DNA of 64,000 nt from Cryphonectria parasitica EP155 (lineage: Eukaryota; Ascomycota; Sordariomycetes; Diaporthales; Cryphonectriaceae): assembly GCF_011745365.1 (NCBI RefSeq), contig NW_024468910.1:124001-188000 (forward strand), given 5' to 3'. Both the position numbers and the translations under genes were made by a program. Under the pieces are notes generated by a model that searched no databases, had not been told where the DNA came from, and saw nothing but the letters and a program-made list of their open reading frames with translations. Below, piece after piece: positions 1-64,000 of the stretch (position 1 is its first letter; every line of letters starts with the position of its first letter).

Positions 1-52
1 AACGCAATCCTGAGCGAAGCAAAGACAGGTCCTGCTTGTTCCACTATAGCAC

Positions 53-556
53 TTAAGCAGTCATCGTCGTCGTCAACAATGATGTGACGGTCTGAGTCAA
101 TGTCAGTAAGCTCCACGTGGAGCCGCTGAGTTTGGTCGCAGAATTGACTCCGGGAAACCCTAAAATGCTATTGCTCGTCCGCTGATCAGAGGCTGTTACC
201 GTTGCTTGACTGGCTTGGGATGTGGCGCTTGCAGTATCAACGTCTGTACGAGAAGCTGTAAATGGTACAGTGCTTGTGTTGATCACCAGGCTGCTTGACG
301 TCGTAATGGGCATGGAAGCCCCAGAATCGGACGTCCCCTGTGCGGCCGGGCCAAGCGGCTGTACAGTCACCCCTTGCATTCCCGTTCCTCTGGATAACTG
401 CGCAGGGCTTCCAGTTGAAATCACCGGGGCCAGACTCGCGGGGCCAGGTCCCGCCGTCTGATTCCATTTGGCAGACAAGCAGGTAATAGAACCATTCTGA
501 TATGGAGCTAGGCCGGAGTCGTTCTGGCCCTGCGAGATAAGAGCTTGCACACACAT
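53..556 (-). CDS. Ser/Thr-rich hypothetical protein (3' exon)
   Basis: The frame is open for 167 residues and ends in TAA. The product is rich in Ser, Thr, Ala and Asn-x-Ser/Thr sites, with a mildly hydrophobic C-terminus, as in many fungal wall or secreted proteins. No signal peptide is visible in this exon. A good 3' splice site (branch-like gctaat followed by cag) lies near 588 and a GTATGT donor near 659 on the minus strand, so an upstream exon is likely. The candidate upstream exon overlaps the promoter of the plus-strand gene at 756, and I could not find a convincing start. The function is unknown. The other reading frames of this interval are also fairly open, so composition alone could explain the ORF. 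Confidence 0.35.
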   Translation of the reverse strand: MCVQALISQGQNDSGLAPYQNGSITCLSAKWNQTAGPGPASLAPVISTGSPAQLSRGTGMQGVTVQPLGPAAQGTSDSGASMPITTSSSLVINTSTVPFTASRTDVDTASATSQASQATVTASDQRTSNSILGFPGVNSATKLSGSTWSLLTLTQTVTSLLTTTMTA

Positions 557-755
557 CGACGTCCGACCGCCGCACTCCCTGATGTTACATTAGCATAGTC
601 TGTGCGCGAAGTAAGAAGGGCAATGTTGTACACCTGGGCAGGCCACACTTGTCCACATACTTTCCTCGAGGTATTTATCTGAGATCCCGACCAATCCAAA
701 GACCAGACACCTCTCCATAATCCAGGATCGAGGATTTCCAACCCACGCCCCAAAG

Positions 756-1212
756 ATGGACGACACATCTCAGATGAACGACTTTTTCTCGGGCGACTGG
801 TCTAGCATCTGGGGATTAGATCAACTTCGAGACGGGAACAATCTCTCCTTCACGCCTACACCCCAGCCTCTGTCTGAGGAAGGGGGCGGCACCGGCCCAG
901 CAGACATTAGTGAAACACACGCAGTTCACAACAACGCGACGAGCGATGTGAGAAGGTAGAGGTCATCTCCCGTCTGACCCCTTGAGAAGCCGACTGACGG
1001 TGTGCTTTAGCCTTTTCATTATGATATGTTCCCGCCTGGACAAGGTAGAGGCTATCAATGAACAGACGAGAGCGACTCTAGACGAAGTGAGTGGGGCTGC
1101 AACTCGCACTGAGGAGAAAATCGAGGCACTGAAACGGATGGTGGATAGCCTCAGAGACGGCATGAGCGCCTTTTCCAAGACCCTTTTTGATTATCTCCGG
1201 GGCGATTCATAG
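756..1212 (+). CDS. Small two-exon coiled-coil protein
   Basis: Exon 1 (756-955) starts at an ATG with a CCAAT box about 65 bp upstream. A 55-nt intron (956-1010, gtagag...ctgac...tttag) has a typical fungal branch site, and exon 2 (1011-1212) continues in the same frame to TAG. The product is about 133 residues. The N-terminal half is acidic and low complexity. The C-terminal half (from about residue 70) is a heptad-rich helix (CSRLDKVEAINEQ..., EEKIEALKRMVDSL) predicted to form a coiled coil. I do not recognise the family. It lies head-to-head with the minus-strand ORF at 53-556. Two further small coiled-coil ORFs follow at 1347 and 2796. Confidence 0.5.
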
Positions 1213-1346
1213 CTCTACGTAGTTACGATACGCTTTCCCGAATTCCTGGTTTGGGGCAGCATCCATAGATCTGGTATCTTATAACAATTAAAACACTATT
1301 GACAACCATCTACAAGTCAACAGGAGGAGACAATGTTCAAAAAATC

Positions 1347-1955
1347 ATGAATACCACTCAATCCCACTGGAGTCAGAGCACCGTAAACAACAAGCCGCGA
1401 GTTCATTTGCGTCTGTGCAAACGTTTACAACAAATCCTCGCCTTAGCCTCAGCATACATGCAATCGATCTGCACTACACTTGCTACACATATGGCGGGGA
1501 CTCCACTGGAACTCCTGAGAGAAACGCAATCACGGCCACTGCCAGTACGAGTTGACAAGCCGCTGCCGATGACACCACTGCCGCCACCATCACCGCTACA
1601 CAGCCGGCGATATCTGGATCTACGGACCCCGCCACCATCTCGGCCTACCAAGCGGGCTCTCAGCTGGTCAGAGGAACAAATCAATACTCTCCAGGACGAG
1701 AACCGCAAGCTGCGACAGCAGATTATCGAGCAAAAGCGCCTCAACTTGGAAAGAGAACAAGCCATCGCCCGGTTGAGGCAGAAAACAACCACAGACAAAC
1801 AGAAGCTCAACGAACAAGAGGATTTGATCAAGCAGATTGCCAACACCGTCAACGTTGCGTTCCAGGATTGCCAGGATAAGCTCTCTCGCGGGGTCTACCC
1901 TTACGAGAGCAGAGGAACAATCGACGAGATAATCCAGGTCTACAACGCCATTTAG
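1347..1955 (+). CDS. Coiled-coil hypothetical protein
   Basis: The first ATG of the open frame is at 1347; the frame is open from 1299 only with a TTG. The product is 202 residues: a basic N-terminal segment, a Pro-rich linker (about residues 75-105), then a long coiled coil with many Gln, Glu, Arg and Lys (about residues 110-170). It ends in TAG at 1953-1955. That stop lies inside a 103-bp direct duplication, and the second copy has CAG at the matching place, so the stop may be a C-to-T mutation that shortened the protein. No domain is recognised. Its neighbours are the similar small coiled-coil genes at 756 and 2796. Confidence 0.4.
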   Translation: MNTTQSHWSQSTVNNKPRVHLRLCKRLQQILALASAYMQSICTTLATHMAGTPLELLRETQSRPLPVRVDKPLPMTPLPPPSPLHSRRYLDLRTPPPSRPTKRALSWSEEQINTLQDENRKLRQQIIEQKRLNLEREQAIARLRQKTTTDKQKLNEQEDLIKQIANTVNVAFQDCQDKLSRGVYPYESRGTIDEIIQVYNAI

Positions 1956-2125
1956 CCCGGGGGACGCGGCCCCAGACCTGGAAAGGGGATGCCGTGAACC
2001 TAGGATTGGGATTTCCCTACCCACAACAGATTTACAGCTGGTCTATGACGCAACCCAGCCTGGAGGACGCGGCCCCAGACCTGGAAAGGGGACGCCGGAA
2101 ACCTGGAATCGGGACTTCCCTCCAC
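1936..2125 (+). repeat. Tandem direct duplication, 103-bp period
   Basis: Two imperfect copies (about 1936-2020 and 2039-2125) share the core ggacgcggccccagacctgg. Most differences are C/T: gacgcc versus gatgcc, tcggg versus ttggg, gactt versus gattt, and CAG versus TAG. The period is not a multiple of three, so it does not extend a protein repeat in one frame. Confidence 0.7.
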
Positions 2126-2795
2126 CTACTTTATTATCCTGTTCGCCGAGGACAGATCCCCAGCAGTACAGACGCTCCTATCAGACTTACACGATATGAT
2201 TATTACGGGACTTGCGATCATAGGCACAATATATCTCATTGTCGATTACATGTAAGTTCAAGAGAAAACTTCGTTAGCCAAGAAATAACACCTCGATCAG
2301 GTCGGCACGGCGCAAAAAGCCCAGGACTCCGCGTTCGTCCAAGAGAGGGCAGACTCGATCCCGTACCAAGGAGGGCCGCACAGGCCTGAGGCATTAGTTC
2401 AGGCGCTAGGAGGCCTGCATTATACCAATGATGGAAAGGGACGTTGGAGCAAGAATCACGTGACCGTGGCACCCTGCAGATTATTCGTGGAGTTACTTGA
2501 AAATCAATTGCAGATTGGACCCGACAGTCTGGTAACTTCACTAGTTCAAACGTTGAGTGATGTCGTACAGGGATAAACCTTGAGGCGCTGATAGGACACT
2601 CCACCTTCACAACCTCGGCGCCTACGCTCAGCGGCGGCAGCATCTATTTTTACCATGGTGAGAATACCTCCGGTCTACGTTTATATAGAACAGGTGCTTT
2701 CGAAAGGCTAAATTTTCTAATTACCACTCCAACGTTCCTGCTCTGAATCATTTCGCGATCTCTCCTCACTGCCAATTCTTTTGTGATCCCTTATT

Positions 2796-3400
2796 ATGGA
2801 CCAGCGTGTGGAGTACAGCTCGCGGCTTCTTGACCAGGAGTGCGAACAACACCGGATCACCAAGGAGCTACTTATGTAGACGCAGAGTTGTGCCAATGCT
2901 TGGGAACGCGCTTATCACCTCTCGAACTCAGAGACTCAGTTCTACAAGATGAAAGTCTCTGCCGCTGAAGCCCGAAGCCAGCAGCTATCGCAAGAAAACC
3001 TTCGGCTCAATCTCCTACTTAGCCAATTAGTAAGTACTGCCTGCTATAGGGCGATGCTACAAGCTAATGTCTCAAGATTCAGTCTCCCGAGCTTACAAGT
3101 GACGAGGGTCTCCACAGATCCGGCAGACGTGCTACCAGCCAGGATGCCGCCTCTCACATCGATGACAATCGTAATGTTACGCCACTCCCCCAAGGCAGTC
3201 TGCCGGTCACCAATCTACCCTACCGACAAAGCCAATACTTGGACACCGTGCTGCCCAGCCAGCACTCTGAACCTGTGGCTTCGGGCTCCTGGCCTGTGCA
3301 GGAGCAGGGCCGTGTTTCTCCTCTACTCGAGGACCAAGCGGAACAGCGACTGTTCCGAAGTATCGCCCCTATGTCGACAGACACTGCGGGGAGGAAGTAA
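2796..3400 (+). pseudogene. Coiled-coil gene with one premature TAG
   Basis: From the ATG at 2796 the frame reads a Glu/Gln-rich helical region broken by a single TAG at 2877-2879 (CAG-to-TAG would explain it). It then continues to a donor at 3030. A 53-nt intron (3030-3082; gtaagt...gctaat...ttcag) joins, in phase 0, an exon of 106 codons open to TAA at 3398-3400. Without the stop the product would be about 183 residues: an N-terminal coiled coil (residues 1-78) and a polar, Pro/Ser-rich tail. I do not recognise it. Translation could also restart at the ATG at 2949, which keeps the same frame and intron. Confidence 0.45.
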
Positions 3401-4342
3401 TAGCCGGCTTTCGCGTATCTTCTCCTTATACGATCTAAATACTGCCCAAATGAAGGGATTGATATCGCACGATTTAAATTCAAGCTTGCTACTCAAATAT
3501 AAATCATTGCTCCTCCGAAGCACGTGTAGTGCAAAGCTATTACACCGCCTATGTCGCCGTTGTCTAGACGCCAGTGCAGGCCTTCTTTTCACAACGTATC
3601 ATGTCTTCTTGGCGGCTCAATCCAGAGAATCCTCTAAAGCTGTCAAAAAGCTCAGCACGCCTCGTAAGACAGAACACAAAGCAATGGCGAGCTGTCCAGT
3701 AGAGCTTGCATGGTTCTCAATGCCGACCAGGTAGCCTCGCAAGAGACCCCACACTAAGAGTAGTCAGCGGTCCATGATATATGCAGTTGCATCCCTGAAT
3801 TAATGAATCATGTTTGTCAGGGGGTAGCACACCCTTAAAAGCTGTGACTGGAGTATTGAACTTTATTTCTAGTGTCTGCACTGTATATCACCAACTTCAC
3901 CCTCCACGGCCCATCCTCTGGCCCAGAGACTGGGCAGTTTCGGGCTGCTGATACAACATTGTTGGCGAGAGAGGCGTGGCCATTTTGCGCTTATGGCCCT
4001 CCTAGAATCGGCCGACCAGTCAGGAACAATGAAATGCTCCATTCACGGAATGGGCTATGTGGCCTGATTTTGGGGTGCCCAGGATGGCCATGTAATCCAC
4101 GGGCCAGTAAGAAACAAGACGGAGGAGATGCTCGGCGGCATGGCCTCGATGAAGCCTCCATGATTCCGGACTGCTTGGGTACCACTTCTTGTAAAAAATC
4201 AACCGAGACATCGACCCAGGCATAATAATGTGGTTTGGGGGGGAGGGCTTCTTTTCATTTCTTCTTTCTTTTCCTCTTTTTGAAAAAACTGAAACATATA
4301 TGTATGCTTCGTCGAGTTGCTTGATCAAGGTGATCATGTGCA
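3401..4342. other. No gene seen
   Basis: Only short overlapping frames are present on both strands, with no splice-supported gene. A G-run and a long pyrimidine tract (4228-4290) precede the ORF at 4343. Confidence 0.5.
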
Positions 4343-5129
4343 ATGCCCAAGAAGACCAGGATAGAAGGACATTCCTTGACAAGTAAGACTCATGCGATGG
4401 GTTCAAAGACTCCCAGACTGATCATTCGCAGCATTTCGCCACAGTATGAGTCTTGGACGGTCCTTTACGATTATAGAGACTCCAACGATAAGACCAGAAT
4501 CTTCTCTGTGCGACGGAACGTACACCTTCGGAATGACGAGCTCGAACATGTCCTCTATGCAGAGATTAGACATCACGCAGAGACTTTGCTGAAGATAAAG
4601 AAGAAGCAGGTGTGCGCCTACGACATGGACCTATACTATATGAGCATTTACAACAAATTCCGGCGACTAAACCGGGAAGCGCAGGGACTCATTAATTTGC
4701 TGTTGTGCCGCAGGGTTGATGAGGGAACCATAGGATTTCAGTATTGGGATCTGGTTGTCCTGTCGGAAGTGTCTAGCGGTGGTGCAACTGCGGGTGTGCG
4801 GCCGCGATATCGCTGGTGGAGGTGGTCGCGAGCTAGTACAATGTCAGAGTTGCGGCTTGTGCTGCGACGGGTACAAGCTCATCCAGCTACCTAGGTATTC
4901 AACAGTGAAGCTCAGGTGCGCCTTCTCGTGGGCACGAGCTGGTTGCCGACCCTGCTTTCAGAAATGGACAAAAGCAGTATTACAGACAGTGATCGACGGC
5001 CTGGAATGCAGAAATAATGCCTGCATCTATACAGGTCAAGTTACGAGAGAGCGTCGTGCTGTGAACCAGCTGCAGCCAGAATCTGCAGGTATCAAAGATG
5101 GTTTGTGCGAACGTAAACTTCGCGCCTGA
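4343..5129 (+). CDS. Hypothetical protein, frame change to a Cys-rich tail
   Basis: An ATG frame at 4343-4894 gives a 183-residue product whose first 130 residues look protein-like (mixed helix and strand, many charged residues). From about 4755 a second frame, offset by one, becomes the better one. It carries repeated Cys pairs (SCRKC, CQSCGLCC, CRPC) that could bind zinc, and it ends at 5129. Either an unrecognised intron or a frameshift joins the two. I cannot name a family. The span is given as one entry because the two parts abut and only together make a plausible protein. Confidence 0.3.
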
Positions 5130-5228
5130 GTGCCTCTATCCACAGTCTGGAACCCTTAGGACTCGTCAATGATACTAATGCTATAGCCTTGCGTACATAT
5201 GTAGTGACTCGACGCAGGAGCCTAATAC

Positions 5229-6313
5229 TCACTGGTGTTCTAGGGACATCTTCGCCACCCGTCGCCTTTTCCGAGCTCCTTCTTGTCTCTGCTCTTTGAC
5301 ACTCTCCTGCAGCTGCTGTGGGGCTTGCAAAGATTTATCTGCTTCAGCTCGACCCCGTTTCTTCGGCCACAATGCTGGAGGAGGAGGCGCTTGAGAATCA
5401 ACAGTGCTTTCCAACTTCTGATTGGCAATGCGTAAGCTGCGACGGAGAAGACCCTGCCCCTCCATGACCCGATGCATTCGTTGCCGCGCGTCCCTCTGCA
5501 CTTGGGGGAGCTGCCGCAAGACCCATGGCAGCTCACTGTAGTGCGTGTCCGCAAGCATCTCCCAGTGAGGTCCATGTAGCCTGTAGTCCACGGTTTGGCA
5601 GAGGAAGTCCTCAATGGCGCTTATCGGAGCATTTGCGCGATCGTGTTTCATTTTGCTCTCGGCCAATTGTAGACGAGCCGAAGGGCTGCGCTGCTCGTGC
5701 TGCTCGTGCTGCTCGTGCTGCTCGTCGGCAGTCTCGAAGGACAGTAGAGCCGCTTCGCAGTCCCGTGCACGGCTCTCCAGTCCCGCCTCGGTCTTCCTGC
5801 GTGCCATCTGCAAGGCGTTGCCGTCAATCTGTCGCGTTTCCCTTTCCGCAGGTGTCAAGACATCAAGCACGAGGAGCTTTTCCCATGCTTTGTCGTACTG
5901 TCTTTGATACGTCTCGACTCGCGTCTTACAGTAAGTAGATAGCCAGTGCTTGTATACCAGGTACTCAAGCCACGTCGACAAGATGTCTTGTTGTAAGGGA
6001 TCAGCCGTCGGTTGAAAGGCAAGACGTATGCCATAATGGTCGAGAACAGTGCGCTTTGCAGCCTCGACGTATGCAGCTAGGCTGTTGTCCGCGCGGGTCT
6101 GATTGAAAGCCCGGAGAGCTAGCAAGCACTCCTCCGAGAGCAGACAACCGCGGCGGCTGCCTTCGGCTGGAGTGCGCGATCTCTGTTTGCAAGTTACTAG
6201 GGTTTACGAGACTTAGGCCGGAAAACGTAGGCGACTTACCTGAGCCGTTCGATGAAAGTTTGCGACATTTGATCCGGGTCCTGGACCGCGATCTGACGAC
6301 GGTGATCCTGAAG
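5229..6313 (-). pseudogene. Lineage-specific coiled-coil/RRSxRIA family gene, copy 1 (3' part)
   Basis: The minus-strand frame from about 6137 to 5229 encodes about 298 residues: a conserved block (TWLEYLVYKHW, YDKAWEKL...), a coiled coil with a His-Glu-Gln triplet run, an LRRSLRIA motif and a basic C-terminus. Its relative at 36680-38856 shows the matching blocks (TWIEYLGYHC, YDAAWETL, RRSARIA). The end of exon 1 (up to 6240, ...FIERLR) and a 57-nt intron (6239-6183, gtaagt...cag) also match that relative. The large exon-2 segment present in copy 2 is missing here and the frame changes, so this copy is internally deleted. A Copia element starts at 6314; the rest of exon 1 resumes beyond it at 14052. 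The family is one I know only as an uncharacterised, multi-copy fungal family. Confidence 0.6.
6309..6313. repeat. Target-site duplication TGAAG (left)
   Basis: TGAAG directly precedes the 5' LTR and is repeated at 14052-14056 directly after the 3' LTR: the 5-bp duplication expected of an LTR-element integrase. Confidence 0.85.
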
Positions 6314-6480
6314 TGTGAAAAATGGGGCATATTTAACCCTAACCCTCTGTTTTGGTCTCCTCATAAACCATCTCAGAGCCTGGTTTAGTTACTTAGATGA
6401 TCTTCCTTTTGTATTAGATAGATTCAATCTCAACACTCATTCAGCCACTTCCACGTGCTCAGCTCATACGTTTCTCCTTA
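6314..6480 (+). repeat. 5' LTR, 167 bp
   Basis: Starts tgtgaaaaatgg and ends cgtttctcctta; the 3' LTR at 13885-14051 is the same by eye. It ends in TA rather than the usual CA. It holds two telomere-like units (aaccctaaccct) and a stretch that reads open by chance. Confidence 0.9.
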
Positions 6481-6496
6481 GTTATGAGCCCGGTTC
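6481..6496 (+). other. Candidate primer-binding site (initiator tRNA-Met half)
   Basis: The bases just after the LTR, gttatgagcccgg, are complementary to the anticodon-arm sequence expected for eukaryotic initiator tRNA-Met (around the CAU anticodon). Copia elements are known to prime from such an internal tRNA-Met half-molecule. This is inference from memory of that tRNA. Confidence 0.5.
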
Positions 6497-6616
6497 GCAA
6501 GAATCGGGTTTAATCTTCCCCTTATCTATCGAAACAGACTGAGCTGTTCACTTCTTATTCTTTCAGAACACATCTTTTGTCCCAAACAGTCATACTCACG
6601 CTCCATCAAGCCCACG

Positions 6617-7723
6617 ATGGAGTGCGAACCTGACGATCTCACGCTCTCGGTAAAGTGCACCAACATCTACTCCTTTCCATCCTGATACAGCATTTTGCAG
6701 TCCCAGAGCAAGGGAAAGGGTGTTTGGGAGTATCTAGACCCGGATAGCCCAGATGCGCTCTCTCTCGAACCTGAAGACTTCAACCTCGAGTTCTCCAAGT
6801 TCACTCAGGATCTTGAGAAGGAGCGTAAAAATACTATAACTGAGAACTATAAGCTACTTTCTATCCAGGAACAAGCTATTCTCTACGATCAGGAGATGAA
6901 ACGCTTTCAGCTTCGTTAAAATAAGCAGTTGCATGCTTACCAGAATGTACAGAGGATGTGGAACTGGATTCAGAAAACAGTACCTCCGTCAGTCCTTGTT
7001 TCTCACATACACACCTATTCAGGAAAGAAGTCTCCCTTGATTCAACAGATGCTCAGAAACCTGAAGAGAGACCTCTGTCCGTCCGAGGAGAGCATGAAAC
7101 AGATCGTTTGCCTCCAGTACCGCCATCACCTTGAGCTGGCCACCAGGCAAGGCACCGATTTCCAAAACTGGTGCTAGCAGTACTAGGATCTCCTGAATCT
7201 AGCTCGGGTTTACAGCATTGATGAAGTTGAGAGACTTCAGAGCTCTAATAACTTCCTCGCTGCTGTCGGAGTTCGCTTCCAAACAGAGTAGGCCAAAATG
7301 CAACAACATTTCCTTGCTACAGTATCTGATGATGATCTGCCTATCAAGACTATTGAATAGCTTCAATGAAATCTCGCTTCAATCTACCAACTTCAGCCTG
7401 AGCAGAAAAAAGGCTCAATGGTATTCGCTACTATAGGCGGAGAGAATCCACAATCCAGCAACTCAGGCATAAAATCTGGGAAGAAACAAGGTGGATCTTC
7501 CAGCCAGAGCGAAAAGGGAGATTACAAGTGCCCCTGCGAGTCATATCAAAGGAAGCATAAATGGGGCCTGATGAGCTGCGGAAGGCTGGAATACGCCTGT
7601 ATCAGAGTTAGGCTAGACTCAATCTTCAAGGCTCCATCTGACGAGCAAAGAAAGAAGATCCTCTCTAAGCTGGCTAGCAAAAACTATCAGAAGCTTCGTT
7701 CAGATCTTATCAGAACTGGATAG
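6617..7723 (+). pseudogene. Copia gag, RIP-degraded
   Basis: An ATG at 6617 gives 11 codons, then a clean 51-nt intron (6650-6700, gtaaag...ctgatacag...cag), then a long helical capsid-like region broken by several TAG/TAA stops (for example after 6919, 7177 and 7434). A Cys/His knuckle of the copia Gag type is still visible at about 7531-7590 (CPC...KHKW...SC). Gag would package element RNA into particles. The stops are where CAA, CAG or TGG codons are expected, consistent with RIP. The intron inside gag is unusual for an LTR element and could separate spliced gag mRNA from genomic RNA. Confidence 0.7.
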
Positions 7724-10700
7724 CTTTCTCAAGGCTGAAAGGGAGGATCCCACAGAGGATGGAGAACAACAGGAATCTCTATCCAGGCACTGTCAAGTGC
7801 TAGAACCTCTCAATCACAATATCAAAATGCCAGATCTAATACTCCTCAAGCTTGAAACAAGGCATCCTCAGTTCCTCCAAATAAACGCTGTTTTCAACTC
7901 TCAACTCTTCAACTAGGCAGTATTGCTATAAGCAAGTGCAGCAGTCTTCTCAATACCGTTTCAGATATCTTATATCCTTTCCCAAAGCATAGTTCTGAAT
8001 AACTGCGAAGCTGTATACCTTATCAACAGCATTAACCTTCTGGAGCCAAACATCTTTTCTCCCTTAAGAGATGCGGAAGTTGTGAAAGCAGGAAGCTTAT
8101 TGTTGCTAATACAGGGATTCGGAAGATGATGCTTCAAAAATGCACTGAACGGGAGGCGAGAGGAACGCACTGAGGACCTAGTTCTCAACTGTATGGCGGT
8201 TGTAGATAGCTTCCATATCAACATAATCGCTGAGGCTCTCTTATATGAGAAAGAGATCTGGTACTGTAGCAAAGATAGCATACTGCGCTTAGAAATGCTT
8301 GAATAGAGCGCAGTAATTGCGAATTTATACAGAGAGTTCAACTTAGTCTTCTTCGAATACATTCCTTTTGCAAACTCTTCCTACTCTCGAGCTCCAGCTA
8401 CGCTGCCATACAGCTGGGCTAGCATTCTCGTATTCTCAACTCTAAAAAGAAACAAGCACCCTCGTTCTTCATATAATGAGGCGCTTGAAAGAAGTGATTC
8501 AGAGCATCTTTAGCATCTAAGATCGGAATACCTAGGTGCTAATGCTCTGAAGAAGCTTATCTACTCAGTTCGTAGTATCAGAATCAACAGAACCAGATGA
8601 ATTGACTGTGAATACTGTATTCTAGAGCGCATTACAAAGATCATTCGATGCGCAAGATCTGAACACTACAGCCCTCGATTATTCTGATGCATTAGTTGGG
8701 ATCTTCTTGATTATAATAAAGCGCAGAATAGCTCAAAATGAGCTCTTATACTCAAAGATGAATATAGTAGCAAGTTATTTGCTTTTCTGATATCTAATAA
8801 GGCATAATCCATAGTGTTCGATGTGCTCAGATTATTCGAGACCTGGGTATAATGCTAATATTGCTTCTTTATCTGCAAAATCAGACAGGATGCAGACTCC
8901 TTAGTTATAAGGAAGCTATACGAAACGGTATATATATAATAGTGCGCTAATAACAGCATTGATCTGGAGATTACTCTACTGCGCACAAAAGAGTCAAATA
9001 GCGCTGCTAAGCGAGCTGGGCGTGAAATTCAGGAGTATATGCTAGTCCTTCTGTTATTAGCTAAACTACTGAAAGACTTATAGCTAGAGTATATGAAAGC
9101 AGCCACCTGGCTGTTCAACATCTCTCTATTCATGCTCAAGCACTCCGAAACGCTAAATTTACTTCTGAATAGCTGGTTCAAGCAGTACTTTCGTTAGTAT
9201 GCGCTGGAAATAGTCAGAACAGCAGTCTCGGATCTACAGCCCAACTAAGCCAGGATCTACACATATGAATGCCAGGCATACGTTCTGCAAGAAGAGTATA
9301 AACTTGGCTCTTATAGATGGAATATGAAAATAGAATCAAGAGCATACAAGGGCTATCTTGTGGAATATATTGCAAGCAATCTGTACTGCATATAGCTTCT
9401 AGCGCTTGCAAAAGTTGCAACTATGTACAATATTCTATTCAATAAAAGCTAATTCTACAATCCAAACAGCAATAAAACATTAGAAGCACTATCTTGTACT
9501 TAGCTAGCACTAATCGTTTCAGAGATTGGAAATAATAAGGAAATTATGGATACAATTGTTATTGAAGGCATATGGAACTCAGTTCTCTAGCCTAATGCTA
9601 CAAATCGAAACTAAGGATCTTATCTGCTATCCGATGAGAACAGTAGCCTATCCTCAGAATTTCCCTCGGAAGGCATTCTAAGTTAGAACTTGGAGATAAG
9701 AGCATCTGAGACTAGCAATGAAGCACTCTTGCAAAGCAACCTATCTCAGGAAAGAAGCTCAGAGAATAAGATACAAGAACTTTCAACTTCTGAAAAATCT
9801 CCTGAAGCATTGGAACGAATAGATCAGCCAGAAAGAAGTGCTGCTGCAAGCAGCAAGGATATTTCAGCAACTGAACAAGTATCTTCAAGTACTGAATAAC
9901 AAGCTACTAGCGCATCTACTGCTCAGAATACAAGCCAGCCTGCAGCATGAAAGTATAAGCCTGGTTAGGCTTCAATCAGACATCGTTGAACAAGGAATGA
10001 GATCTATAAATCTCAATCCATATAGCGTTCAAACAGAGCACAGAAACCAATCAATAAAGCTTGCTAATACTAAGAATCATTTGCTACAGCCTTTATAATA
10101 AGCTAAACAGCTCTAGTAAACCTCATAGCTACTTTTTTGCCTAATTAGCTAAAGGAAGCAACCAGAATATGGAATAAGCGTTTTCAGACTATATACAGTA
10201 TAGTTGCAGCTGCTATACTTGAGGCAAACTCTATATGCAGAAAAGCTTCATACTTGCAGCAAAAGCACTTTGATGCTTCTCAGCAAATCACAGAGCTAGC
10301 AATAGCTGAAAAGAAGCATTATAAACAACTACTATCCGAACCTGGAACCTGGAAAGAAGCACGAAACAGTTCTTTCCATACTGAGTAATAGAAAGCAATG
10401 CAATTAGAAATCCAGGAACTGATCAACAAAAGGATATAGCAGATCCTCAAGCGTAGGAAAGCCAAAGAGAAGCTACTGCTACTCAAATGAGTATACAGAT
10501 ACAAACTTGATAAGAATAGTTACTTAATCTCATTCAAAGCTTGAATCTATATACGAGAAAACCTGCAAAAAGCAAGCAATCTTCAAGATATGTATACAGC
10601 AATGCTAGCTGCACACTCCTTTCGCACACTTATAGCTGTGGCAGCATATTTCGACCTAGAGATCAACCAGATGAACATTACCGGAGCATTCCTGAATGCC

Positions 10701-11996
10701 AGCAGAGAAAGCTAGGAAAGCGTTTTCTGTAAGCTGCTTGATGGATTCAAGAAGGAAAGGAAAATCATGCTCCTGGAAAAGGCACTGTACAGCCTGAGAG
10801 ACTTGCTAGCACTCTGATACAGGCACTTCTGCTCAACTCTGCGAAATCTCAGCCTTACGCCCTCAACTAAAGAGCTCTGTATATTTACTAACAAAGCAAA
10901 CAAGCTGATTGTTCTGTTCTATGTAAATAATATCCTGCTGTTCTATCCGCAGAATCAGGCATCAAAGACATGCAGAGTAAAGAAAGGAATCTTCAAGGCA
11001 TATGAGATAAAGGATCAGAGAGCAGCAGAATAGTTCTTGGAAGTTCGAATCGTTAGAAACAGAGCCAACCGCACAATCAGCCTAGTCTATAATGCATACA
11101 TCGAGAAAATAGCTAACAAGTTTAGCTTTGCAGCTAATACAGCTTTAATACTTTCAATACCTCTGGATCTTGGGAAGCTTATCAAATGGAAAGGGAAAGC
11201 ATCAAAAGACTAAATCAAGGAGTATCAGAAGAAGATTGGATCGATTCTGTATACTGCTATCATGATAAAACCAGATGTAGCTTTTGCATGCACTCTTCTC
11301 TCCAGATTTTTGATAAACCTAGAGCTAAAGCACCTGGAACAAGCAAACAGAGTAATCTGTTATCTGTATGGAATGAGATTTCTAGCAATCCAGTACAGAG
11401 AAAGCCATCCTGAAGCTCAAGCCCTGCTAATTGCCAGAGATGCTTCCTTTGTCGACAATGCGGAGAATCGAAAATCCTCACAAGGATATATCTTCAGCCT
11501 ATTCGAAGATTCTATACAATGGAAAGCAACAAAGCAAAGCCTGATAATCATCTCAACTACAGAAGCTGAACTATACGCCCTCTCAGCCACAGCTAAGAAA
11601 ACAATCGCCTTACAACACCTCTTTCAAAACCTCACCTTGAACCTCAGTAAGCCCTGGAATATCTTCTGTAATAATCAACAAGCTATACAGCTGGTAGTTA
11701 CAGAGCATGAAAGAATAAATACAAAGCTTCGCTATATAGATATATACTAAATGTAGCTCAAGCAGGAGTTCCAAAAGAGCAAATTCCAGATCTTATATAT
11801 GCTAATACAGAGCATACCAGCTGATAGACTGACTAAGAATCTCAATCAAGCGCAGTTCGAACACTTCAGAGCGCTTCTCAATCTTCAGAATATCAGCTAT
11901 ACCTTGAATCAGAGGATTAAGAAGGAATCTAAAGAAACACAGATAAGCAACTCGATCTCACATTAGCTTCTTTTGAATGCTCTCAATCACTGAATT
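7724..11996 (+). pseudogene. Copia pol, heavily RIP-degraded
   Basis: There is no long open frame, but the order of motifs fits Ty1/copia pol. Reverse transcriptase pieces lie at about 10500-11150 (a DLEINQMNITGAFLN-like block near 10660 and FYVNNILLF near 10920, whose YVNN replaces the catalytic YVDD). RNase H follows at 11262-11750 (DASF, TTEAELYAL, CNNQQAI) and continues broken to about 11995. The protease-integrase part (7724-10450) is so AT-rich and stop-filled that domains cannot be placed. Paired with the intact relative at 63269-64000, the catalytic Asp codons have become Asn and several Gln/Trp codons have become stops. Confidence 0.75.
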
Positions 11997-12158
11997 TCAT
12001 TTATCAAAATCAAAAACGAGAGCTTATAGCTCAGAAGTATTACTCAGAAACATGCAAACTAAGCATGCAGCCTTCATCAAACAACAAACTAAAGAACTTA
12101 ATCACAAAAAACCCAATTATTCACCAAAGCCTAGAGCATATCTAAGCCTGAACAGGGC

Positions 12159-13701
12159 TCACTCCTTAGGTAGAGAATGAAGAGTAGCTAGCACTGCCTC
12201 AATATCAGCTTTAGCTTTCTCATACTTTAAATGCTATTCACAGTAAGACTCAACAGAATAATCATTAACAAAGCGCGAGACAGACTGAATAGCAGCTTAT
12301 TTTCCCTTCTTCTTAGCTGAAACTACAGCCTTCCCCTCCTTAGCAGAGCATGAAACTGCCCCCTTACAATCAGCCTTCTGCTCAGCAAGAAGCATATCAC
12401 GCTCTTCCGTAAGCACCTCAATCTGCTTCTGCAGCTTATCAACCTCCGAAAACTTGCCCGCCTCAAAATGCTCAAGAGCAGCTTTCTAAGCTCATACAGC
12501 ATGCTTGGATCGAGTCCCCAGAGGAGCAAGGTTGAAAGTGGAGTTTTCTTTCTCTACTTCAGCGCACATCCTTTTCTTCAAGAGCGTAGGAGCATCCATC
12601 TCCTCAGCAGAAGCAAGCGCATGCTTGGCTATATAAAGCTTGTCTACAAAAGGCATGAGATAGAAAGAAACCGGAATATACTTGTAACCCTTTGAATACC
12701 AAGCATAGCAAGCAGCAGATAAGTTCTTCTGATTGTGATAGGAACTATTAGAGCTGCTTGCAGCCAGACTCTTGATACAGCCAATGCATGGAACATCGCG
12801 AACAGCACCCCAGGAAGCATCGTCTTAGCTCTTCGAGGAACCTGCAGCGGGAGTACTGGAAGGGGTGGCCACTGGAAAAGTCTTTTTGGCTTGCAACTGA
12901 GGAATCCTCAACTTGGCAGCATCTCCAGCAGCCACATCGAGGCGCTCCTGCTGAAGCTTCTGCATCAATGCATTCTGGGACCTCAAACGAGCTATATCCT
13001 GCTCAGTTACAGGCCTTATTGCAACTGGCTTAGAACTTGAAAGGCTACCGGAAGCCTGAAAAAGGGTCAGCCAGGTAAACATTGGAAGAAAAAGCAATGC
13101 AAACCTACAGTCTTGAGCGCCTCCTGAAGAAGCACAAAGCTATCTTCATCATCATCGTCATCATCATCAATAAACAAGCTAGAAATCCCCGTAGAACCAG
13201 CACCAGAGCGCTTGGAAAGACTAATACCAACTGAATCGGAGGCACTATCGACCGAAGAATGCAAAATCAGGATATCAGCACGAGCAGCAGACAACTCGAC
13301 CGGAGCTTGAGAACTTGAAGCAAGCAGGCCAGACCGCTATCCCTGGAAACAAGAACAATCAGTTCAGCCCATACCAATCCCCAGACAGCTCTTTCTATAC
13401 TCATATCAGGAAGAGGGTGCTAACCAGCAGTTGGAATCAAGACAGGCTGAACAGAGCTCGCGCTCTTCTCTGTGGCCATCGAGGGACCATCATGCGACTC
13501 AGATACGCTAGCAGGGGAGCTGGGGTTTGCACCCAAGAGATCCTCATCAGTCTCCACATCGGAAGAAGGACCAGAAGAGACCACATGGATCTCGCCCTCA
13601 GCAGAATCGCTGTCATCGGAAACAGCCATACTAAGCTCGCTAAGAGGGACAGAAACGTCAGACTCGCCTGATGAGAAATCTGGAGTGACTAGAAAAGGCA
13701 T
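12159..13701 (-). pseudogene. Antisense three-exon Cys-rich cargo gene of Copia, RIP-damaged copy
   Basis: This lies on the strand opposite to pol, between pol and the 3' LTR. The start (MPFLVTPDFSSGESD) is at 13701 and the product aligns along its length with the less damaged gene at 61561-63103. Exon 1 is acidic and Ser-rich. Exon 2 carries a poly-Asp run (13140-13170). Exon 3 carries a Cys-rich patch, of which several Cys have become Tyr here, and a C-terminal coiled coil, ending at TGA 12159-12161. Stops are visible in the last third. Mutations are dense near 12200-12700 and sparse above 13300, so RIP damage falls off towards the LTR. The function is unknown. Confidence 0.65.
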
Positions 13702-13884
13702 ATTGATGCGCAGAGGCTTTCAAAGGCCTTGAAAACAGATGGAAAAAGAGCTGGTTGAAAAAGAAAGAGGACTGGAAGGAGGCAAGGCGACTGTAAAACG
13801 CGCCCACATAAGCTTAAACGCGTCTGCGGGGACCCCACAAAAGACCCACTTTTCTGGCACATCTGACCAGTTAGATGGGGGGTG

Positions 13885-14051
13885 TGTGAAAAATGGGGCA
13901 TATTTAACCCTAACCCTCTGTTTTGGTCTCCTCATAAACCATCTCAGAGCCTGGTTTAGTTACTTAGATGATCTTCCTTTTGTATTAGATAGATTCAATC
14001 TCAACACTCATTCAGCCACTTCCACGTGCTCAGCTCATACGTTTCTCCTTA
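13885..14051 (+). repeat. 3' LTR, 167 bp
   Basis: By eye it matches 6314-6480 base for base. It is preceded by a purine-rich tract (agatgggggg) suited to priming plus-strand DNA, and followed by the duplicated target TGAAG at 14052-14056. Confidence 0.9.
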
Positions 14052-14152
14052 TGAAGATACTGGTCTAGCTCCGCATCAGTGAGCGCTGCGAGTTCACAAG
14101 CCAGCGGCTTCAGTGCTGGTGTCATGATTCTGGGTCTGGTTTGCATAGCCAT
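14052..14152 (-). pseudogene. Lineage-specific family gene, copy 1 (5' exon fragment)
   Basis: Reading minus from ATG 14152 (or in-frame 14125) gives a peptide with CELAALTDAELDQYLQ, which stops exactly at the Copia insertion and continues beyond it (6313 downward) in the same frame. The relative at 36680 has CDIAAYSDAELDRYLE followed by the same downstream block, so the two fragments are one exon. Confidence 0.7.
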
Positions 14153-14757
14153 CTGGCGATTGTCGCGAAAGACGTGTTGTGTGGTGTGGGAGGGAAGAGT
14201 TGATGTGACAAATGTGGCAGTGTGGCTAATGACGTTCTAGCGGTGTGCGAAATTAACGCCTGAGATCTCGGGAATCAAAAGTAACCAGCAGAGACCAACC
14301 ACGACCATGCGCTGATGCTGCACATCGTTTCGCAGGGATCCTTGACGCTGCTAAAATATACTTTTGGCCAGTCATATTAACGCCGGCATAGACGCGGGTA
14401 CCGGCAATTTTGTACCAAGCTTCCCTTACTTTACCTAGCGTGCACACAAACTTGCATTTCATCCCTTACTGGGCAGTGGGGGCAACACAAAGTTACTAGG
14501 AAAACGGGTCTCGTGAAGTGTCGCTGCGCCTGCAATGCATCTTGGTAACAGGGATCCAGGTTGCATATCCATCGTCAGAGCACCAGATGGCGGGACCCAG
14601 GTCACTTCGGAAGTATAACTTACTGTGGGACCCCTACCCGCCGGACACCTAAATAGAAAACATCCCATATAAATGCTACGAATTCGCACCACCACAATTA
14701 ATTCAATTAAAGCTATAAAATAACAAGCCATATATCTTTAGAACGCCCTGAATCTGC
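14153..14757. other. No gene seen; probable promoter region of copy 1
   Basis: There is no convincing coding frame. It lies directly upstream (minus strand) of the split family gene and ends at the pogo scrap. Confidence 0.4.
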
Positions 14758-15036
14758 TCAATCTAAATATCTAGCTAGCATACGGCTAGCCCTACCAGAA
14801 GATGTACAAACTGGTACTGAATCCTCATCTGCAATTTCACCGGACTCCTCATCACTATCCTCTTCAATATCTTCGTCTTCAATCTCCACAACGCCCTCAG
14901 CAGGCAAATCCTCCTCTTCAAGGGATGAGGCAGCCTCTTTTCCACCCGCAACCGCCTCGGAAATAGTCATAAATCGTTTGTTAGGATTGGGGATCTTCTT
15001 GCGCTTGCGGGTCTTGAAAATGGCCTCGTTCTCGGC
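14758..15036 (-). pseudogene. Pogo/Fot1-type transposase, C-terminal scrap
   Basis: The minus frame has RKRKKIPNPNKRFMTISEA followed by an acidic tail. This is the C-terminal signature of fungal pogo-like DDE transposases, which I know as a basic KRRKIPNPN motif. The upstream part is missing: an LTR-like repeat begins at 15037. There is no catalytic domain here. Confidence 0.6.
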
Positions 15037-15637
15037 TGTAATGATGCACTGCAATATCCGAAGATTCTGAAGTACACAAAGGGGTTTATGCTAACAAGAG
15101 CGGTGTCGAAGTGTCAATCCCTGAATACGGAAATATAGCTGAACAAAACTGTGTGAGTGCTTTACTGCTTTTGGGGCTATTCAAGTATATGACAAATGAA
15201 TACTTAGATTGACGACTGAAGAGCCATGTCTAGTAGTCTATCTAATGGTGTGGCAGTGGCCATAGGGGCCTCAAGTGAATGAGGCTTGGCTGGCCACCCT
15301 GACTCACTGGCCTGGGCCATTCAATGGAAGGGCAGTGAGTCGCCAGGTACGCTAGCCTAGTTGGGACTAGTGCCAATTGCTGGCTCTATAGAAAGGCAAT
15401 TGGCAAGCGTGCCTTGAGATAGATTAATTGAAGAATCATCTTCCCTTCTACCATTTGTACAGCCCCTAGAGTGCCTTCTACAAATGGTAATGAATGTGTT
15501 CTTATAGATCCAGCTCTTCGTCGTGGCTCACCTGGATCACTTGGTCTGGCTCACTTCTGACCTAGTGAGCTCACTTCGGGTTGGTGATCTCAACCCTAAC
15601 CCTTGCTTACGTAATCCTTGTTGGTTGTCTCCTGACA
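15037..15637 (+). repeat. LTR-like repeat, copy 1 (with an internal insertion)
   Basis: Starts tgtaatgatgcactgcaat and ends near tgaca. The same sequence occurs at 18980-19374 and, split by a LINE, at 39914-40105 plus 41680-41815. Shared landmarks in order are gctaacaagagcgg, gaatacttagattgac, ctgaagagc and agctcttc. The ends are approximate. It carries an extra 239 bp (15250-15488) absent from the other copies. Confidence 0.7.
15250..15488. mobile_element. 239-bp insertion inside the LTR-like repeat
   Basis: The other copies read through without it. It is flanked by aatggt at 15244-15249 and 15483-15488, a possible 6-bp duplication. Near its right end is an inverted repeat, taccatttgta (15449-15459) and tacaaatggta (15479-15489). 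There is no coding frame. It could be a small non-autonomous element; I cannot classify it. Confidence 0.4.
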
Positions 15638-15755
15638 CCTTGGTTCCTTTGTTGACAGGGCTTGTTTCGTGACCGACAACCTCGACCTTAACCTCAACCT
15701 CGACTCAACCACATAGCCTCTTCCCTCCCAACTAACACCGTGGCTCCGCACATTC

Positions 15756-18173
15756 ATGATGGCGGATCAATCTCAGTCAAAGATCATCGAAAGCAATCCT
15801 ATTGGGAATGGCCTTGATGCCTTCCGCGCTTCATTCAGTTCGATCTGCGAAGGCGCGAGTGTCTCCTGCACTCCGGACGCGTTAGAGCAGCTTAGCCAAG
15901 ATGGTACGAAAAGACATCCTACTACCGTTCCAGTACGCTCCTCTGACCATTATTCAGATCTCCAGAATGTCGTCCTCGATCTTCTATTCGCTCTACCCAA
16001 CCTCCCCACGATTCGTTTCCTGCGATCAAAGACAGGCCATGGCACCCTTCGCAACGATCTCCTCAAACTGATCTCTGCTGTCAATTCCGACAACTTCGAC
16101 TTCAACCGCATCAAGCCTCTCCTAAAGGCAGCCCTCGCCGATGATCCTGATGATGCGCTCATCTGGAACCAACTCTACAATGCCGTTACCGAATCCACCC
16201 CGCCTCCCCGACCGATAGCCTCTTCCTTGCAACAAACCCCATGGCTGCACAACACGAGCAGCTTCGCGAACTCCTCCGAGTATCGCGATGATGTGGACAG
16301 AGTCCTTAGGAATGAACTCGGCGCTTTGTACGTCGGGCTTCCTCAATTCCATGAGGCTTTTTTTGGACGGGTGGCAGGTCTTAAGACAGCATCCGAGGCT
16401 GTCTTTAAAAAGTGCACGGAAGGCAGCGAACCACTCTTCAGTAATGGGTGGAGCGGATGGCCGAGAGATGCAAATCAGAACGGTGTCTTGAGCTGGTTTG
16501 CGGAATTGAACGAGAAACTGGCGATATTAGCAGAAGAATGCAAGTTAGCCCCAACAAATCGACGAAGGCCACTGGCACAACCCAACAAGCCGATCCAGGG
16601 TTCTACAGCAGAACGCAAGTTGGACGTCGGCTTCGTGGACAACCCTAAGGCTGGGAAAGACTCTCGATGTCACTGGTCGCATATCCTCGTACCGGGCGAG
16701 TTGAAGAGCAATCCATCGGCTGACAAAGCATCAAAGGCATGGCTTGATCTTGGGACGTATGCGAGAGAAGTGCTTGCTGCTCAAGATACCCGTCGCTTCG
16801 TCTTGGGCTTTACCATTTGTGGATCTCTCATGAGGATATGGGAGTTTGACCGGCTTGGAGGGATTGCATCCGAACAATTCGATATCAACAAAGATGGGCT
16901 GCAGTTTGTATCCACAATCCTTGGGTTCCTCTGGATGAGCAAGGAGGAGCTTGGCTTCGACCCGACAATCATAACAGCAAATGATAAGCGATTCATTGAG
17001 ATCAAGCGGAATGGTTCAACAGAGCGCCTTATCATTGATAAGGTGATGTTACGCGCACGTTGCATAGCTGGCCGGGCTACAACTTGCTGGAAAGCCCATC
17101 GCGAAGGACACCCACAGATACTGCTCGTTATCAAAGACTCATGGCAATACCCCGAGCGCGATGAGGAGGGCGAATTGTTACGCGAGGCAACTGATCAAGG
17201 CGTTATTAACGTGGCTCGATATTACTATCACGAGACAGTTCAAGTACACGGCATGGATGATGATATTCGAAGAAACGTTCGCAGAGGACTAGATGTTACC
17301 ACAGCTACGAACTACCAGCCGGAACGCTCGATGCCGCCGCCGCCGAGTATAATCGCGTCTGGGGCTTTACGGAGGCGCAGCAGCAGCCGCGCTACTAGCA
17401 AAAAGCGACCATCCAGTCAGATTAGCGCCCCTCTGCCCCCCAGCAAGCGATCCCGTTCGGCATTTCCAACGAAGGCTGGCGGCGATGCACTATCAAACCG
17501 GGTGCATCGACGTATTATTCTTCGTGACTATGGAAAGCCTATCTACAAGGCAAGCTCCCGATCGGCCCTGCTTGCTGCGTTGGAAAGCTGCATTGAAGGA
17601 CATGAGTCCTTGCGGCGCAAGGCCAGCTTCCTTCACAGAGATATCTCCATCAACAATCTCATGATTAACGAGGACGACAACAACCCCTCCTGGCCTTCGT
17701 TCTTGATTGATCTGGACCTCGCCATCAGAGAGCAACGAGAGGGCGCCTCTGGAGCCAAGAGCAAGACCGGCACGAGGGCATTCATGGCAATCGGGACGCT
17801 TCTGGGCGAGCAGCATTCTTTCATGCACGACCTCGAGTCATTCTTCTGGGTGCTCTTCTGGATATGCATCCACTATGATGCGAATGGTGAGGATATCGGG
17901 CCAACTGAGTTCGACAGTTGGAATTACGAGAGTGATAATAAGCTAGTTGGATCTAAGAAGGGTGTGATTTCCGATGAAGAGGATTTTCTCAAGATGGTGA
18001 AAGAGAACTTCACATCGTACTACCAGCCATTGATTCCATGGGTCAATAGGCTGCGCAGAGGGGTATTCCCAGGTGGTGAAAGACGGAAAAGACCGGAGCC
18101 TAAGCTCTATTCCTCAATGAAGAAGATACTTCAAGACGCACAGCAGGATGCTGAAGTTACAGCGGGCGGATAA
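15756..18173 (+). CDS. FunK1-type fungal protein kinase
   Basis: One open frame encodes 805 residues with no stop. The FunK1 family is a fungal group of eukaryotic-type kinases expanded in many Pezizomycotina and Basidiomycota. Here the N-terminal half (to about 280) is helical and family-specific, and the middle (about 290-500) has the typical GELK block and FxLGFTICG segment. A basic insert lies at about 520-575. The C-terminal catalytic part has HRDISINNLMI (catalytic Asp, about residue 630), DLDLAI in place of DFG (about 654), and the family mark HDLESFFWVLFWICIHY (about 690). The substrate is unknown. The first in-frame ATG pair at 15756 is preceded by no longer open stretch. It sits between two same-direction LTR-like repeats yet shows no RIP damage. 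Confidence 0.9.
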   Translation: MMADQSQSKIIESNPIGNGLDAFRASFSSICEGASVSCTPDALEQLSQDGTKRHPTTVPVRSSDHYSDLQNVVLDLLFALPNLPTIRFLRSKTGHGTLRNDLLKLISAVNSDNFDFNRIKPLLKAALADDPDDALIWNQLYNAVTESTPPPRPIASSLQQTPWLHNTSSFANSSEYRDDVDRVLRNELGALYVGLPQFHEAFFGRVAGLKTASEAVFKKCTEGSEPLFSNGWSGWPRDANQNGVLSWFAELNEKLAILAEECKLAPTNRRRPLAQPNKPIQGSTAERKLDVGFVDNPKAGKDSRCHWSHILVPGELKSNPSADKASKAWLDLGTYAREVLAAQDTRRFVLGFTICGSLMRIWEFDRLGGIASEQFDINKDGLQFVSTILGFLWMSKEELGFDPTIITANDKRFIEIKRNGSTERLIIDKVMLRARCIAGRATTCWKAHREGHPQILLVIKDSWQYPERDEEGELLREATDQGVINVARYYYHETVQVHGMDDDIRRNVRRGLDVTTATNYQPERSMPPPPSIIASGALRRRSSSRATSKKRPSSQISAPLPPSKRSRSAFPTKAGGDALSNRVHRRIILRDYGKPIYKASSRSALLAALESCIEGHESLRRKASFLHRDISINNLMINEDDNNPSWPSFLIDLDLAIREQREGASGAKSKTGTRAFMAIGTLLGEQHSFMHDLESFFWVLFWICIHYDANGEDIGPTEFDSWNYESDNKLVGSKKGVISDEEDFLKMVKENFTSYYQPLIPWVNRLRRGVFPGGERRKRPEPKLYSSMKKILQDAQQDAEVTAGG

Positions 18174-18979
18174 TGTACAGTATAGGTATTAATTATTGCC
18201 TAGGAGCAAGTTGATCTGATTATTCAGTCATTTTCTTCGTTTTCTTTTTCCTCGTCTCATTTGCGAGGATAGAGCTTCCTTCTGGTGACTTGACATTCGA
18301 GGCAAAAAACAAGCCAGCCAGGTGACGAAATCAACCATCGGCTGTGGCAATGCAGCAAGCAGGCCCTCAACCTGGTAGCTATGACGCCCCGCTCAACAGG
18401 CCCTGGCAGGGCCAACCTATACTACGCCATTGTTTACTCCGCACTTCCCTTAAGCACGAGGGGAAACCTGGCATGATTTAGTCAATCCTCTATGATCCGC
18501 ACGTGAGGTTCTTGTTCACTGAAGTACAGGGGATATCATTCTACTAGCAGAATCGTATTGACTTTTGGTAGCGACTTCCGTACCTCATGTGCATTTTCCC
18601 ACAGCTGTGCTTTTCCACATCTGTGCTTCGTGTGTTAGCCAGGACGGATAATAAGAGAAGAAAAAGTGCTCTTGACCGAAATAGGAAATGAGCACAGAAA
18701 GATGCTCCGAAGTATCCAGATGGCTGGGCCGTCGCGAAGCAGGTGTTTAGCAGACGCAGTTTAGTGGGTCGTTAGAGTAACAAGCTTCGTATCTTCACGC
18801 AGCTAGGTGGTCGGTCAGTAATTAGCACCCCCATTTTAGAACACCCTTCCCGTTCAGCCGGGGGCACAAAAATGTGCTCCAACATAGGACCATTTTGAGC
18901 CATTTGCAGGATTATAGACAGACTTCAGGAGACGGCAACTGCCAGTCGAGAGCAAGTCAACTAGCCGCGGATGGGGTCT
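18174..18979. other. No gene seen
   Basis: About 800 bp between the FunK1 stop and the next LTR-like repeat hold only short frames. The beginning presumably contains the FunK1 3' UTR. Confidence 0.5.
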
Positions 18980-19374
18980 TGTAATGATGCACTGCAATAT
19001 CCGAAGATCCTGAAGTACACAAAGAGTTTATGCTAACAAGAGCGGTATCAAAGTAATAACCAATCGAATACAGAAATATAACTGAGTAATCTGTACAAGT
19101 GCTTTCATTCGCCTTTGGGGCTATTCAAGTGTATAACAAATGAATACTTAGATTGATGACTGAAGAGCTATATTCTGGTAGTCTATCTAATGATAATGAA
19201 TATATTCTTATATATCCAGCTCTTCATCGTGGCTCTGTGGATCTGGTGGCAGATTCATAGATCCATGGTATAAGGATCTGAGGCTCTGAGAGCAGACTTA
19301 CAGATCCTCCCTCTATTACAACTCTAACCCTGGATTATATAATACTGCCTGTTGTCCGACGTTGGGTCGTGACA
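18980..19374 (+). repeat. LTR-like repeat, copy 2
   Basis: Starts tgtaatgatgcactgcaat like 15037 and is in the same orientation, but lacks the 239-bp insertion. It ends near gtgaca. The next 40 bp (ccttgttgg...cctgtttcgtgacc) also resemble what follows copy 1, so the similarity runs past the LTR into internal element DNA. Confidence 0.7.
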
Positions 19375-19524
19375 CCTGGTCCCTTGTTGGCGGGGCCTGT
19401 TTCGTGACCTGCATGTTGGATGGGTCATAACATCATCTCCCTCCTATCAGTCGTTGTTCTCAACGATCTTTCGTAAGTTTCCTGGCAAGTTCTTCGTGCG
19501 TTGGGTCATGCTTTCCTAATCGAG

Positions 19525-20142
19525 ATGTCGAACAGAGTTGCAAAACCTAAATCCGCGAATCCTCATTCCAATAAGAAGAAACAGAAAAACTTCCTTCTTC
19601 AATCCATTATTTCCAACAGTTTCGACATGCATCCTTGTTCTTATTGCAATGATCGTAGCCTAGCATCATGCATTGTTTCTCCCAAGAACTCTTCTCGTTG
19701 TTCCGAGTGCATCGCTTAAGATTGTGCACGGTACGACATTCTGAAGCTGACTAATGCTGCTGAACTTCTTCTCATCTCTATACAACATCGGAAGTTGGAG
19801 AATGAGATCAAGGAGTTGGAGTTGAAGTTAACTCGGTTGCATTAGCAGAAAAAGATGTAGCGCAAGAGGATGTCCAAAGCTATCCGTCGAGGTCTTCATA
19901 ACCTTAAGAAGCTCGAGAAGGAGAAGGCTGAGGAAGCTGAAGCTGAGCGGGTTCGTGCTGCTGCTGAGGTGCAAGCTGTAGTAGCTGAGGGGTCTGCTGT
20001 TGCTGGTGCAGATTCTTTCTTTGAGGGGTTTGATTGGAATTCCGTGGATGTGGGAAATGGCGTGGTAGACTGGTTTGGATTTTTGGAGAGTGAGGCTTCT
20101 GGGGCCTCTGGGCTTCGGTCCGGGGCGGAGCGATCATCCTAG
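19525..20142 (+). pseudogene. TE-associated Cys-rich/coiled-coil protein, RIP-damaged
   Basis: From ATG 19525 the frame has a basic start (KPKSANPHSNKKKQK), then MHPCSYCNDRSLASC...SSRCSECI. This paired-Cys pattern is one I know from a protein repeatedly found in fungal transposons. It is followed by a coiled coil (KAIRRGLHNLKKLEKEKAEEAEAE) and an acidic, aromatic C-terminus. Three or more in-frame stops (after 19717, 19845 and 19860) break it. It follows an LTR-like repeat directly, so it is probably an internal gene of that element. Its layout (Cys pairs then coiled coil) resembles the antisense gene at 61561, though the sequences differ. Confidence 0.55.
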
Positions 20143-20169
20143 GCGCTGGATTTTCTTTTTTTTTTTCAG

Positions 20170-21267
20170 AATGAAGGCTTCGAGCTGCTGGTAAGCAATT
20201 CAGCTATCTATTTCAACAAGAACACGAAGATGATTGTAGCCTCGTTTGTTAACAACTTTCTGATTGCTCTACAGCCAGACCAGCAAGCACTGAGCGAACA
20301 GCTTATCGAGAGGCTGTCCGAGAGGCTCGAAGTTACTGATCTAGGCCTAGCTGAATGGTTTGTAGGCGTGAAGATCAATCAACAGCCCAACAGCAATATA
20401 ATCATCTGCCAGAATGCATATATCGCTAGAATGCTTGCTGAATGAAGCCAGGGCGAATGCAAGCTAGCGATCACCCCTGTAGCCATGGGCGCTATAGCTG
20501 AGGCCGTACGCAACACCAAGGAGGCCTCGACTGAGGACTGTAAGCGCTACCAACAGATCGTCGGGTCAGTTATCTACCCGTTGTGCATCACGAGGATCGA
20601 CACTGCCTTTACAGCGAGTATATGGGCCAGGTTTATGTTAAACCCCTCGCAAGCCCATGAGAAAGCTGTGAAGAGGATTCTGCACTACTACCAAGGAATC
20701 AAGAACTGTGGCATTCAGTACAAGGCTGGCTGCTTGATTCTTGAAGGCTATTGCAACGCCTCATACAACGACGATCGAGATGCCAGCAAGTCCACGATCG
20801 CATTCATCTTCACTCTGGCAGGAGGACTTATCTTGTAGGCCTCCAAGCTGATAACCTCGATCTCTCAATCAACAGCCGAATCTGAATACTATGCTGCGAA
20901 TGCTGCTATACGGGAAGCAGCATGGCTCCGAGAGTTCCTCGTCGAAATAGATCAAGGCAACCTGGTGAACCAAGCGATCCCAATCTATACGGATAACCAG
21001 GCTACCCTCAAGATCATCGAGAAGTTGGAAACTACAAATAGGACTAAGTACATCAGGGCATGCTACCACTACGTTCGTGAAGAGGTGGCACAAGGGAACG
21101 TGAAGTTCTACTATGTGCTCTCTGAGGAGAACATCGCGGATGCCCTCACCAAGCCGCTGGAGCCTGGCTAATACCAGAGGCTTCTCAAAATGGCTGGGAT
21201 GGAGAACCTTGAAGAGAACGCCAGCCAGCATCACGATGATGCTGGCTGCGAGGGAGTGTCGGAATAA
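20170..21267 (+). pseudogene. Copia pol remnant (RT end to RNase H)
   Basis: The frame reads KMIVASFVNNFLI (a YVDD-region relic), EVTDLGLAEWFVGVKI, then after a TGA the connection region (ITRIDTAFTASIWARF), and RNase H with STAESEYYAANAAIREAAWL, YTDNQATL and EENIADALTKPL. Two or three stops (20443, 20836, 21169) break an otherwise continuous frame. This is the 3' end of a Ty1/copia pol; the protease, integrase and first part of RT are absent. It runs straight into an LTR at 21257. Confidence 0.75.
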
Positions 21268-21480
21268 AGGCATTGGTCTCATGTGGGTGAAAGGGCCTTT
21301 CAGGCCCCTGACACCAGGGCCCTTTCACTAGGTTTCGAGCTAGCCGGCCCTTTGTTGTACTTTTCCTATAGAAACGGGTGCACCAGTACCTCTGGCTCCA
21401 GGATAGTTTGAACCAATGACCTAGCTTTTCACCCATCCTTCACTCCTATGAATTCACTGCCCCACATTTGACAAATTTAC
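21257..21480 (+). repeat. 3' LTR of the Copia remnant
   Basis: Begins tgtcggaataaagg right after a purine-rich stretch (gcgagggag), the usual place for the LTR behind copia RNase H. It contains an 11-bp inverted repeat, gtgaaagggcc (21287-21297) with ggccctttcac (21318-21328). The right boundary is not resolved. Confidence 0.5.
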
Positions 21481-21658
21481 TGCCTCAGTTTGTCTGCTGC
21501 TGAACCGGAACTAACCGCTTCCCCACCTACAGTGAAGCACGAGCCACACTCCCCTTACAGCACTTCGCTGTTCAGCGCTCTTTCGCATCCTATCTCCACG
21601 AAGCCCTGCCTTCGCAAAGCTCTCTCGTCCTACTCATAACGCCCTATCACTCATCATT

Positions 21659-23233
21659 ATGGACAAGCCTCTAGATTGGGACTCGTTTATCTTCCGTCCT
21701 GTCGATTTTGATGATTATTTCGATCAATATCCTGAGCGTTTAAAAGCATTTCACAAGTTCATGCCGCATGACATAAGCCCTACTCTCATCTTCACTACCC
21801 TTCCCAGACAGTTCAATACCATTATGATACCACTGCAGAATGAGGATGCTTTCTTTTTCGATATACTCGATGTCGGCCGGATATCTGAGGATGGAGATGA
21901 CTTTTTCCGCCGGCTCGGGGAGCGGCGGGAGAAGAGGCTGAAAGAGCTGCACAAGCTCTGGAAGGAAGCGCTGGACCCCTCCAAAGCATACAGGAAACTC
22001 CGCAACGATAAGGATATGCAGTTTTTTAGTGATATTACTCAGATCTACTTTCAGAAGTCCTTCGATTCATATGCTGCATTTTTTGCAACGCTTATGCTAC
22101 GATCAAAGGATATTAGCATCTTCCGCCAACCTGCTACATCGCGCCCGACTGCAGCCAGCGCTGCCGCCCGACCCCAAGAAGCAAGATCATCTCCTTCGGC
22201 ATACTCGAGGTCTGAAGGAGGCGACCTGGCAAGCCAGGAAGCCTGGCCGCCATTCGAGTCAACAGATGAGGAATGGCATCCGAGAGACGAAAGAGGCGAC
22301 CCAGCAAGCCAGGAAGCCTGGCCACCGTACGAGTCAACAGATGAGGAATGCCATCCGAGAAACGAAAGAAGCAACCCGGCAAGCCAGGAAGCCTGGCCAC
22401 CGTACGAGTCAACAGATGAGGAATGCCATCTGAGAGACGAAGGAAGCTCAGAACGAAGCGGATCGCCCCCTCGAAGCGAATCGCCCCCTCGAAGCGAATC
22501 GCTCCCTTCTAGATACGCAACACCACCCGAATACCGAACCAGCTCGCCTGCGCCAACAGATACGCTATATCCCCCTGCGAGGCAGGCTCGGAATGGGGGA
22601 GAGAAGAGCTGGGAGAGGGCTGATATTCCTGTGGCAGGCAAGAAGAAGGCGAGAACAGCAGCATCCCGCCCGTCGCCAGGCTGTGTGCTGAAGAAGCCGA
22701 GGAAGAAAAAGAAGCAGAACCCGGCCAGAGACCGCAACCATGCCCAGCCTGCTGCCGGCAGCAGACTGCAACAGACAAAGCATGAGCAAGCCCTTGAAAA
22801 GATGCTCCAAGGGCTGGCGGGCAACGAGCGAACAGAGAGCCTACCGCCCGGCCATCCAGCAGATAGAGTTGGAGAGCTTTCTTCATCATCCCCTCCCCCC
22901 TCAGCCCTACAGCACAAGCAGCAGCAGCAGCAGCAGCAGCAGCTGCCGAAGAGAGGGTCTCGTCACAGAGCTGAGCAGCTTTCACAACCAGCATGCACAG
23001 CACTTGATGGAGTTCGTGAAGCTAAGATAGCCAAGGCTCGTCAAAAACATAAGCCCCGGAAACCCGAAGCTTCCGCCCAGCTGTTCTCTGCTGCCCAACA
23101 AGCGCCGTCTGGCCCGGAGCCTCCTGTTCCTCCCCCAGACATCCTATCAACAGCATCTGTACGCAGGAGCCGACGGCTGAAGGAGAAGGCGCAGAGCAGA
23201 GCAGCTGCAGGTCTCGATGCCAGGGACAGGTGA
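21659..23233 (+). CDS. Hypothetical protein with 25-residue repeats and basic C-terminus
   Basis: An intact 524-residue frame starts at an ATG after a pyrimidine-rich leader. The N-terminal 155 residues are globular (MDKPLDWDSFIFRPVDFDD..., many aromatics and heptad-like charged runs). Residues about 190-265 are three near-identical 25-residue units containing ASQEAWPP-ESTDEE. The rest is Ser/Pro/Arg-rich with basic KKARTAAS/KKPRKKKKQ patches (likely nuclear targeting), a nine-Gln run (about residues 420-428) and a C-terminal RRSRRLKEK motif like the RRSxR motif in the families at 5229 and 36680. I do not recognise the N-terminal domain. There is no RIP damage despite the repeats. Confidence 0.7.
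   Translation: MDKPLDWDSFIFRPVDFDDYFDQYPERLKAFHKFMPHDISPTLIFTTLPRQFNTIMIPLQNEDAFFFDILDVGRISEDGDDFFRRLGERREKRLKELHKLWKEALDPSKAYRKLRNDKDMQFFSDITQIYFQKSFDSYAAFFATLMLRSKDISIFRQPATSRPTAASAAARPQEARSSPSAYSRSEGGDLASQEAWPPFESTDEEWHPRDERGDPASQEAWPPYESTDEECHPRNERSNPASQEAWPPYESTDEECHLRDEGSSERSGSPPRSESPPRSESLPSRYATPPEYRTSSPAPTDTLYPPARQARNGGEKSWERADIPVAGKKKARTAASRPSPGCVLKKPRKKKKQNPARDRNHAQPAAGSRLQQTKHEQALEKMLQGLAGNERTESLPPGHPADRVGELSSSSPPPSALQHKQQQQQQQQLPKRGSRHRAEQLSQPACTALDGVREAKIAKARQKHKPRKPEASAQLFSAAQQAPSGPEPPVPPPDILSTASVRRSRRLKEKAQSRAAAGLDARDR
22230..22454 (+). repeat. Three 75-bp coding tandem repeats
   Basis: Units of exactly 25 codons (GAC/AAC...GCAAGCCAGGAAGCCTGG...) lie in one frame inside the 21659 gene. 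Units 2 and 3 are the most alike. The length is a multiple of three, so copy-number change would not break the protein. Confidence 0.85.
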
Positions 23234-23402
23234 TGAGCGCGCCCCAGCGGGCAGCGGGCAGCCTGACAAGCGCGGAGCCTGGAGAACACTCAGTAGCAAC
23301 TCAGGACTTGTGAACATGTGGAGAGAGAGAGGGTAAGAGGGTAGGTATCTCCTGCTAGTGAGCAGTCCTAGAGCATCATCACCACAGCTCCGAGCATTCT
23401 TT

Positions 23403-23528
23403 CAGGCATGGTTGTTATCCTGGCAGGGCTGGGTGCAGCAGCGTAGTCTGGTTGATAAGCTCTGTGGGGTTTTGGCAGGCAGGCATGGTCGTCATCCCGG
23501 AAGGGCTGGGTGTAGCAGCGCTGTCTGG
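23403..23528 (+). repeat. 49-bp direct repeat, two copies
   Basis: caggcatggttgttatcctgg... (23403-23451) and caggcatggtcgtcatcccgg... (23480-23528) differ almost only by C/T. They lie just downstream of the 21659 gene. Confidence 0.65.
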
Positions 23529-23965
23529 CAAGGCTGCACCCTGAGGTTCTCTTCAGCATAGCAGCTTACTATCACATGAAGGCAAGAACAGGAAGCTGGT
23601 TTGGATGCTAGCAGGCATGCTATTATGACTGCAATATATATAAGATACAAGTACAATTGATTTGAGCTTCTGCTGCTTGGATGATCATCTCATATTCCTT
23701 GGACTTTGAGGATAATCTGGTATTTTATAGCAACAAGGTCTACCTCATGACTTTTGGCTGAAATCACAACCTTTTATCTTGGGCTATAAAGCAAATTCTT
23801 ATACTTAATCGGCCCATGCATGTTTCTACATTTCAGGCCTTGATATTCCAATGAGAATGACCTATACATATAACTTCTCCTAGTTCTTTGGGCCTCAGTA
23901 AGCTTTATATATTTCAACTCCAGATCTTGCACGGTCTGGCCATCCATACCAAGATCAGCTTGTTG
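23529..23965. other. No gene seen; AT-rich
   Basis: Short frames only. Confidence 0.4.
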
Positions 23966-24620
23966 CTACAATATATGCAATAGATAATGGCAGCTCACCT
24001 TGGGTAGTCCCTTCATTGTTCGTATATTGAACCCCTTACTGGCCGCAGCTGATACGGCGATAAGAGCCTTGTTCTTGCTGGCCGGCTGGCAGGACTCCTT
24101 TATCCTGTCGGCCAGCTGAGCACTCTCTGACATTATCTCGCTAGAGTTTAGGATCGGGAGCTCGAGCTTCAGCCAGAGCATTTTATCCCGAACCAGAAAT
24201 ATGTACGTAAGTAGCTAATAGCGGCGCTGATCGATAGATTAAAGAAGATAATTGTATAGCGCTTATCAATACTGTCGAGCGGCTCTATCTTAGGGTTCCG
24301 TCTCAAGATTATTTTGTAAATCAGCAACTTGATAGTGGTAAGCTTAGCGCACAACATCTCGGCAAGGGCCGCAGCAACAGTCTCTCTCCTCAGGAGATCT
24401 CTCTGCACCATAGCTGAGACTTTCTGGTAGTCTCCAGGTAGCTTAAAGTTGTTGTTGGGCTGTCTTGTATAACGAGCAGGTACGGGTGTATGAAAGACCG
24501 CTGGAGAACTATGAAGTTGTTGTCCCCGGGTTCACGTTGCTGCCACTGCACAGCACTTCTATAATAGTCTGCTTCGCCAGCGCAATTCCCTTCCTGCCCT
24601 CCTTTACCCAATCCGACATT
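23966..24620 (-). pseudogene. Degraded coding remnant, family unknown
   Basis: Read on the minus strand from ATG 24620 (MSDWVKEGRKGIALAKQ), three protein-like stretches follow in neighbouring frames. One is a segment with PVPARYTRQPNNNF...QRDLLRRETVAAALAEML, another is MLWLKLELPILNSSEIMSESAQLADRIKESC. Stops and frame changes separate them; one TGA could come from CGA. The composition is that of a helical protein, perhaps a gag-like one. I cannot name it. Confidence 0.35.
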
Positions 24621-24838
24621 TTCTGCTGAAGAGTTGCCGAATCAACAAACTTGTTCAAAGATATATTATCTCAGTAAGCCGCTTATTCGGTTTCGTTACA
24701 TATTAGTATCTATGCTTGCATTTCAGGAATTCTCCTTGCCAGTGATTTCATACAAATATTTCGGTTCATACAGCTTATATACCAATTCAAAACTTTATAC
24801 AGTTTATAACTGTAATTCGCGCTATTATTACATTTAAT

Positions 24839-24981
24839 GATTTGGTGGACTAATTTGATGCAATGATTTGATGCAATGACTTGGTGCAATGATTTGGTGT
24901 AATGATTTGATGCAATAATCTGGTCCAATGATTTGATGCAATGATTTGGTGTAATGATTTGGTGTAATGATTTGATATAAT
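24839..24981 (+). repeat. 13-bp minisatellite, 11 units
   Basis: Consensus gatttgrtgyaat repeated eleven times without gaps. Variants are mostly A/G and C/T. Confidence 0.85.
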
Positions 24982-25281
24982 GATCATCATAAGGTGATGT
25001 GAGCTTTGAAGTAACTCAGGCTGAGCTGCATAGTGGAATTATCTCTGCTCTTAAATTCTATTTCTTTCAATAGCCAAAAAAATCACGCCGCTATATAAAA
25101 GCATAGATGCAGCTCATTTCCATCCGATAGGCTTCGCAATGCATGAAATTTCGTCATCCAAGAAGACTCCAAGGCCTCGCCAATGGTCTCGATCGCCATC
25201 GGCAACTTTGCGAAGACCTGCTATACGAGTGCTGATTCGTAAGCTGGCATCCAATTGATTGGATTGTCTTAAAGAATTTAC

Positions 25282-25282
<1 letters not shown>

Positions 25283-25325
<43 letters not shown>
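25283..25325 (+). repeat. Poly(A) tract, 43 A
   Basis: An uninterrupted A run in the plus strand. No matching target duplication is obvious on its two sides, so a retroposed origin is not shown. Confidence 0.8.
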
Positions 25326-25329
<4 letters not shown>

Positions 25330-26629
25330 TTTTTATGTGTGATATTGCTATGTTTGGTTGTCGATAATATCACACAAGCTTTAAAGCTTGGGTGACAATA
25401 GCACAAATTGTTTCAAGATGTAATGTGTTAGTTGTTTCAGATTTGGTTTATACAATCTGATATTGCATTCTAATACGTTAGATACTTTGTTGTCAGTATC
25501 AGATTACTGCATTTTCTATTATCAAACTCCTTGACTGAAAGCGCTTAATTCTTTCTTTGCTGGCTTTGGAGTATTTATTAACTCAAAGCACACTTTTGTA
25601 GCTGCTAGTTTTGGAAACAAAATTTCATCTGCAGTCTTTGGTAATTATTGACGTTTGTTGAAGATAAATTTGCATTCTTCCTTATATATATATCGAAAAT
25701 ATTGTTTTCGCATTCATTCTCAAGCAACACCACATCAAGTTTGCGCCAGCTACGGATACTTCGACGAATGTAAAGGATTGTGCTTTTGCTAAACTTTTAC
25801 TTATCAAACTGCATTTCCATTTCAGCACAAGTGAATAAAACCATCTTATATGTCTCCTTGAACCCATACTGTTTTCGACATATCTTTGTCTCAAACAGTT
25901 GGTATGATAAGAACTGTCTTTATTATTCTTCATGCTATCGAGAACAGATTGCTTTTGGTATTGTAAGTGATCCAGTTCTTAGAACTTGCAATTCGTCGTG
26001 CCAACCAAAGCACTCGCTTGATGCGATGCGCTGTTGTAGCTTGTGTCTCCTTAAAACGCTCTTTTAGGTCGATATTAGTTGGAAACCAATCTTCAGGGAA
26101 AAGATGTTCGGCCCAAAAAAAAACCCCGTAGCATCCAATCCTCCGGAAGGCAAATGCTATTAAAGACGCTTAATTTTGATTCAGCTTGATAATGAGTTGC
26201 ATCATCTGTAGATAAATGTTGTGTCGAGTTACCCTTAGGCTCATCGAGGAAGCGAAATTTCTGTTTAGTGGAAGCAATTAGATATTAAACCCTTAAAATC
26301 TAACCCATTTATGCATACCGAGGAGAGTATATTCAATAACTTTACAAGCTCAGTCCACTCAAGATGACTCCCTAGACTCATAATCTCTTCTCGCGAAGAA
26401 CAGGGAGATAATGATGAATCCAAGAATCCCATAAAAGTCAATCGCCCATTCACGAAAGGCAGTATCCAGAAATCAGAGCAGCTGAAGTGGATAATGTCTG
26501 TCGCTGTCGTGAAACTTATGAGCTGCGATCTCCATAATTTATCGTCCCTATCGGAGGTCTTCGCTGCTGCTGCAGCTTTTGGCGCAGGATTTATTGTATC
26601 GTAAAGTGCGTTGTTGGCAAGACAAGCGA
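25326..26629. other. No gene seen; very AT-rich
   Basis: Short, mutually overlapping frames with TA-rich composition as in RIP-affected DNA. Confidence 0.45.
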
Positions 26630-27983
26630 CTATTTTCGTCTCGAATTAGTAAATCTTAAAGGTATCCGGAGATAAGAGGTCTGACTTAAGGCTCCAAACC
26701 AACAGTAATTATACTGCTGTTTTCCGATGTGCAAAGCTAAGCCACTGATGGAGACTTGGCAATATCGCTGAAAATTCCTCAACTCCCATGCTTCTGAACA
26801 CCGCCGAGCAAAATGATGGGCAAAGGCAGCTATAACAGACCATGGAGCGAACTGCCTTCGCTTTCGAGAAGTCTTGTAGATGTTGCGCAAGACGTTAATA
26901 ATGAGTAAAACATCATCCTCGTATCTGTTCAAATTAGGGTTCCGTAGCAAAAGCGGCCTTCGACAAATAGAAGAAAGACATTGCCATATCCAACGGTGTG
27001 TCCATTGAGCAGAGCTTTGCTTTGAGGTAATAAATTGACCCGTTTGTAGAATCGCAATCCTCAACTTTCGTAAGTTTCAGGTAACTAATACCTGCCAAAT
27101 TATAACAACCAGGATCACTCGAATTCTCTTCTTGATCGTGCGCAACACGGAATCTAAATGTTGAATTAGCGAGTAGGAACAAAGTGTAAGGGATGAAGTA
27201 TTAACCTCAAAAAAGCTGTAAAGCCCATCCATTCATTCCAATCCCGATGAAATTCAGTCGCTACTTGGTAGAGCTCATTGACTCTAAGCATGCATCCCTG
27301 AAGGAAGCATTTCAGTTTCGAGATACTGGGTTCGTCTTCGATGTGAGCAACATAGTCCTCGACAGCTTTTTAAAATATTGTTCGAGATCCTTCCCTGATT
27401 TGTCAGATCGTGAAAGGAGAAACGCAACCTCGAATGCAGACATCAGAGCCTCAAACGAATCGCATAGTTCTTCGACAAGATTTTGATTAAGATGCCGTGC
27501 CTTTCTTTTGCCATTGATTTCCGGCCAATCTTTCTCGATCTCATCTGCGAGTTCACGAAATCTTGAATTTTCCTTGACAATGCAATCATCCTTTCGTTGA
27601 ATGACAAATTTGTGATCCCTGCCGTCGAGTTGTAGGAGGTCCTGCATTTTGACCGCGATACCCGGTTGGTCCTCTGTTGAGCATAGCCAGTCTGGCTGAA
27701 TGCCTTCACAAAATACTCTCTCCCATTCTGCTGGAAGGTAGAATGCTCTTTCGATTTCTCGACTGGCGTTTCGGGCAACTGCGCTTCTGGCCATTCTTGA
27801 TGGAGAGCGAAGGAAAATACTCGGTATTGGGGTTTCAACGAAGATGGCTAAATTGGTGAAGCATAACAATACTAATCCAGCTGAATCTTTCTGTCTTAGG
27901 TATAGGAATCCCGTGGCTTGATAGTCAACATTATTCAAGATTCGGGTTAAAGCTAGGTTATAGTCCTGTGTAAATGTAAGCAA
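26630..27983 (-). pseudogene. Degraded gene, unknown family
   Basis: The best-kept part is a 223-residue frame at 27312-27983 with protein-like blocks (REIERAFYLPAEWERVFCEG, RFRELADEIEKDWPEINGK, VEELCDSFEALMSAFEVAFLL). Downstream on the minus strand, frames at 26934-27182 and 26630-27064 look like continuations, separated by stops and indels. The DNA is AT-rich with TA in place of expected CA/TG, so RIP decay of a once longer gene is likely. No motif I know is present. Introns cannot be placed reliably. Confidence 0.4.
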
Positions 27984-28424
27984 GGGTGGCTCGTCGACCG
28001 CCTCAGGGGATGGTAAGCTACTGCGGGCGAGATTACAATCACGTTGTAGCGGAAAATGCGGTAAATCTCGTTTTAGGCAACTGCTAAGGCTCTCCTAGTA
28101 ATGACGCGCGAGAGTGTAAGGATCGGCGTGACAGGGGATAGAATAATCAGGCGCTAGCTTTGGCTCAAGAACATCGACACTAGACCCTTAACAATAGCAG
28201 TGAATTCTTCAGACCAATGACATCTGGGTTGGTATGTGCATATCCACGATAATTTATAATACAATACAGTCCTTGTTATTTGCACCAGCCCCTTCCTGTC
28301 TTTCAGCCAGTATGGCTGTTGATCTCTGGTTCTTCATCAAGGCACCCATCGGTGCCGACAGTAAAAGGGAACTCACCAACCACCTGAAAGGGCTTCAGCA
28401 AGGCAAATGCCTCAGATATGTCTT

Positions 28425-29075
28425 CTACCAGAAGGGATGGTCGGGGAATGATAAGGAAGCTCTCAGCGGCGCATCATCAAAGGTAATAGCAATGCTCGCC
28501 TCGCTTATCTGCCGCATTATACCGTCCTCCATCTGAGCCATATCTAAATCCCGTGCTTCCTGCTCAGCATCTAGCCCGCTGGTCAGCTCCCCTCGAAGCT
28601 CATCCAACTGGGAAATGACCTCTTCTCGCAGCTCGGCGAGGGATTGCTTGATCTGACCCGTCAAGTCGTCCCGAAGCACAGCAACAGAGGCATCGAGCTC
28701 GAGGCCGGTCAGGCTATGCCCTTCCCAAGTCGCTTTCGCAGAAACCTTTTTTATGTCCAAATCCATCGGCCGCGGCCATGTCGGTTCGATATCAGCATGA
28801 GGAAGACAAGAGCTTTCCGTCGAGGAACTCGCTCCCGAAGAGGCAGAGGAGCAGTTATCCACAATGTCTTGCAACGGCGGCAGCTGAGGCAGGCACTGGT
28901 CTTGTCGCAAAAGAGAGTCTCGACTGATTGGTCTCAGCATCTCTAGAACGTTGTCAGGGCTCTCACGAGGATCATGGGAAGAACGAGGTGTGTTTGGCTG
29001 CGTCGAGGAACCGGCACCGATATCGGCCAGTAGTGATGGCGATAACAATGCCGCTGGGCTGCCCGGGTCCGGCAT
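28425..29075 (-). CDS. Coiled-coil hypothetical protein
   Basis: The frame is open from 29474, but the first 130 codons are upstream sequence with leader-like composition. The ATG at 29075 starts a 216-residue protein. Residues 1-100 are Ser/Pro-rich and disordered. Residues 100-185 form a regular coiled coil (SLAELREEVISQLDELRGELTSGLDAEQEARDLDMAQ), followed by a short tail to TAG at 28425. It is similar in plan, though not clearly in sequence, to the small coiled-coil genes near 0.7-3.4 kb. The function is unknown. Confidence 0.5.
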   Translation of the reverse strand: MPDPGSPAALLSPSLLADIGAGSSTQPNTPRSSHDPRESPDNVLEMLRPISRDSLLRQDQCLPQLPPLQDIVDNCSSASSGASSSTESSCLPHADIEPTWPRPMDLDIKKVSAKATWEGHSLTGLELDASVAVLRDDLTGQIKQSLAELREEVISQLDELRGELTSGLDAEQEARDLDMAQMEDGIMRQISEASIAITFDDAPLRASLSFPDHPFW

Positions 29076-29893
29076 GTTGATGCGAGTCGAGCTGAGCTGA
29101 AGAAAACGGGACACTGCGATTTCAGCTGTTCTGGGAGAAGTCAGTAAAGCGGCACATTCAAGAGAGACAGAGCATGACTGGATACAGGATAGCTCTACTG
29201 CGGCAAGCCGTCTTTGGTTCAAGATGGAGGAGAAAAAAAGAGAGAGAAAAGAGCTGGAATAAACTATGCCCAGAAGATCCCACCCGCCCAGGCTTTCTTT
29301 TGGATATCTCGCGAGACGGAGCAGCCTTGACTCCGATTGTGTATATCGATCCGGTGGCAATAGGGATGGTAGGGCCGATGAAAATAAGACAGACAAAAGG
29401 AATGAAAACGAGAGGGCGTCAACGCCTGCTGCCCTATGTAGCAATGCAAGATCCAGTTTCACTTGAGAGAACACATCCAGGGTCTTTCGGCGGCCGTAGG
29501 CGCTCGAGTAGAAGCCTGTCTAAAGTGATGTGGTTGTGATCACCGGCTGCAGCCGGAACATAGAGCAGGGAAAGGTCGTTGTATGCCCAAAATATTGTGA
29601 ACGATGTCTGGATATAGTTGAAATGAAAGAAAGAAGACAGACCTAGAAGTACGAAAGGGGCGGAACAAAAGGACGAAATGGCGTGACAGCATGTGATCGT
29701 GCAATCCCAGCTGGAAATTTATTAGCGCGAGCGCATCATGCCCCCCGCTTAATCTCTGGGTACCATGGTCAGGGATTTGTGGGACCGCGCACGGATCCCC
29801 AAAGTTCGTGGCGCACGTATTTGCGGATCCCCGGACAGTGGATACTGTAGACCATGCGGCGTTTTCCCAATGCGTCCTTCTCAAGAGAGATCC
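29076..29893. other. Intergenic, no supported gene
   Basis: ORFs on both strands overlap without splice or composition support; the 5' region of the 28425-29075 gene lies here. Confidence 0.4.
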
Positions 29894-30157
29894 TCAATGT
29901 GGACTTAAACCCCGCCTATCCATGGTGGGGTCTTCAAACAGCGGTATGGAGACCGAGTCGCCAGGGTTACGCTGCTGATCAGTGGTTTTGTCTTCGGGTT
30001 CGGGGTTGTTGTGCTTTAAGGTATCGATGGCGGAGGAGGAGGAGTCGTTGCCGTCGTTGCCGTCGTTGCCGTCTTCGACTGTCAGAAGTATATGTTGTGA
30101 GCAGTCCGGTTCAATCATCATAATAGAATACCGATTCACCGAAGTTGCACTAGGCAT
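29894..30157 (-). CDS. Small acidic protein with GND repeats
   Basis: An 87-residue frame from ATG 30157. It has a hydrophobic-polar start (MPSATSVNRYSIMMIEPDCS), then a Gly-Asn-Asp triplet run encoded by 9-bp repeats near 30047-30075, and a polar tail. It could be a real small gene or a first exon. No family is recognised, and two 30-bp CCAAT-bearing repeats lie upstream. Confidence 0.35.
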   Translation of the reverse strand: MPSATSVNRYSIMMIEPDCSQHILLTVEDGNDGNDGNDSSSSAIDTLKHNNPEPEDKTTDQQRNPGDSVSIPLFEDPTMDRRGLSPH

Positions 30158-30240
30158 TGTTTATCCTATGCACCCTAGTGAGAACTAGCTGCGCCCTTCT
30201 GGAAAACGCCTTTTCGGAAAAACGCTTCGTGCAGGGGGGC

Positions 30241-30300
30241 ATCTTAACGCATTGTCATTGGTCACCCAATATCTTAACGCGCTGTCATTGGTCACCCAAT
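30241..30300 (-). promoter_or_regulatory. Two 30-bp repeats with paired CCAAT boxes
   Basis: Two adjacent 30-bp units (atcttaacgc..tgtcattggtcacccaat) differ at two positions. Each holds ATTGG and CCAAT four bases apart in inverted order, so four CCAAT elements lie in 60 bp, 84-143 bp upstream of the small minus-strand ORF. CCAAT boxes bind the HAP/NF-Y complex in fungi; control of this ORF is inference. Confidence 0.5.
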
Positions 30301-30732
30301 ACACGTCGCGTTGGTGCCTAACTGATCAGGGATTAGGGGTCAGGCCATACGCGCCCATAAGTCAACGTCGCAGATGGGGGGGTGAAGTCAGCACTGCATG
30401 TGCAAAAGCCTCATGTATATAGCTGATTACTGCGCCTTGCTGCGGCCCGGCGATCTACAAAGTGGTGGTCACGGAGCCGCAGTTTGACTCGGCGAAGTAT
30501 TGTTATCTACAGCTTTAAAGAAAAAAAAGAAAAAAGAAATATATACCGCATCTGCCAGAAACCTTCTCCCTAATCAACGCCATGTATAACAGGGGATGCC
30601 ACGCAAAACAATAGGATGACGGGATAGGGAGGCTGGGGGCCACCTGGGTAAGGCACGGACCGACTTATGCATGAGTCATATTAGTACATTAGCTACATGG
30701 TGCTCTTTTCCCGTTTCGGTCCCGGCTTGTTC
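30301..30732. other. No gene seen
   Basis: Intergenic sequence between the CCAAT repeats and the 3' end of the SET gene, with an A-rich stretch at 30515-30545. Confidence 0.4.
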
Positions 30733-30788
30733 AGAGCCCCTGTAGTTCAGGGCCCCTCTAGTTCAGGGCCCCTCTAGTTCAGGGCCCC
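30733..30788 (-). repeat. 16-bp tandem repeat at the SET gene 3' end
   Basis: agggcccctctagttc occurs 3.5 times (first unit diverged). The SET reading frame ends inside it: the TAG stop is one of the repeat's ctag copies. Confidence 0.75.
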
Positions 30789-31848
30789 ATAGCAGACCGC
30801 AGCAGTTGTCGCTCCCGCACAAACACGCTTCGCCCTTTTTTGATTGTTGTGGCGGCGCCTTCGGCTCCTCCATCCCAGCCTGGGTGCAATCGTGGTACCT
30901 GATGGTCAGCTCCGTATCAGCCTTCACGGGCATGACAGTGAACACGGCGACGTGCACCTTGCCGTCGGCCCCCTCCCACTCCTCCCACCCGCAGTTCGGC
31001 TCGCCGCACGTGTGGTTGACGTAGCGCGCCTGCGAATTCACGTGCGTCGCGTCCAGCTCGCGTCCGTTGCTGAGGGCCATGCGGAAATGCGAGCTGCTCC
31101 AGTCCCCGTCCGAATCCCGCATGTCGCGCACCACGCCCTTGATCTCCCCAACGAAGATATCTTGCGGTAGATCCTCGTCGGTGCGTAGGCCGCGTCCGCG
31201 ACGCGTGTAGGTTTTGAAGACGGTGAGCTTGCGCTTTGGTGGCCTGGTGAATAGCCGATTTTGGCACCAAGAGCGACCGCAGTTGTCGTGATCGCATTCA
31301 ACACGCGTCCTGCGGTTCACGCACTCATTTTTGCTGCAGTCATCTTTGCAGCCCGTAGAGTCGCATCGGCCTGCGATGGAATATGTCCGTTTCGTGAGGG
31401 AGCGTCGGCTGCGCCGCAAAGGACTATGAGAGGCTAGGACTGCCTCTTGTTGTACCGCGCCGACGCCATAGTTGCGTGGGCTGCGCCGCAAAGGGCTCTG
31501 TTTACTCTCGACTGTCTTCAGTTGAGAGAGCTGTTTTAAGCGACGATTTTGAAATGACGACGGTACTGTGCAGGCTGGAACTGCCTCCTGTTTGATCGCG
31601 ATGTCACCATGGTCGAGGCGCCCCAAATGCTTCAGACCAAAAAGCTCTTGTATGTGTTGAAAGAACAGGGCCAATGTCACAAAAATTTCGACAATGACCA
31701 GAAGCTTAGGGCGGTCCTGTGGTGAAGGCTCTGGTATGCTGGTGCAGGCTGGGTCTACCTCTTGTTCGACTATTGTCGACGCGCAGATTATGGTGCCACC
31801 CCATGGTTCAGGCTCCGGTGAAGTTATTTCGTGTCGGCTGAGCCCCAT
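30763..31848 (-). CDS. SET-domain histone lysine methyltransferase
   Basis: The ATG at 31848 gives 361 residues; the frame stays open upstream to 31980 but without an ATG. The N-terminal half is Pro/Ser-rich with two SPLRRSxR motifs and repeated EAVPA/EAVLA segments. Then come a Cys-rich AWS-like pre-SET (CDSTGCKDDCSKNEC...CDHDNCG..WCQNR), a SET domain (RGRGLRTDEDLPQDIFVGEI, the cofactor/active-site block ARYVNHTCGEPNC, ELTIRYHD) and a post-SET zinc site (CLCGSDNCCG). The order AWS-SET-postSET is that of SET2/ASH1-type enzymes, which methylate histone H3 (often K36) using S-adenosylmethionine in the nucleus. The exact target is inference. A hydrophobic stretch near residue 60 may be an unspliced intron. 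A TRIM-like element sits 150 bp upstream. Confidence 0.8.
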   Translation of the reverse strand: MGLSRHEITSPEPEPWGGTIICASTIVEQEVDPACTSIPEPSPQDRPKLLVIVEIFVTLALFFQHIQELFGLKHLGRLDHGDIAIKQEAVPACTVPSSFQNRRLKQLSQLKTVESKQSPLRRSPRNYGVGAVQQEAVLASHSPLRRSRRSLTKRTYSIAGRCDSTGCKDDCSKNECVNRRTRVECDHDNCGRSWCQNRLFTRPPKRKLTVFKTYTRRGRGLRTDEDLPQDIFVGEIKGVVRDMRDSDGDWSSSHFRMALSNGRELDATHVNSQARYVNHTCGEPNCGWEEWEGADGKVHVAVFTVMPVKADTELTIRYHDCTQAGMEEPKAPPQQSKKGEACLCGSDNCCGLLWGPELEGP

Positions 31849-31995
31849 AGCTGAAGTTGTGGTTGTTGGAGATGCTTCCGGCAGCTTTGATCTGGATCTT
31901 GAGACGGAAATGGGTGAACAGGAGTCTTGACTTGTTGGTCTTTGTTGAAAGCAAACCACAGACAGGCCGGACGCGGTCACGTCTTGACGCGTTCA

Positions 31996-32327
31996 TGTTG
32001 GATTTAGCAAAACGGCTGTGCAGCACGCCACAACTCCACAGCACGTGTTTATATGTCAAACACGCCCCCTAAACACTGCTTTGGTAAGTGGGGATTCAAT
32101 TCGAATGCTTGACCTTCGGAAGTTCTTTGGTGGCTTGTGTAATGCTTTCTAACAGAAATTTCAATAAAACTCAGTAACCGCAAGTTAACATAATATTTCA
32201 CTTTACAACTCTTTCTTAGAGTCAACCGCGTTGGCCGTAGAGCCAATCGTACTGATAATGTGTTGGATTTAGCAAAACGGCTGCGCAGCACGCCACAACT
32301 CCACAGCACGTGTTTATATGTCCAACA
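31996..32327. mobile_element. TRIM/SMART-like miniature LTR element, 332 bp
   Basis: Two 67-bp direct repeats (31996-32062 and 32261-32327) differ at two positions. Each starts TGTTGGA and ends TCAAACA or TCCAACA, giving TG...CA ends with a short inverted repeat. They enclose 198 bp without coding potential. The whole is flanked by GTTCA at 31991-31995 and 32328-32332, a perfect 5-bp target duplication. This is the structure of terminal-repeat retrotransposons in miniature, which move with enzymes from larger elements. A primer-binding site and purine tract are not obvious. Confidence 0.8.
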
Positions 32328-32332
32328 GTTCA

Positions 32333-33056
32333 TGTATTGCCCGATTGGGGATTCCTTTATGTAGTATAGCCAATGTTTTGCGATAGAATCATCATAGCCA
32401 GTAGACCAGCCATGACAAAGTATCCATTAATAGGCAACCGATGGCATATGCACACGATGTTGGAGCGTTCCTGAGACCACCGATTCGGAATGTCCGTTGT
32501 CCAGAAGGAATTATCCGCCGGGGGCCCTGACCAACACAGGCCCCTGTCACTCCCCTGTCACGCCACTGTCACCCTCCATGCAGCTACATAGCAACGCCTT
32601 GCTGATCAACCCGCCAAACAGATTCTCGAACATCTTTTTCCCGAACATCCGGCGCTCCTTATTTGCCGATTGACGCGTCGTGGCTTGACAATGAGTTCGC
32701 GTCCGTCGCCATATCAATGTTATCTAATTCCCGTCTTGAGCACTCGATCAACAACACCTAGAACCTGCCTTCGACTGTTCGACAAAGGATTTAGAGGGGG
32801 GAAGGATGATGCAAACACCGCCTAAGGAAAGGGGGGTGTGACAGATATTTCACCCAGGAAACAAGATTACACGTACTGTTACGAGGCCTAGGCACCTTTG
32901 GCGGCGTTGGACAAATACATATAAGATCTGTGTCGCGAGCTGGGACATCACATTCAGGAGCTGGGCCTATCTGATTGGCTCACCTGGATCCACAGGCTCC
33001 AGTGCTCGGTCTATATAACGGCACTGCTCTTTTTAACGTTTCCTTCTCTTTTCTAT
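32333..33056. other. No gene seen
   Basis: Intergenic; contains short GC-rich repeats of the type cccctgtcac near 32545-32575. Confidence 0.45.
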
Positions 33057-33114
33057 TCAGAAGATAGTCCAAATGTACACACGTTTGTCCTCACCAACGT
33101 TCGCCCTGCTCGTC

Positions 33115-33784
33115 TCAATCTGTAACAGAAGCTGACGAGGCCGAACTGGGCGGAGTGTGACCAGATATCGGGGAGTGCAGGCGCAGCTGCTCGCCAGCCT
33201 GAGGCGGGCTGGCCTCGTCTGCGTTGATAGACCGGGCACGTTTCCTGGTCAGGCGGCTCTCTACTGGCGAGAGGGTGTAAACAGGAGGTCCTGATGGAGG
33301 TGGAGGTGGCGATCTGTTCTCGTCTACTGGCGTATTTGAAGAAGAAGAGACAGGATGCTGCTGCTGCTGCTGCTGCTGCTGCTGATATTCTGAGTGCCGC
33401 CTGGCAAGGGCATCTCTAGATCTTATTAACATAGCATGAAGCTAATGGGCGAATAGACAGACAGAGAAGGAGGAGGTAGTGTGCAAGACATGGATGGCCC
33501 TGATGAGTTGGAAGCTATGTCTGTCATTTTAGAAGGGGAGAGGAGGTTGGGAATGGAACGCCCTGGCCAGCGAGCCAAGCTAATAGAGGGGGGTGGGGAG
33601 CGGACCCTGATGACAATGGCAAGTAGCGGAAGATGTGTGTAGGTGTGGTGGTTGTGGACGTGGGTATTTTCTCTTCCTCCCTCTCTATCTCTGCCAGGAA
33701 TGTCATTGCAAATTTCGTATTACTCTTCTGCCTGGTAGATAGCATCACTGCTAGTAGCGTCTGATACCATTTGTGTCTTGCCAA
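33115..33784 (-). CDS. Hypothetical protein with poly-Gln and Pro tracts
   Basis: A 105-residue frame at 33115-33432 carries a run of nine Gln (CAG repeats at about 33357-33383), Ser/Pro-rich linkers and SRLTRKRARS, a likely basic nuclear signal. An upstream frame at 33524-33784 could be an earlier exon: a possible 3' splice site (gttaat...ctag) lies near 33420. This may be the tail of a decayed gene related in style to those at 21659 and 36680. Support is weak. Confidence 0.25.
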
Positions 33785-34908
33785 AACGACTGATTCATCT
33801 AATTCGCACAGAGTGTCACTGTTATGACCCGTGGTCCAGGCATAAACTATATGTACGGTTGGAAGGAATATTCGAACAGCGAGTTCGAATATCTGCTGAT
33901 CTTTTGATCTATGTACTGTACAGTCACGCTACAGGATTTGAACCGCCCCAGGTCTACTAGCTGTGAGGGCCCTGACAACTTAAATAACTCATAGTGACAG
34001 CGCTAATTAGCACTAATATCTAACTATCCTGCAGATATCCAGCAACAACTTTCCCATGTGTCACCGAAGCTAGTAGCATTGGTACAGTCGGCCAGAGTGC
34101 TCCGGCCTTGCAAAGATGCGTTGCATAAAAGCCCATCTTGGTGCAAAGAGCGAAAAGTCGCAAAGACACGATCCTCCCGTCCAAATCCTCAGCAATCTCG
34201 TTGCAGTACCCGCTTACAGCAATTGGCCGTCGACTCTTTCCTCTCAGACTGGTATGCACGCCACAACCAGCCTTTCAATTTTCTCACTGTCTTCTTTGCC
34301 AAATCCCAATTCAGATTTTGCTTATAGGTTCTGTTATAATCTAATTGCTGGTGATTTGGTTTAGATTTCAATAACCGCCGAACTTCTCATTGGAGCTGGG
34401 CGCTCTGATATATCTCCCAGAAAGCTATTAGAGAACGGTTCTTTTTAAGCTGTAGAAGCTGGCTGGGGCAATAAGTTGACTGGAATAACTAATAAGTTTT
34501 ATAGGTTCAGTGTAGATGAGATGAAGACTTACTCAATGTAATATTCTGAGCTGTAATGCAGGGCAAAGGTTGCATACGCTTAAGGATTTAGGAAACTAAA
34601 GGGGTTTCGAAGATGTTTACGGAATTAGGGATATGATAGGATTATATAGCATATAGCGGCAGCGGAGAAATATTGAGGAGAACCGCCGAGGAGCGGCTAC
34701 GGGGCTGTTGAAGCGTATGCAGATTTTAGCTTCTATAGTAGGAGTCAACAAGCATAGTATATACCTTACAGAGTCATTATTGGAAAGATAAGAATTGAAA
34801 CGGTTTGGATTATAGTAAGAAAGCTTCTTATATTTGCAGAAGAACACTGGGAGAGCTATGGATCATGGTGTGCAAGTGCCAATGCATCCCAGATTGATAC
34901 ACTTCCTG
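33785..34908. other. No gene seen
   Basis: Short AT-rich frames only. Confidence 0.45.
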
Positions 34909-36236
34909 CTAACCAGCGAACTCCCAAAAATCATAGTAACAGGCATCTCGGGCGGGCAGTACGTATCCGTGTGGCAGCCCCGTCTTGAGGCTGCTGCCGG
35001 CCTTGGCGAGGCCAAAGTCAGACAGCTTGATGTGCAGGGCGTTGCGGCCGGGATCGCGGTGCTGCACGAGGATGTTGGCCGGCTTGATGTCGCGGTGGGC
35101 GACCGGCGCAGGCCGCCCGTGGAGGTACATGATGGCCGACGCGCTCTGGTGGAGGATTACTACGCACTCCTCGTATGAGAAGGGGGCGGCCTGGTGCTGG
35201 TCCTCGAGGTTTCCGAGCGGCATGTACTCCAGGAACAGGCGGGGCAGCGGCGTGGTGTCGAAGAAGCAGAGCCGGACGATGTAGCTCTGCGATTGGGAGA
35301 TATGTCAGCGCGCGCGGCCTCTCTCGGGAGAGAGGAGGGGGGGGGGGGGACCCTCATCTTTCTCTGGCTTACATTCGTACATTCGAGATCCTCCGCATAA
35401 TGTCGATCTCGTTCTGCCAGTCCTCCTTCTTGTATCTCCCCGCTAAGGGCTGCTTGCAGGCATACTCCTCCCCCGTGCTAACATTCCACCGCCGGCTCAC
35501 CACCCCGAATCCGCCGCAGCCGATCAGCCCTTTGTGGAGGAGGATAGGATTCTGGACAGGAGTCTGTGCCCCGCTATTACGCTCTGTCTCGGGGCCGCTC
35601 TGGAGGCCGAGTCCGTGCAGGAGGTCCTGCGGGCTTGCCGCACCCCGACAGAACCGCTCGACCCTGTCGGCGTAGGCAGATGTCGTTATGTCGTGGCGGG
35701 CCACAATGATGCGGAATTTGAGGCAGTCATCCAGTTCCACGATAAACGTCTTGGTCTCATTGATAGTATGGAACCCGTCGAGGATCCAGTCGAAGCTGCT
35801 GCGTACCTTGTCTCCCTGGTCGTTATATATCACCTTGGTTCCTCGCATAGAGCCGAGATCCCGTACAATCAGGCGCGAGTATTTGTCAGGGAAGCTGTTC
35901 TTATATGTTAGCGCGAAATGCCGCCTGCTGATACCAATTATGCCGGGCAAGATGACGTCGCAGGTATTGCTATCTGTCCCGAATACAAGGCCCGAGGATG
36001 TCCGCGGGACATCGCTGAACCGCACTTCAAGGTAGGGGAAAGGCGTCGAGGCTGCTGCTATCTTCTAGGAGCTCTGTCGACTCTCGGCTGCTGCGGCGGC
36101 GCGGCGCGGCTTCGTGCTGCTGCTTTGGGAATCTTGCAGGTACATGTCGCGAGCTAGACTCGATCGCATTCTGCGCATAATAAAGCCTTTTGTCCTGGTG
36201 AGGATAGATCTGGGCAATTAGGTCGGTGTCCGCCAT
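34909..36236 (-). pseudogene. FHA-domain Ser/Thr protein kinase, frameshifted
   Basis: From ATG 36236 (gccatggc context) comes an N-terminal tail, then an FHA domain (VRFSDVPRTSSGLVFGTDSN, GISRRHFALTY, RLIVRDLGSMRGTKV), then a kinase. The glycine loop is GCGGFGVV, the Lys is in YACKQ, an intron with a poly-C tract sits at about 35290-35395, the catalytic loop is HRDIKPANILV, and DFG is DFGLAKAG. FHA binds phosphothreonine, so the protein would resemble Rad53/Dun1-type kinases in layout. Two breaks show: an extra base in a C4 run (plus 36035-36038) before the FHA domain, and another in a G4 run (34978-34981) after DFG. Correcting the second puts a CxTDTYCPPE (APE) motif back in frame. The C-lobe beyond APE is absent. 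Real decay and base-calling error are both possible. Confidence 0.75.
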
Positions 36237-36679
36237 GGCTGCAGGACTTCTCCTCTGCAGGAAAGAATGGAGGAGGGAGGGGATGACGACCAGCAGCAGT
36301 AGAGTAGCAGCAGCATCAAGGCAGACATACATCCTGCGTATTATAGCCGTTTCTGCGCCGCAGAGGAGAGGGGAGGGGGGCCAGAGACGCCCAGCGCACC
36401 ACCAGCAGCGCATATCCAATGAAGCCACTCTTACCCCACAGGCAACCTCATAAGGCCGAGGGAGCACTCACAACAGGTACTTGATCCATGTCTGCGACAA
36501 TATGGCAGGCTAGTGTACCCTCTGTGTGTGCGTGCTTCTGCAGTGCATTCCGGGGCTGTTTACGTCCGAGGTTGGAGAAAGGGGGGGGGGGGAGCCTGGG
36601 CCCGCAGCGGGCAGCTGACTCAGTGGGCTTCTCGGCCGCTCCCCTAGGGCCCAGCAGCAACGCGTCCCCTCCCTAAATT
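36237..36679. promoter_or_regulatory. Shared divergent upstream region
   Basis: 443 bp lie between the two divergent start codons (FHA-kinase minus, family gene plus). There are GC-rich stretches and a G10 run near 36583, with no clear TATA box. Co-regulation is inference from spacing. Confidence 0.3.
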
Positions 36680-38856
36680 ATGCCTGCCCCCGCGCCTCCT
36701 CCTTCCCTTCTGTCCTCCGTCCTCCTCGCTCTCTTTTCTCTGGCTTTACAGACCAACACCATAACCACCTCTGACCCTATATCACAAAAGCTTTTTGCCT
36801 GCGACATCGCTGCGTACAGTGATGCCGAGCTCGATCGGTATCTGGAAGGACAGCGTCTCTCCAGCGGCGTGAGGCTCGTCGAGGTCGAGGACCCCGAGAA
36901 CCTGCCGGGAAGCTTCATCCAGCGGCTGAGGTAACGACCCGCCCTACTGCACCCTCCCTCTCTCTCTCTCTCTCTCACCCTCTACAGCTTCCCTCCCTAC
37001 CTCCCCTCTGCTGTCCGCTGACACACCAGGCCAGAGATCGGGCACAACACACCAGCAATGCGGCACAGTCCTGCCCGGTCGACCCTGCCCAGCTCTCGGC
37101 GCGGCTGCTCGACATCTCTTCCGACAACACTACATCGTCGCGTCCCCGCCGCCCGCCGCCCGACCCCGAGAGCCCTAACCGCACCCTGATGCCCACACCC
37201 CGAGATGAGCGCGAGAGGCAGGACTACATGGACCTTGTCCAGGAGGGCGGCCGTCCTCTCTACGCCATTGACCTGATCAACAAGGTTGCTGAAAACCCGT
37301 CTTCATACGAGCATCTGTTGCAGCCCTAGCAACAAAACATGTCCTCGGATACCTTTAGTAACTGGTCTACTTTTTGCCAGCAGCTGGAAACTTGGCGGGA
37401 GTTCCGCTGCTAGCAACACCTCAACAGGGGCTACCGCGCTAGCTCGATCCCTCCTATGGGAGAACTACTGGCATGGTATGCTGCAGTATTCTAACTACTT
37501 CGATCGAAAGTTCCGACGCCCGTTCCAGACCTATACGGAAGCAATATGGGAGCTCCTCGCCAGTTATAGCTTCGTCCGGCCGTTCGAGTTCCACGACGAT
37601 CCCACACAGCAAGACAGGCTGACCACCTGGATCGAGTACCTCGGCTACCACTGCTAGCTGCACTACGTACGCACTGTCCGTGTTAAGCAGCGGCAGCCAG
37701 GGTACGACGCGGCATGGGAGACGCTCGTGCGCTCGGGCATGCTGAGGCCGTTCGAGACCGAGGAGTATATATGCGAGTTCAAATCTGTGTTTCAGCGCCA
37801 GCACGAAGAAGACCAGGCTGCGCAAGCTCTCAGATCAGCCAGGTCGGCTGCTGAAGATGTTCCGAGGCGGGCGCGCGGGGACAGCAGCAGCTCTCGCCAC
37901 ACCTCGGCAGCGCGCATGCAGAGAATGGAGGCGGCCAGGTCGAGGCTCGAAGCAGCAGAAGAGGCATTAGCGCTGATCAAGAGGCGGAACGACCTTATTG
38001 GGGAATTCAAGAGAGCGACAGAGGATTACTGTATAGAAAAGAGAGAGATGGGGCATGATCGTATCCGGATGCAATGGGTCCTGGACCAAGTCCCGCTCGT
38101 CGAGGCTGAGCTGAACGGCGCTAGGCCTGCGGGCGGGACCGGTCTAGCTGCTGCTGCTGCTGCTGCTCCTGCTGCTTGCGGCACAAAGAGGCGACTCGGA
38201 ACCACGACGACCACGACGACGATGGCGACGACGAGGCTGCGTATGACCAAACGACCAAGAGACAGAGACGGGAAAGGATCAAAAGGCAGAAACGAGATGC
38301 TGGCGAGCCTGGCCCGACGCCAGGAGCGAGACCAAAGCGCAGCCGAGAGGATGCTGCTGATAACAGACTGTCCCTCAAGCGGCTAAAACGCCGCAGCGGC
38401 GACGGCGACAGCCTGGGCTCGCATGGGGAGATGGCCGGCGGTGCTGGCACGGGTGCAGCTGGGGGCCCTCAGGGGCCGGAGGCTGTCGAGGCCGGCTACG
38501 AACACGCCGCAGGAGCGATAGAAAGGCCAGCTCCGAAGGGGAGCAAGCACCCCAGCGGTCATCCACAGCAGACAGGGAGCCCGAGACACGCCTCTCGGCC
38601 CCGGACGACCAGCCAGCTGCCCCGCCGCAGTGCTCGGATTGCCGCCCGCCGGGAGGCGCTGCAGGCTGCTCCCGCTCCACCCAGCGCCTCCCGAGGCCCA
38701 CCCCAAGGCTCGCGCCGGAGGCTGGCGCAGGCACCACCAGCGCCTACAGCAGCCGCAGGGGGCCGCCAAGACCACCGTGCGAGGCTTCCGCCGACCAAGA
38801 CCAGGAGGCAGGGCGCAAGAGGGGGTGGCAGGCGTGCCGCAGCAGAGGTCAGGTGA
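36680..38856 (+). pseudogene. Lineage-specific coiled-coil/RRSxRIA family gene, copy 2
   Basis: Exon 1 (36680-36930) holds CDIAAYSDAELDRYLE and ends FIQRLR. A 104-nt pyrimidine-rich intron (36931-37034) leads to RDRAQHTSNAAQ and a long conserved region. Three TAG codons (37327, 37411, 37655) sit where Trp is expected from the flanking pattern: TGG-to-TAG each time. A frame change falls between 37413 and 37460, and another near 38190, after a GCT repeat and before the acidic DDHDDDGDDEAAYD tail. The rest gives a coiled coil (SRLEAAEEALALIKRRNDL), a basic region and PRRSARIAARREALQ. It is related to the gene at 5229-14152 but longer. The function is unknown. Confidence 0.65.
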
Positions 38857-39913
38857 ATACGAGAAAACCAATGAGATATGGAACAAGGGGGAGAGAAATA
38901 TAGTGAACCAGAACTCGGGCGCTGTGTGCATTAAAAATACATCTGAGCAGTAGGGGCGCTGTTGACCAAGACATGCCTGTGCAGAGATGCAACAACAGAC
39001 AGAGGCCAATGTGGCATAGGGTCAAGGTGAAATATCTGCTCTATACCTGTCCAGGTGGCCCAAAAACAGAAAGGCCTGAGTCCACTTGTTTCCAAGGAGG
39101 GGCTCGCCCTGGACCTCGAAGATTTTCTGTGCAAAGAACCTTAGTTCTGAGTGGCTTGGTGGAAGCCTTAGGCTTTGCTGGAGGAGGATCCATTCAACTA
39201 GCTTTCTTTCTTGAGCAATGGAGAGTCTCTGATTATGATATTATCAAAGATGGAAATTGAGGAAATAAATTGGCGCTCTCAAGAAAGCGGATCTTTTGAG
39301 CAGCAGATGCGGTTTGTGAGCTGCTGATATCGGAGCCATGGATGACAGTGCGGATATAGATGTTATAGAAATGGTAGGTAGGATTCAGATTCTGGGCTCT
39401 TCTATGGACGGATATATGTGCGATAAACTACTTATGTATAAATATAAAATTGCAGTGTAAATATTTTTAGGGAGGTGGTGATTTAAGTTTTCAAACTGCC
39501 ACAGCGCCAAGGTCATTATTGGCATGATATAACTGAGAGACTCGAGCCTACCCTCGAGCCTTGTCCTTTCGAAATTCCTTCCGCCACCACTATCACCATA
39601 GGCATCGCAATTATCATCGGTCTCACTGTCCACAATCGTTCTCGACTAGCTCGCTGCCATTCCCTTGCCTGCCACCCCCTCCGCACTGTTGGGCATCTAG
39701 CGCCCTTTATAAAGCTTTTAACGCCCGCTATCAAGCTTCCCGCGCGCGCCATTGGGATTCCGGAATCCTACTCGAATTTGAATAACTTTTATAAGTTCGA
39801 GATCTTGTGAGATATATGCCGCTTCGATTAGAAATATATATATTCATAAATATATAATTAGTTTTTATATAAAAATTTTATTTAATAAGTTATTATATAT
39901 TTTATAATATGCA
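38857..39913. other. No intact gene; pogo scrap and AT-rich DNA
   Basis: At 39125-39230 a stretch (ctgagtggcttggtggaagcc) resembles part of the pogo transposase gene at about 44910-44990, so a decayed relative is likely. From 39785 to 39913 the sequence is almost pure A/T. Confidence 0.4.
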
Positions 39914-40105
39914 TGTAATGAGCACTGCAGTAATCCGAAGATTCCTAAGTACTGATTGGGTTTATGCTAGCAAGAGCGATATCGAAGTATCAAGTCTTTG
40001 AATACGGAAACGTCCAAGTCCTGATAATCAATGTAGGTGTTCACTGCCTTTGGAGCTACTCAGTACGTAAGACTGAATACTTAGATTGACAACTGAAGAG
40101 CTATG
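39914..40105 (+). repeat. LTR-like repeat, copy 3 (left part)
   Basis: Begins tgtaatgagcactgcag, in the same order of landmarks as the copies at 15037 and 18980. It is interrupted after ctgaagagctatg by a LINE and resumes at 41680. Confidence 0.65.
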
Positions 40106-41030
40106 GCACAGAATTTCAAGGCCTGGCTGGGAAGCCGGCGCCACTCGGACATCACTGTCTTCACAGAGGGATCCAAGGGGACGGAGGGAGTAGGCTATGG
40201 CTTTGCTATCTACAAAGGGCTGGGCAGCGAGGCACTACAGAAAGGCCTTGGCTCTCTTCATGCCACCGCAGCAGTATACGATGCAGAGGCAGTCGGGGCC
40301 TGGCGCGGACTGGAGGCTGCCATAGAGATAGCCAAGCCGGAAAGCCCTATTACAGTCTGCCTGGATAATACATCAGTTATTACCGGGCTGCATGGAAGGC
40401 CAGGGGACTCCTCACAATGGGCCTTTCTCTCCTTCCAGAACAGAATGGACACAAGGAGAGCGCCTATTTCAGTCAAATGGTCCCCAGGGCATCTGGGCAT
40501 TGCTGGGAATGAAATGGCGGATAGTCTAGCAAAGGCAGGGCAGTCAGGTCCAGCTGATAGCAAGGCTGGCCCGACGATCTCGGGCCTCAAAAGCCACTGC
40601 CGCGATATGCTGCAGGCTTTCAGAACCAAGGACTGGGCTCGAACCGAGAAGGGCCTCTCGAAATGGTACAAGTCCTGACGGCTCGAGCCAGAAACGTCCT
40701 GCCCGGCCGAGCTCAATCTTGACCGCCGCACCCTCCACCAATTCCTAGCTACAAGAACTGGGCATGGAGACTTCGAGTGGTACCACGAGGCTTTCCGGCA
40801 CGAAGACGCAGCATTGCACTGCAAGTGTGGGCGGGCTCGCACCCAAGACCATTTAGTGAACTGCCGGCTCGTCCGGCGGTCCTTCTCGAGGTGGCCCTGG
40901 CCTGGCAAACGTCCGAGACGCTTACCAGAGACGCCAGGAGAGAAACGGCAGTACCTGGAGGACCTGATGCATCAGCCAGAGGCCTTCCGCCGCTTTGTTG
41001 AGGTAACAAGGTTCTATGAGCGGTGCTGCC
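40106..41030 (+). pseudogene. LINE RNase H and zinc-knuckle region
   Basis: The frame to 40678 has an RNase HI domain: FTEGSK (a Glu where TDGS is usual), YDAEAVGAWRGLEAA, CLDNTSVI, and WSPGHLGIAGNEMADSLAKAG. A TGA (CGA expected) at 40676-40678 interrupts it. The same frame continues with ALHCKCGRARTQDHLVNC, the CxC...H...C knuckle of Tad-clade LINEs. RNase H removes the RNA strand during retrotransposition. The reverse transcriptase part is missing. Confidence 0.75.
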
Positions 41031-41664
41031 CTCCTGGGATAGTTACCACGAACAAGCGGGCTGAGGGCCCACAGAGAGCTGTCGGCAGGGTCCCTCGGGT
41101 CCCTGAGGGAGTGAGGGAGCGGCTCCGAAGAGTGGACTCGGACCTGGCTGGAGCGCAGAACCCGGAGGACCAGGGGCTGCAGGAGGAGGACTTGGAGGGG
41201 GGCGGGTGGGGAGCGAGGAGGGTGAGAGCGATAATGAGGATGAAGAGGAAGGGTGAAAGTAGCGATGGAGGCGATAGGGACGGTAGAAGGAGGCAAGGAT
41301 GAGGGGAGGAAGAGGAGGAAAGGAAAGGAAAGGAAAAAAAAAATTACCATCTCGTCTTAGACGACATACTTCCGCGCCTACCGGCGACACGACACTCAGC
41401 CCATGCTTTAGACATTCGAGGCTATGCCTTATTTCCTTTTCCTAGTTACTGCTTGCATACGGAGGCGAGGGAGGGACCGAACAGACGGCAATGCCGTCGC
41501 TGTCACTGGACTTTGAATCGCTGGATAGGTAAAGGTCTGTGTATAGTATATATATAGAGACTCTAGCCTAGCTCAGCGCGCCTTATACCCCTCGGGAGGT
41601 CTGGAAAGGATAGCTACGCTTCCTTTCCCTCTAGCGTCAAATAACACAAACAAACAAACAAACA
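41031..41664 (+). other. LINE 3' region
   Basis: Purine-rich ORF tail followed by untranslated sequence and the (caaa)n tail. Open antisense frames here are composition artefacts. Confidence 0.5.
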
Positions 41665-41679
41665 AACTGAAGAGCTATG

Positions 41680-41815
41680 TACAAAGATCTATCTACTGGT
41701 GATAATGACTGTGATTATATATCCTGCTCTTCAGTATAGCTCTGGGGATCTGAGAGCAGATCCGCAGATCCTGCCTCCATCATAACTCTAACTCTAGGTT
41801 ATGTAGTCCTAGTCC
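41680..41815 (+). repeat. LTR-like repeat, copy 3 (right part)
   Basis: Continues from the LINE with tctatctactggtgataatg, then agctctggggatctgagagcagatcc and aactctaactctagg, matching 19160-19345 of copy 2. The right end is approximate. Confidence 0.65.
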
Positions 41816-42399
41816 GAGGTTTTGCTATATACAACAGAGAATGTAGTGCTATAGCAAAAGCAGTTACATTATTATAAATCTGCAATACAATATCTCTAAG
41901 GAAGTTGCTCTTAATTCTCTCGAACTCTGCTTTCCATTCTAATAGGGCTGAGGGAGAAGACATTGTATCTGGATGATTCATGCTAAGAAGGTTTTCTCTA
42001 AGTTAACTTATCCTGCACTTACCTGCTAACTACAGTTCAACTGTGCTACAGCAGCTACTCCGAAGATTCTATTAGCAGCTAAATAAGATAGATGCAGCTG
42101 CAGCTAAGCTTTCAGCTAAGCTTTCGCTTTTTTTTTCTATCTGCAATTATTATACAGGATTGATTCTCAACTTCTTCCTATTATCATCATTGCTATTTCT
42201 ATTCTATCTATTCTTCGTATCCAAGAAGCTTTCTGAAGCTATGCTTTGCAAAAATCTTTTCAAGAAGCTGTGAAATGCTAGCTCTCGAGAGCGCAGTAGA
42301 GCTATATTGCTAGCTCTATCATTAGCAAGTAAGTGCAAATCTGAGCTCAGAATGTATATGCTTTCTAGAGACTTACAAAGTCTAGTGAATTATTAACCT

Positions 42400-43456
42400 C
42401 TTTAGCTTGTAGATCCGGGAGATAATACGAAGAAGTTTTCCAATGATTGTACAAACCGATATGTTGCTGCATGTCCGCCTGCTACAGATGCTCAAAAGAT
42501 TCCAGCTAATGCAATTGTGGGAATCTAAGAGCTCCATCCGCTAGTTACTCAAAAGGCCTTAGGATCTTCATCCAGTGGTGCGCAGGCACAAGTTCTTTCC
42601 GTTCAACCTACTACTGATACTTGGATGCTCCGCGCAGGAACTGATGCTGGAGCTAAGGCGCCTCAGCCTGCAGCAGCAGTGCATCAGCTAGCTCTATCTA
42701 TTTCCCAGAGATTGTGGAATAATGCTTATGATCTTCTTGAGAAGGTTAAAGATACTGCTAAGCTTGTTGAGGCCTATTTGAGAACTGTGGCTGAAGTTAT
42801 CGGAACTGAGGCTTCTGCTGCTGATGCTGCTGATAACTTGACCAAACTGAACAATTCTGAAACCCGAGACATATATATGAAGAAGCTGGTTGAGGAAGGC
42901 AAAGCGCAGATCTTCAAAGCATTGAAGATTACAAAGAAAGTTAGTGACTTTGCTAACTTCATCCTGAAAGCCAAGGGAATAGTTAACTTGGCTATTCAAA
43001 ACTTCCTGCAAGCTGTACTTCTATAAGCTTGGATCTGTGCTGGACTGCAAGTAGATTTCTATATCTCGCATCTTGCCTGATTCTTGTGCCAGCTGATATA
43101 TCCAGATTCTTACTAATCCTGCAAATGCTACAAAATCCAACCTTGCAAGCATTGCTTACGTCGTCTTCCGAATGAACTGGTATTGTGCTCTGATGGAGTA
43201 TCTCTTCGATAAAGATAAGATCAGAATTGGAAACAAATCTTTCGAGTTTGTTATGCAGCAATTGGAAGAAGCAGTTATAATGCTATACAAATCTCTTTTC
43301 TTATATCAGATTAAGAGTATCTGCTCTTATTATCAGAACTAAGGCTGGGTTTTTCTCTGTAGCTTTGCAAATGTAGATGACTGGGATGCTAGTCTGAGCA
43401 GCATTAAAGATGCTGAAGCTGCTATCGAGAGTTTTTCCAAATAGTATTATCAAGAG
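42400..43456 (+). pseudogene. NLR N-terminal domain (NACHT_N type), RIP-damaged
   Basis: An open piece at 42625-43026 reads SQRLWNNAYDLLEKVKDTAKLVEAYLRTVAE as a helical block. Beyond a TAA the frame goes on with AWICAGLQVDFYISHLA, IAYVVFRMNWYCALMEYLFDK, and YKSLFLYQIKSICSYYQN, and ends near DWDASLSSIKDAEAA. I know this series as the N-terminal domain that precedes NACHT in many fungal NLR-type immune/incompatibility receptors. Stops at expected Gln/Trp codons and the AT-rich DNA fit RIP. No NACHT or repeat domain follows: the pogo element starts at 43459, and I find no continuation past 45317. Confidence 0.6.
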
Positions 43457-43458
43457 TA

Positions 43459-45315
43459 AGTTAAAGGGGGTAACCTCCGGCCACACCAACTTCCGGCCAC
43501 CCCGGCCCGCCTTACCACCCACCCACATATATATTGTTTTATATACATTCTTCATCCTATTCACCCACCACGATGCAGTCCTCCTCATCAGTAGGTAATT
43601 CGATACTGTTCTCTTCGTCTAGACTATCTTCGTTTCTATCAGCAGCTTTTTGAGCCCTCTGTATATCCTCAATGTCTGCAAACCTCGAGTTCGGGCTCAA
43701 ATCAACCTTCCTTCTTTTAGTAGGCCTTTTAGCTTCCATTTGCCTTTCCAGGACTTCGTTCCTCTCCAGAGCTTTTGCAAACTCGAGATCCCTCTCGTTA
43801 AACGCTTTTTGTATCTTCCTAAAGAGTATACGTTGCGCTGCCTTGGATGAAAGCTGGTGCCGATTCTTCTGTAGCTGATGATATAGATCTTTGGCCTTGC
43901 GAGGAGTTGAAAAGATAGCTAGCTAGCTTGAGGAGGCTTTCTGGGTATGCTGGGCTGCTGTTAGTACTCTTGAACTCGAATTTGACTGATTCTGAATATG
44001 CTGAGGAGTGTTCTCGAGGAGAAGAGGGCTCAAGAGCGGCTTGGAGGGTCTAATAAGCTATAAATCACTAGCTTTCCATCCAGACTTGATATTCTTGCTA
44101 GAAAGATCTTCCATACGGGCTTTGTAATAGTTCTAGAGGAATAAATGCTTGCTAAAGACTGTTGAATCTCCCCATTAGCTGATATAACTGACTTTTCGTC
44201 TGTATGCCTTCTTGAGAGCTGAAAAGATCTCTAGATCGAGGGGTTGAAGTACGTGAGAGGTATGAGGAGGCAAGTAAATCAGCAGGATGTTGTTTTGATA
44301 GCATTGCTACATAAACTCGTTAGTTGTATGGCTGCTGTGGCCATTCAGGACTAATAGTCTGGTTTCTGAGGGGTCTGCTGGCTGGCTGGCTGGAATGAAG
44401 ATCTTCTTCAGCTATTCGAGTGCTATAGCATTATCAGTTTATCCGTTCCTTGTTGCTGTAAACTACCAGCTATCGAAATACTCCAAGAAGAGAGAAAACT
44501 ACTGTTGTTGTACTGTTTGCCCCTTGAAAATCACCAGAGGGAAGAGATAGGCATCTGTAGCAGAGATACACTCGAGGATCGAGGTTCAGAATCTCGACTC
44601 AGGCTCTTTTCGATGGATTGAACATGAAGAATAGCTACCAAGGACTAATCCGTTCGCTTCTTGGCCTTCAGCTATTCCAGCTTCGTTCATATTCCATCGA
44701 TTAGCTGGTTTGATAGCTTGAACTTGAGGAAGATCGAAAAGACGAAACTAAGGCCGTATTACCTCTGTTGTAGCTCCGTTAGTTCGAGCTGAGGCAATCC
44801 TTTGACTCTTGCGAACCTGAATATCTGGATTTCTCTTCAAAAAAGCTTGTGCCCACTTCCTTCCTAGCGTTTGAGGGTCTCCTCTGATCTCGAGGATTCG
44901 TTGAGCAAAGTGCCTAAGCTCTGAGTGGCTTGGTGGAAGCCCCAGGGCTTCCTGAATGCGAATCCATTCAGCCAATTTCCTCTCCTGGCTAACAGAAAGC
45001 CTTTGCTTATGTTGATAGGCTGTTGAATGCGATTCTCCTCCTGCTAGGCGGTCCTGAAGAGTAGCTCGTGGTACACCCCACTGTTTCGAGGCCTGTCGCT
45101 GAGATACACCCTTTCTGACAGCCTCGAGGGCCTGGGCCAGCTCAAATTCGGTATAGGGCTTCATGATATACGTATAAAGGTCCTGTAAAGATATGAAGTT
45201 GATCAGAGTAAAATTGGTTGAGAAAAGATATTGAAAAAAAGAGGTGGCTGAAGAGGCCGGGGGGTCGGCCGGGGTGGCCGGAAGTTGGTGTGGCCGGAGG
45301 TTACCCCCTTTAACT
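43459..45315 (-). mobile_element. Pogo/Fot1-like DNA transposon, 1,857 bp
   Basis: Near-perfect terminal inverted repeats of about 48 bp (agttaaagggggtaacctcc... at the left, its complement ending ...ctttaact at the right) sit between TA dinucleotides (43457-43458, 45316-45317), the target site of the Tc1-mariner-pogo superfamily. A transposase pseudogene fills the inside on the minus strand. The termini are well preserved, so it could still be moved by a transposase made elsewhere. Confidence 0.88.
43557..45164 (-). pseudogene. Pogo transposase, broken
   Basis: The N-terminal 138 residues (44748-45164) hold a psq-type helix-turn-helix (VSQRQASKQWGVPRATLQDRL) and a CENP-B-like second DNA-binding unit. 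After a TAG the DDE part follows in pieces: NRWNMNEAGIA near 44680, LVLNGHSSHT near 44345 and LIYLPPHTSHVLQPLD near 44270. The tail at 43557-43739 is basic then acidic (KRPTKRRKVDL...). The first two catalytic Asp positions read Asn. The protein would cut and paste the element at TA; this copy cannot. Confidence 0.75.
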
Positions 45316-45317
45316 TA

Positions 45318-45837
45318 CGATAGCGATACTGTAGTACCGTTGCAGGACCAATATGGTGTGCGAGATGCTTACGGTTGTACGCTGGGTATCCTCCGTATAA
45401 GATTGTGAAGATTAGGTGCGGCGTACGCGAACACGAATGCGGGCAGGTGTTTTTTGGGTGTTGGTGTTGTTGGTGTTGTTGTTATCGACACTCTGTAGGA
45501 GATTAGGGGGTGACGTCCAAGGCGTGGAGTCTTTAGCGCGCGCTAATGCGAACGAATCAGAAATGCCGCCAACGTTTCCAAAGTTGCCGAGCTGGCCGCC
45601 GTTCTACAGCAAAGCGCACCTTGTCGCACTACATGCCTTGGTCACTCTCCACCTGGGCATATTCATCACCATTCCATCGTAATGGCACGTCTAGCCATGC
45701 ACCACGACACACGTTCGTATTGATGCAAAAGCCGAACTGACATCCGCATTCCTCAGCGCCTCCTTACTTTCTACGTCGTGATTACCGTTCGCCATTCGCT
45801 CGGGCTACTCCCAGCCGAGCTCAATTCAGTCAACAAC
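45318..45837. other. Upstream region of the HNH gene
   Basis: A frame at 45416-45682 is open for 88 residues with a hydrophobic start, but shows no family or splice support. The interval otherwise looks like 5' flank. Confidence 0.35.
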
Positions 45838-47358
45838 ATGTCGACATCGCCAGTCCTCCCATGCCTCCGAATCACCGGTATCCCTCCCGAGCAAAGCGAA
45901 CAAGAGGAACTCGTCGATTTTATTGAATTTTGCCACCCTGGGTACGAGTATCCTCACAATGTTCTTTTCCGGCTGCCAGCCCTGGACAAGTGCGACGGAA
46001 AGGCTGGTGTGCACCATGAGACAGCGCGTCTTGCGTGTTGTATCTTGGCCGGAAACGCGTGGGAGGGATGGCTGACGGCGAAGGAACCTGGCGGGCCGCG
46101 TGCCGACATTAATCACGATACTGAGGCCGTATTAGCAGAGAGCCGCTACTTCTTCCACCGCCCGCCTGACCCAGCTGCAACAGACCAAAGCTATACTACG
46201 CAATACCCCATCGTCCGCGATTTCGAGTCTTGGCTTTTTCCCCGAGGCAACCTGCCGCTCTACTGGCAATCCCTCGCTATTCCAGCAGTCTCTGCATCCG
46301 CGCAAAAACCCCCACGTCGCTGCGCGGTCAGCAGCCGCTTTCTGCCGCTAGAGAATGCCCACCTCATCCCCTTGAGCCAAAGCACTTGGTTCGATAAGAA
46401 TATGATGGGCCTTTACCAGCGCATGACTGGTACCTCCCGCACGCGATGGATCAATCAGCCGCCGAACTGCCTCCTCCTTACCAAAGACATACATTATCTT
46501 CTCGACCAGACCGAACATCTTACATTTACCCTCCGTCGAGTCCCAGCCGACGCCGCGCAGACATTCGGAATCCAAACATATACTTCACGGAATGCTTCGA
46601 GCGAATCGCAATCGATGGCCCTGATTTGTCACGTTCTACGTCCTAGCCCTGCCAACGAAATCGGCCAAGTCTACCACCTCCGCTCCCTCGAGCCGCTGCA
46701 GGGCATTCTGCCTGAGTACCTCTTCGCAAACTTCGCGCTCAAGATTTGCAACCTATGTATCTTCTTCCAAGACGACGGGGTCCGGCGCTACTGCTTTGAG
46801 CTCAACGTGGATAAGGTGGATGGCAGGATGTCGAACACAGTGCAAATCGCAACATTCCACAAGTCTGAGTTTCAGAAATCCAGCAGGAGCCCTACCATGC
46901 GACGGAACTCGAGCCAGGCATCGTCTAACAAACGTGCCCGCAGTGTCCGAGACGAAGAGGAAGGTGACGGATCCAAATGGAGCCCTAGGTGGTTTGGAAT
47001 AGGAGGAGATGTACATGACTATTCCCAAGACAGCTATTGGGATGACATTGGCGACCAACCCGTCACTTCACATAGTCATGGCACTGCGGAGAGTACAATA
47101 CTAAACGCGTCAATGGAAGACCGAGGCCGTAGCCTCCAGCGGTCCTTTGCTGGGACGATGTGGACCCCAGTCTTGCCCGACGAAGACCATATGCACGGCG
47201 ACCAAAGCTGCAGGAGCTGGGTTGTGATGGATAAGCCATGTACACTGGTCGTCGATGATGGAAAAGGTGTAATGGACAATCCTGAACGATCCTGCTCTTC
47301 CCCTCCAAGGAAAAAGCGCCGGCGTTTGACGTCAGCTGCGTTATCAGAGGTTGGCTGA
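45838..47358 (+). CDS. HNH-nuclease-domain protein (fungal HNH_2 type)
   Basis: The ATG at 45838 gives 506 residues; the frame is open 20 codons further upstream without an ATG. The central part has CAVSSRFLPLENAHLIPLS, W at the usual spacing, INQPPNCLLLTKDIHYLLD. This is the C...AHLIP...N.L.L..D.H pattern of the HNH domain found in many uncharacterised fungal proteins. The final H..FD is altered to H-YLLD, so nuclease activity is uncertain. The C-terminal third is Ser-rich and basic (PPRKKRRRL, a likely nuclear signal). The gene is intact and GC-balanced. Its role is unknown. Confidence 0.75.
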   Translation: MSTSPVLPCLRITGIPPEQSEQEELVDFIEFCHPGYEYPHNVLFRLPALDKCDGKAGVHHETARLACCILAGNAWEGWLTAKEPGGPRADINHDTEAVLAESRYFFHRPPDPAATDQSYTTQYPIVRDFESWLFPRGNLPLYWQSLAIPAVSASAQKPPRRCAVSSRFLPLENAHLIPLSQSTWFDKNMMGLYQRMTGTSRTRWINQPPNCLLLTKDIHYLLDQTEHLTFTLRRVPADAAQTFGIQTYTSRNASSESQSMALICHVLRPSPANEIGQVYHLRSLEPLQGILPEYLFANFALKICNLCIFFQDDGVRRYCFELNVDKVDGRMSNTVQIATFHKSEFQKSSRSPTMRRNSSQASSNKRARSVRDEEEGDGSKWSPRWFGIGGDVHDYSQDSYWDDIGDQPVTSHSHGTAESTILNASMEDRGRSLQRSFAGTMWTPVLPDEDHMHGDQSCRSWVVMDKPCTLVVDDGKGVMDNPERSCSSPPRKKRRRLTSAALSEVG

Positions 47359-47489
47359 GCGTGAGAATTGCTTGCCAGACGCAGCATACTATTTATAAAG
47401 CTGGCTTCCCCGCTCTTTGGCTGATATTCACTTTTCATTGAAGTATAAGCCAGGAGATAAATCGTCTTTGCCAGGGAATTATGAAAGGT

Positions 47490-47790
47490 CTCCGATGTGT
47501 TTAAGCTCTGGGTAGAGTTGATCAATCTTTCCTTCAAGGAGCTTCTAGATATTCTCGATAACATTGAGACCCGGAGAATAGGCCGGATGGTCTAAAAAAG
47601 ACACTCCGTTGTCCGCACAGAATTCGGCCAAGAACTCCTTTACTTTCTGTCCTGTATGGGTCCTCGCTCCGTCTTGGAGGAAGAGGGATCCAGGCTCGCA
47701 AACAGTAGGCAAATTGTGCGAGGCCAGGTGGGTCACTGGCCCCACTATCGCCAGCCAACCTAGCTATAGCCCCAGTTAACCAGCTTTTTT
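47490..47790 (-). pseudogene. Tc1/mariner transposase, C-terminal fragment
   Basis: The minus frame has SLFLQDGARTHTG (second catalytic Asp), FLDHPAYSPGLNVIENI then TAG where Trp is expected, and KLLEGKIDQLYPELK. That is the end of a DDE_3-type mariner transposase. There is no N-terminal half and no terminal repeats were found. TGG-to-TAG fits RIP. Confidence 0.7.
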
Positions 47791-47993
47791 CTTCCCTTCC
47801 TTTCTTTTCCTCCCTTTTTTCCTTCCCTAAGCGCAGTCCAATACAGTTCATTTCCCATACAAATGGGCTTCATATAGTTCCACAATCCTCTTGGCCGTGA
47901 CGCCTCCTCGAGGAGAATCTGGATAGGCGTTGACCACGTCACGAAGCTCCTGCGCGCCTTCGATCTCGCCAGTGCCAACCAGCGGGAGCAGAT

Positions 47994-48824
47994 TCAAGAG
48001 AAAGTGAGATCGATTGGATTTCCTTCCCCGCCGTTTTCCATCTGTTGTGCCGGATAACAATAAGGAGGACAGGGAGGATTCGACCTTTCAAGAGTGGTGC
48101 TTGAATCTGGGGTGTTCCCGTGGCTTTGGCGTACCACCTTTTGTCGCTTCGTCCTCGGTGGTGAAGTGTTATCTTCCAGTTTGCGTTTATGTTGCTTAGT
48201 TACTCCCGAGCGCGGGTCCTTGAAACTCGGTTCGCCTCTTTCGTAGCCATCCACAATATCGCGTATCTGCGACACGAGTGTCTGAGATGTTTCGAAGTCT
48301 TTGAGGCTCTGGGCCTGCCAAAAGGCTGTGGAATCATGCGCCTCTTCAGTCTCTTTCTGCCAATATTTGGCATTTGAATCGGAACTTTGAACACGCTCCT
48401 GACATGACTCGAGTAGCGACTTGGCCTTCCTGGCTTCGATCTCCCAATGTAAGGCCTCTTTTTTGGCTTGTTCAGTCTCTCGGGCTGTCTCTTGAAGTTT
48501 CAAGGACAATCGCTCGTTATCTGCTCGGTGCTTGCTGGCTTCGGCTGCTTCGTCAATGAGTGGTGTGATCCATACGCTCGCGAAGTACGGTTTTTCCAAT
48601 CTCGCGCGACATATAGCACATTCTAGGAAGGCTGAGAGACCGTCCTTGTTGCGCGCGAGCTGCCATTCCCGAACGCAGGTCTCGTGAAGCAAGTGTCCTG
48701 CCATCTGTGTTAAAACGAATCAAACTTCGATAGACCACAACATACCACAGGGATTCAAAGCTTTCAGCGGCAGGGCAATAGAATGCGTATCAAAACAGAT
48801 ACTACAATCTGCTGGGGATGGCAT
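47994..48824 (-). CDS. RING-finger coiled-coil protein (putative E3 ubiquitin ligase)
   Basis: Exon 1 runs from ATG 48824 to 48746, a 48-nt intron (48745-48698, gtatgt...cag) follows, and exon 2 runs from 48697 to 47994: 260 residues. Splicing restores a RING: CSICFD at residue 8, then NPCGHLLHETC across the junction and CAICRARL near residue 55, a Cys/His zinc cross-brace. A coiled coil (about residues 80-150: ERLSLKLQETARETEQAKKEAL) and a basic, Ser/Pro-rich tail follow. RING proteins of this layout usually pass ubiquitin from an E2 to a substrate; the target is unknown. A frame that starts at 48704 would lack half the RING, so the two-exon model is preferred. Confidence 0.75.
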
Positions 48825-49237
48825 AGCGACCATAGATATGTAGGAGAGATGGCAGTAGAAGACGAGGTAGAATATGCTACAGAATATTTGAACGTAACTC
48901 AGTAGATTCGGCTGGGGTCGGATGACGTTTCAGCTGTAAGCAAACGTCAGGCCAACATCCCAGGCGAATCGGAAGCCAGGTGCCGGCAGGAAACATCTCT
49001 TATGTCAGCGACCCAGGGTTAGGGCTAGACCAGCAGGGGTGGATCGCTACGATGCACGACGACTGGATATGCGCGACTACAAATCCAAGGCACATACCCT
49101 ACCGTACCCTACCCAGCAACACCACCGCGTCACGGAAGTCTCTCTCTACCTATCTTTCTCTGCCCGATCGCAACCACTGTCACCGTCCACCCACACCGTC
49201 CACCAACAACGCCACCACCGCGAACAAAACGGTCACG

Positions 49238-49474
49238 ATGGAGGTCAATACCGAGCACCGTGCGAACCATACAAACGTCGTCTCCCAGAGCCCTTCTGTT
49301 GACGTGGACATGATGTCCTCCTCGATGGGTACGCCGCCTGACCTCAAAACGGTACCCTCTCGCGAGACGTCCTCGCAACCTACCATGGACAAGAACATGT
49401 CTACCCTCACTAGCGACGAGGGCCCTGCGAACCATCTCGCCACGCCGGATGCCAAGCTCGAGCCTGATATGTAA
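49238..49474 (+). CDS. Short Ser/Thr-rich ORF or first exon
   Basis: The ATG at 49238 starts 78 acidic, Ser/Thr-rich residues. The end of the frame coincides with a GTAAGT donor (49471), so it may be a first exon. The gene at 50612 starts with residues of similar composition, but joining them would need an intron above 1 kb, long for these genes. No domain is recognised. Confidence 0.35.
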   Translation: MEVNTEHRANHTNVVSQSPSVDVDMMSSSMGTPPDLKTVPSRETSSQPTMDKNMSTLTSDEGPANHLATPDAKLEPDM

Positions 49475-50611
49475 GTCCTCTACCACTTCCTTACCTACTT
49501 TTTCGCGTCTTTACCCTTGTTTTCTACCATCCTAAAGCCTCAGAGGGGAGGACGGGGCCTCTTTATGCCATCCCCTGCTGCTGCGGGTCAAGTATCATCA
49601 CGTACATCTCGCCACATATCCGCTTCTCTCCGTTTTCCATCTTCTTCCCATGTTCTCTTTTTGTTTTGTTGCCCGGATGCTGTTTTGTGTGTTTTCTCTC
49701 CAGGCAGCGATAGCTGGCGAGTAAGCAGCTTGGCAAGTGTGGAGCAGGCAGCACTCGCGATAATTCTGAGGGGGATCCGGCGATAGTCGCTTAGTCGACC
49801 AAGTGTATGTGTGCGCAGCCAGGCCCAGCAGCCAGCAGGGAAACCTCATCCGATCCGGCAAGCACAATCTTACTTTCAAATCTTCCAAAACAATATAATT
49901 GTTCCGGAAAACTTCCGGTAGTGGAGAATGAAGTGATAGGATATATACTCTGGAAAGCCTAGGGATTTGGCTCCTCAGGGATGGAAAGCAATGTCCTTGA
50001 TTGAACAATGTACACCAGAGCCAAAGTTTACAGCACCCTTTTCTACTTCCCATCTTCATTCAGTCTTTACTTGTCCCAGCGGCAGTATTCACATCTTTGA
50101 CAAATTTTTTGTTTTTTGGCTTACCAAGACCATGAGAGCCTTCTCATTGTTCTTGAGACTGACTCTTGGTGATCATCCTATGCTATTCATTCATTACCTT
50201 CCCACTCAGTGGGGGATTGACTAACCTCCCATTTCCACAACACGTTACTCTTCCATTTGCTGGGAAGGAGTAATCATGTGCATAAGCAAAGTTGCTGCCT
50301 GGTTAATCATCATAACCAGGTTGTTACTTGGATTATGAAATCTCAGAAAAGCGCTTGATTGCTTATTGCACTTACTTCATCATGCTTTCCAAACTCGGAT
50401 GTAGTCTTATGTTCTACAGACTGTATAATATATGCGGACTCGGATTATACAACACAATTCTTACACGCCATTATCCCCCCCCCCCCCCCTATCAACCGAC
50501 ACTACATGCACCCATGATCCAGAAAAAGAATTGTCAGCATCTCATTACCACTAAAAGTACATGTTGCTAATGCTATCACGCAGCGGTGGAGCCAGGCTCA
50601 GCGTGGTCAGC
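49475..50611. other. No supported gene
   Basis: Short frames only; a poly-C run (about 50476-50489) lies in the 5' flank of the next gene. Confidence 0.4.
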
Positions 50612-52144
50612 ATGTCCTCAACAAGCGAGGGAAGCAAGGAAGCCACTAAGCAGTTCAACGGACCTGTGACGGCAGATATTCCTCAGGCCGATGTGGACCA
50701 GCCTACTGAGCCCAAGATTGCGGCACCCGAGGACGATTATAATACAATTGACGACGTCAATCAAGTCGCCGATCCTGGCAACGCCCATTCCATCAACCTC
50801 AGCTCCCCTCCGGACTCGATGAGCACCGTCTCCGATATGGGAGAGGGCCCCGAGAACGAGATTGTGGTTGGCTCCGCCAAGAACAAGTCGGACGTTGCTG
50901 CTGCTGCTGCTGCTGCTGCTGGTAACGCGCCTGCTGTTGCCTCGGAGGACGGTGGCCCTGGTGGCGCAGAGGCTATGGACATTGACGACCGCAGAACCGA
51001 GGGAGACAAGGAGCCTGAGCAGCGTCCCAAACGCAAACGCGCCTCTCTCTATAATGATCTGGCGGAAGAGAAGACGGACAAGGCTATACTCGATGACACG
51101 GCCGACGACCTTGGTGCTTCCGTCTCTAGCACCTTGCAGTCCAAGAACGCAACCCCTAACCAGCTTTCTTCGAGTGCAAAGTCAGTCATACTCGGTTACT
51201 GGCGCAATTCGGAGGCTCCAGAACCAGACAAGCATGTTGTCGAAGGTTTCATCGACTCTTGTAGTCGATTGCGTACTCGGATTCGACCCTACAACCGCGA
51301 CGGTAAGATCATCACCGACAGCTACCCACTGAAGTCTGGTTCCCGTGGTAGCTGGGTCACGTTTCACAACGTCGTCTTTGACGACTACCTGGTCAACCTC
51401 GATCAGCAGCAGGTCAAGGAATACGTCAAGATCCGTACCAAGCTGATGGCCAGAGATACGGCGGACGGATCCAAGAATGATAATACGCTTGCCGTCAAGC
51501 AGGCCATTAGAACCTGTCAGGCCCGTGGCCCGCCACCCAAGGGTGCCCCGCCGCCCTTGATCGCATACGGAGCCACCATACCTGACGCTGCCCGTATCTC
51601 GTACTCCCAGGCCGAGAAGCGCCGTCGCACTGCCAGTGCCAATGCCGCAGCCTCGGCCTCCACTCCGGAAGTTCTTGCTCGCCGCAATAGCCCTGCCATC
51701 ACGCCCGTCCCCAGCTCACGCCAGTCGTCCCAGATGCCCGTCTTCTGCACCTCACAACGACCACTAGCCCCCGCCGATCCTCACCACGAGCGTGGCCCTC
51801 GTCTCGAGCGCGCCCAGAACCTCGCCTTAAATGCCGTCTCTCGCATCGAGGCCAACCAGGCCAAGGTCGAGCAGCGTGACGCTTACGCGGCCTCTCACAA
51901 TGGCCACGCCGGCGGTGACTCGTTCCGCGAGAACATCGACCGTCTGAACAACGACTGGTCTGCGCAGGAGACCCACCGCATCCGCACCGGCAATGAGAAC
52001 GCCAAGATTCATATGGGTGTCAAGTATGAGCGTAAGACGAATGGCCCGTTCGCCGGAAAGCTTGTCAGTCAGGGCGCTATCATCAGTATCGATGGCGAGG
52101 ACTATGTCGAGTATCGCGTCCTCACCAAGCCTACGTTCATCTGA
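50612..52144 (+). CDS. Conserved-looking nuclear hypothetical protein
   Basis: The frame is open from 50561, but the ATG at 50612 has the better context (gtcagcATG) and gives 510 residues. Residues 1-130 are acidic and disordered with an Ala run (GCT repeats near 50900). KRKR follows, then a globular block (about 190-310: ILGYWRNSEAPEPDKHVVEGFIDS, RGSWVTFHNVVFDDYLVNLD). After a Pro/Ser-rich region with basic patches comes a C-terminal domain (about 430-510: RIRTGNENAKIHMGVKYERKTNGPFAGKL... IDGEDYVEYRVLTKP). Codon use and lack of stops say it is functional. I cannot assign a family or role. Confidence 0.75.
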   Translation: MSSTSEGSKEATKQFNGPVTADIPQADVDQPTEPKIAAPEDDYNTIDDVNQVADPGNAHSINLSSPPDSMSTVSDMGEGPENEIVVGSAKNKSDVAAAAAAAAGNAPAVASEDGGPGGAEAMDIDDRRTEGDKEPEQRPKRKRASLYNDLAEEKTDKAILDDTADDLGASVSSTLQSKNATPNQLSSSAKSVILGYWRNSEAPEPDKHVVEGFIDSCSRLRTRIRPYNRDGKIITDSYPLKSGSRGSWVTFHNVVFDDYLVNLDQQQVKEYVKIRTKLMARDTADGSKNDNTLAVKQAIRTCQARGPPPKGAPPPLIAYGATIPDAARISYSQAEKRRRTASANAAASASTPEVLARRNSPAITPVPSSRQSSQMPVFCTSQRPLAPADPHHERGPRLERAQNLALNAVSRIEANQAKVEQRDAYAASHNGHAGGDSFRENIDRLNNDWSAQETHRIRTGNENAKIHMGVKYERKTNGPFAGKLVSQGAIISIDGEDYVEYRVLTKPTFI

Positions 52145-52481
52145 TCGCCGTCGCGCGAGCATCTGTTCCACCAGTCCACCAAGTGCCCTTGGCAGCTCGT
52201 ACGCTGGAAACACCGTAGGCACCGGATGGGGCATTTGAGCTAAGCAGCGTGTCAATGCTTCGGCTTTCGCATGTTCCGCATTTCCATCTTCCGTCCGAGG
52301 ACGGTTGTGACCAGTTACAGCCGATAGTCGCACCAAACACGGATAACAGTGGTAACCAATAGTTACAACCAATAGGTATAGCCACGGGCGGCTGTCACGA
52401 TGTTTGGCAATTGTTGGTTCTGGGGTTCTATTACTTTCCTGTCGGTCAAAGCATTAATGCCTGAGAGTCTTATTGTAATGA

Positions 52482-52667
52482 TCACAGTAATCTGTAGGAT
52501 AAACCGTATAGGCGAAGGGTTTGTATTAGCAGAACGGAAGGAAGCTTTCTTACTGTAGAAAATGATACGAATAGGGTCTGAGCCCGAACACCAGGCTCGC
52601 CACCGAGAAAAGCTTGCTCACGTAGCCGCCTCTCTGAGGCAGACTCTGGTTGAACTGTATTACTCAT
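52482..52667 (-). CDS. Short ORF, possible small gene
   Basis: Starting at ATG 52667 there are 61 residues (MSNTVQPESASERRLREQAF...). The first 40 look protein-like; the rest may be intron. No support beyond that. Confidence 0.2.
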   Translation of the reverse strand: MSNTVQPESASERRLREQAFLGGEPGVRAQTLFVSFSTVRKLPSVLLIQTLRLYGLSYRLL

Positions 52668-53398
52668 AATACAGGATTGCGAAATAATAAATCGTTGCGA
52701 CTGGATTTTTGGTTTTGTTTGCAGCAAATGCTTAGCCAGTAAATTGTATTCAAATAACGCAAATAAAATGGCTCTAACGTCAATTCCCAAATAGGAACCA
52801 GTGGCTGCCGAGCAAAAAGCAGAGGTTACAGTCTACACCTTAGAATAGGGCTTGTCTTATCGGAGCTGAGCTTTTAAGGACACGATCGCCACGAAATCGA
52901 TCTCGAACTGGCTCAATTTAGCCGTCTTTTTTCTGAAACTCTTCGTTCTTCGCTAGGCTTCCAACGTACTCAATATAGTTGCAAACGTCAACGGCTCGCA
53001 AAGGGCTTGACGCAAGCGGAGCGCCAAAGATCTAGGTCCGAGCGGCCCACATGGACACCCACTCGGGTAAGAGTCCTGGGTCCGGATAAAAAGACGTATT
53101 CCATATTCGACAAATGGTACAGTTATAGTCGCGGACGCATAGTAGCCCAAATCGCCAAAGGTGACTCATATACACTGGACAAACATGTAGGATAACATCC
53201 TCGACGGTCCGTATGAATTGTACAGTGGCGACGATGGCTATTAAACACCTGAGTCTCATAAATAATAATGTTTTTACACTGGCTTACGATGGATCGTAGT
53301 ATAATAAGGCCCCAACCTGACCCTTCCTTCTTTCCTTTCTCGCAACCCTTTCTCGCAGATATTAGAACCCTCACTTGACACCGCAACTTGGCACGAAA
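52668..53398. other. No supported gene; upstream of the Myb gene
   Basis: Short frames only. Pyrimidine-rich leader sequence precedes 53399. Confidence 0.4.
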
Positions 53399-53821
53399 AT
53401 GACGAACGCCTCGGTACAGACGTCCAACGAGCTTCGACAGCATGACCTGGAACAGATGACGCGCGCAGAATTCAAGGAATTTCCTTTCCAAGGCGTTGCG
53501 AAGTGCATTACAATTGGTGGGGAGAGAATGTTCCATTTGGAGTTTTCGCTTCCTGGTGTCTCGGGAGACGTTGGTCTGCCGGTGAGCTCGATTGATCATG
53601 GATCGCCGAAATCGGGTTCAGGTCCTAATCGGAGGAGGAGAGTGTCGAAGATATCATATCTGGGATCGAGGTCACCTGGTGATAAGTGGACGCCAGAGGA
53701 GGATGAGATGGTACGCAGCATGAAACGCGATGGCCGCTCCTGGGTTCAGATACATAGCGCCCTTCCACACCGTTCCAAGGGTGCGATCCAAGTTCGGCAC
53801 TCGACTAAACTCAGGGGTTGA
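53399..53821 (+). CDS. Small Myb/SANT-like DNA-binding protein
   Basis: The ATG at 53399 gives 140 residues. The C-terminal 45 residues form one Myb/SANT repeat: KWTPEEDEMVRSMKRDGRSWVQIHSALPHRSKGAIQVRHSTKL, with the three spaced aromatic/hydrophobic positions (W, W, and a hydrophobic replacing the third W). A basic NRRRRVSK stretch precedes it. The N-terminal 90 residues are unrecognised. Single-repeat proteins of this sort are common in Aspergillus-like fungi and are taken to bind DNA; targets are unknown. It is a complete single-exon gene with a TGA stop. Confidence 0.75.
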   Translation: MTNASVQTSNELRQHDLEQMTRAEFKEFPFQGVAKCITIGGERMFHLEFSLPGVSGDVGLPVSSIDHGSPKSGSGPNRRRRVSKISYLGSRSPGDKWTPEEDEMVRSMKRDGRSWVQIHSALPHRSKGAIQVRHSTKLRG

Positions 53822-54751
53822 CCCGGTGAGGTACAGCAGCTGAGGTTAGCAACATGTTAGAAGTTATTGACGTGGTAGAGTACTTGCATACAAAAAGAAA
53901 TATAACCCTGTTTTAGAATCTAGCCTGAATTTCGCCGACATTGGCGTGGAATAATTGCGAGTCGTAGCTTTCCTAGACCCTCCATGCGTAGGAGTTCGCT
54001 AATCGCACACATGACGGCGATCATCCCGGTCCAGGCTCAGATGAATGGGCAAGGGACGGGCCGCTCGGCCGGGGATCCAGCGGCCAAATAACAACCCAAG
54101 GGTTCCGCAACCCAGGTGTATCAGCGGTCCCAGCCCAATTCAAGTATCGTAAAAATTACAGTCAGATCAACCAGCGGAGGAGAGGCAGAATGTGGGGCTT
54201 TTAGGAGATTCCAACCGGCTTAGGGCTATAAATAGCCTAGAGTACTTGTCCCTATGAGGTTAGTCCTGGCGGCCGGAATAAAGTCGGCATCCTTTCTTGG
54301 TTGACCCAATGAAATCGACAGATGCCATTGTTACCTCCTTGATCTCCAGAGCAATCATTGGTCAGACGTGGATTGAGACAGGGGTGCCTTCCAAACAACA
54401 AGCCAACGATTCTGTTCACCATTCACCCAATAGTGCCCGTCAGTTATGGTTTGGCAGGCAAGGAGAGCCGTCAATTATACCAGCAGGTTGTGAGAGTATT
54501 TGGGGAAAATACAGCAAAAAAATCTCCTTTCACCCTAGAAAACTCCCGACCCTCGGCCACGAAATGATAGATCAACAAGTTATCGAAATCCGTCCGTCAC
54601 TCGACCCTTGATGCCAACTTCCCTCGTGCAATGTCCGCTTCTAAAACCAAGAATGATACATGTCCTTACAGAAAGCGTAAGATATTTGATTGCTTCAGGC
54701 TGGAGCAACAAGCGGAGTCAAGGTCCAGTTGGAGAGAGCGAGTAGTGACCA
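53822..54751. other. No supported gene
   Basis: A 104-residue plus frame (54297-54611) has no domain, no splice support and no coding-like composition. Confidence 0.4.
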
Positions 54752-55252
54752 TCAAGGCTGTGGCAAAGACGATCTGCCAGAAAAAGACGGAGCCCGACTT
54801 GGTTGTTCATATGAATTCAGGGCAATTTCTGAATGGTGGCTGGGTTGTCGGCTCTCTGGAGGCCGATACCCTACTATCGAATTGATCATGAACAGGATGC
54901 CATGTAGCCAAACCATGTTTGGGAGGTTTCCGGTAGTCGAAAGCGCAATCGCTGTCGCAAAGATTGCGATAACAGCAACACCGATACCCATGGAATGGAT
55001 GACCATGTGCCAAGGGGCCTGGTTCGATGATTTCCCGGATGGAATAGCGTAAAGAGTGTAGGCGGTGACCAATACGGTTGCAACTTGAGACGTGAGTGGT
55101 ATCACGTACACAACTTCGACAGGAACCGAATCTCCACGAACGAGTACGAAGACGAAGATCAAAACGACTTCAACACATTCAAGGATTGCCGTGCATGCCC
55201 ACCACTCTTCCCGTCCAACCGCCCTCGCGAAGACATGGATAATCGCAGCGAT
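54752..55252 (-). CDS. Multi-pass membrane protein, last exon
   Basis: The minus frame runs from a 3' splice site (ttag at 55253) through IAAIIHVFARAVGREEWWACTA to a TAA at 54752. It holds at least three hydrophobic helices: AILECVEVVLIFVFVLV, VATVLVTAYTLYAIPSG and MGIGVAVIAIFATAIAL, plus MVWLHGILFMINSIVGY. A 52-nt intron (55253-55304, gtgagt...ttag) precedes it. The next upstream exon is only partly readable (CRVCDSQ joins in frame, but a TGA lies just before), so the 5' end is uncertain or decayed. It resembles fungal integral membrane proteins with seven helices; no function can be given. Confidence 0.5.
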   Translation of the reverse strand: MAAIIHVFARAVGREEWWACTAILECVEVVLIFVFVLVRGDSVPVEVVYVIPLTSQVATVLVTAYTLYAIPSGKSSNQAPWHMVIHSMGIGVAVIAIFATAIALSTTGNLPNMVWLHGILFMINSIVGYRPPESRQPSHHSEIALNSYEQPSRAPSFSGRSSLPQP

Positions 55253-55450
55253 CTAAATCATCATCTCAGAATAACAATGCTGCAACCCAAAGACTTCAAC
55301 TCACCTGAGAGTCACAGACTCGACAACTCTCGTATTTTCATGGAGTAAGCCTGTCGACGCGTTATCCTGTAAACAAGTGGTTGCCCGCGCACAACGAATT
55401 GGTGCACACCCGAAAGCTGAGACCAATTACCCTGCCACTATTCCAGCAAG

Positions 55451-55616
55451 GCTGCTCCCAGAATTGTGATTCTGGATCTGCTCCCAGATACGGTAGGTGA
55501 TCTCGGTACATGGGTAGTTACCGACGCGTAATGGCAGGGGTGCTCACAGATATGTGATTCCCGGGTTGTTCACAAATACGTGATTGCAGGGGTGGTCGCA
55601 AAAGTGTGATCGGCGA
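55451..55616 (+). repeat. Degenerate 26-bp repeats
   Basis: Three adjacent 26-bp units at 55539-55616 (ggtgctcacagatatgtgat..., gttgttcacaaatacgtgat..., ggtggtcgcaaaagtgtgat...) and one diverged unit at 55451-55476. Confidence 0.55.
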
Positions 55617-56096
55617 TCGCCGCCCTGTGGCACCAAAGTGCTCAAAAAAACTTATTATCCTCAGGCATCAATTTGTATTCTACCCCACTCACGATGTCAG
55701 GATCTTATTGTCACCCTATCGTCACAGTTGGTGGCCGTTTCAACGCCGCTTTCATCTTGTATCTGAGACTTACTATGCTCCCTTAGAACCCTCAACCCAT
55801 CCCTTCCTCTCAACACCAAATAGAATATCATTCAGAACCTCCTTGCAACCAAAGATGCAGCCTTACTGCTTCCCGTCTCGCTCCTCAGGGTTTCGGACAG
55901 AACCGTGTTATAACATAGGTGAAGGAGGCTCTGTCATTTTTGTGTACCAGGGCAATAGATTCGTCATGGTTTTGACTGGTATAGCTTCTGGGATGCTCCC
56001 GCAGTGTCAGCATATTGGTATCTCTGAAATGATTTCCACCTACCTCAACTGCCCACGTGCTCGTTCACATGACAGAGGCTCCGCAACTCGGGGAGT

Positions 56097-56180
56097 TCAT
56101 TCGATTTTTCCTTTGCCTTTGCAATCGGTGCAAATACCACCATTTTTCATGCCCTCGCCATTGCAAGCTTCGCATTCCAT
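56097..56180 (-). CDS. 27-residue CxxCxGxG microprotein
   Basis: Reading minus from ATG 56180 gives MECEACNGEGMKNGGICTDC and a short tail to TGA: two CxxCxGxG units, the zinc-binding motif of DnaJ central domains, in a free-standing short frame. It is too short to prove by coding statistics, but two perfect motifs by chance are unlikely. It may be a complete microprotein or an exon of a longer gene. It lies just downstream of the split phosphotransferase gene. Confidence 0.45.
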   Translation of the reverse strand: MECEACNGEGMKNGGICTDCKGKGKIE

Positions 56181-56222
56181 CGTGCTCAGTGAATTGACGG
56201 CCGCAGGTAGTGAATAAAGGCC

Positions 56223-57206
56223 TCAAAGTGGTTGCGGCAACACGTTGCGTGACGGGGTACATGTTAGGTTTAAATGCGAGCCGTCGCCGTGTGTCGGGCA
56301 GCAGTTTCGGCCCGAGCCACTCCGCTGTGGGGCTATTTCTGCCAGTCGCACCATCTCCCTGACGAAGTCCTCATCCTGCTCTGGTGAGTCTCCAAGCCTA
56401 GAAAAACAAGCATAAATCCTGGATGCCACACTCTCCAATACCTCTGCGAATCTACCGCCGAGGCATAGTCCTTCCTGGTGAAGTTTTGCTTCGGCATCCT
56501 GGAACTGGCTGCGGTCTAACCGCCTGGCGAGGGCCTGTCGTGATATATTCTTGTGCGCGAGATGCTGAGGATTATCTAAGATGTTTTTGATCCTCTCATC
56601 CGGCCATAACAGTGGAAAAGGCATCGGGTAGTGATTTACTTGCCAAGGAGCAGTTTGAGCGAACTCCCAATCGATGACGGCCAGGAAGTTCAAATCATCG
56701 TCGACTATAATGTTTTGGGTGCCGAGGTCCATGTGATTAAGGGGATATTTTGCGTGAGGCGCTTGAAATAGTGTCGTAGACCGTACAATGTCAACGAAAA
56801 CCAACGCACCGAGCTTGCGGAAGTGCGACAGGTTTTTACCTGTACTGCCATCCGAGGAGTTCGCCCGGTACAAAGCTGCTTCTCCAAGAGCAGTGAAGTA
56901 CTCGATAGCGTTAGAGAAAGGTCCTTGTGACATAAATCCTTCCGCTGCAGCGGAAGACAACTTGTCGATGATGGGCTCTCCTGTTTTCGTTATGGCGGAG
57001 ATGGACCCGATCAGTGGATATGATAAGGTTGCTAGCGACGTTTGGATCATTGTCCATTGAGCCATGATATGCTGTTGCTTTGCAAACTAGGACATGTTAG
57101 AATCCTCCAAGGCAACAAGAGAAAAGATTCACAGACCGACAAACTGCAAAGGTCTGGCACCATATCTTGCAGCGTGTTCCCATAAAAGCCTTCTATAAGC
57201 ATGTAG
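56223..57206 (-). pseudogene. APH-type phosphotransferase, C-terminal part (split by hAT)
   Basis: The frame from 57065 to 56223 carries the aminoglycoside/choline-kinase-like catalytic core: HMDLGTQNIIVDDDLNFLAVIDWEFAQTAPW (catalytic Asp, Asn, then the IDWE metal-binding Asp). Upstream on the minus strand a short exon (57206 to about 57135, MLIEGFYGNTLQDMVPD) is followed by an intron with a ttctaac branch site ending in tag near 57088. The exon is cut at 57206 by a hAT element and resumes at 60770. Such fungal proteins phosphorylate unknown small molecules. With the insertion removed the reading frame is continuous across the junction. Confidence 0.8.
57199..57206. repeat. hAT target-site duplication GCATGTAG (left)
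   Basis: Repeated exactly at 60770-60777: the 8-bp duplication typical of hAT transposons. Confidence 0.9.
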
Positions 57207-60200
57207 CAGCGTTCCACACAAGTCAAGCGGAATCAAGCGGCTTGACAAGCGAAGTTGACGGTTTGGCGATGGTCTTCAAGACAAGTAAGCGGCCTTTTTG
57301 ACCAAGCGGCTTGCAAGCGAACAAGCGAATTGCCTCAGTCCTATTGTGGGTTCTTATAGGCTCAGTTGAAGCTATCGCGGCCCACTCTGGATGCAACCTT
57401 GCTGGGGTTTTTGGTGTTTTGGCCTAGGCTTTTGCCCTGGCCCTTGGCTATTCGGCCTATATATCCGTATTAAGTCTTTTCCTCCGCTGGCAGGCAAGCT
57501 CTTCTGTACCTCTTCTACCCTTGTACTTGGCATCCTCGCGTTTACTTCCTCGCGTTTCGCACCTGGGTGTCCTCGCGTTTATCTATCATCGCTTTCCTTT
57601 TACTATCATGGCTAATAGCAATGCTTTCAACCAGCTTAGCTACGCGAGATATACCTCTATCCAGAAGCAGATTGATGCCTACGATGCTACAGCACAGTTC
57701 TCTCTTGGTACCCTCAAAGACCTCCTACGCATTAAGGTTCCAGGACGATCCCATGCTTTTGTCCCAGCTCGCTGGATGCCAACATCATCGGCCAAGAGGA
57801 AGCGCCACGGGTCTGATATCTGGCATTTCGGCGAGAAGCTCTTCGAGGTTATCGTACAGGCTGACGGCACATGCAAAGTTGCAGCGGATTGGTGGTTCTG
57901 TTGCCTCTGCGATCAAAATAATCGACAGACCTTATATACTACGCGTAATAGTATCTCGACAAGCATATCAGCAGCTCTAAAGCATCTCGAAGGTTGCGAT
58001 AACGAGGGCTATAACCTTGGCAAGCTGAAAGAGCTTGTTGCAGAGGCAGAGAAAGAGGAGGTTAGCCCAGAGGAGCTTGGCTGGCGAAAGCGGCGAAGAA
58101 TAAACCATCGTGGCCTTTTCAACAACAGCAGTCTATATACAGCGCCTGATGCCTTGAAAGATGCTGCTAACGCTCCAACTCGTGCAGTTGTTAGTCTCGC
58201 GAAGAAGGCTATAACAGAGCTGGTTGCTTGTTGCGATATACCTCTTTCAACTCTCGAGGCGCCTTAGTTCCGCCAGCTGTTGATGGTCTGGAATAGTACC
58301 CTGACGGAGCACTTTTTCCCTCGAAGTGATGGCATAGTGATGAGATGGCTGTTTGAGGCGTTTTACGAGAATCTAGCTGGTCTTCAGCTCTAGCTTCAGT
58401 GCGAGGCTATCTCGAAGATTCATCTATCTGCTGATCTCTGGATCTCGCTTAACTACAAAGGCATTCTAGCAGTGGTTGCGCATTTTGTTGATAGCGATGC
58501 AAAGCTGCGAAATCGCCTTATAGCAGTGAGGATGATCAACGGCCAGCATACTGGCAAGAATCTCCAGTGGCATCTCCATTAGATTATTATGGCTTTTCAG
58601 CTTGAGGAGCGGCTCGGCTGGCTTATTTTTGATAACGATAGCACGAACGATAAGGCAATAAGGCTTCTTTTTCGCAAGATGTATGGCTTCAATCATCGTG
58701 AAGCTGAGAAGCTGCGGATTGAACGGCGATGCCGCTGCTGAGGCCATATTATTAACCTTATTGTCAAAGGCTTCCTCTCTGGTAACGCTAAACAGATACT
58801 CGAGGCTGAAGACAGCGATGCTGATGAGGTAAGTTGAGCTGTTTTGTATCTTCCTGGCTTATTGCTAATATTTAAGCAGGAATTCGAGCAACAGAGGAAT
58901 CAGTGGGATCAGTGGCAGCGAGAAGGATCTATACGCTGCGCTCATCTTATTGTAGTCTTTCTCAAGGCAAGTGTACAGCGGGTTCAGGATTTCGAGAAGA
59001 TTGTTCAGAACTCTTTGTTTTCTTCAGAGGACTAAGATCTCGAGAACACTACAGCCTTTTTGGCAGAGGCCCTTCCTCAGCCAACAGCACAAGACCTTAC
59101 GATGCCACCACTACCGCTTCCTACAGACCCTACAGATGAGCAAACTGGCGATATATCTACCTTGCGGCCAGTGGTAGCTCAGGAGATGCGATGGAACTCA
59201 ACAGAGGCTGAGATATCGCGGCTGCTGAGGCTGAAAAGACCTATTGATTTCTGGGTTAAAGAGCAAGTTCGAAGCGGTGCTAAAATACAATCTTTGAGTG
59301 AGCAGGACTGGCGAGTGCTTGAGGCAACTCGAGATCTTTTGCAGCCATTCCTATGGCATACAAAACACCACGAGGGGAACGCTGTAGCTGTTCATGATGT
59401 CCTCAGTTCTTTGTAGGATCTCAAGAAGCATTTGCGATTCTTTCAGGAGAGATTTGGAGGCAGAAAAACGTATGCTGAAGAAGAAATCCTTGAGGAGATT
59501 ATTGTCTCGCCAAATGCAGAGAAACTAGCCCTCCAGCAGCCCTCATCGCGATATCAGGCCCCTTCAAGACCTTCCTCTCGGCCCTCGCCTCGACTCTCCC
59601 CTCGACCCTCCTCTCGACTTTACTCTCGGCCCTCCTCTCAGCGTTCCTCTCGGCCCTCCCCTCGACCCTCCCCTCGATCCTCCCCTCGCCGTCGAGCTTC
59701 ACAGTCTTCAGATATATTTCCCAGCACTCCAGTACGGGAATGGCCAGATGTTGGTTCTCAATAAGAGGCTGAGATATACCCCGAGGAATGTGAGCTTGAA
59801 GGTGCTGAGTTTCTGAGAGAATCAGTAGCCCACGCGTTGGCAATTCTCAAGCGATATAAGAGCAAGCTTCGCGAATGCCCTATATATTTTGCTGCTGCTG
59901 TTTTGCATCCGAAATATCGCCTGGTTGGTATTCGTATAGCAGCGCCAGCTATTGCTAACGATGTTGAACAAGAGTTTAAGGCTTTTTACGAGAAATATTG
60001 GGCATATAAAGATCCAGCCTTATCATCAGCATCAACACCCAGCTTGCAGGAAGATTAAGAACATAACAAGCCAAAGAAGCAGTGGAGGACCGCCTTCAGA
60101 GCACAACCAAGGCCAAAGCATCAACGGCTATAGTTAGAGCTGGAGAAATATCTCCAGCTAGAAGAGGACGACGAGGACGACGATGGTTTTGAGCCCCTCG

Positions 60201-60769
60201 TCTGGTGGGCAGCGCGTAAGGCCGAGTTTCCAGCCCTCTCACAGATGGCCTTCGACGTCCTATCTATCCCCGCGATGTCGTCCGAATGCGAGAGAGTCTT
60301 CAGCCAAGGGAAGCTTACGATGTCCTCGCAGAGGAGGAGAATGAAGAGCAGCACTCTCGAGCTCCTTTTGTGCCTCAAGGACTGGCTGAAAAATGGAACG
60401 CTGGCAGGACCAGCAGCAGAGATGAGGAGGAAAGGCATTGCCTAGCAGCTTTTTGCCAAAAAAAGGCATTCGAGGGGGTCAGAAATGTTTCTTTCAGCAC
60501 TTGAGCGAGGGACCTCGCGCGGATCAGAGCGTAACAAGGAAAACTATCATCATATGCCTCTGTACCGGTTGAACCACGTGCGTAGCTCATTTGTTACTCT
60601 CACCACCTTTCGTTTCGTATATCTATCGTACATTCCTAATCCGGTATAGTGACCAAGTCACCAAGCGAATCAAGCGGCCAGGTACTAGAAGACAAGCAAG
60701 CGGCCAAAATAGTTAGCAAGTCAAGTGGAGGGCTACCGCTTGCCTTGACTTGACTTGTGTGGAACGCTG
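57207..60769 (+). mobile_element. hAT DNA transposon, 3,563 bp
   Basis: The ends are cagcgttccacacaagtcaa and its inverted match (ttgacttgtgtggaacgctg), with 8-bp duplications outside. Subterminal caagcgg/aagcggc motifs recur at both ends (57230-57330, 60660-60740), likely transposase-binding sites. A transposase pseudogene fills the inside. The element sits inside an exon of the APH-type kinase gene. Confidence 0.92.
57608..60445 (+). pseudogene. hAT transposase, several stops
   Basis: From ATG 57608: a BED-like zinc finger (WWFCCLCDQNN...ALKHLEGC, about residues 96-130), then a TAG at 58265 where Gln is expected. The catalytic region runs on in frame with further stops. GHIINLIVKGFL (about 58742-58777) is a hAT landmark. 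A 51-nt intron (58829-58879, gtaagt...gctaat...cag) precedes a later exon with WRVLEATRDLLQPF. An odd Ser-Pro-Arg repeat (59565-59700) interrupts the protein, and the dimerisation block FDVLSIPAMSSECERVFSQG closes it (60250-60320). Several stops replace Gln codons. The element is non-autonomous but its ends look usable. Confidence 0.8.
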
Positions 60770-61191
60770 GCATGTAGACAGCGCCAGCATCGGCGGCGAG
60801 CTGTGATCCGGGACCTTCGTAGGCGTAGACGCGAGGCATAACCACGGTCGGGAGCCTCTGTCTCACGAAACGCATTGTAGAAACCTCGCACGCGATCGAA
60901 TATTGTTCGTCCGTTTCGTTCACTGTTGGTAGAGTGTCAGGGTGGCGAGGCAATCGAACACGTGCGATGATAAGACTGTCGTCCTCAGCGACCATCTCAA
61001 AGCAGATCCAATACTGCCCTGCCGAAAACGGCTCGCTCATACTGAATTTCTGGCCTTTGATGAGCTCGGCATGGTGCAGAAGCACGCCTTTTGTCCAGCT
61101 TGGCAAGCAATCCCACCAATCGCTCTTTCATGCCGTTGTAGTCCCAGCCGTCGAACGATGTCCATCTTGTGCTTGGGGCAATTCTCGACAT
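60770..61191 (-). pseudogene. APH-type phosphotransferase, N-terminal part
   Basis: ATG 61191 starts WTSFDGWDYNGMKERLVGLLAKLD, then the frame shifts near 61100 to one that reads HAELIKGQKFSMSEPFSAGQYWICFEMVAEDDSLIIARVRLPRH, the nucleotide-binding lobe of APH-like kinases. PRVYAYEGPGSQLAADAGAVYM follows, cut at the hAT insertion. The part beyond 57206 continues it in frame. The frame change is a further break or an unplaced intron. An LTR begins 20 bp upstream of the ATG, so the promoter has also been displaced. Confidence 0.75.
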
Positions 61192-61210
61192 ATTAAGTCT
61201 GCTGGGTTCC

Positions 61211-61377
61211 TAAGGAGAAACGTATGAGCTGAGCACGTGGAAGTGGCTGAATGAGTGTTGAGATTGAATCTATCTAATACAAAAGGAAGATCTTCTAAGT
61301 AACTAAACCAGGCTCTGAGATGGTTTATGAGGAGACCAAAACAGAGGGTTAGGGTTAAATATGCCCCATTTTTCACA
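61211..61377 (-). repeat. 3' LTR of the second Copia, 167 bp
   Basis: The same 167-bp LTR as at 6314 and 13885 with, by eye, one base difference (tagaagatc for tagatgatc). Purine tract agatgggggg lies next to it on the minus strand. Confidence 0.9.
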
Positions 61378-61560
61378 CACCCCCCATCTGACTGGTCAGA
61401 TGTGCCAGAAAAGTGGGTCTTTTGTGGGGTCCCCGCAGACGCGTTTAAGCTTATGTGGGCGCGTTTTACAGTCGCCTTGCCTCCTTCCAGTCCTCTTTCT
61501 TTTTCAACCAGCTCTTTTTCCATCTGTTTTCAAGGTTTTTGAAAGCCTCCGCGCGTCAAT

Positions 61561-63103
61561 ATGCCTCTTCTAGTCACTCCAGATTTCTCGTCAGGCGAGT
61601 CTGACGTTTCTGTCCCTCTCAGCGAGCTCAGTATGGCTGTTTCCGATGACAGCGACTCTGCTGAGGGCGAGATCCATGTGGCCTCTTCTGGTCCTTCTCC
61701 CGATGTGGAGACTGATGAGGATCCCTTGGGTGCAAACCCCAGCTCCCCTGCCAGTGTGTCTGAGTCGCATGGTGGTCCCTCGATGGCCACAGAGAAGAGC
61801 GCGAGCCCTGTTCAGCCTGTCTTGATTCCAACCGCTGGTCGGCACCCTCTTCCTGATGTGAGTATAGAAAGAGCTGCCTGGGGATTGGTATGGGCTGAAC
61901 TGATTGTTCTTGTTTCCAGGGACGGCGGTCTGGCCTGCCTGCTTCAAGTCCTCAAGCTCCGGTCGAGTCGTCTGCCGCTCGTGCTGATACCCTGATTTTG
62001 CGTCCTTCGGTCGATGGTGCCTCCGATTCAGTCGGTGTTGGTCTTTCCAAGCGCTCTGGTGCTGGTTCTACGGGGATTTCTAGCCCGTTTATCGATGACG
62101 ACGACGATGATGATGAAGACGGCTCTGTGCTCCTTCAGGAGGCGCCCAAGACTGTAGGTTCGCACCGCTTTTTCTTCCAATGTTTACCTGGCTGACCCTT
62201 TTTCAGGCTTCCGGTAGCCTTTCAAGTTCTGGGCCAGTCGCAACAAGGCCTGTCACCGAGCAGGGTATGGCTCGTTTGAGGTCCCAGGATGCGTTGATGC
62301 AGGAGCTTCAGCAGGAGCGCCTCGATGTGGCTGCTGGAGACGCCGCCAAGTTGAGGACTCCTCGGTCGCGAGCCAAAAAGACTTTTCCAGTGGCCACCCC
62401 TTCCAGTACTCCCGCTGCAGGTTCCTTGAAGAGCCAAGACGATGCTTCCTGGGGTGCTGTTCGCGATGTTCCATGCATTGGCTGTATCAAGAGTCTGGCT
62501 GCGAGCGGCTCTGATGGTTCCTGTCACGACCAGAAGGACTCATCTGCTGCTCGCTGTGCTCGGTGTTCGAAGGGTCACAAGTGTATTCCGGTCCCTTTCT
62601 ACCTCATGCCTTTTGTGGACGAGCTTTATATGGCCAAGCGTGCGCTTGCTTCTGCTGAGGAGATGGATGCTCCTACGCCCTCGAAGAAAAGGACGCGCGC
62701 TGGAGTGGAGAAGGAGAACTCCACTCTCAACCTTGCTCCTCTGGGGACCCGATCCAAGCATGCTGTGTGGGCTTAGAAAGCTGCTCTTGAGCATTTTGAG
62801 GCGGGCAAGTTTTCGGAGGTTGACGAGCTGCAGAAGCAGATTGAGGCGCTCACGGAAGAGCGTGATGTGCTCCTTGCTGAGCAGGAGGCTGATCGTAAGG
62901 AGGCAGTTTCACGCTCTGCCAAGGAGGGGAAGGCCGTGGTTTCGGCTAAGAAGAAGGGAAAACAAGCTGCCGTTCAGTCTGTCTCGCGCTCTGTCGATGA
63001 TCATCCTGTCGAGTCTTACCGTGAATGGCATCTGAAGCACGAGAAAGCCAAAGCTGATATCGAGGCAGTGCTGGCTACCCTTCACCCCCCACCTAAGGAG
63101 TGA
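61561..63103 (+). CDS. Antisense three-exon Cys-rich coiled-coil gene inside Copia
   Basis: It runs opposite to pol. Exon 1 61561-61857, intron 61858-61919 (gtgagt...aactgatt...ccag), exon 2 61920-62153, intron 62154-62206 (gtaggt...gctgac...ttcag), exon 3 62207-63103; both introns are phase 0 and restore one frame. The product is acidic and Ser-rich (exon 1), then Ser-rich with a seven-Asp run (exon 2). Exon 3 has a coiled coil (RSQDALMQELQQERLDV), a Cys-rich patch (CIGCIKSL...C...RCARCSKGHKC) that could bind zinc, a basic stretch and a final coiled coil (EVDELQKQIEALTEERDVLL). One TAG at 62774-62776 (CAG expected) is the only break. About 475 residues if read through. The function is unknown; it is kept in both Copia copies here. 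Confidence 0.7.
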
Positions 63104-63268
63104 GCCCTGTTCAGGCTTAGGTGTGCTCTAGGCTTTGGTGGATGATTGGGTTTTTTGTGGTTAAGTCCTTTGGTTCGTCGTTTGATGAAGGTTGCGCGCT
63201 TGGTTTGCGTGTTTCTGGGTGATACTCCTGGGCTATAAGCCCTCGTTTTTGATTTTGACAAATGAAAT

Positions 63269-64000
63269 TTAGTGATTGAGAGCACCCAAAAGGGGCCAAT
63301 GTGAGATCGAGTTGCCCATCTGTGTCCCTTTAGGTTCCTTCTTGGTCCTCTGATTCAAGGCATAGCTGACATCCTGAAGGTTGAGGAGCGCTCTGAAGTG
63401 TTCGAACTGCGCTCGATTGAGGTTCTTGGTCAGTCCATCAGCTGGCATGCTCTGTGTTGGCATATATGAGACCTGGAATTTGCCCTTTTGGAACTCCTGC
63501 TTGAGCCACATTTGGTGTATATCTATATGGCGGAGCTTTGTGTTTATCCTTTCACGCTCTGTGACTACCAGCCGTATGGCTTGTTGATTATCACAGAAGA
63601 TATTCCAGGGCTCGCCGAGGTTCAAGGTGAGGTCTCGAAAGAAGCGTTGTAAGGCGATCGTTTCCTTGGCTGTGGCCGAGAGGGCGTACAGTTCAGCCTC
63701 TGTGGTTGAGGTGGTTACCAGGCTTTGCTTTGTTGCTTTCCATTGTATAGAACCTCCGAATAGGCTGAAGATATATCCTTGTGAGGATTTTCGGTTCTCT
63801 GCATCGTCGGCAAAGGAAGCATCTCCGGCGATTAGCAGGGCTTGAGCCTCAGGGTGGCTTCCTCCGTACTGGATTGCCAGAAATCTCGTCCTGTACAGGT
63901 AACAGATTACTCTGTCTGCCTGTTCCAGATGCTTTGGCTCTGGGTTTGTTAAAAACCTGGAGAGAAGAGCGCATGCAAAAGCCACATCTGATCTTATCAT
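63269..64000 (-). CDS. Copia pol, RNase H end (partial)
   Basis: 243 residues are open from the window edge to the stop at 63269. Copia RNase H marks in order: AGDASFADDAENRKSSQGYI, TTSTTEAELYALSATAKE, FCDNQQAIRL, RHIDIHQMWLKQEF, and MPADGLTKNL. It degrades the RNA strand during reverse transcription. The catalytic Asp and Glu residues are present, unlike in the copy at 11262, where DASFVDN and CNNQQ show Asp-to-Asn changes. The upstream part of pol lies outside the window. Confidence 0.88.
   Translation of the reverse strand: MIRSDVAFACALLSRFLTNPEPKHLEQADRVICYLYRTRFLAIQYGGSHPEAQALLIAGDASFADDAENRKSSQGYIFSLFGGSIQWKATKQSLVTTSTTEAELYALSATAKETIALQRFFRDLTLNLGEPWNIFCDNQQAIRLVVTERERINTKLRHIDIHQMWLKQEFQKGKFQVSYMPTQSMPADGLTKNLNRAQFEHFRALLNLQDVSYALNQRTKKEPKGTQMGNSISHWPLLGALNH

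Follow-up and report, generated by a model that had tools for sequence, protein, structure and literature searches.

The locus described here raises the question of why a spliced gene should lie on the opposite strand of a Copia retrotransposon, between pol and the 3′ LTR, and whether it is a working gene of the element, a host gene carried as cargo, or a source of antisense RNA. It is found in a stretch of 64,000 nucleotides from Cryphonectria parasitica EP155 (NW_024468910.1, positions 124,001 to 188,000), which we call the window and which contains two copies of the gene. Copy 1 and its surroundings are laid out as follows.

61206-61210, unstranded: 5-bp target site duplication on the LTR side of copy 1, whose element lies on the minus strand and extends beyond the window
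61211-61377, minus strand: 3′ LTR of copy 1, 167 bp
61378-61388, minus strand: polypurine tract directly beside the 3′ LTR, reading GATGGGGGGTG on the pol strand (from the sequence)
61378-61560, plus strand: leader of the antisense gene, 183 nt from the 3′ LTR to the ATG, with a pyrimidine-rich tract near the ATG
61385-61402, unstranded: 18-nt inverted repeat, CATCTGAC-TG-GTCAGATG
61561-61857, plus strand: exon 1 of the antisense gene, 99 codons (from the sequence)
61858-61919, plus strand: intron 1, 62 nt, GTGAGT...TTCCAG (from the sequence); in subfamily L028, GTAAGC...TTTTAG
61920-62153, plus strand: exon 2, 78 codons, with an Asp/Glu run (from the sequence)
62154-62206, plus strand: intron 2, 53 nt, GTAGGT...CTGAC...TTTCAG (from the sequence)
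62207-63103, plus strand: exon 3, with the six-Cys domain, the common in-frame TAG, the C-terminal part and the stop
62474-62584, plus strand: six-cysteine domain, C-x2-C-x12-C-x10-C-x2-C-x5-C, residues 267-303
62684-62698, plus strand: basic stretch KKRTR, by eye a putative nuclear localization signal
62774-62776, plus strand: in-frame TAG at codon 367, shared by all 17 copies having that column
62777-63100, plus strand: 108 open codons 3′ of the TAG, with homology to L029 and L031 and, by eye, a coiled-coil-like character
63269-64000, minus strand: 3′ end of the Copia pol of copy 1, continuing past the window

The three exons (61561-61857, 61920-62153 and 62207-63103) join into one frame of 475 codons, final stop excluded, in which the only internal stop is the TAG at codon 367. 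The splice signals of both introns are good as judged by eye, and the coordinates, exons, phases and stop given in a preliminary description of this DNA all check out. Its acidic and Cys-rich parts are also confirmed by the sequence (residues 1-177 contain 31 Asp and Glu vs 9 Lys and Arg), and its coiled-coil part is coiled-coil-like by eye. The length of the open frame is weak evidence for a gene, because the longest stop-free run, 219 codons, is matched in 10 of 1000 dinucleotide shuffles; ORF length alone was therefore dropped as an argument. What lifts the antisense gene above chance is its sequence homology at other loci, described below. Two C. parasitica EP155 database proteins match it at 99-100%. 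The database models P0001 and P0002 begin at an internal Met and skip codons around the TAG, so that automatic annotation conceals the 5′ exons and the stop; their donors look weak by eye.

The gene is convergent with the Copia pol of copy 1 (RVT_2, E 1.7e-38), and the gap to the pol stop is 165 nt. It sits between pol and the 3′ LTR and opposite to gag-pol, which is the placement known as aORF-3R. The LTR pair of copy 1 has one difference in 168 compared positions. Copy 2 (L014) lies entirely within the window.

6309-6313, unstranded: left target site duplication of copy 2, TGAAG
6314-6480, plus strand: 5′ LTR of copy 2
12159-13701, minus strand: antisense gene of copy 2, with heavy C-to-T mutation and loss of the first donor
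13885-14051, plus strand: 3′ LTR of copy 2
14052-14056, unstranded: right target site duplication of copy 2, TGAAG

The first donor of copy 2 is AT for GT, and stops are found at codons 94, 101, 254, 365, 367, 430 and 451. Among the 20 loci examined, a 5-bp target site duplication is present in all 11 copies for which both LTRs were located (flanks read by eye). One family copy of 7794 bp has a first ORF in the gag position, for which Pfam gave no match, followed by pol with gag_pre-integrs (274-319), rve (335-438), SH3 (523-596) and RVT_2 (922-1162), where the rve and gag_pre-integrs matches fall below the Pfam cut-off. The integrase ahead of RVT_2, the 5-bp target site duplication and the short LTRs are as in Ty1/Copia elements, from which this family differs in its extra antisense gene. 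The sequence 3′ of the 5′ LTR looks complementary to the anticodon arm of the initiator tRNA, and may be a copia-type priming site. A 4.5-kb family member, L026, has LTRs that differ at 1 of 168 compared positions and has a target site duplication; about 3.3 kb are missing from it, so that pol lacks its final portion and the antisense gene its end. Beside copy 1, at approximately 57210-60770, there is a putative hAT-like element, identified by eye and frame-broken, whose borders carry inverted tracts reading cgttccacacaagtcaag.

A search of the genome found at least 25 matches to the antisense gene in at least 23 places. At least 17 of these are near-full copies: 16 span at least 1500 of the 1543 bases, and one spans 1372. 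The preliminary description knew of two copies; both exist, but they are two of at least 17 near-full copies plus fragments. Among the matches listed, 18 of the 19 family pol copies that reach the end of the pol query adjoin the gene or a fragment of it in convergent orientation, the sole exception being C2:1011053, so that the presence in most family copies expected of an aORF-3R is found here too. Taken one by one, the four dinucleotides at the splice sites are unbroken in 14, 20, 19 and 14 of 20 aligned copies and fragments, two of the six misses at the last site being fragments that end short of it. Antisense introns can outlast transposition, since the template is the sense RNA; we accept this part of the preliminary argument as established knowledge.

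Differences within the family are almost all C-to-T or G-to-A. Cleanly aligned copies have 0-1 transversions per 1428 coding bases, and the excess transversions in L022, L024, L026 and L027 are confined to short segments where a copy is truncated or diverges at its end. Counted over 19 copies and fragments, with L028, of another subfamily, left out, the distinct C-to-T and G-to-A changes comprise 175 silent and 389 replacement changes, vs 255 and 558 possible. This is the chance ratio, and there is therefore no sign of selection after insertion. The suggestion that retention in two copies points to a role accordingly fails, the mutations being spread over silent and replacement sites in the expected proportion, and we rejected any inference of selection from the copies because nearly all of the divergence within the family is repeat mutation.

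In L013, L014, L017, L018, L019 and L025 the C-to-T repeat mutation is not centred on CpA. In five of these copies pooled (L013 left out), a C with no preceding G and no following T was changed in 45% of cases (4680/10330), compared with 10% for other C; CA, CC and CG were mutated about equally, and CT and GC far less. Classical RIP is CpA-biased. RIP has been reported for C. parasitica (excerpts of PMC8545091). The LTRs are mostly spared, for example those at 6314-6480 and 13885-14051: 28 of 380 susceptible sites are changed in five copies, against the 45% inside the element. The rate declines over approximately the last 400 bp at both element ends. LTR divergence would consequently not carry the mutation load.

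The TAG at codon 367 stands apart from the other stops: it is present in 17 of 17 copies that include the column, other stops are found in at most 12 of 17, and none of these others occurs in any of the four least mutated copies. It follows that the founder carried the TAG before the family spread. The single TAG that had been noted in the less mutated copy of the window is thus indeed there, but it is ancestral to the family and not damage to one copy. Since the founder carried it, the expected product is 366 residues long and is without the coiled coil.

A fragment from another subfamily, L028, comprises an LTR that is 84% identical, the leader, exons 1 and 2, and intron 1, whose signals differ yet are usable by eye. 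Identity to L028 is 89% at 61378-61440, 80% in exon 1, 76% in intron 1 and 83% in exon 2. The first of these segments consists of the 63 nt beside the LTR and holds the polypurine tract and the inverted repeat. In L028 the outer 7 nt of both arms of this repeat are retained and the centre is altered; in several family copies the arms have been altered by repeat mutation. Over the 176 codons of exons 1 and 2, the comparison of the family with L028 gives a dN/dS of 0.76. Amino-acid identity is.670 vs.653 in neutral simulation, a value attained in 25% of runs, and 29% of neutral runs stay free of stops. The dN/dS and the near-neutral identity indicate that the acidic half of the protein is hardly constrained.

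The homologies at more distant loci are more informative. L030 (C11) is a decayed Copia of a second family, whose pol segments are 44-67% identical (E 9.6e-110). A homologue of the antisense gene occupies the corresponding position and strand there, again convergent with pol (identity of 31% over 125 residues; E 6.5e-11). In databases this gene is the hypothetical protein P0003. It also has an in-frame TAG (3121-3123) 3′ of its six-Cys part. By sequence comparison, a homologue in the same antisense place is better evidence for a real protein than retention in copies is. Three further Copia elements, L034 and L036 (which form one family) and L035, have pol about 30% identical and no homologue in the 1.9-2.1 kb after pol. 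By eye, the resemblance between L034 and L036 in their translated ORFs ends some 260 nt beyond the pol stop, too little space for an antisense gene. As the homologue is present in L030 and was not found after pol in L034, L035 and L036, the gene seems to be old in one Copia lineage.

The six-Cys domain also occurs away from Copia. The pattern C-x2-C-x12-C-x10-11-C-x2-C-x5-6-C is present in four of four loci, namely the present family (fam1), L029, L030 and L032. L029 (C6), with 48% identity over 132 residues, reads on through a sense codon at the TAG position. It has additional cysteines beyond the six-Cys pattern, its surroundings are repeat-rich, and at 1101-1496, downstream of its six-Cys gene, is a DUF3435 fragment of 22.5 bits, below the cut-off of 25.8. 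L032 (C5), read by eye, is a short gene with splicing that contains this domain and ends in a basic, acidic tail. L033 (C2) has half of the domain, inside an apparent other mobile element, and L031 (C2) is a decayed fragment of the C-terminal part that is 42% identical and is interrupted by two in-frame stops. No Copia pol was found in the L029, L032 and L033 stretches (best chance match, E 0.11), and there is none within 10 kb of them among the matches listed. The preliminary description had named capture of a host gene by an ancestral element as a finding that would speak against a role; this is borne out in part, in that the six-Cys domain is found at loci without detected Copia pol, which may have given or received it.

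The similarity between these diverged loci was compared with simulated neutral evolution. For the six-Cys part, identity is.508 between fam1 and L029 vs.305 simulated, and.358 between fam1 and L030 vs.188; for the C-terminal part it is.392 with L029 vs.245, and.518 with L031 vs.311, in each case with 0 of 5000 simulations reaching the observed value, although the matches were picked by protein similarity and the amino-acid identities are therefore inflated. In all four comparisons most of the differences are at third positions. Other searches with the antisense gene were unproductive: Pfam gave only sub-threshold matches and none above the cut-off, PDB sequences gave one chance match (E 5.3), and 0 of 44 pattern matches in viral contigs were confirmed. 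Protein searches from the gene listed C. parasitica proteins only, one of them scoring the 7995 candidates that share most words, and a protein search from L029 gave no match at E 10. The AlphaFold2 model has a mean pLDDT of 45.7, too poor for a zinc-bound structure to be interpreted.

We consider it reasonably probable that an antisense accessory gene genuinely belongs to one Copia lineage and encodes a protein that acts as a nucleic-acid-binding regulator, its present members being weakly constrained and truncated. Its position, its exon-intron structure and its presence in two Copia families are read directly from the DNA, as are the protein-level resemblance that diverged loci show in their six-Cys and C-terminal parts and the existence of relatives where no Copia pol was detected. 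Transcription of the gene would be driven by a promoter within the 183-nt leader, whose sequence is only suggestive. Its protein, with an acidic N-terminus, a probable zinc-binding six-Cys domain, a basic stretch and a coiled coil, would be nuclear and would act as a small regulator, binding the element's own DNA or RNA and so setting its transcription. The gene may have derived from a fungal gene family with the same six-Cys domain. As far as the sequences go, three things count against an accessory role: the near-neutral exons 1 and 2, the common TAG, and the decay of L030 and L031. In the present family the gene may be losing ground and be on its way out. The same three exons and TAG can be read as passive cargo, a host gene picked up in reverse orientation at the DNA level by a Copia ancestor, conferring no benefit and drifting. 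A relative does exist outside Copia, in the small spliced gene seen by eye at L032, with no pol match among the matches listed, and the dN/dS of 0.76 in exons 1 and 2 and the family-wide TAG both favour this explanation, as does the chance ratio of replacement to silent repeat mutations, which bears only on mutation after insertion. A neutral passenger would, however, hardly be expected to stay recognizable as protein, at one and the same position, in two Copia families with pol only 44-67% identical, and we regard passive cargo as unlikely. It is quite unlikely, in our view, that the antisense transcript matters and not the protein, through double-stranded RNA formed with the 3′ portion of the sense genomic RNA and limitation of the element by Dicer and Argonaute, or through copy-number control on the element's side. 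By position, the whole length of the gene is complementary to the sense RNA; a DCL2/AGL2 pathway is inducible in C. parasitica (excerpts of PMC4182546); an RNA role has been discussed for plant elements (in part of PMC7264820); and antisense non-coding RNAs from fungal transposons have been reported in Blumeria (in part of PMC10648671). The leader next to the LTR, 61378-61440, is also better conserved between subfamilies (89%) than exon 1 (80%), but the same stretch contains the polypurine tract, which is required anyway. An RNA role would leave unexplained both the protein-level similarity between families and the usable introns of L028. Of the preliminary interpretation we thus retain the spliced antisense gene of a Copia element, but not the role derived from its retention in two copies; the roles suggested there (controlling sense RNA, binding Gag RNA or countering silencing) are candidates.

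Two further readings concern the TAG and overlap with the accessory, cargo and RNA explanations. The stop might be programmed, with occasional readthrough giving a long coiled-coil form beside the 366-residue short form. An in-frame TAG 3′ of the six-Cys part is found in both Copia families, fam1 and L030, and the 108 codons after it are open in the four least mutated copies. The best local alignment of the residues after the TAG in fam1 and L030 begins at the first residue of both, and the anchored 12-residue score is matched by 6 of 20000 random draws; unanchored, the similarity in L030 is not significant, being matched by 250 of 2000 shuffles, and the alignment requires about 21 fewer residues from the domain to the TAG in L030. 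Furthermore, L029, whose sequence is closer than that of L030 to fam1, carries a sense codon at this position, and the two TAGs may be independent: the rough chance of such a coincidence is 1 in 20, based on 20 of 475 codons being one C-to-T or G-to-A change from a stop. Programmed readthrough is something we hold to be very unlikely. Yet more doubtful is the compound idea that a captured six-Cys antisense regulator has lasted in the lineage with its coiled-coil half behind a TAG retained at one position in two families, rare readthrough of which sets the ratio of short to dimer-forming product. If true, a retroelement gene on the strand opposite pol would be controlled at the level of translation. 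Finally, the TAG could be the acceptor of a third intron, as in database model P0002, which, read against the window by eye, omits 24 codons ending in TAG. The omitted piece is conserved as protein, KHAVWA before the TAG being identical in L029, which reads through with no break there, and upstream donors are poor by eye in both families. We rejected a third intron on the ground of KHAVWA, and give it scarcely any credence.

The preferred reading, an accessory protein gene, invites comparison with known regulators and known antisense genes. The layout of the protein resembles that of a small nuclear regulator, and by analogy it might work like a Zn2Cys6 (Gal4-type) protein: both have two C-x2-C-x(n)-C halves, and basic, coiled-coil-like and acidic parts in one protein. 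The Zn2Cys6 pattern is C-x2-C-x6-C-x5-12-C-x2-C-x6-8-C, and the first loop here is 12 residues and not 6. This pattern is absent from four of the four loci, and the antisense gene gave no match to Pfam PF00172 (Zn_clus).

In plants, antisense genes of the aORF-3R type, between pol and the 3′ LTR, are described for Grande (gene23), RIRE2, Retand and PvRetro13 (excerpts of PMC7264820 and PMC11963269), and antisense TRP28 genes occur in 97% of Retand clusters (PMC11963269, in part). They resemble the gene described here in place, orientation and presence in most copies, as far as excerpts of PMC7264820 go, and the products are alike in having no clear known relatives or possible DNA binding, as suggested for TRP28 of Retand. 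A promoter of its own was shown for Grande (same excerpts of PMC7264820) and is presumed for the gene here. Retand belongs to a Gypsy lineage (excerpts of PMC11963269), whereas the carrier here is Copia. The gene here differs from the plant genes also in having two introns and the six-Cys domain. The other named plant cases are Gypsy elements too.

The closest fungal parallel by description is brtn of Boty, which Zhao in 2011 reportedly described in Botrytis and Sclerotinia. The preliminary statement that no fungal Copia case is named holds in the titles and abstract openings searched, which mention no antisense gene in a fungal Copia; it holds for Copia only, since Boty of Botrytis, a Gypsy element, carries antisense brtn (PMC7264820 and PMC8365987, both in part). 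Like the gene here, brtn is an additional antisense gene in a fungal LTR element. The two differ, compared by description only, in their carriers: this Boty belongs to the BcGypsy1 subfamily (PMC8365987, in part) and has a chromodomain gag-pol (PMC4227169, in part), and the carrier here is a Copia.

Antisense accessory genes of LTR elements are thus known, and the present case would extend their gain and keeping to Copia, and to a gene with introns. It offers a definable domain, relatives outside Copia and a sister family for comparison, in a host fungus that is workable in the laboratory and has both RNA silencing and repeat mutation, and so provides a concrete test case of whether antisense LTR genes act as protein or as RNA. 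The Copia carrier, the two antisense introns and the six-Cys domain set it apart from the antisense genes of LTR elements named in the literature searched.
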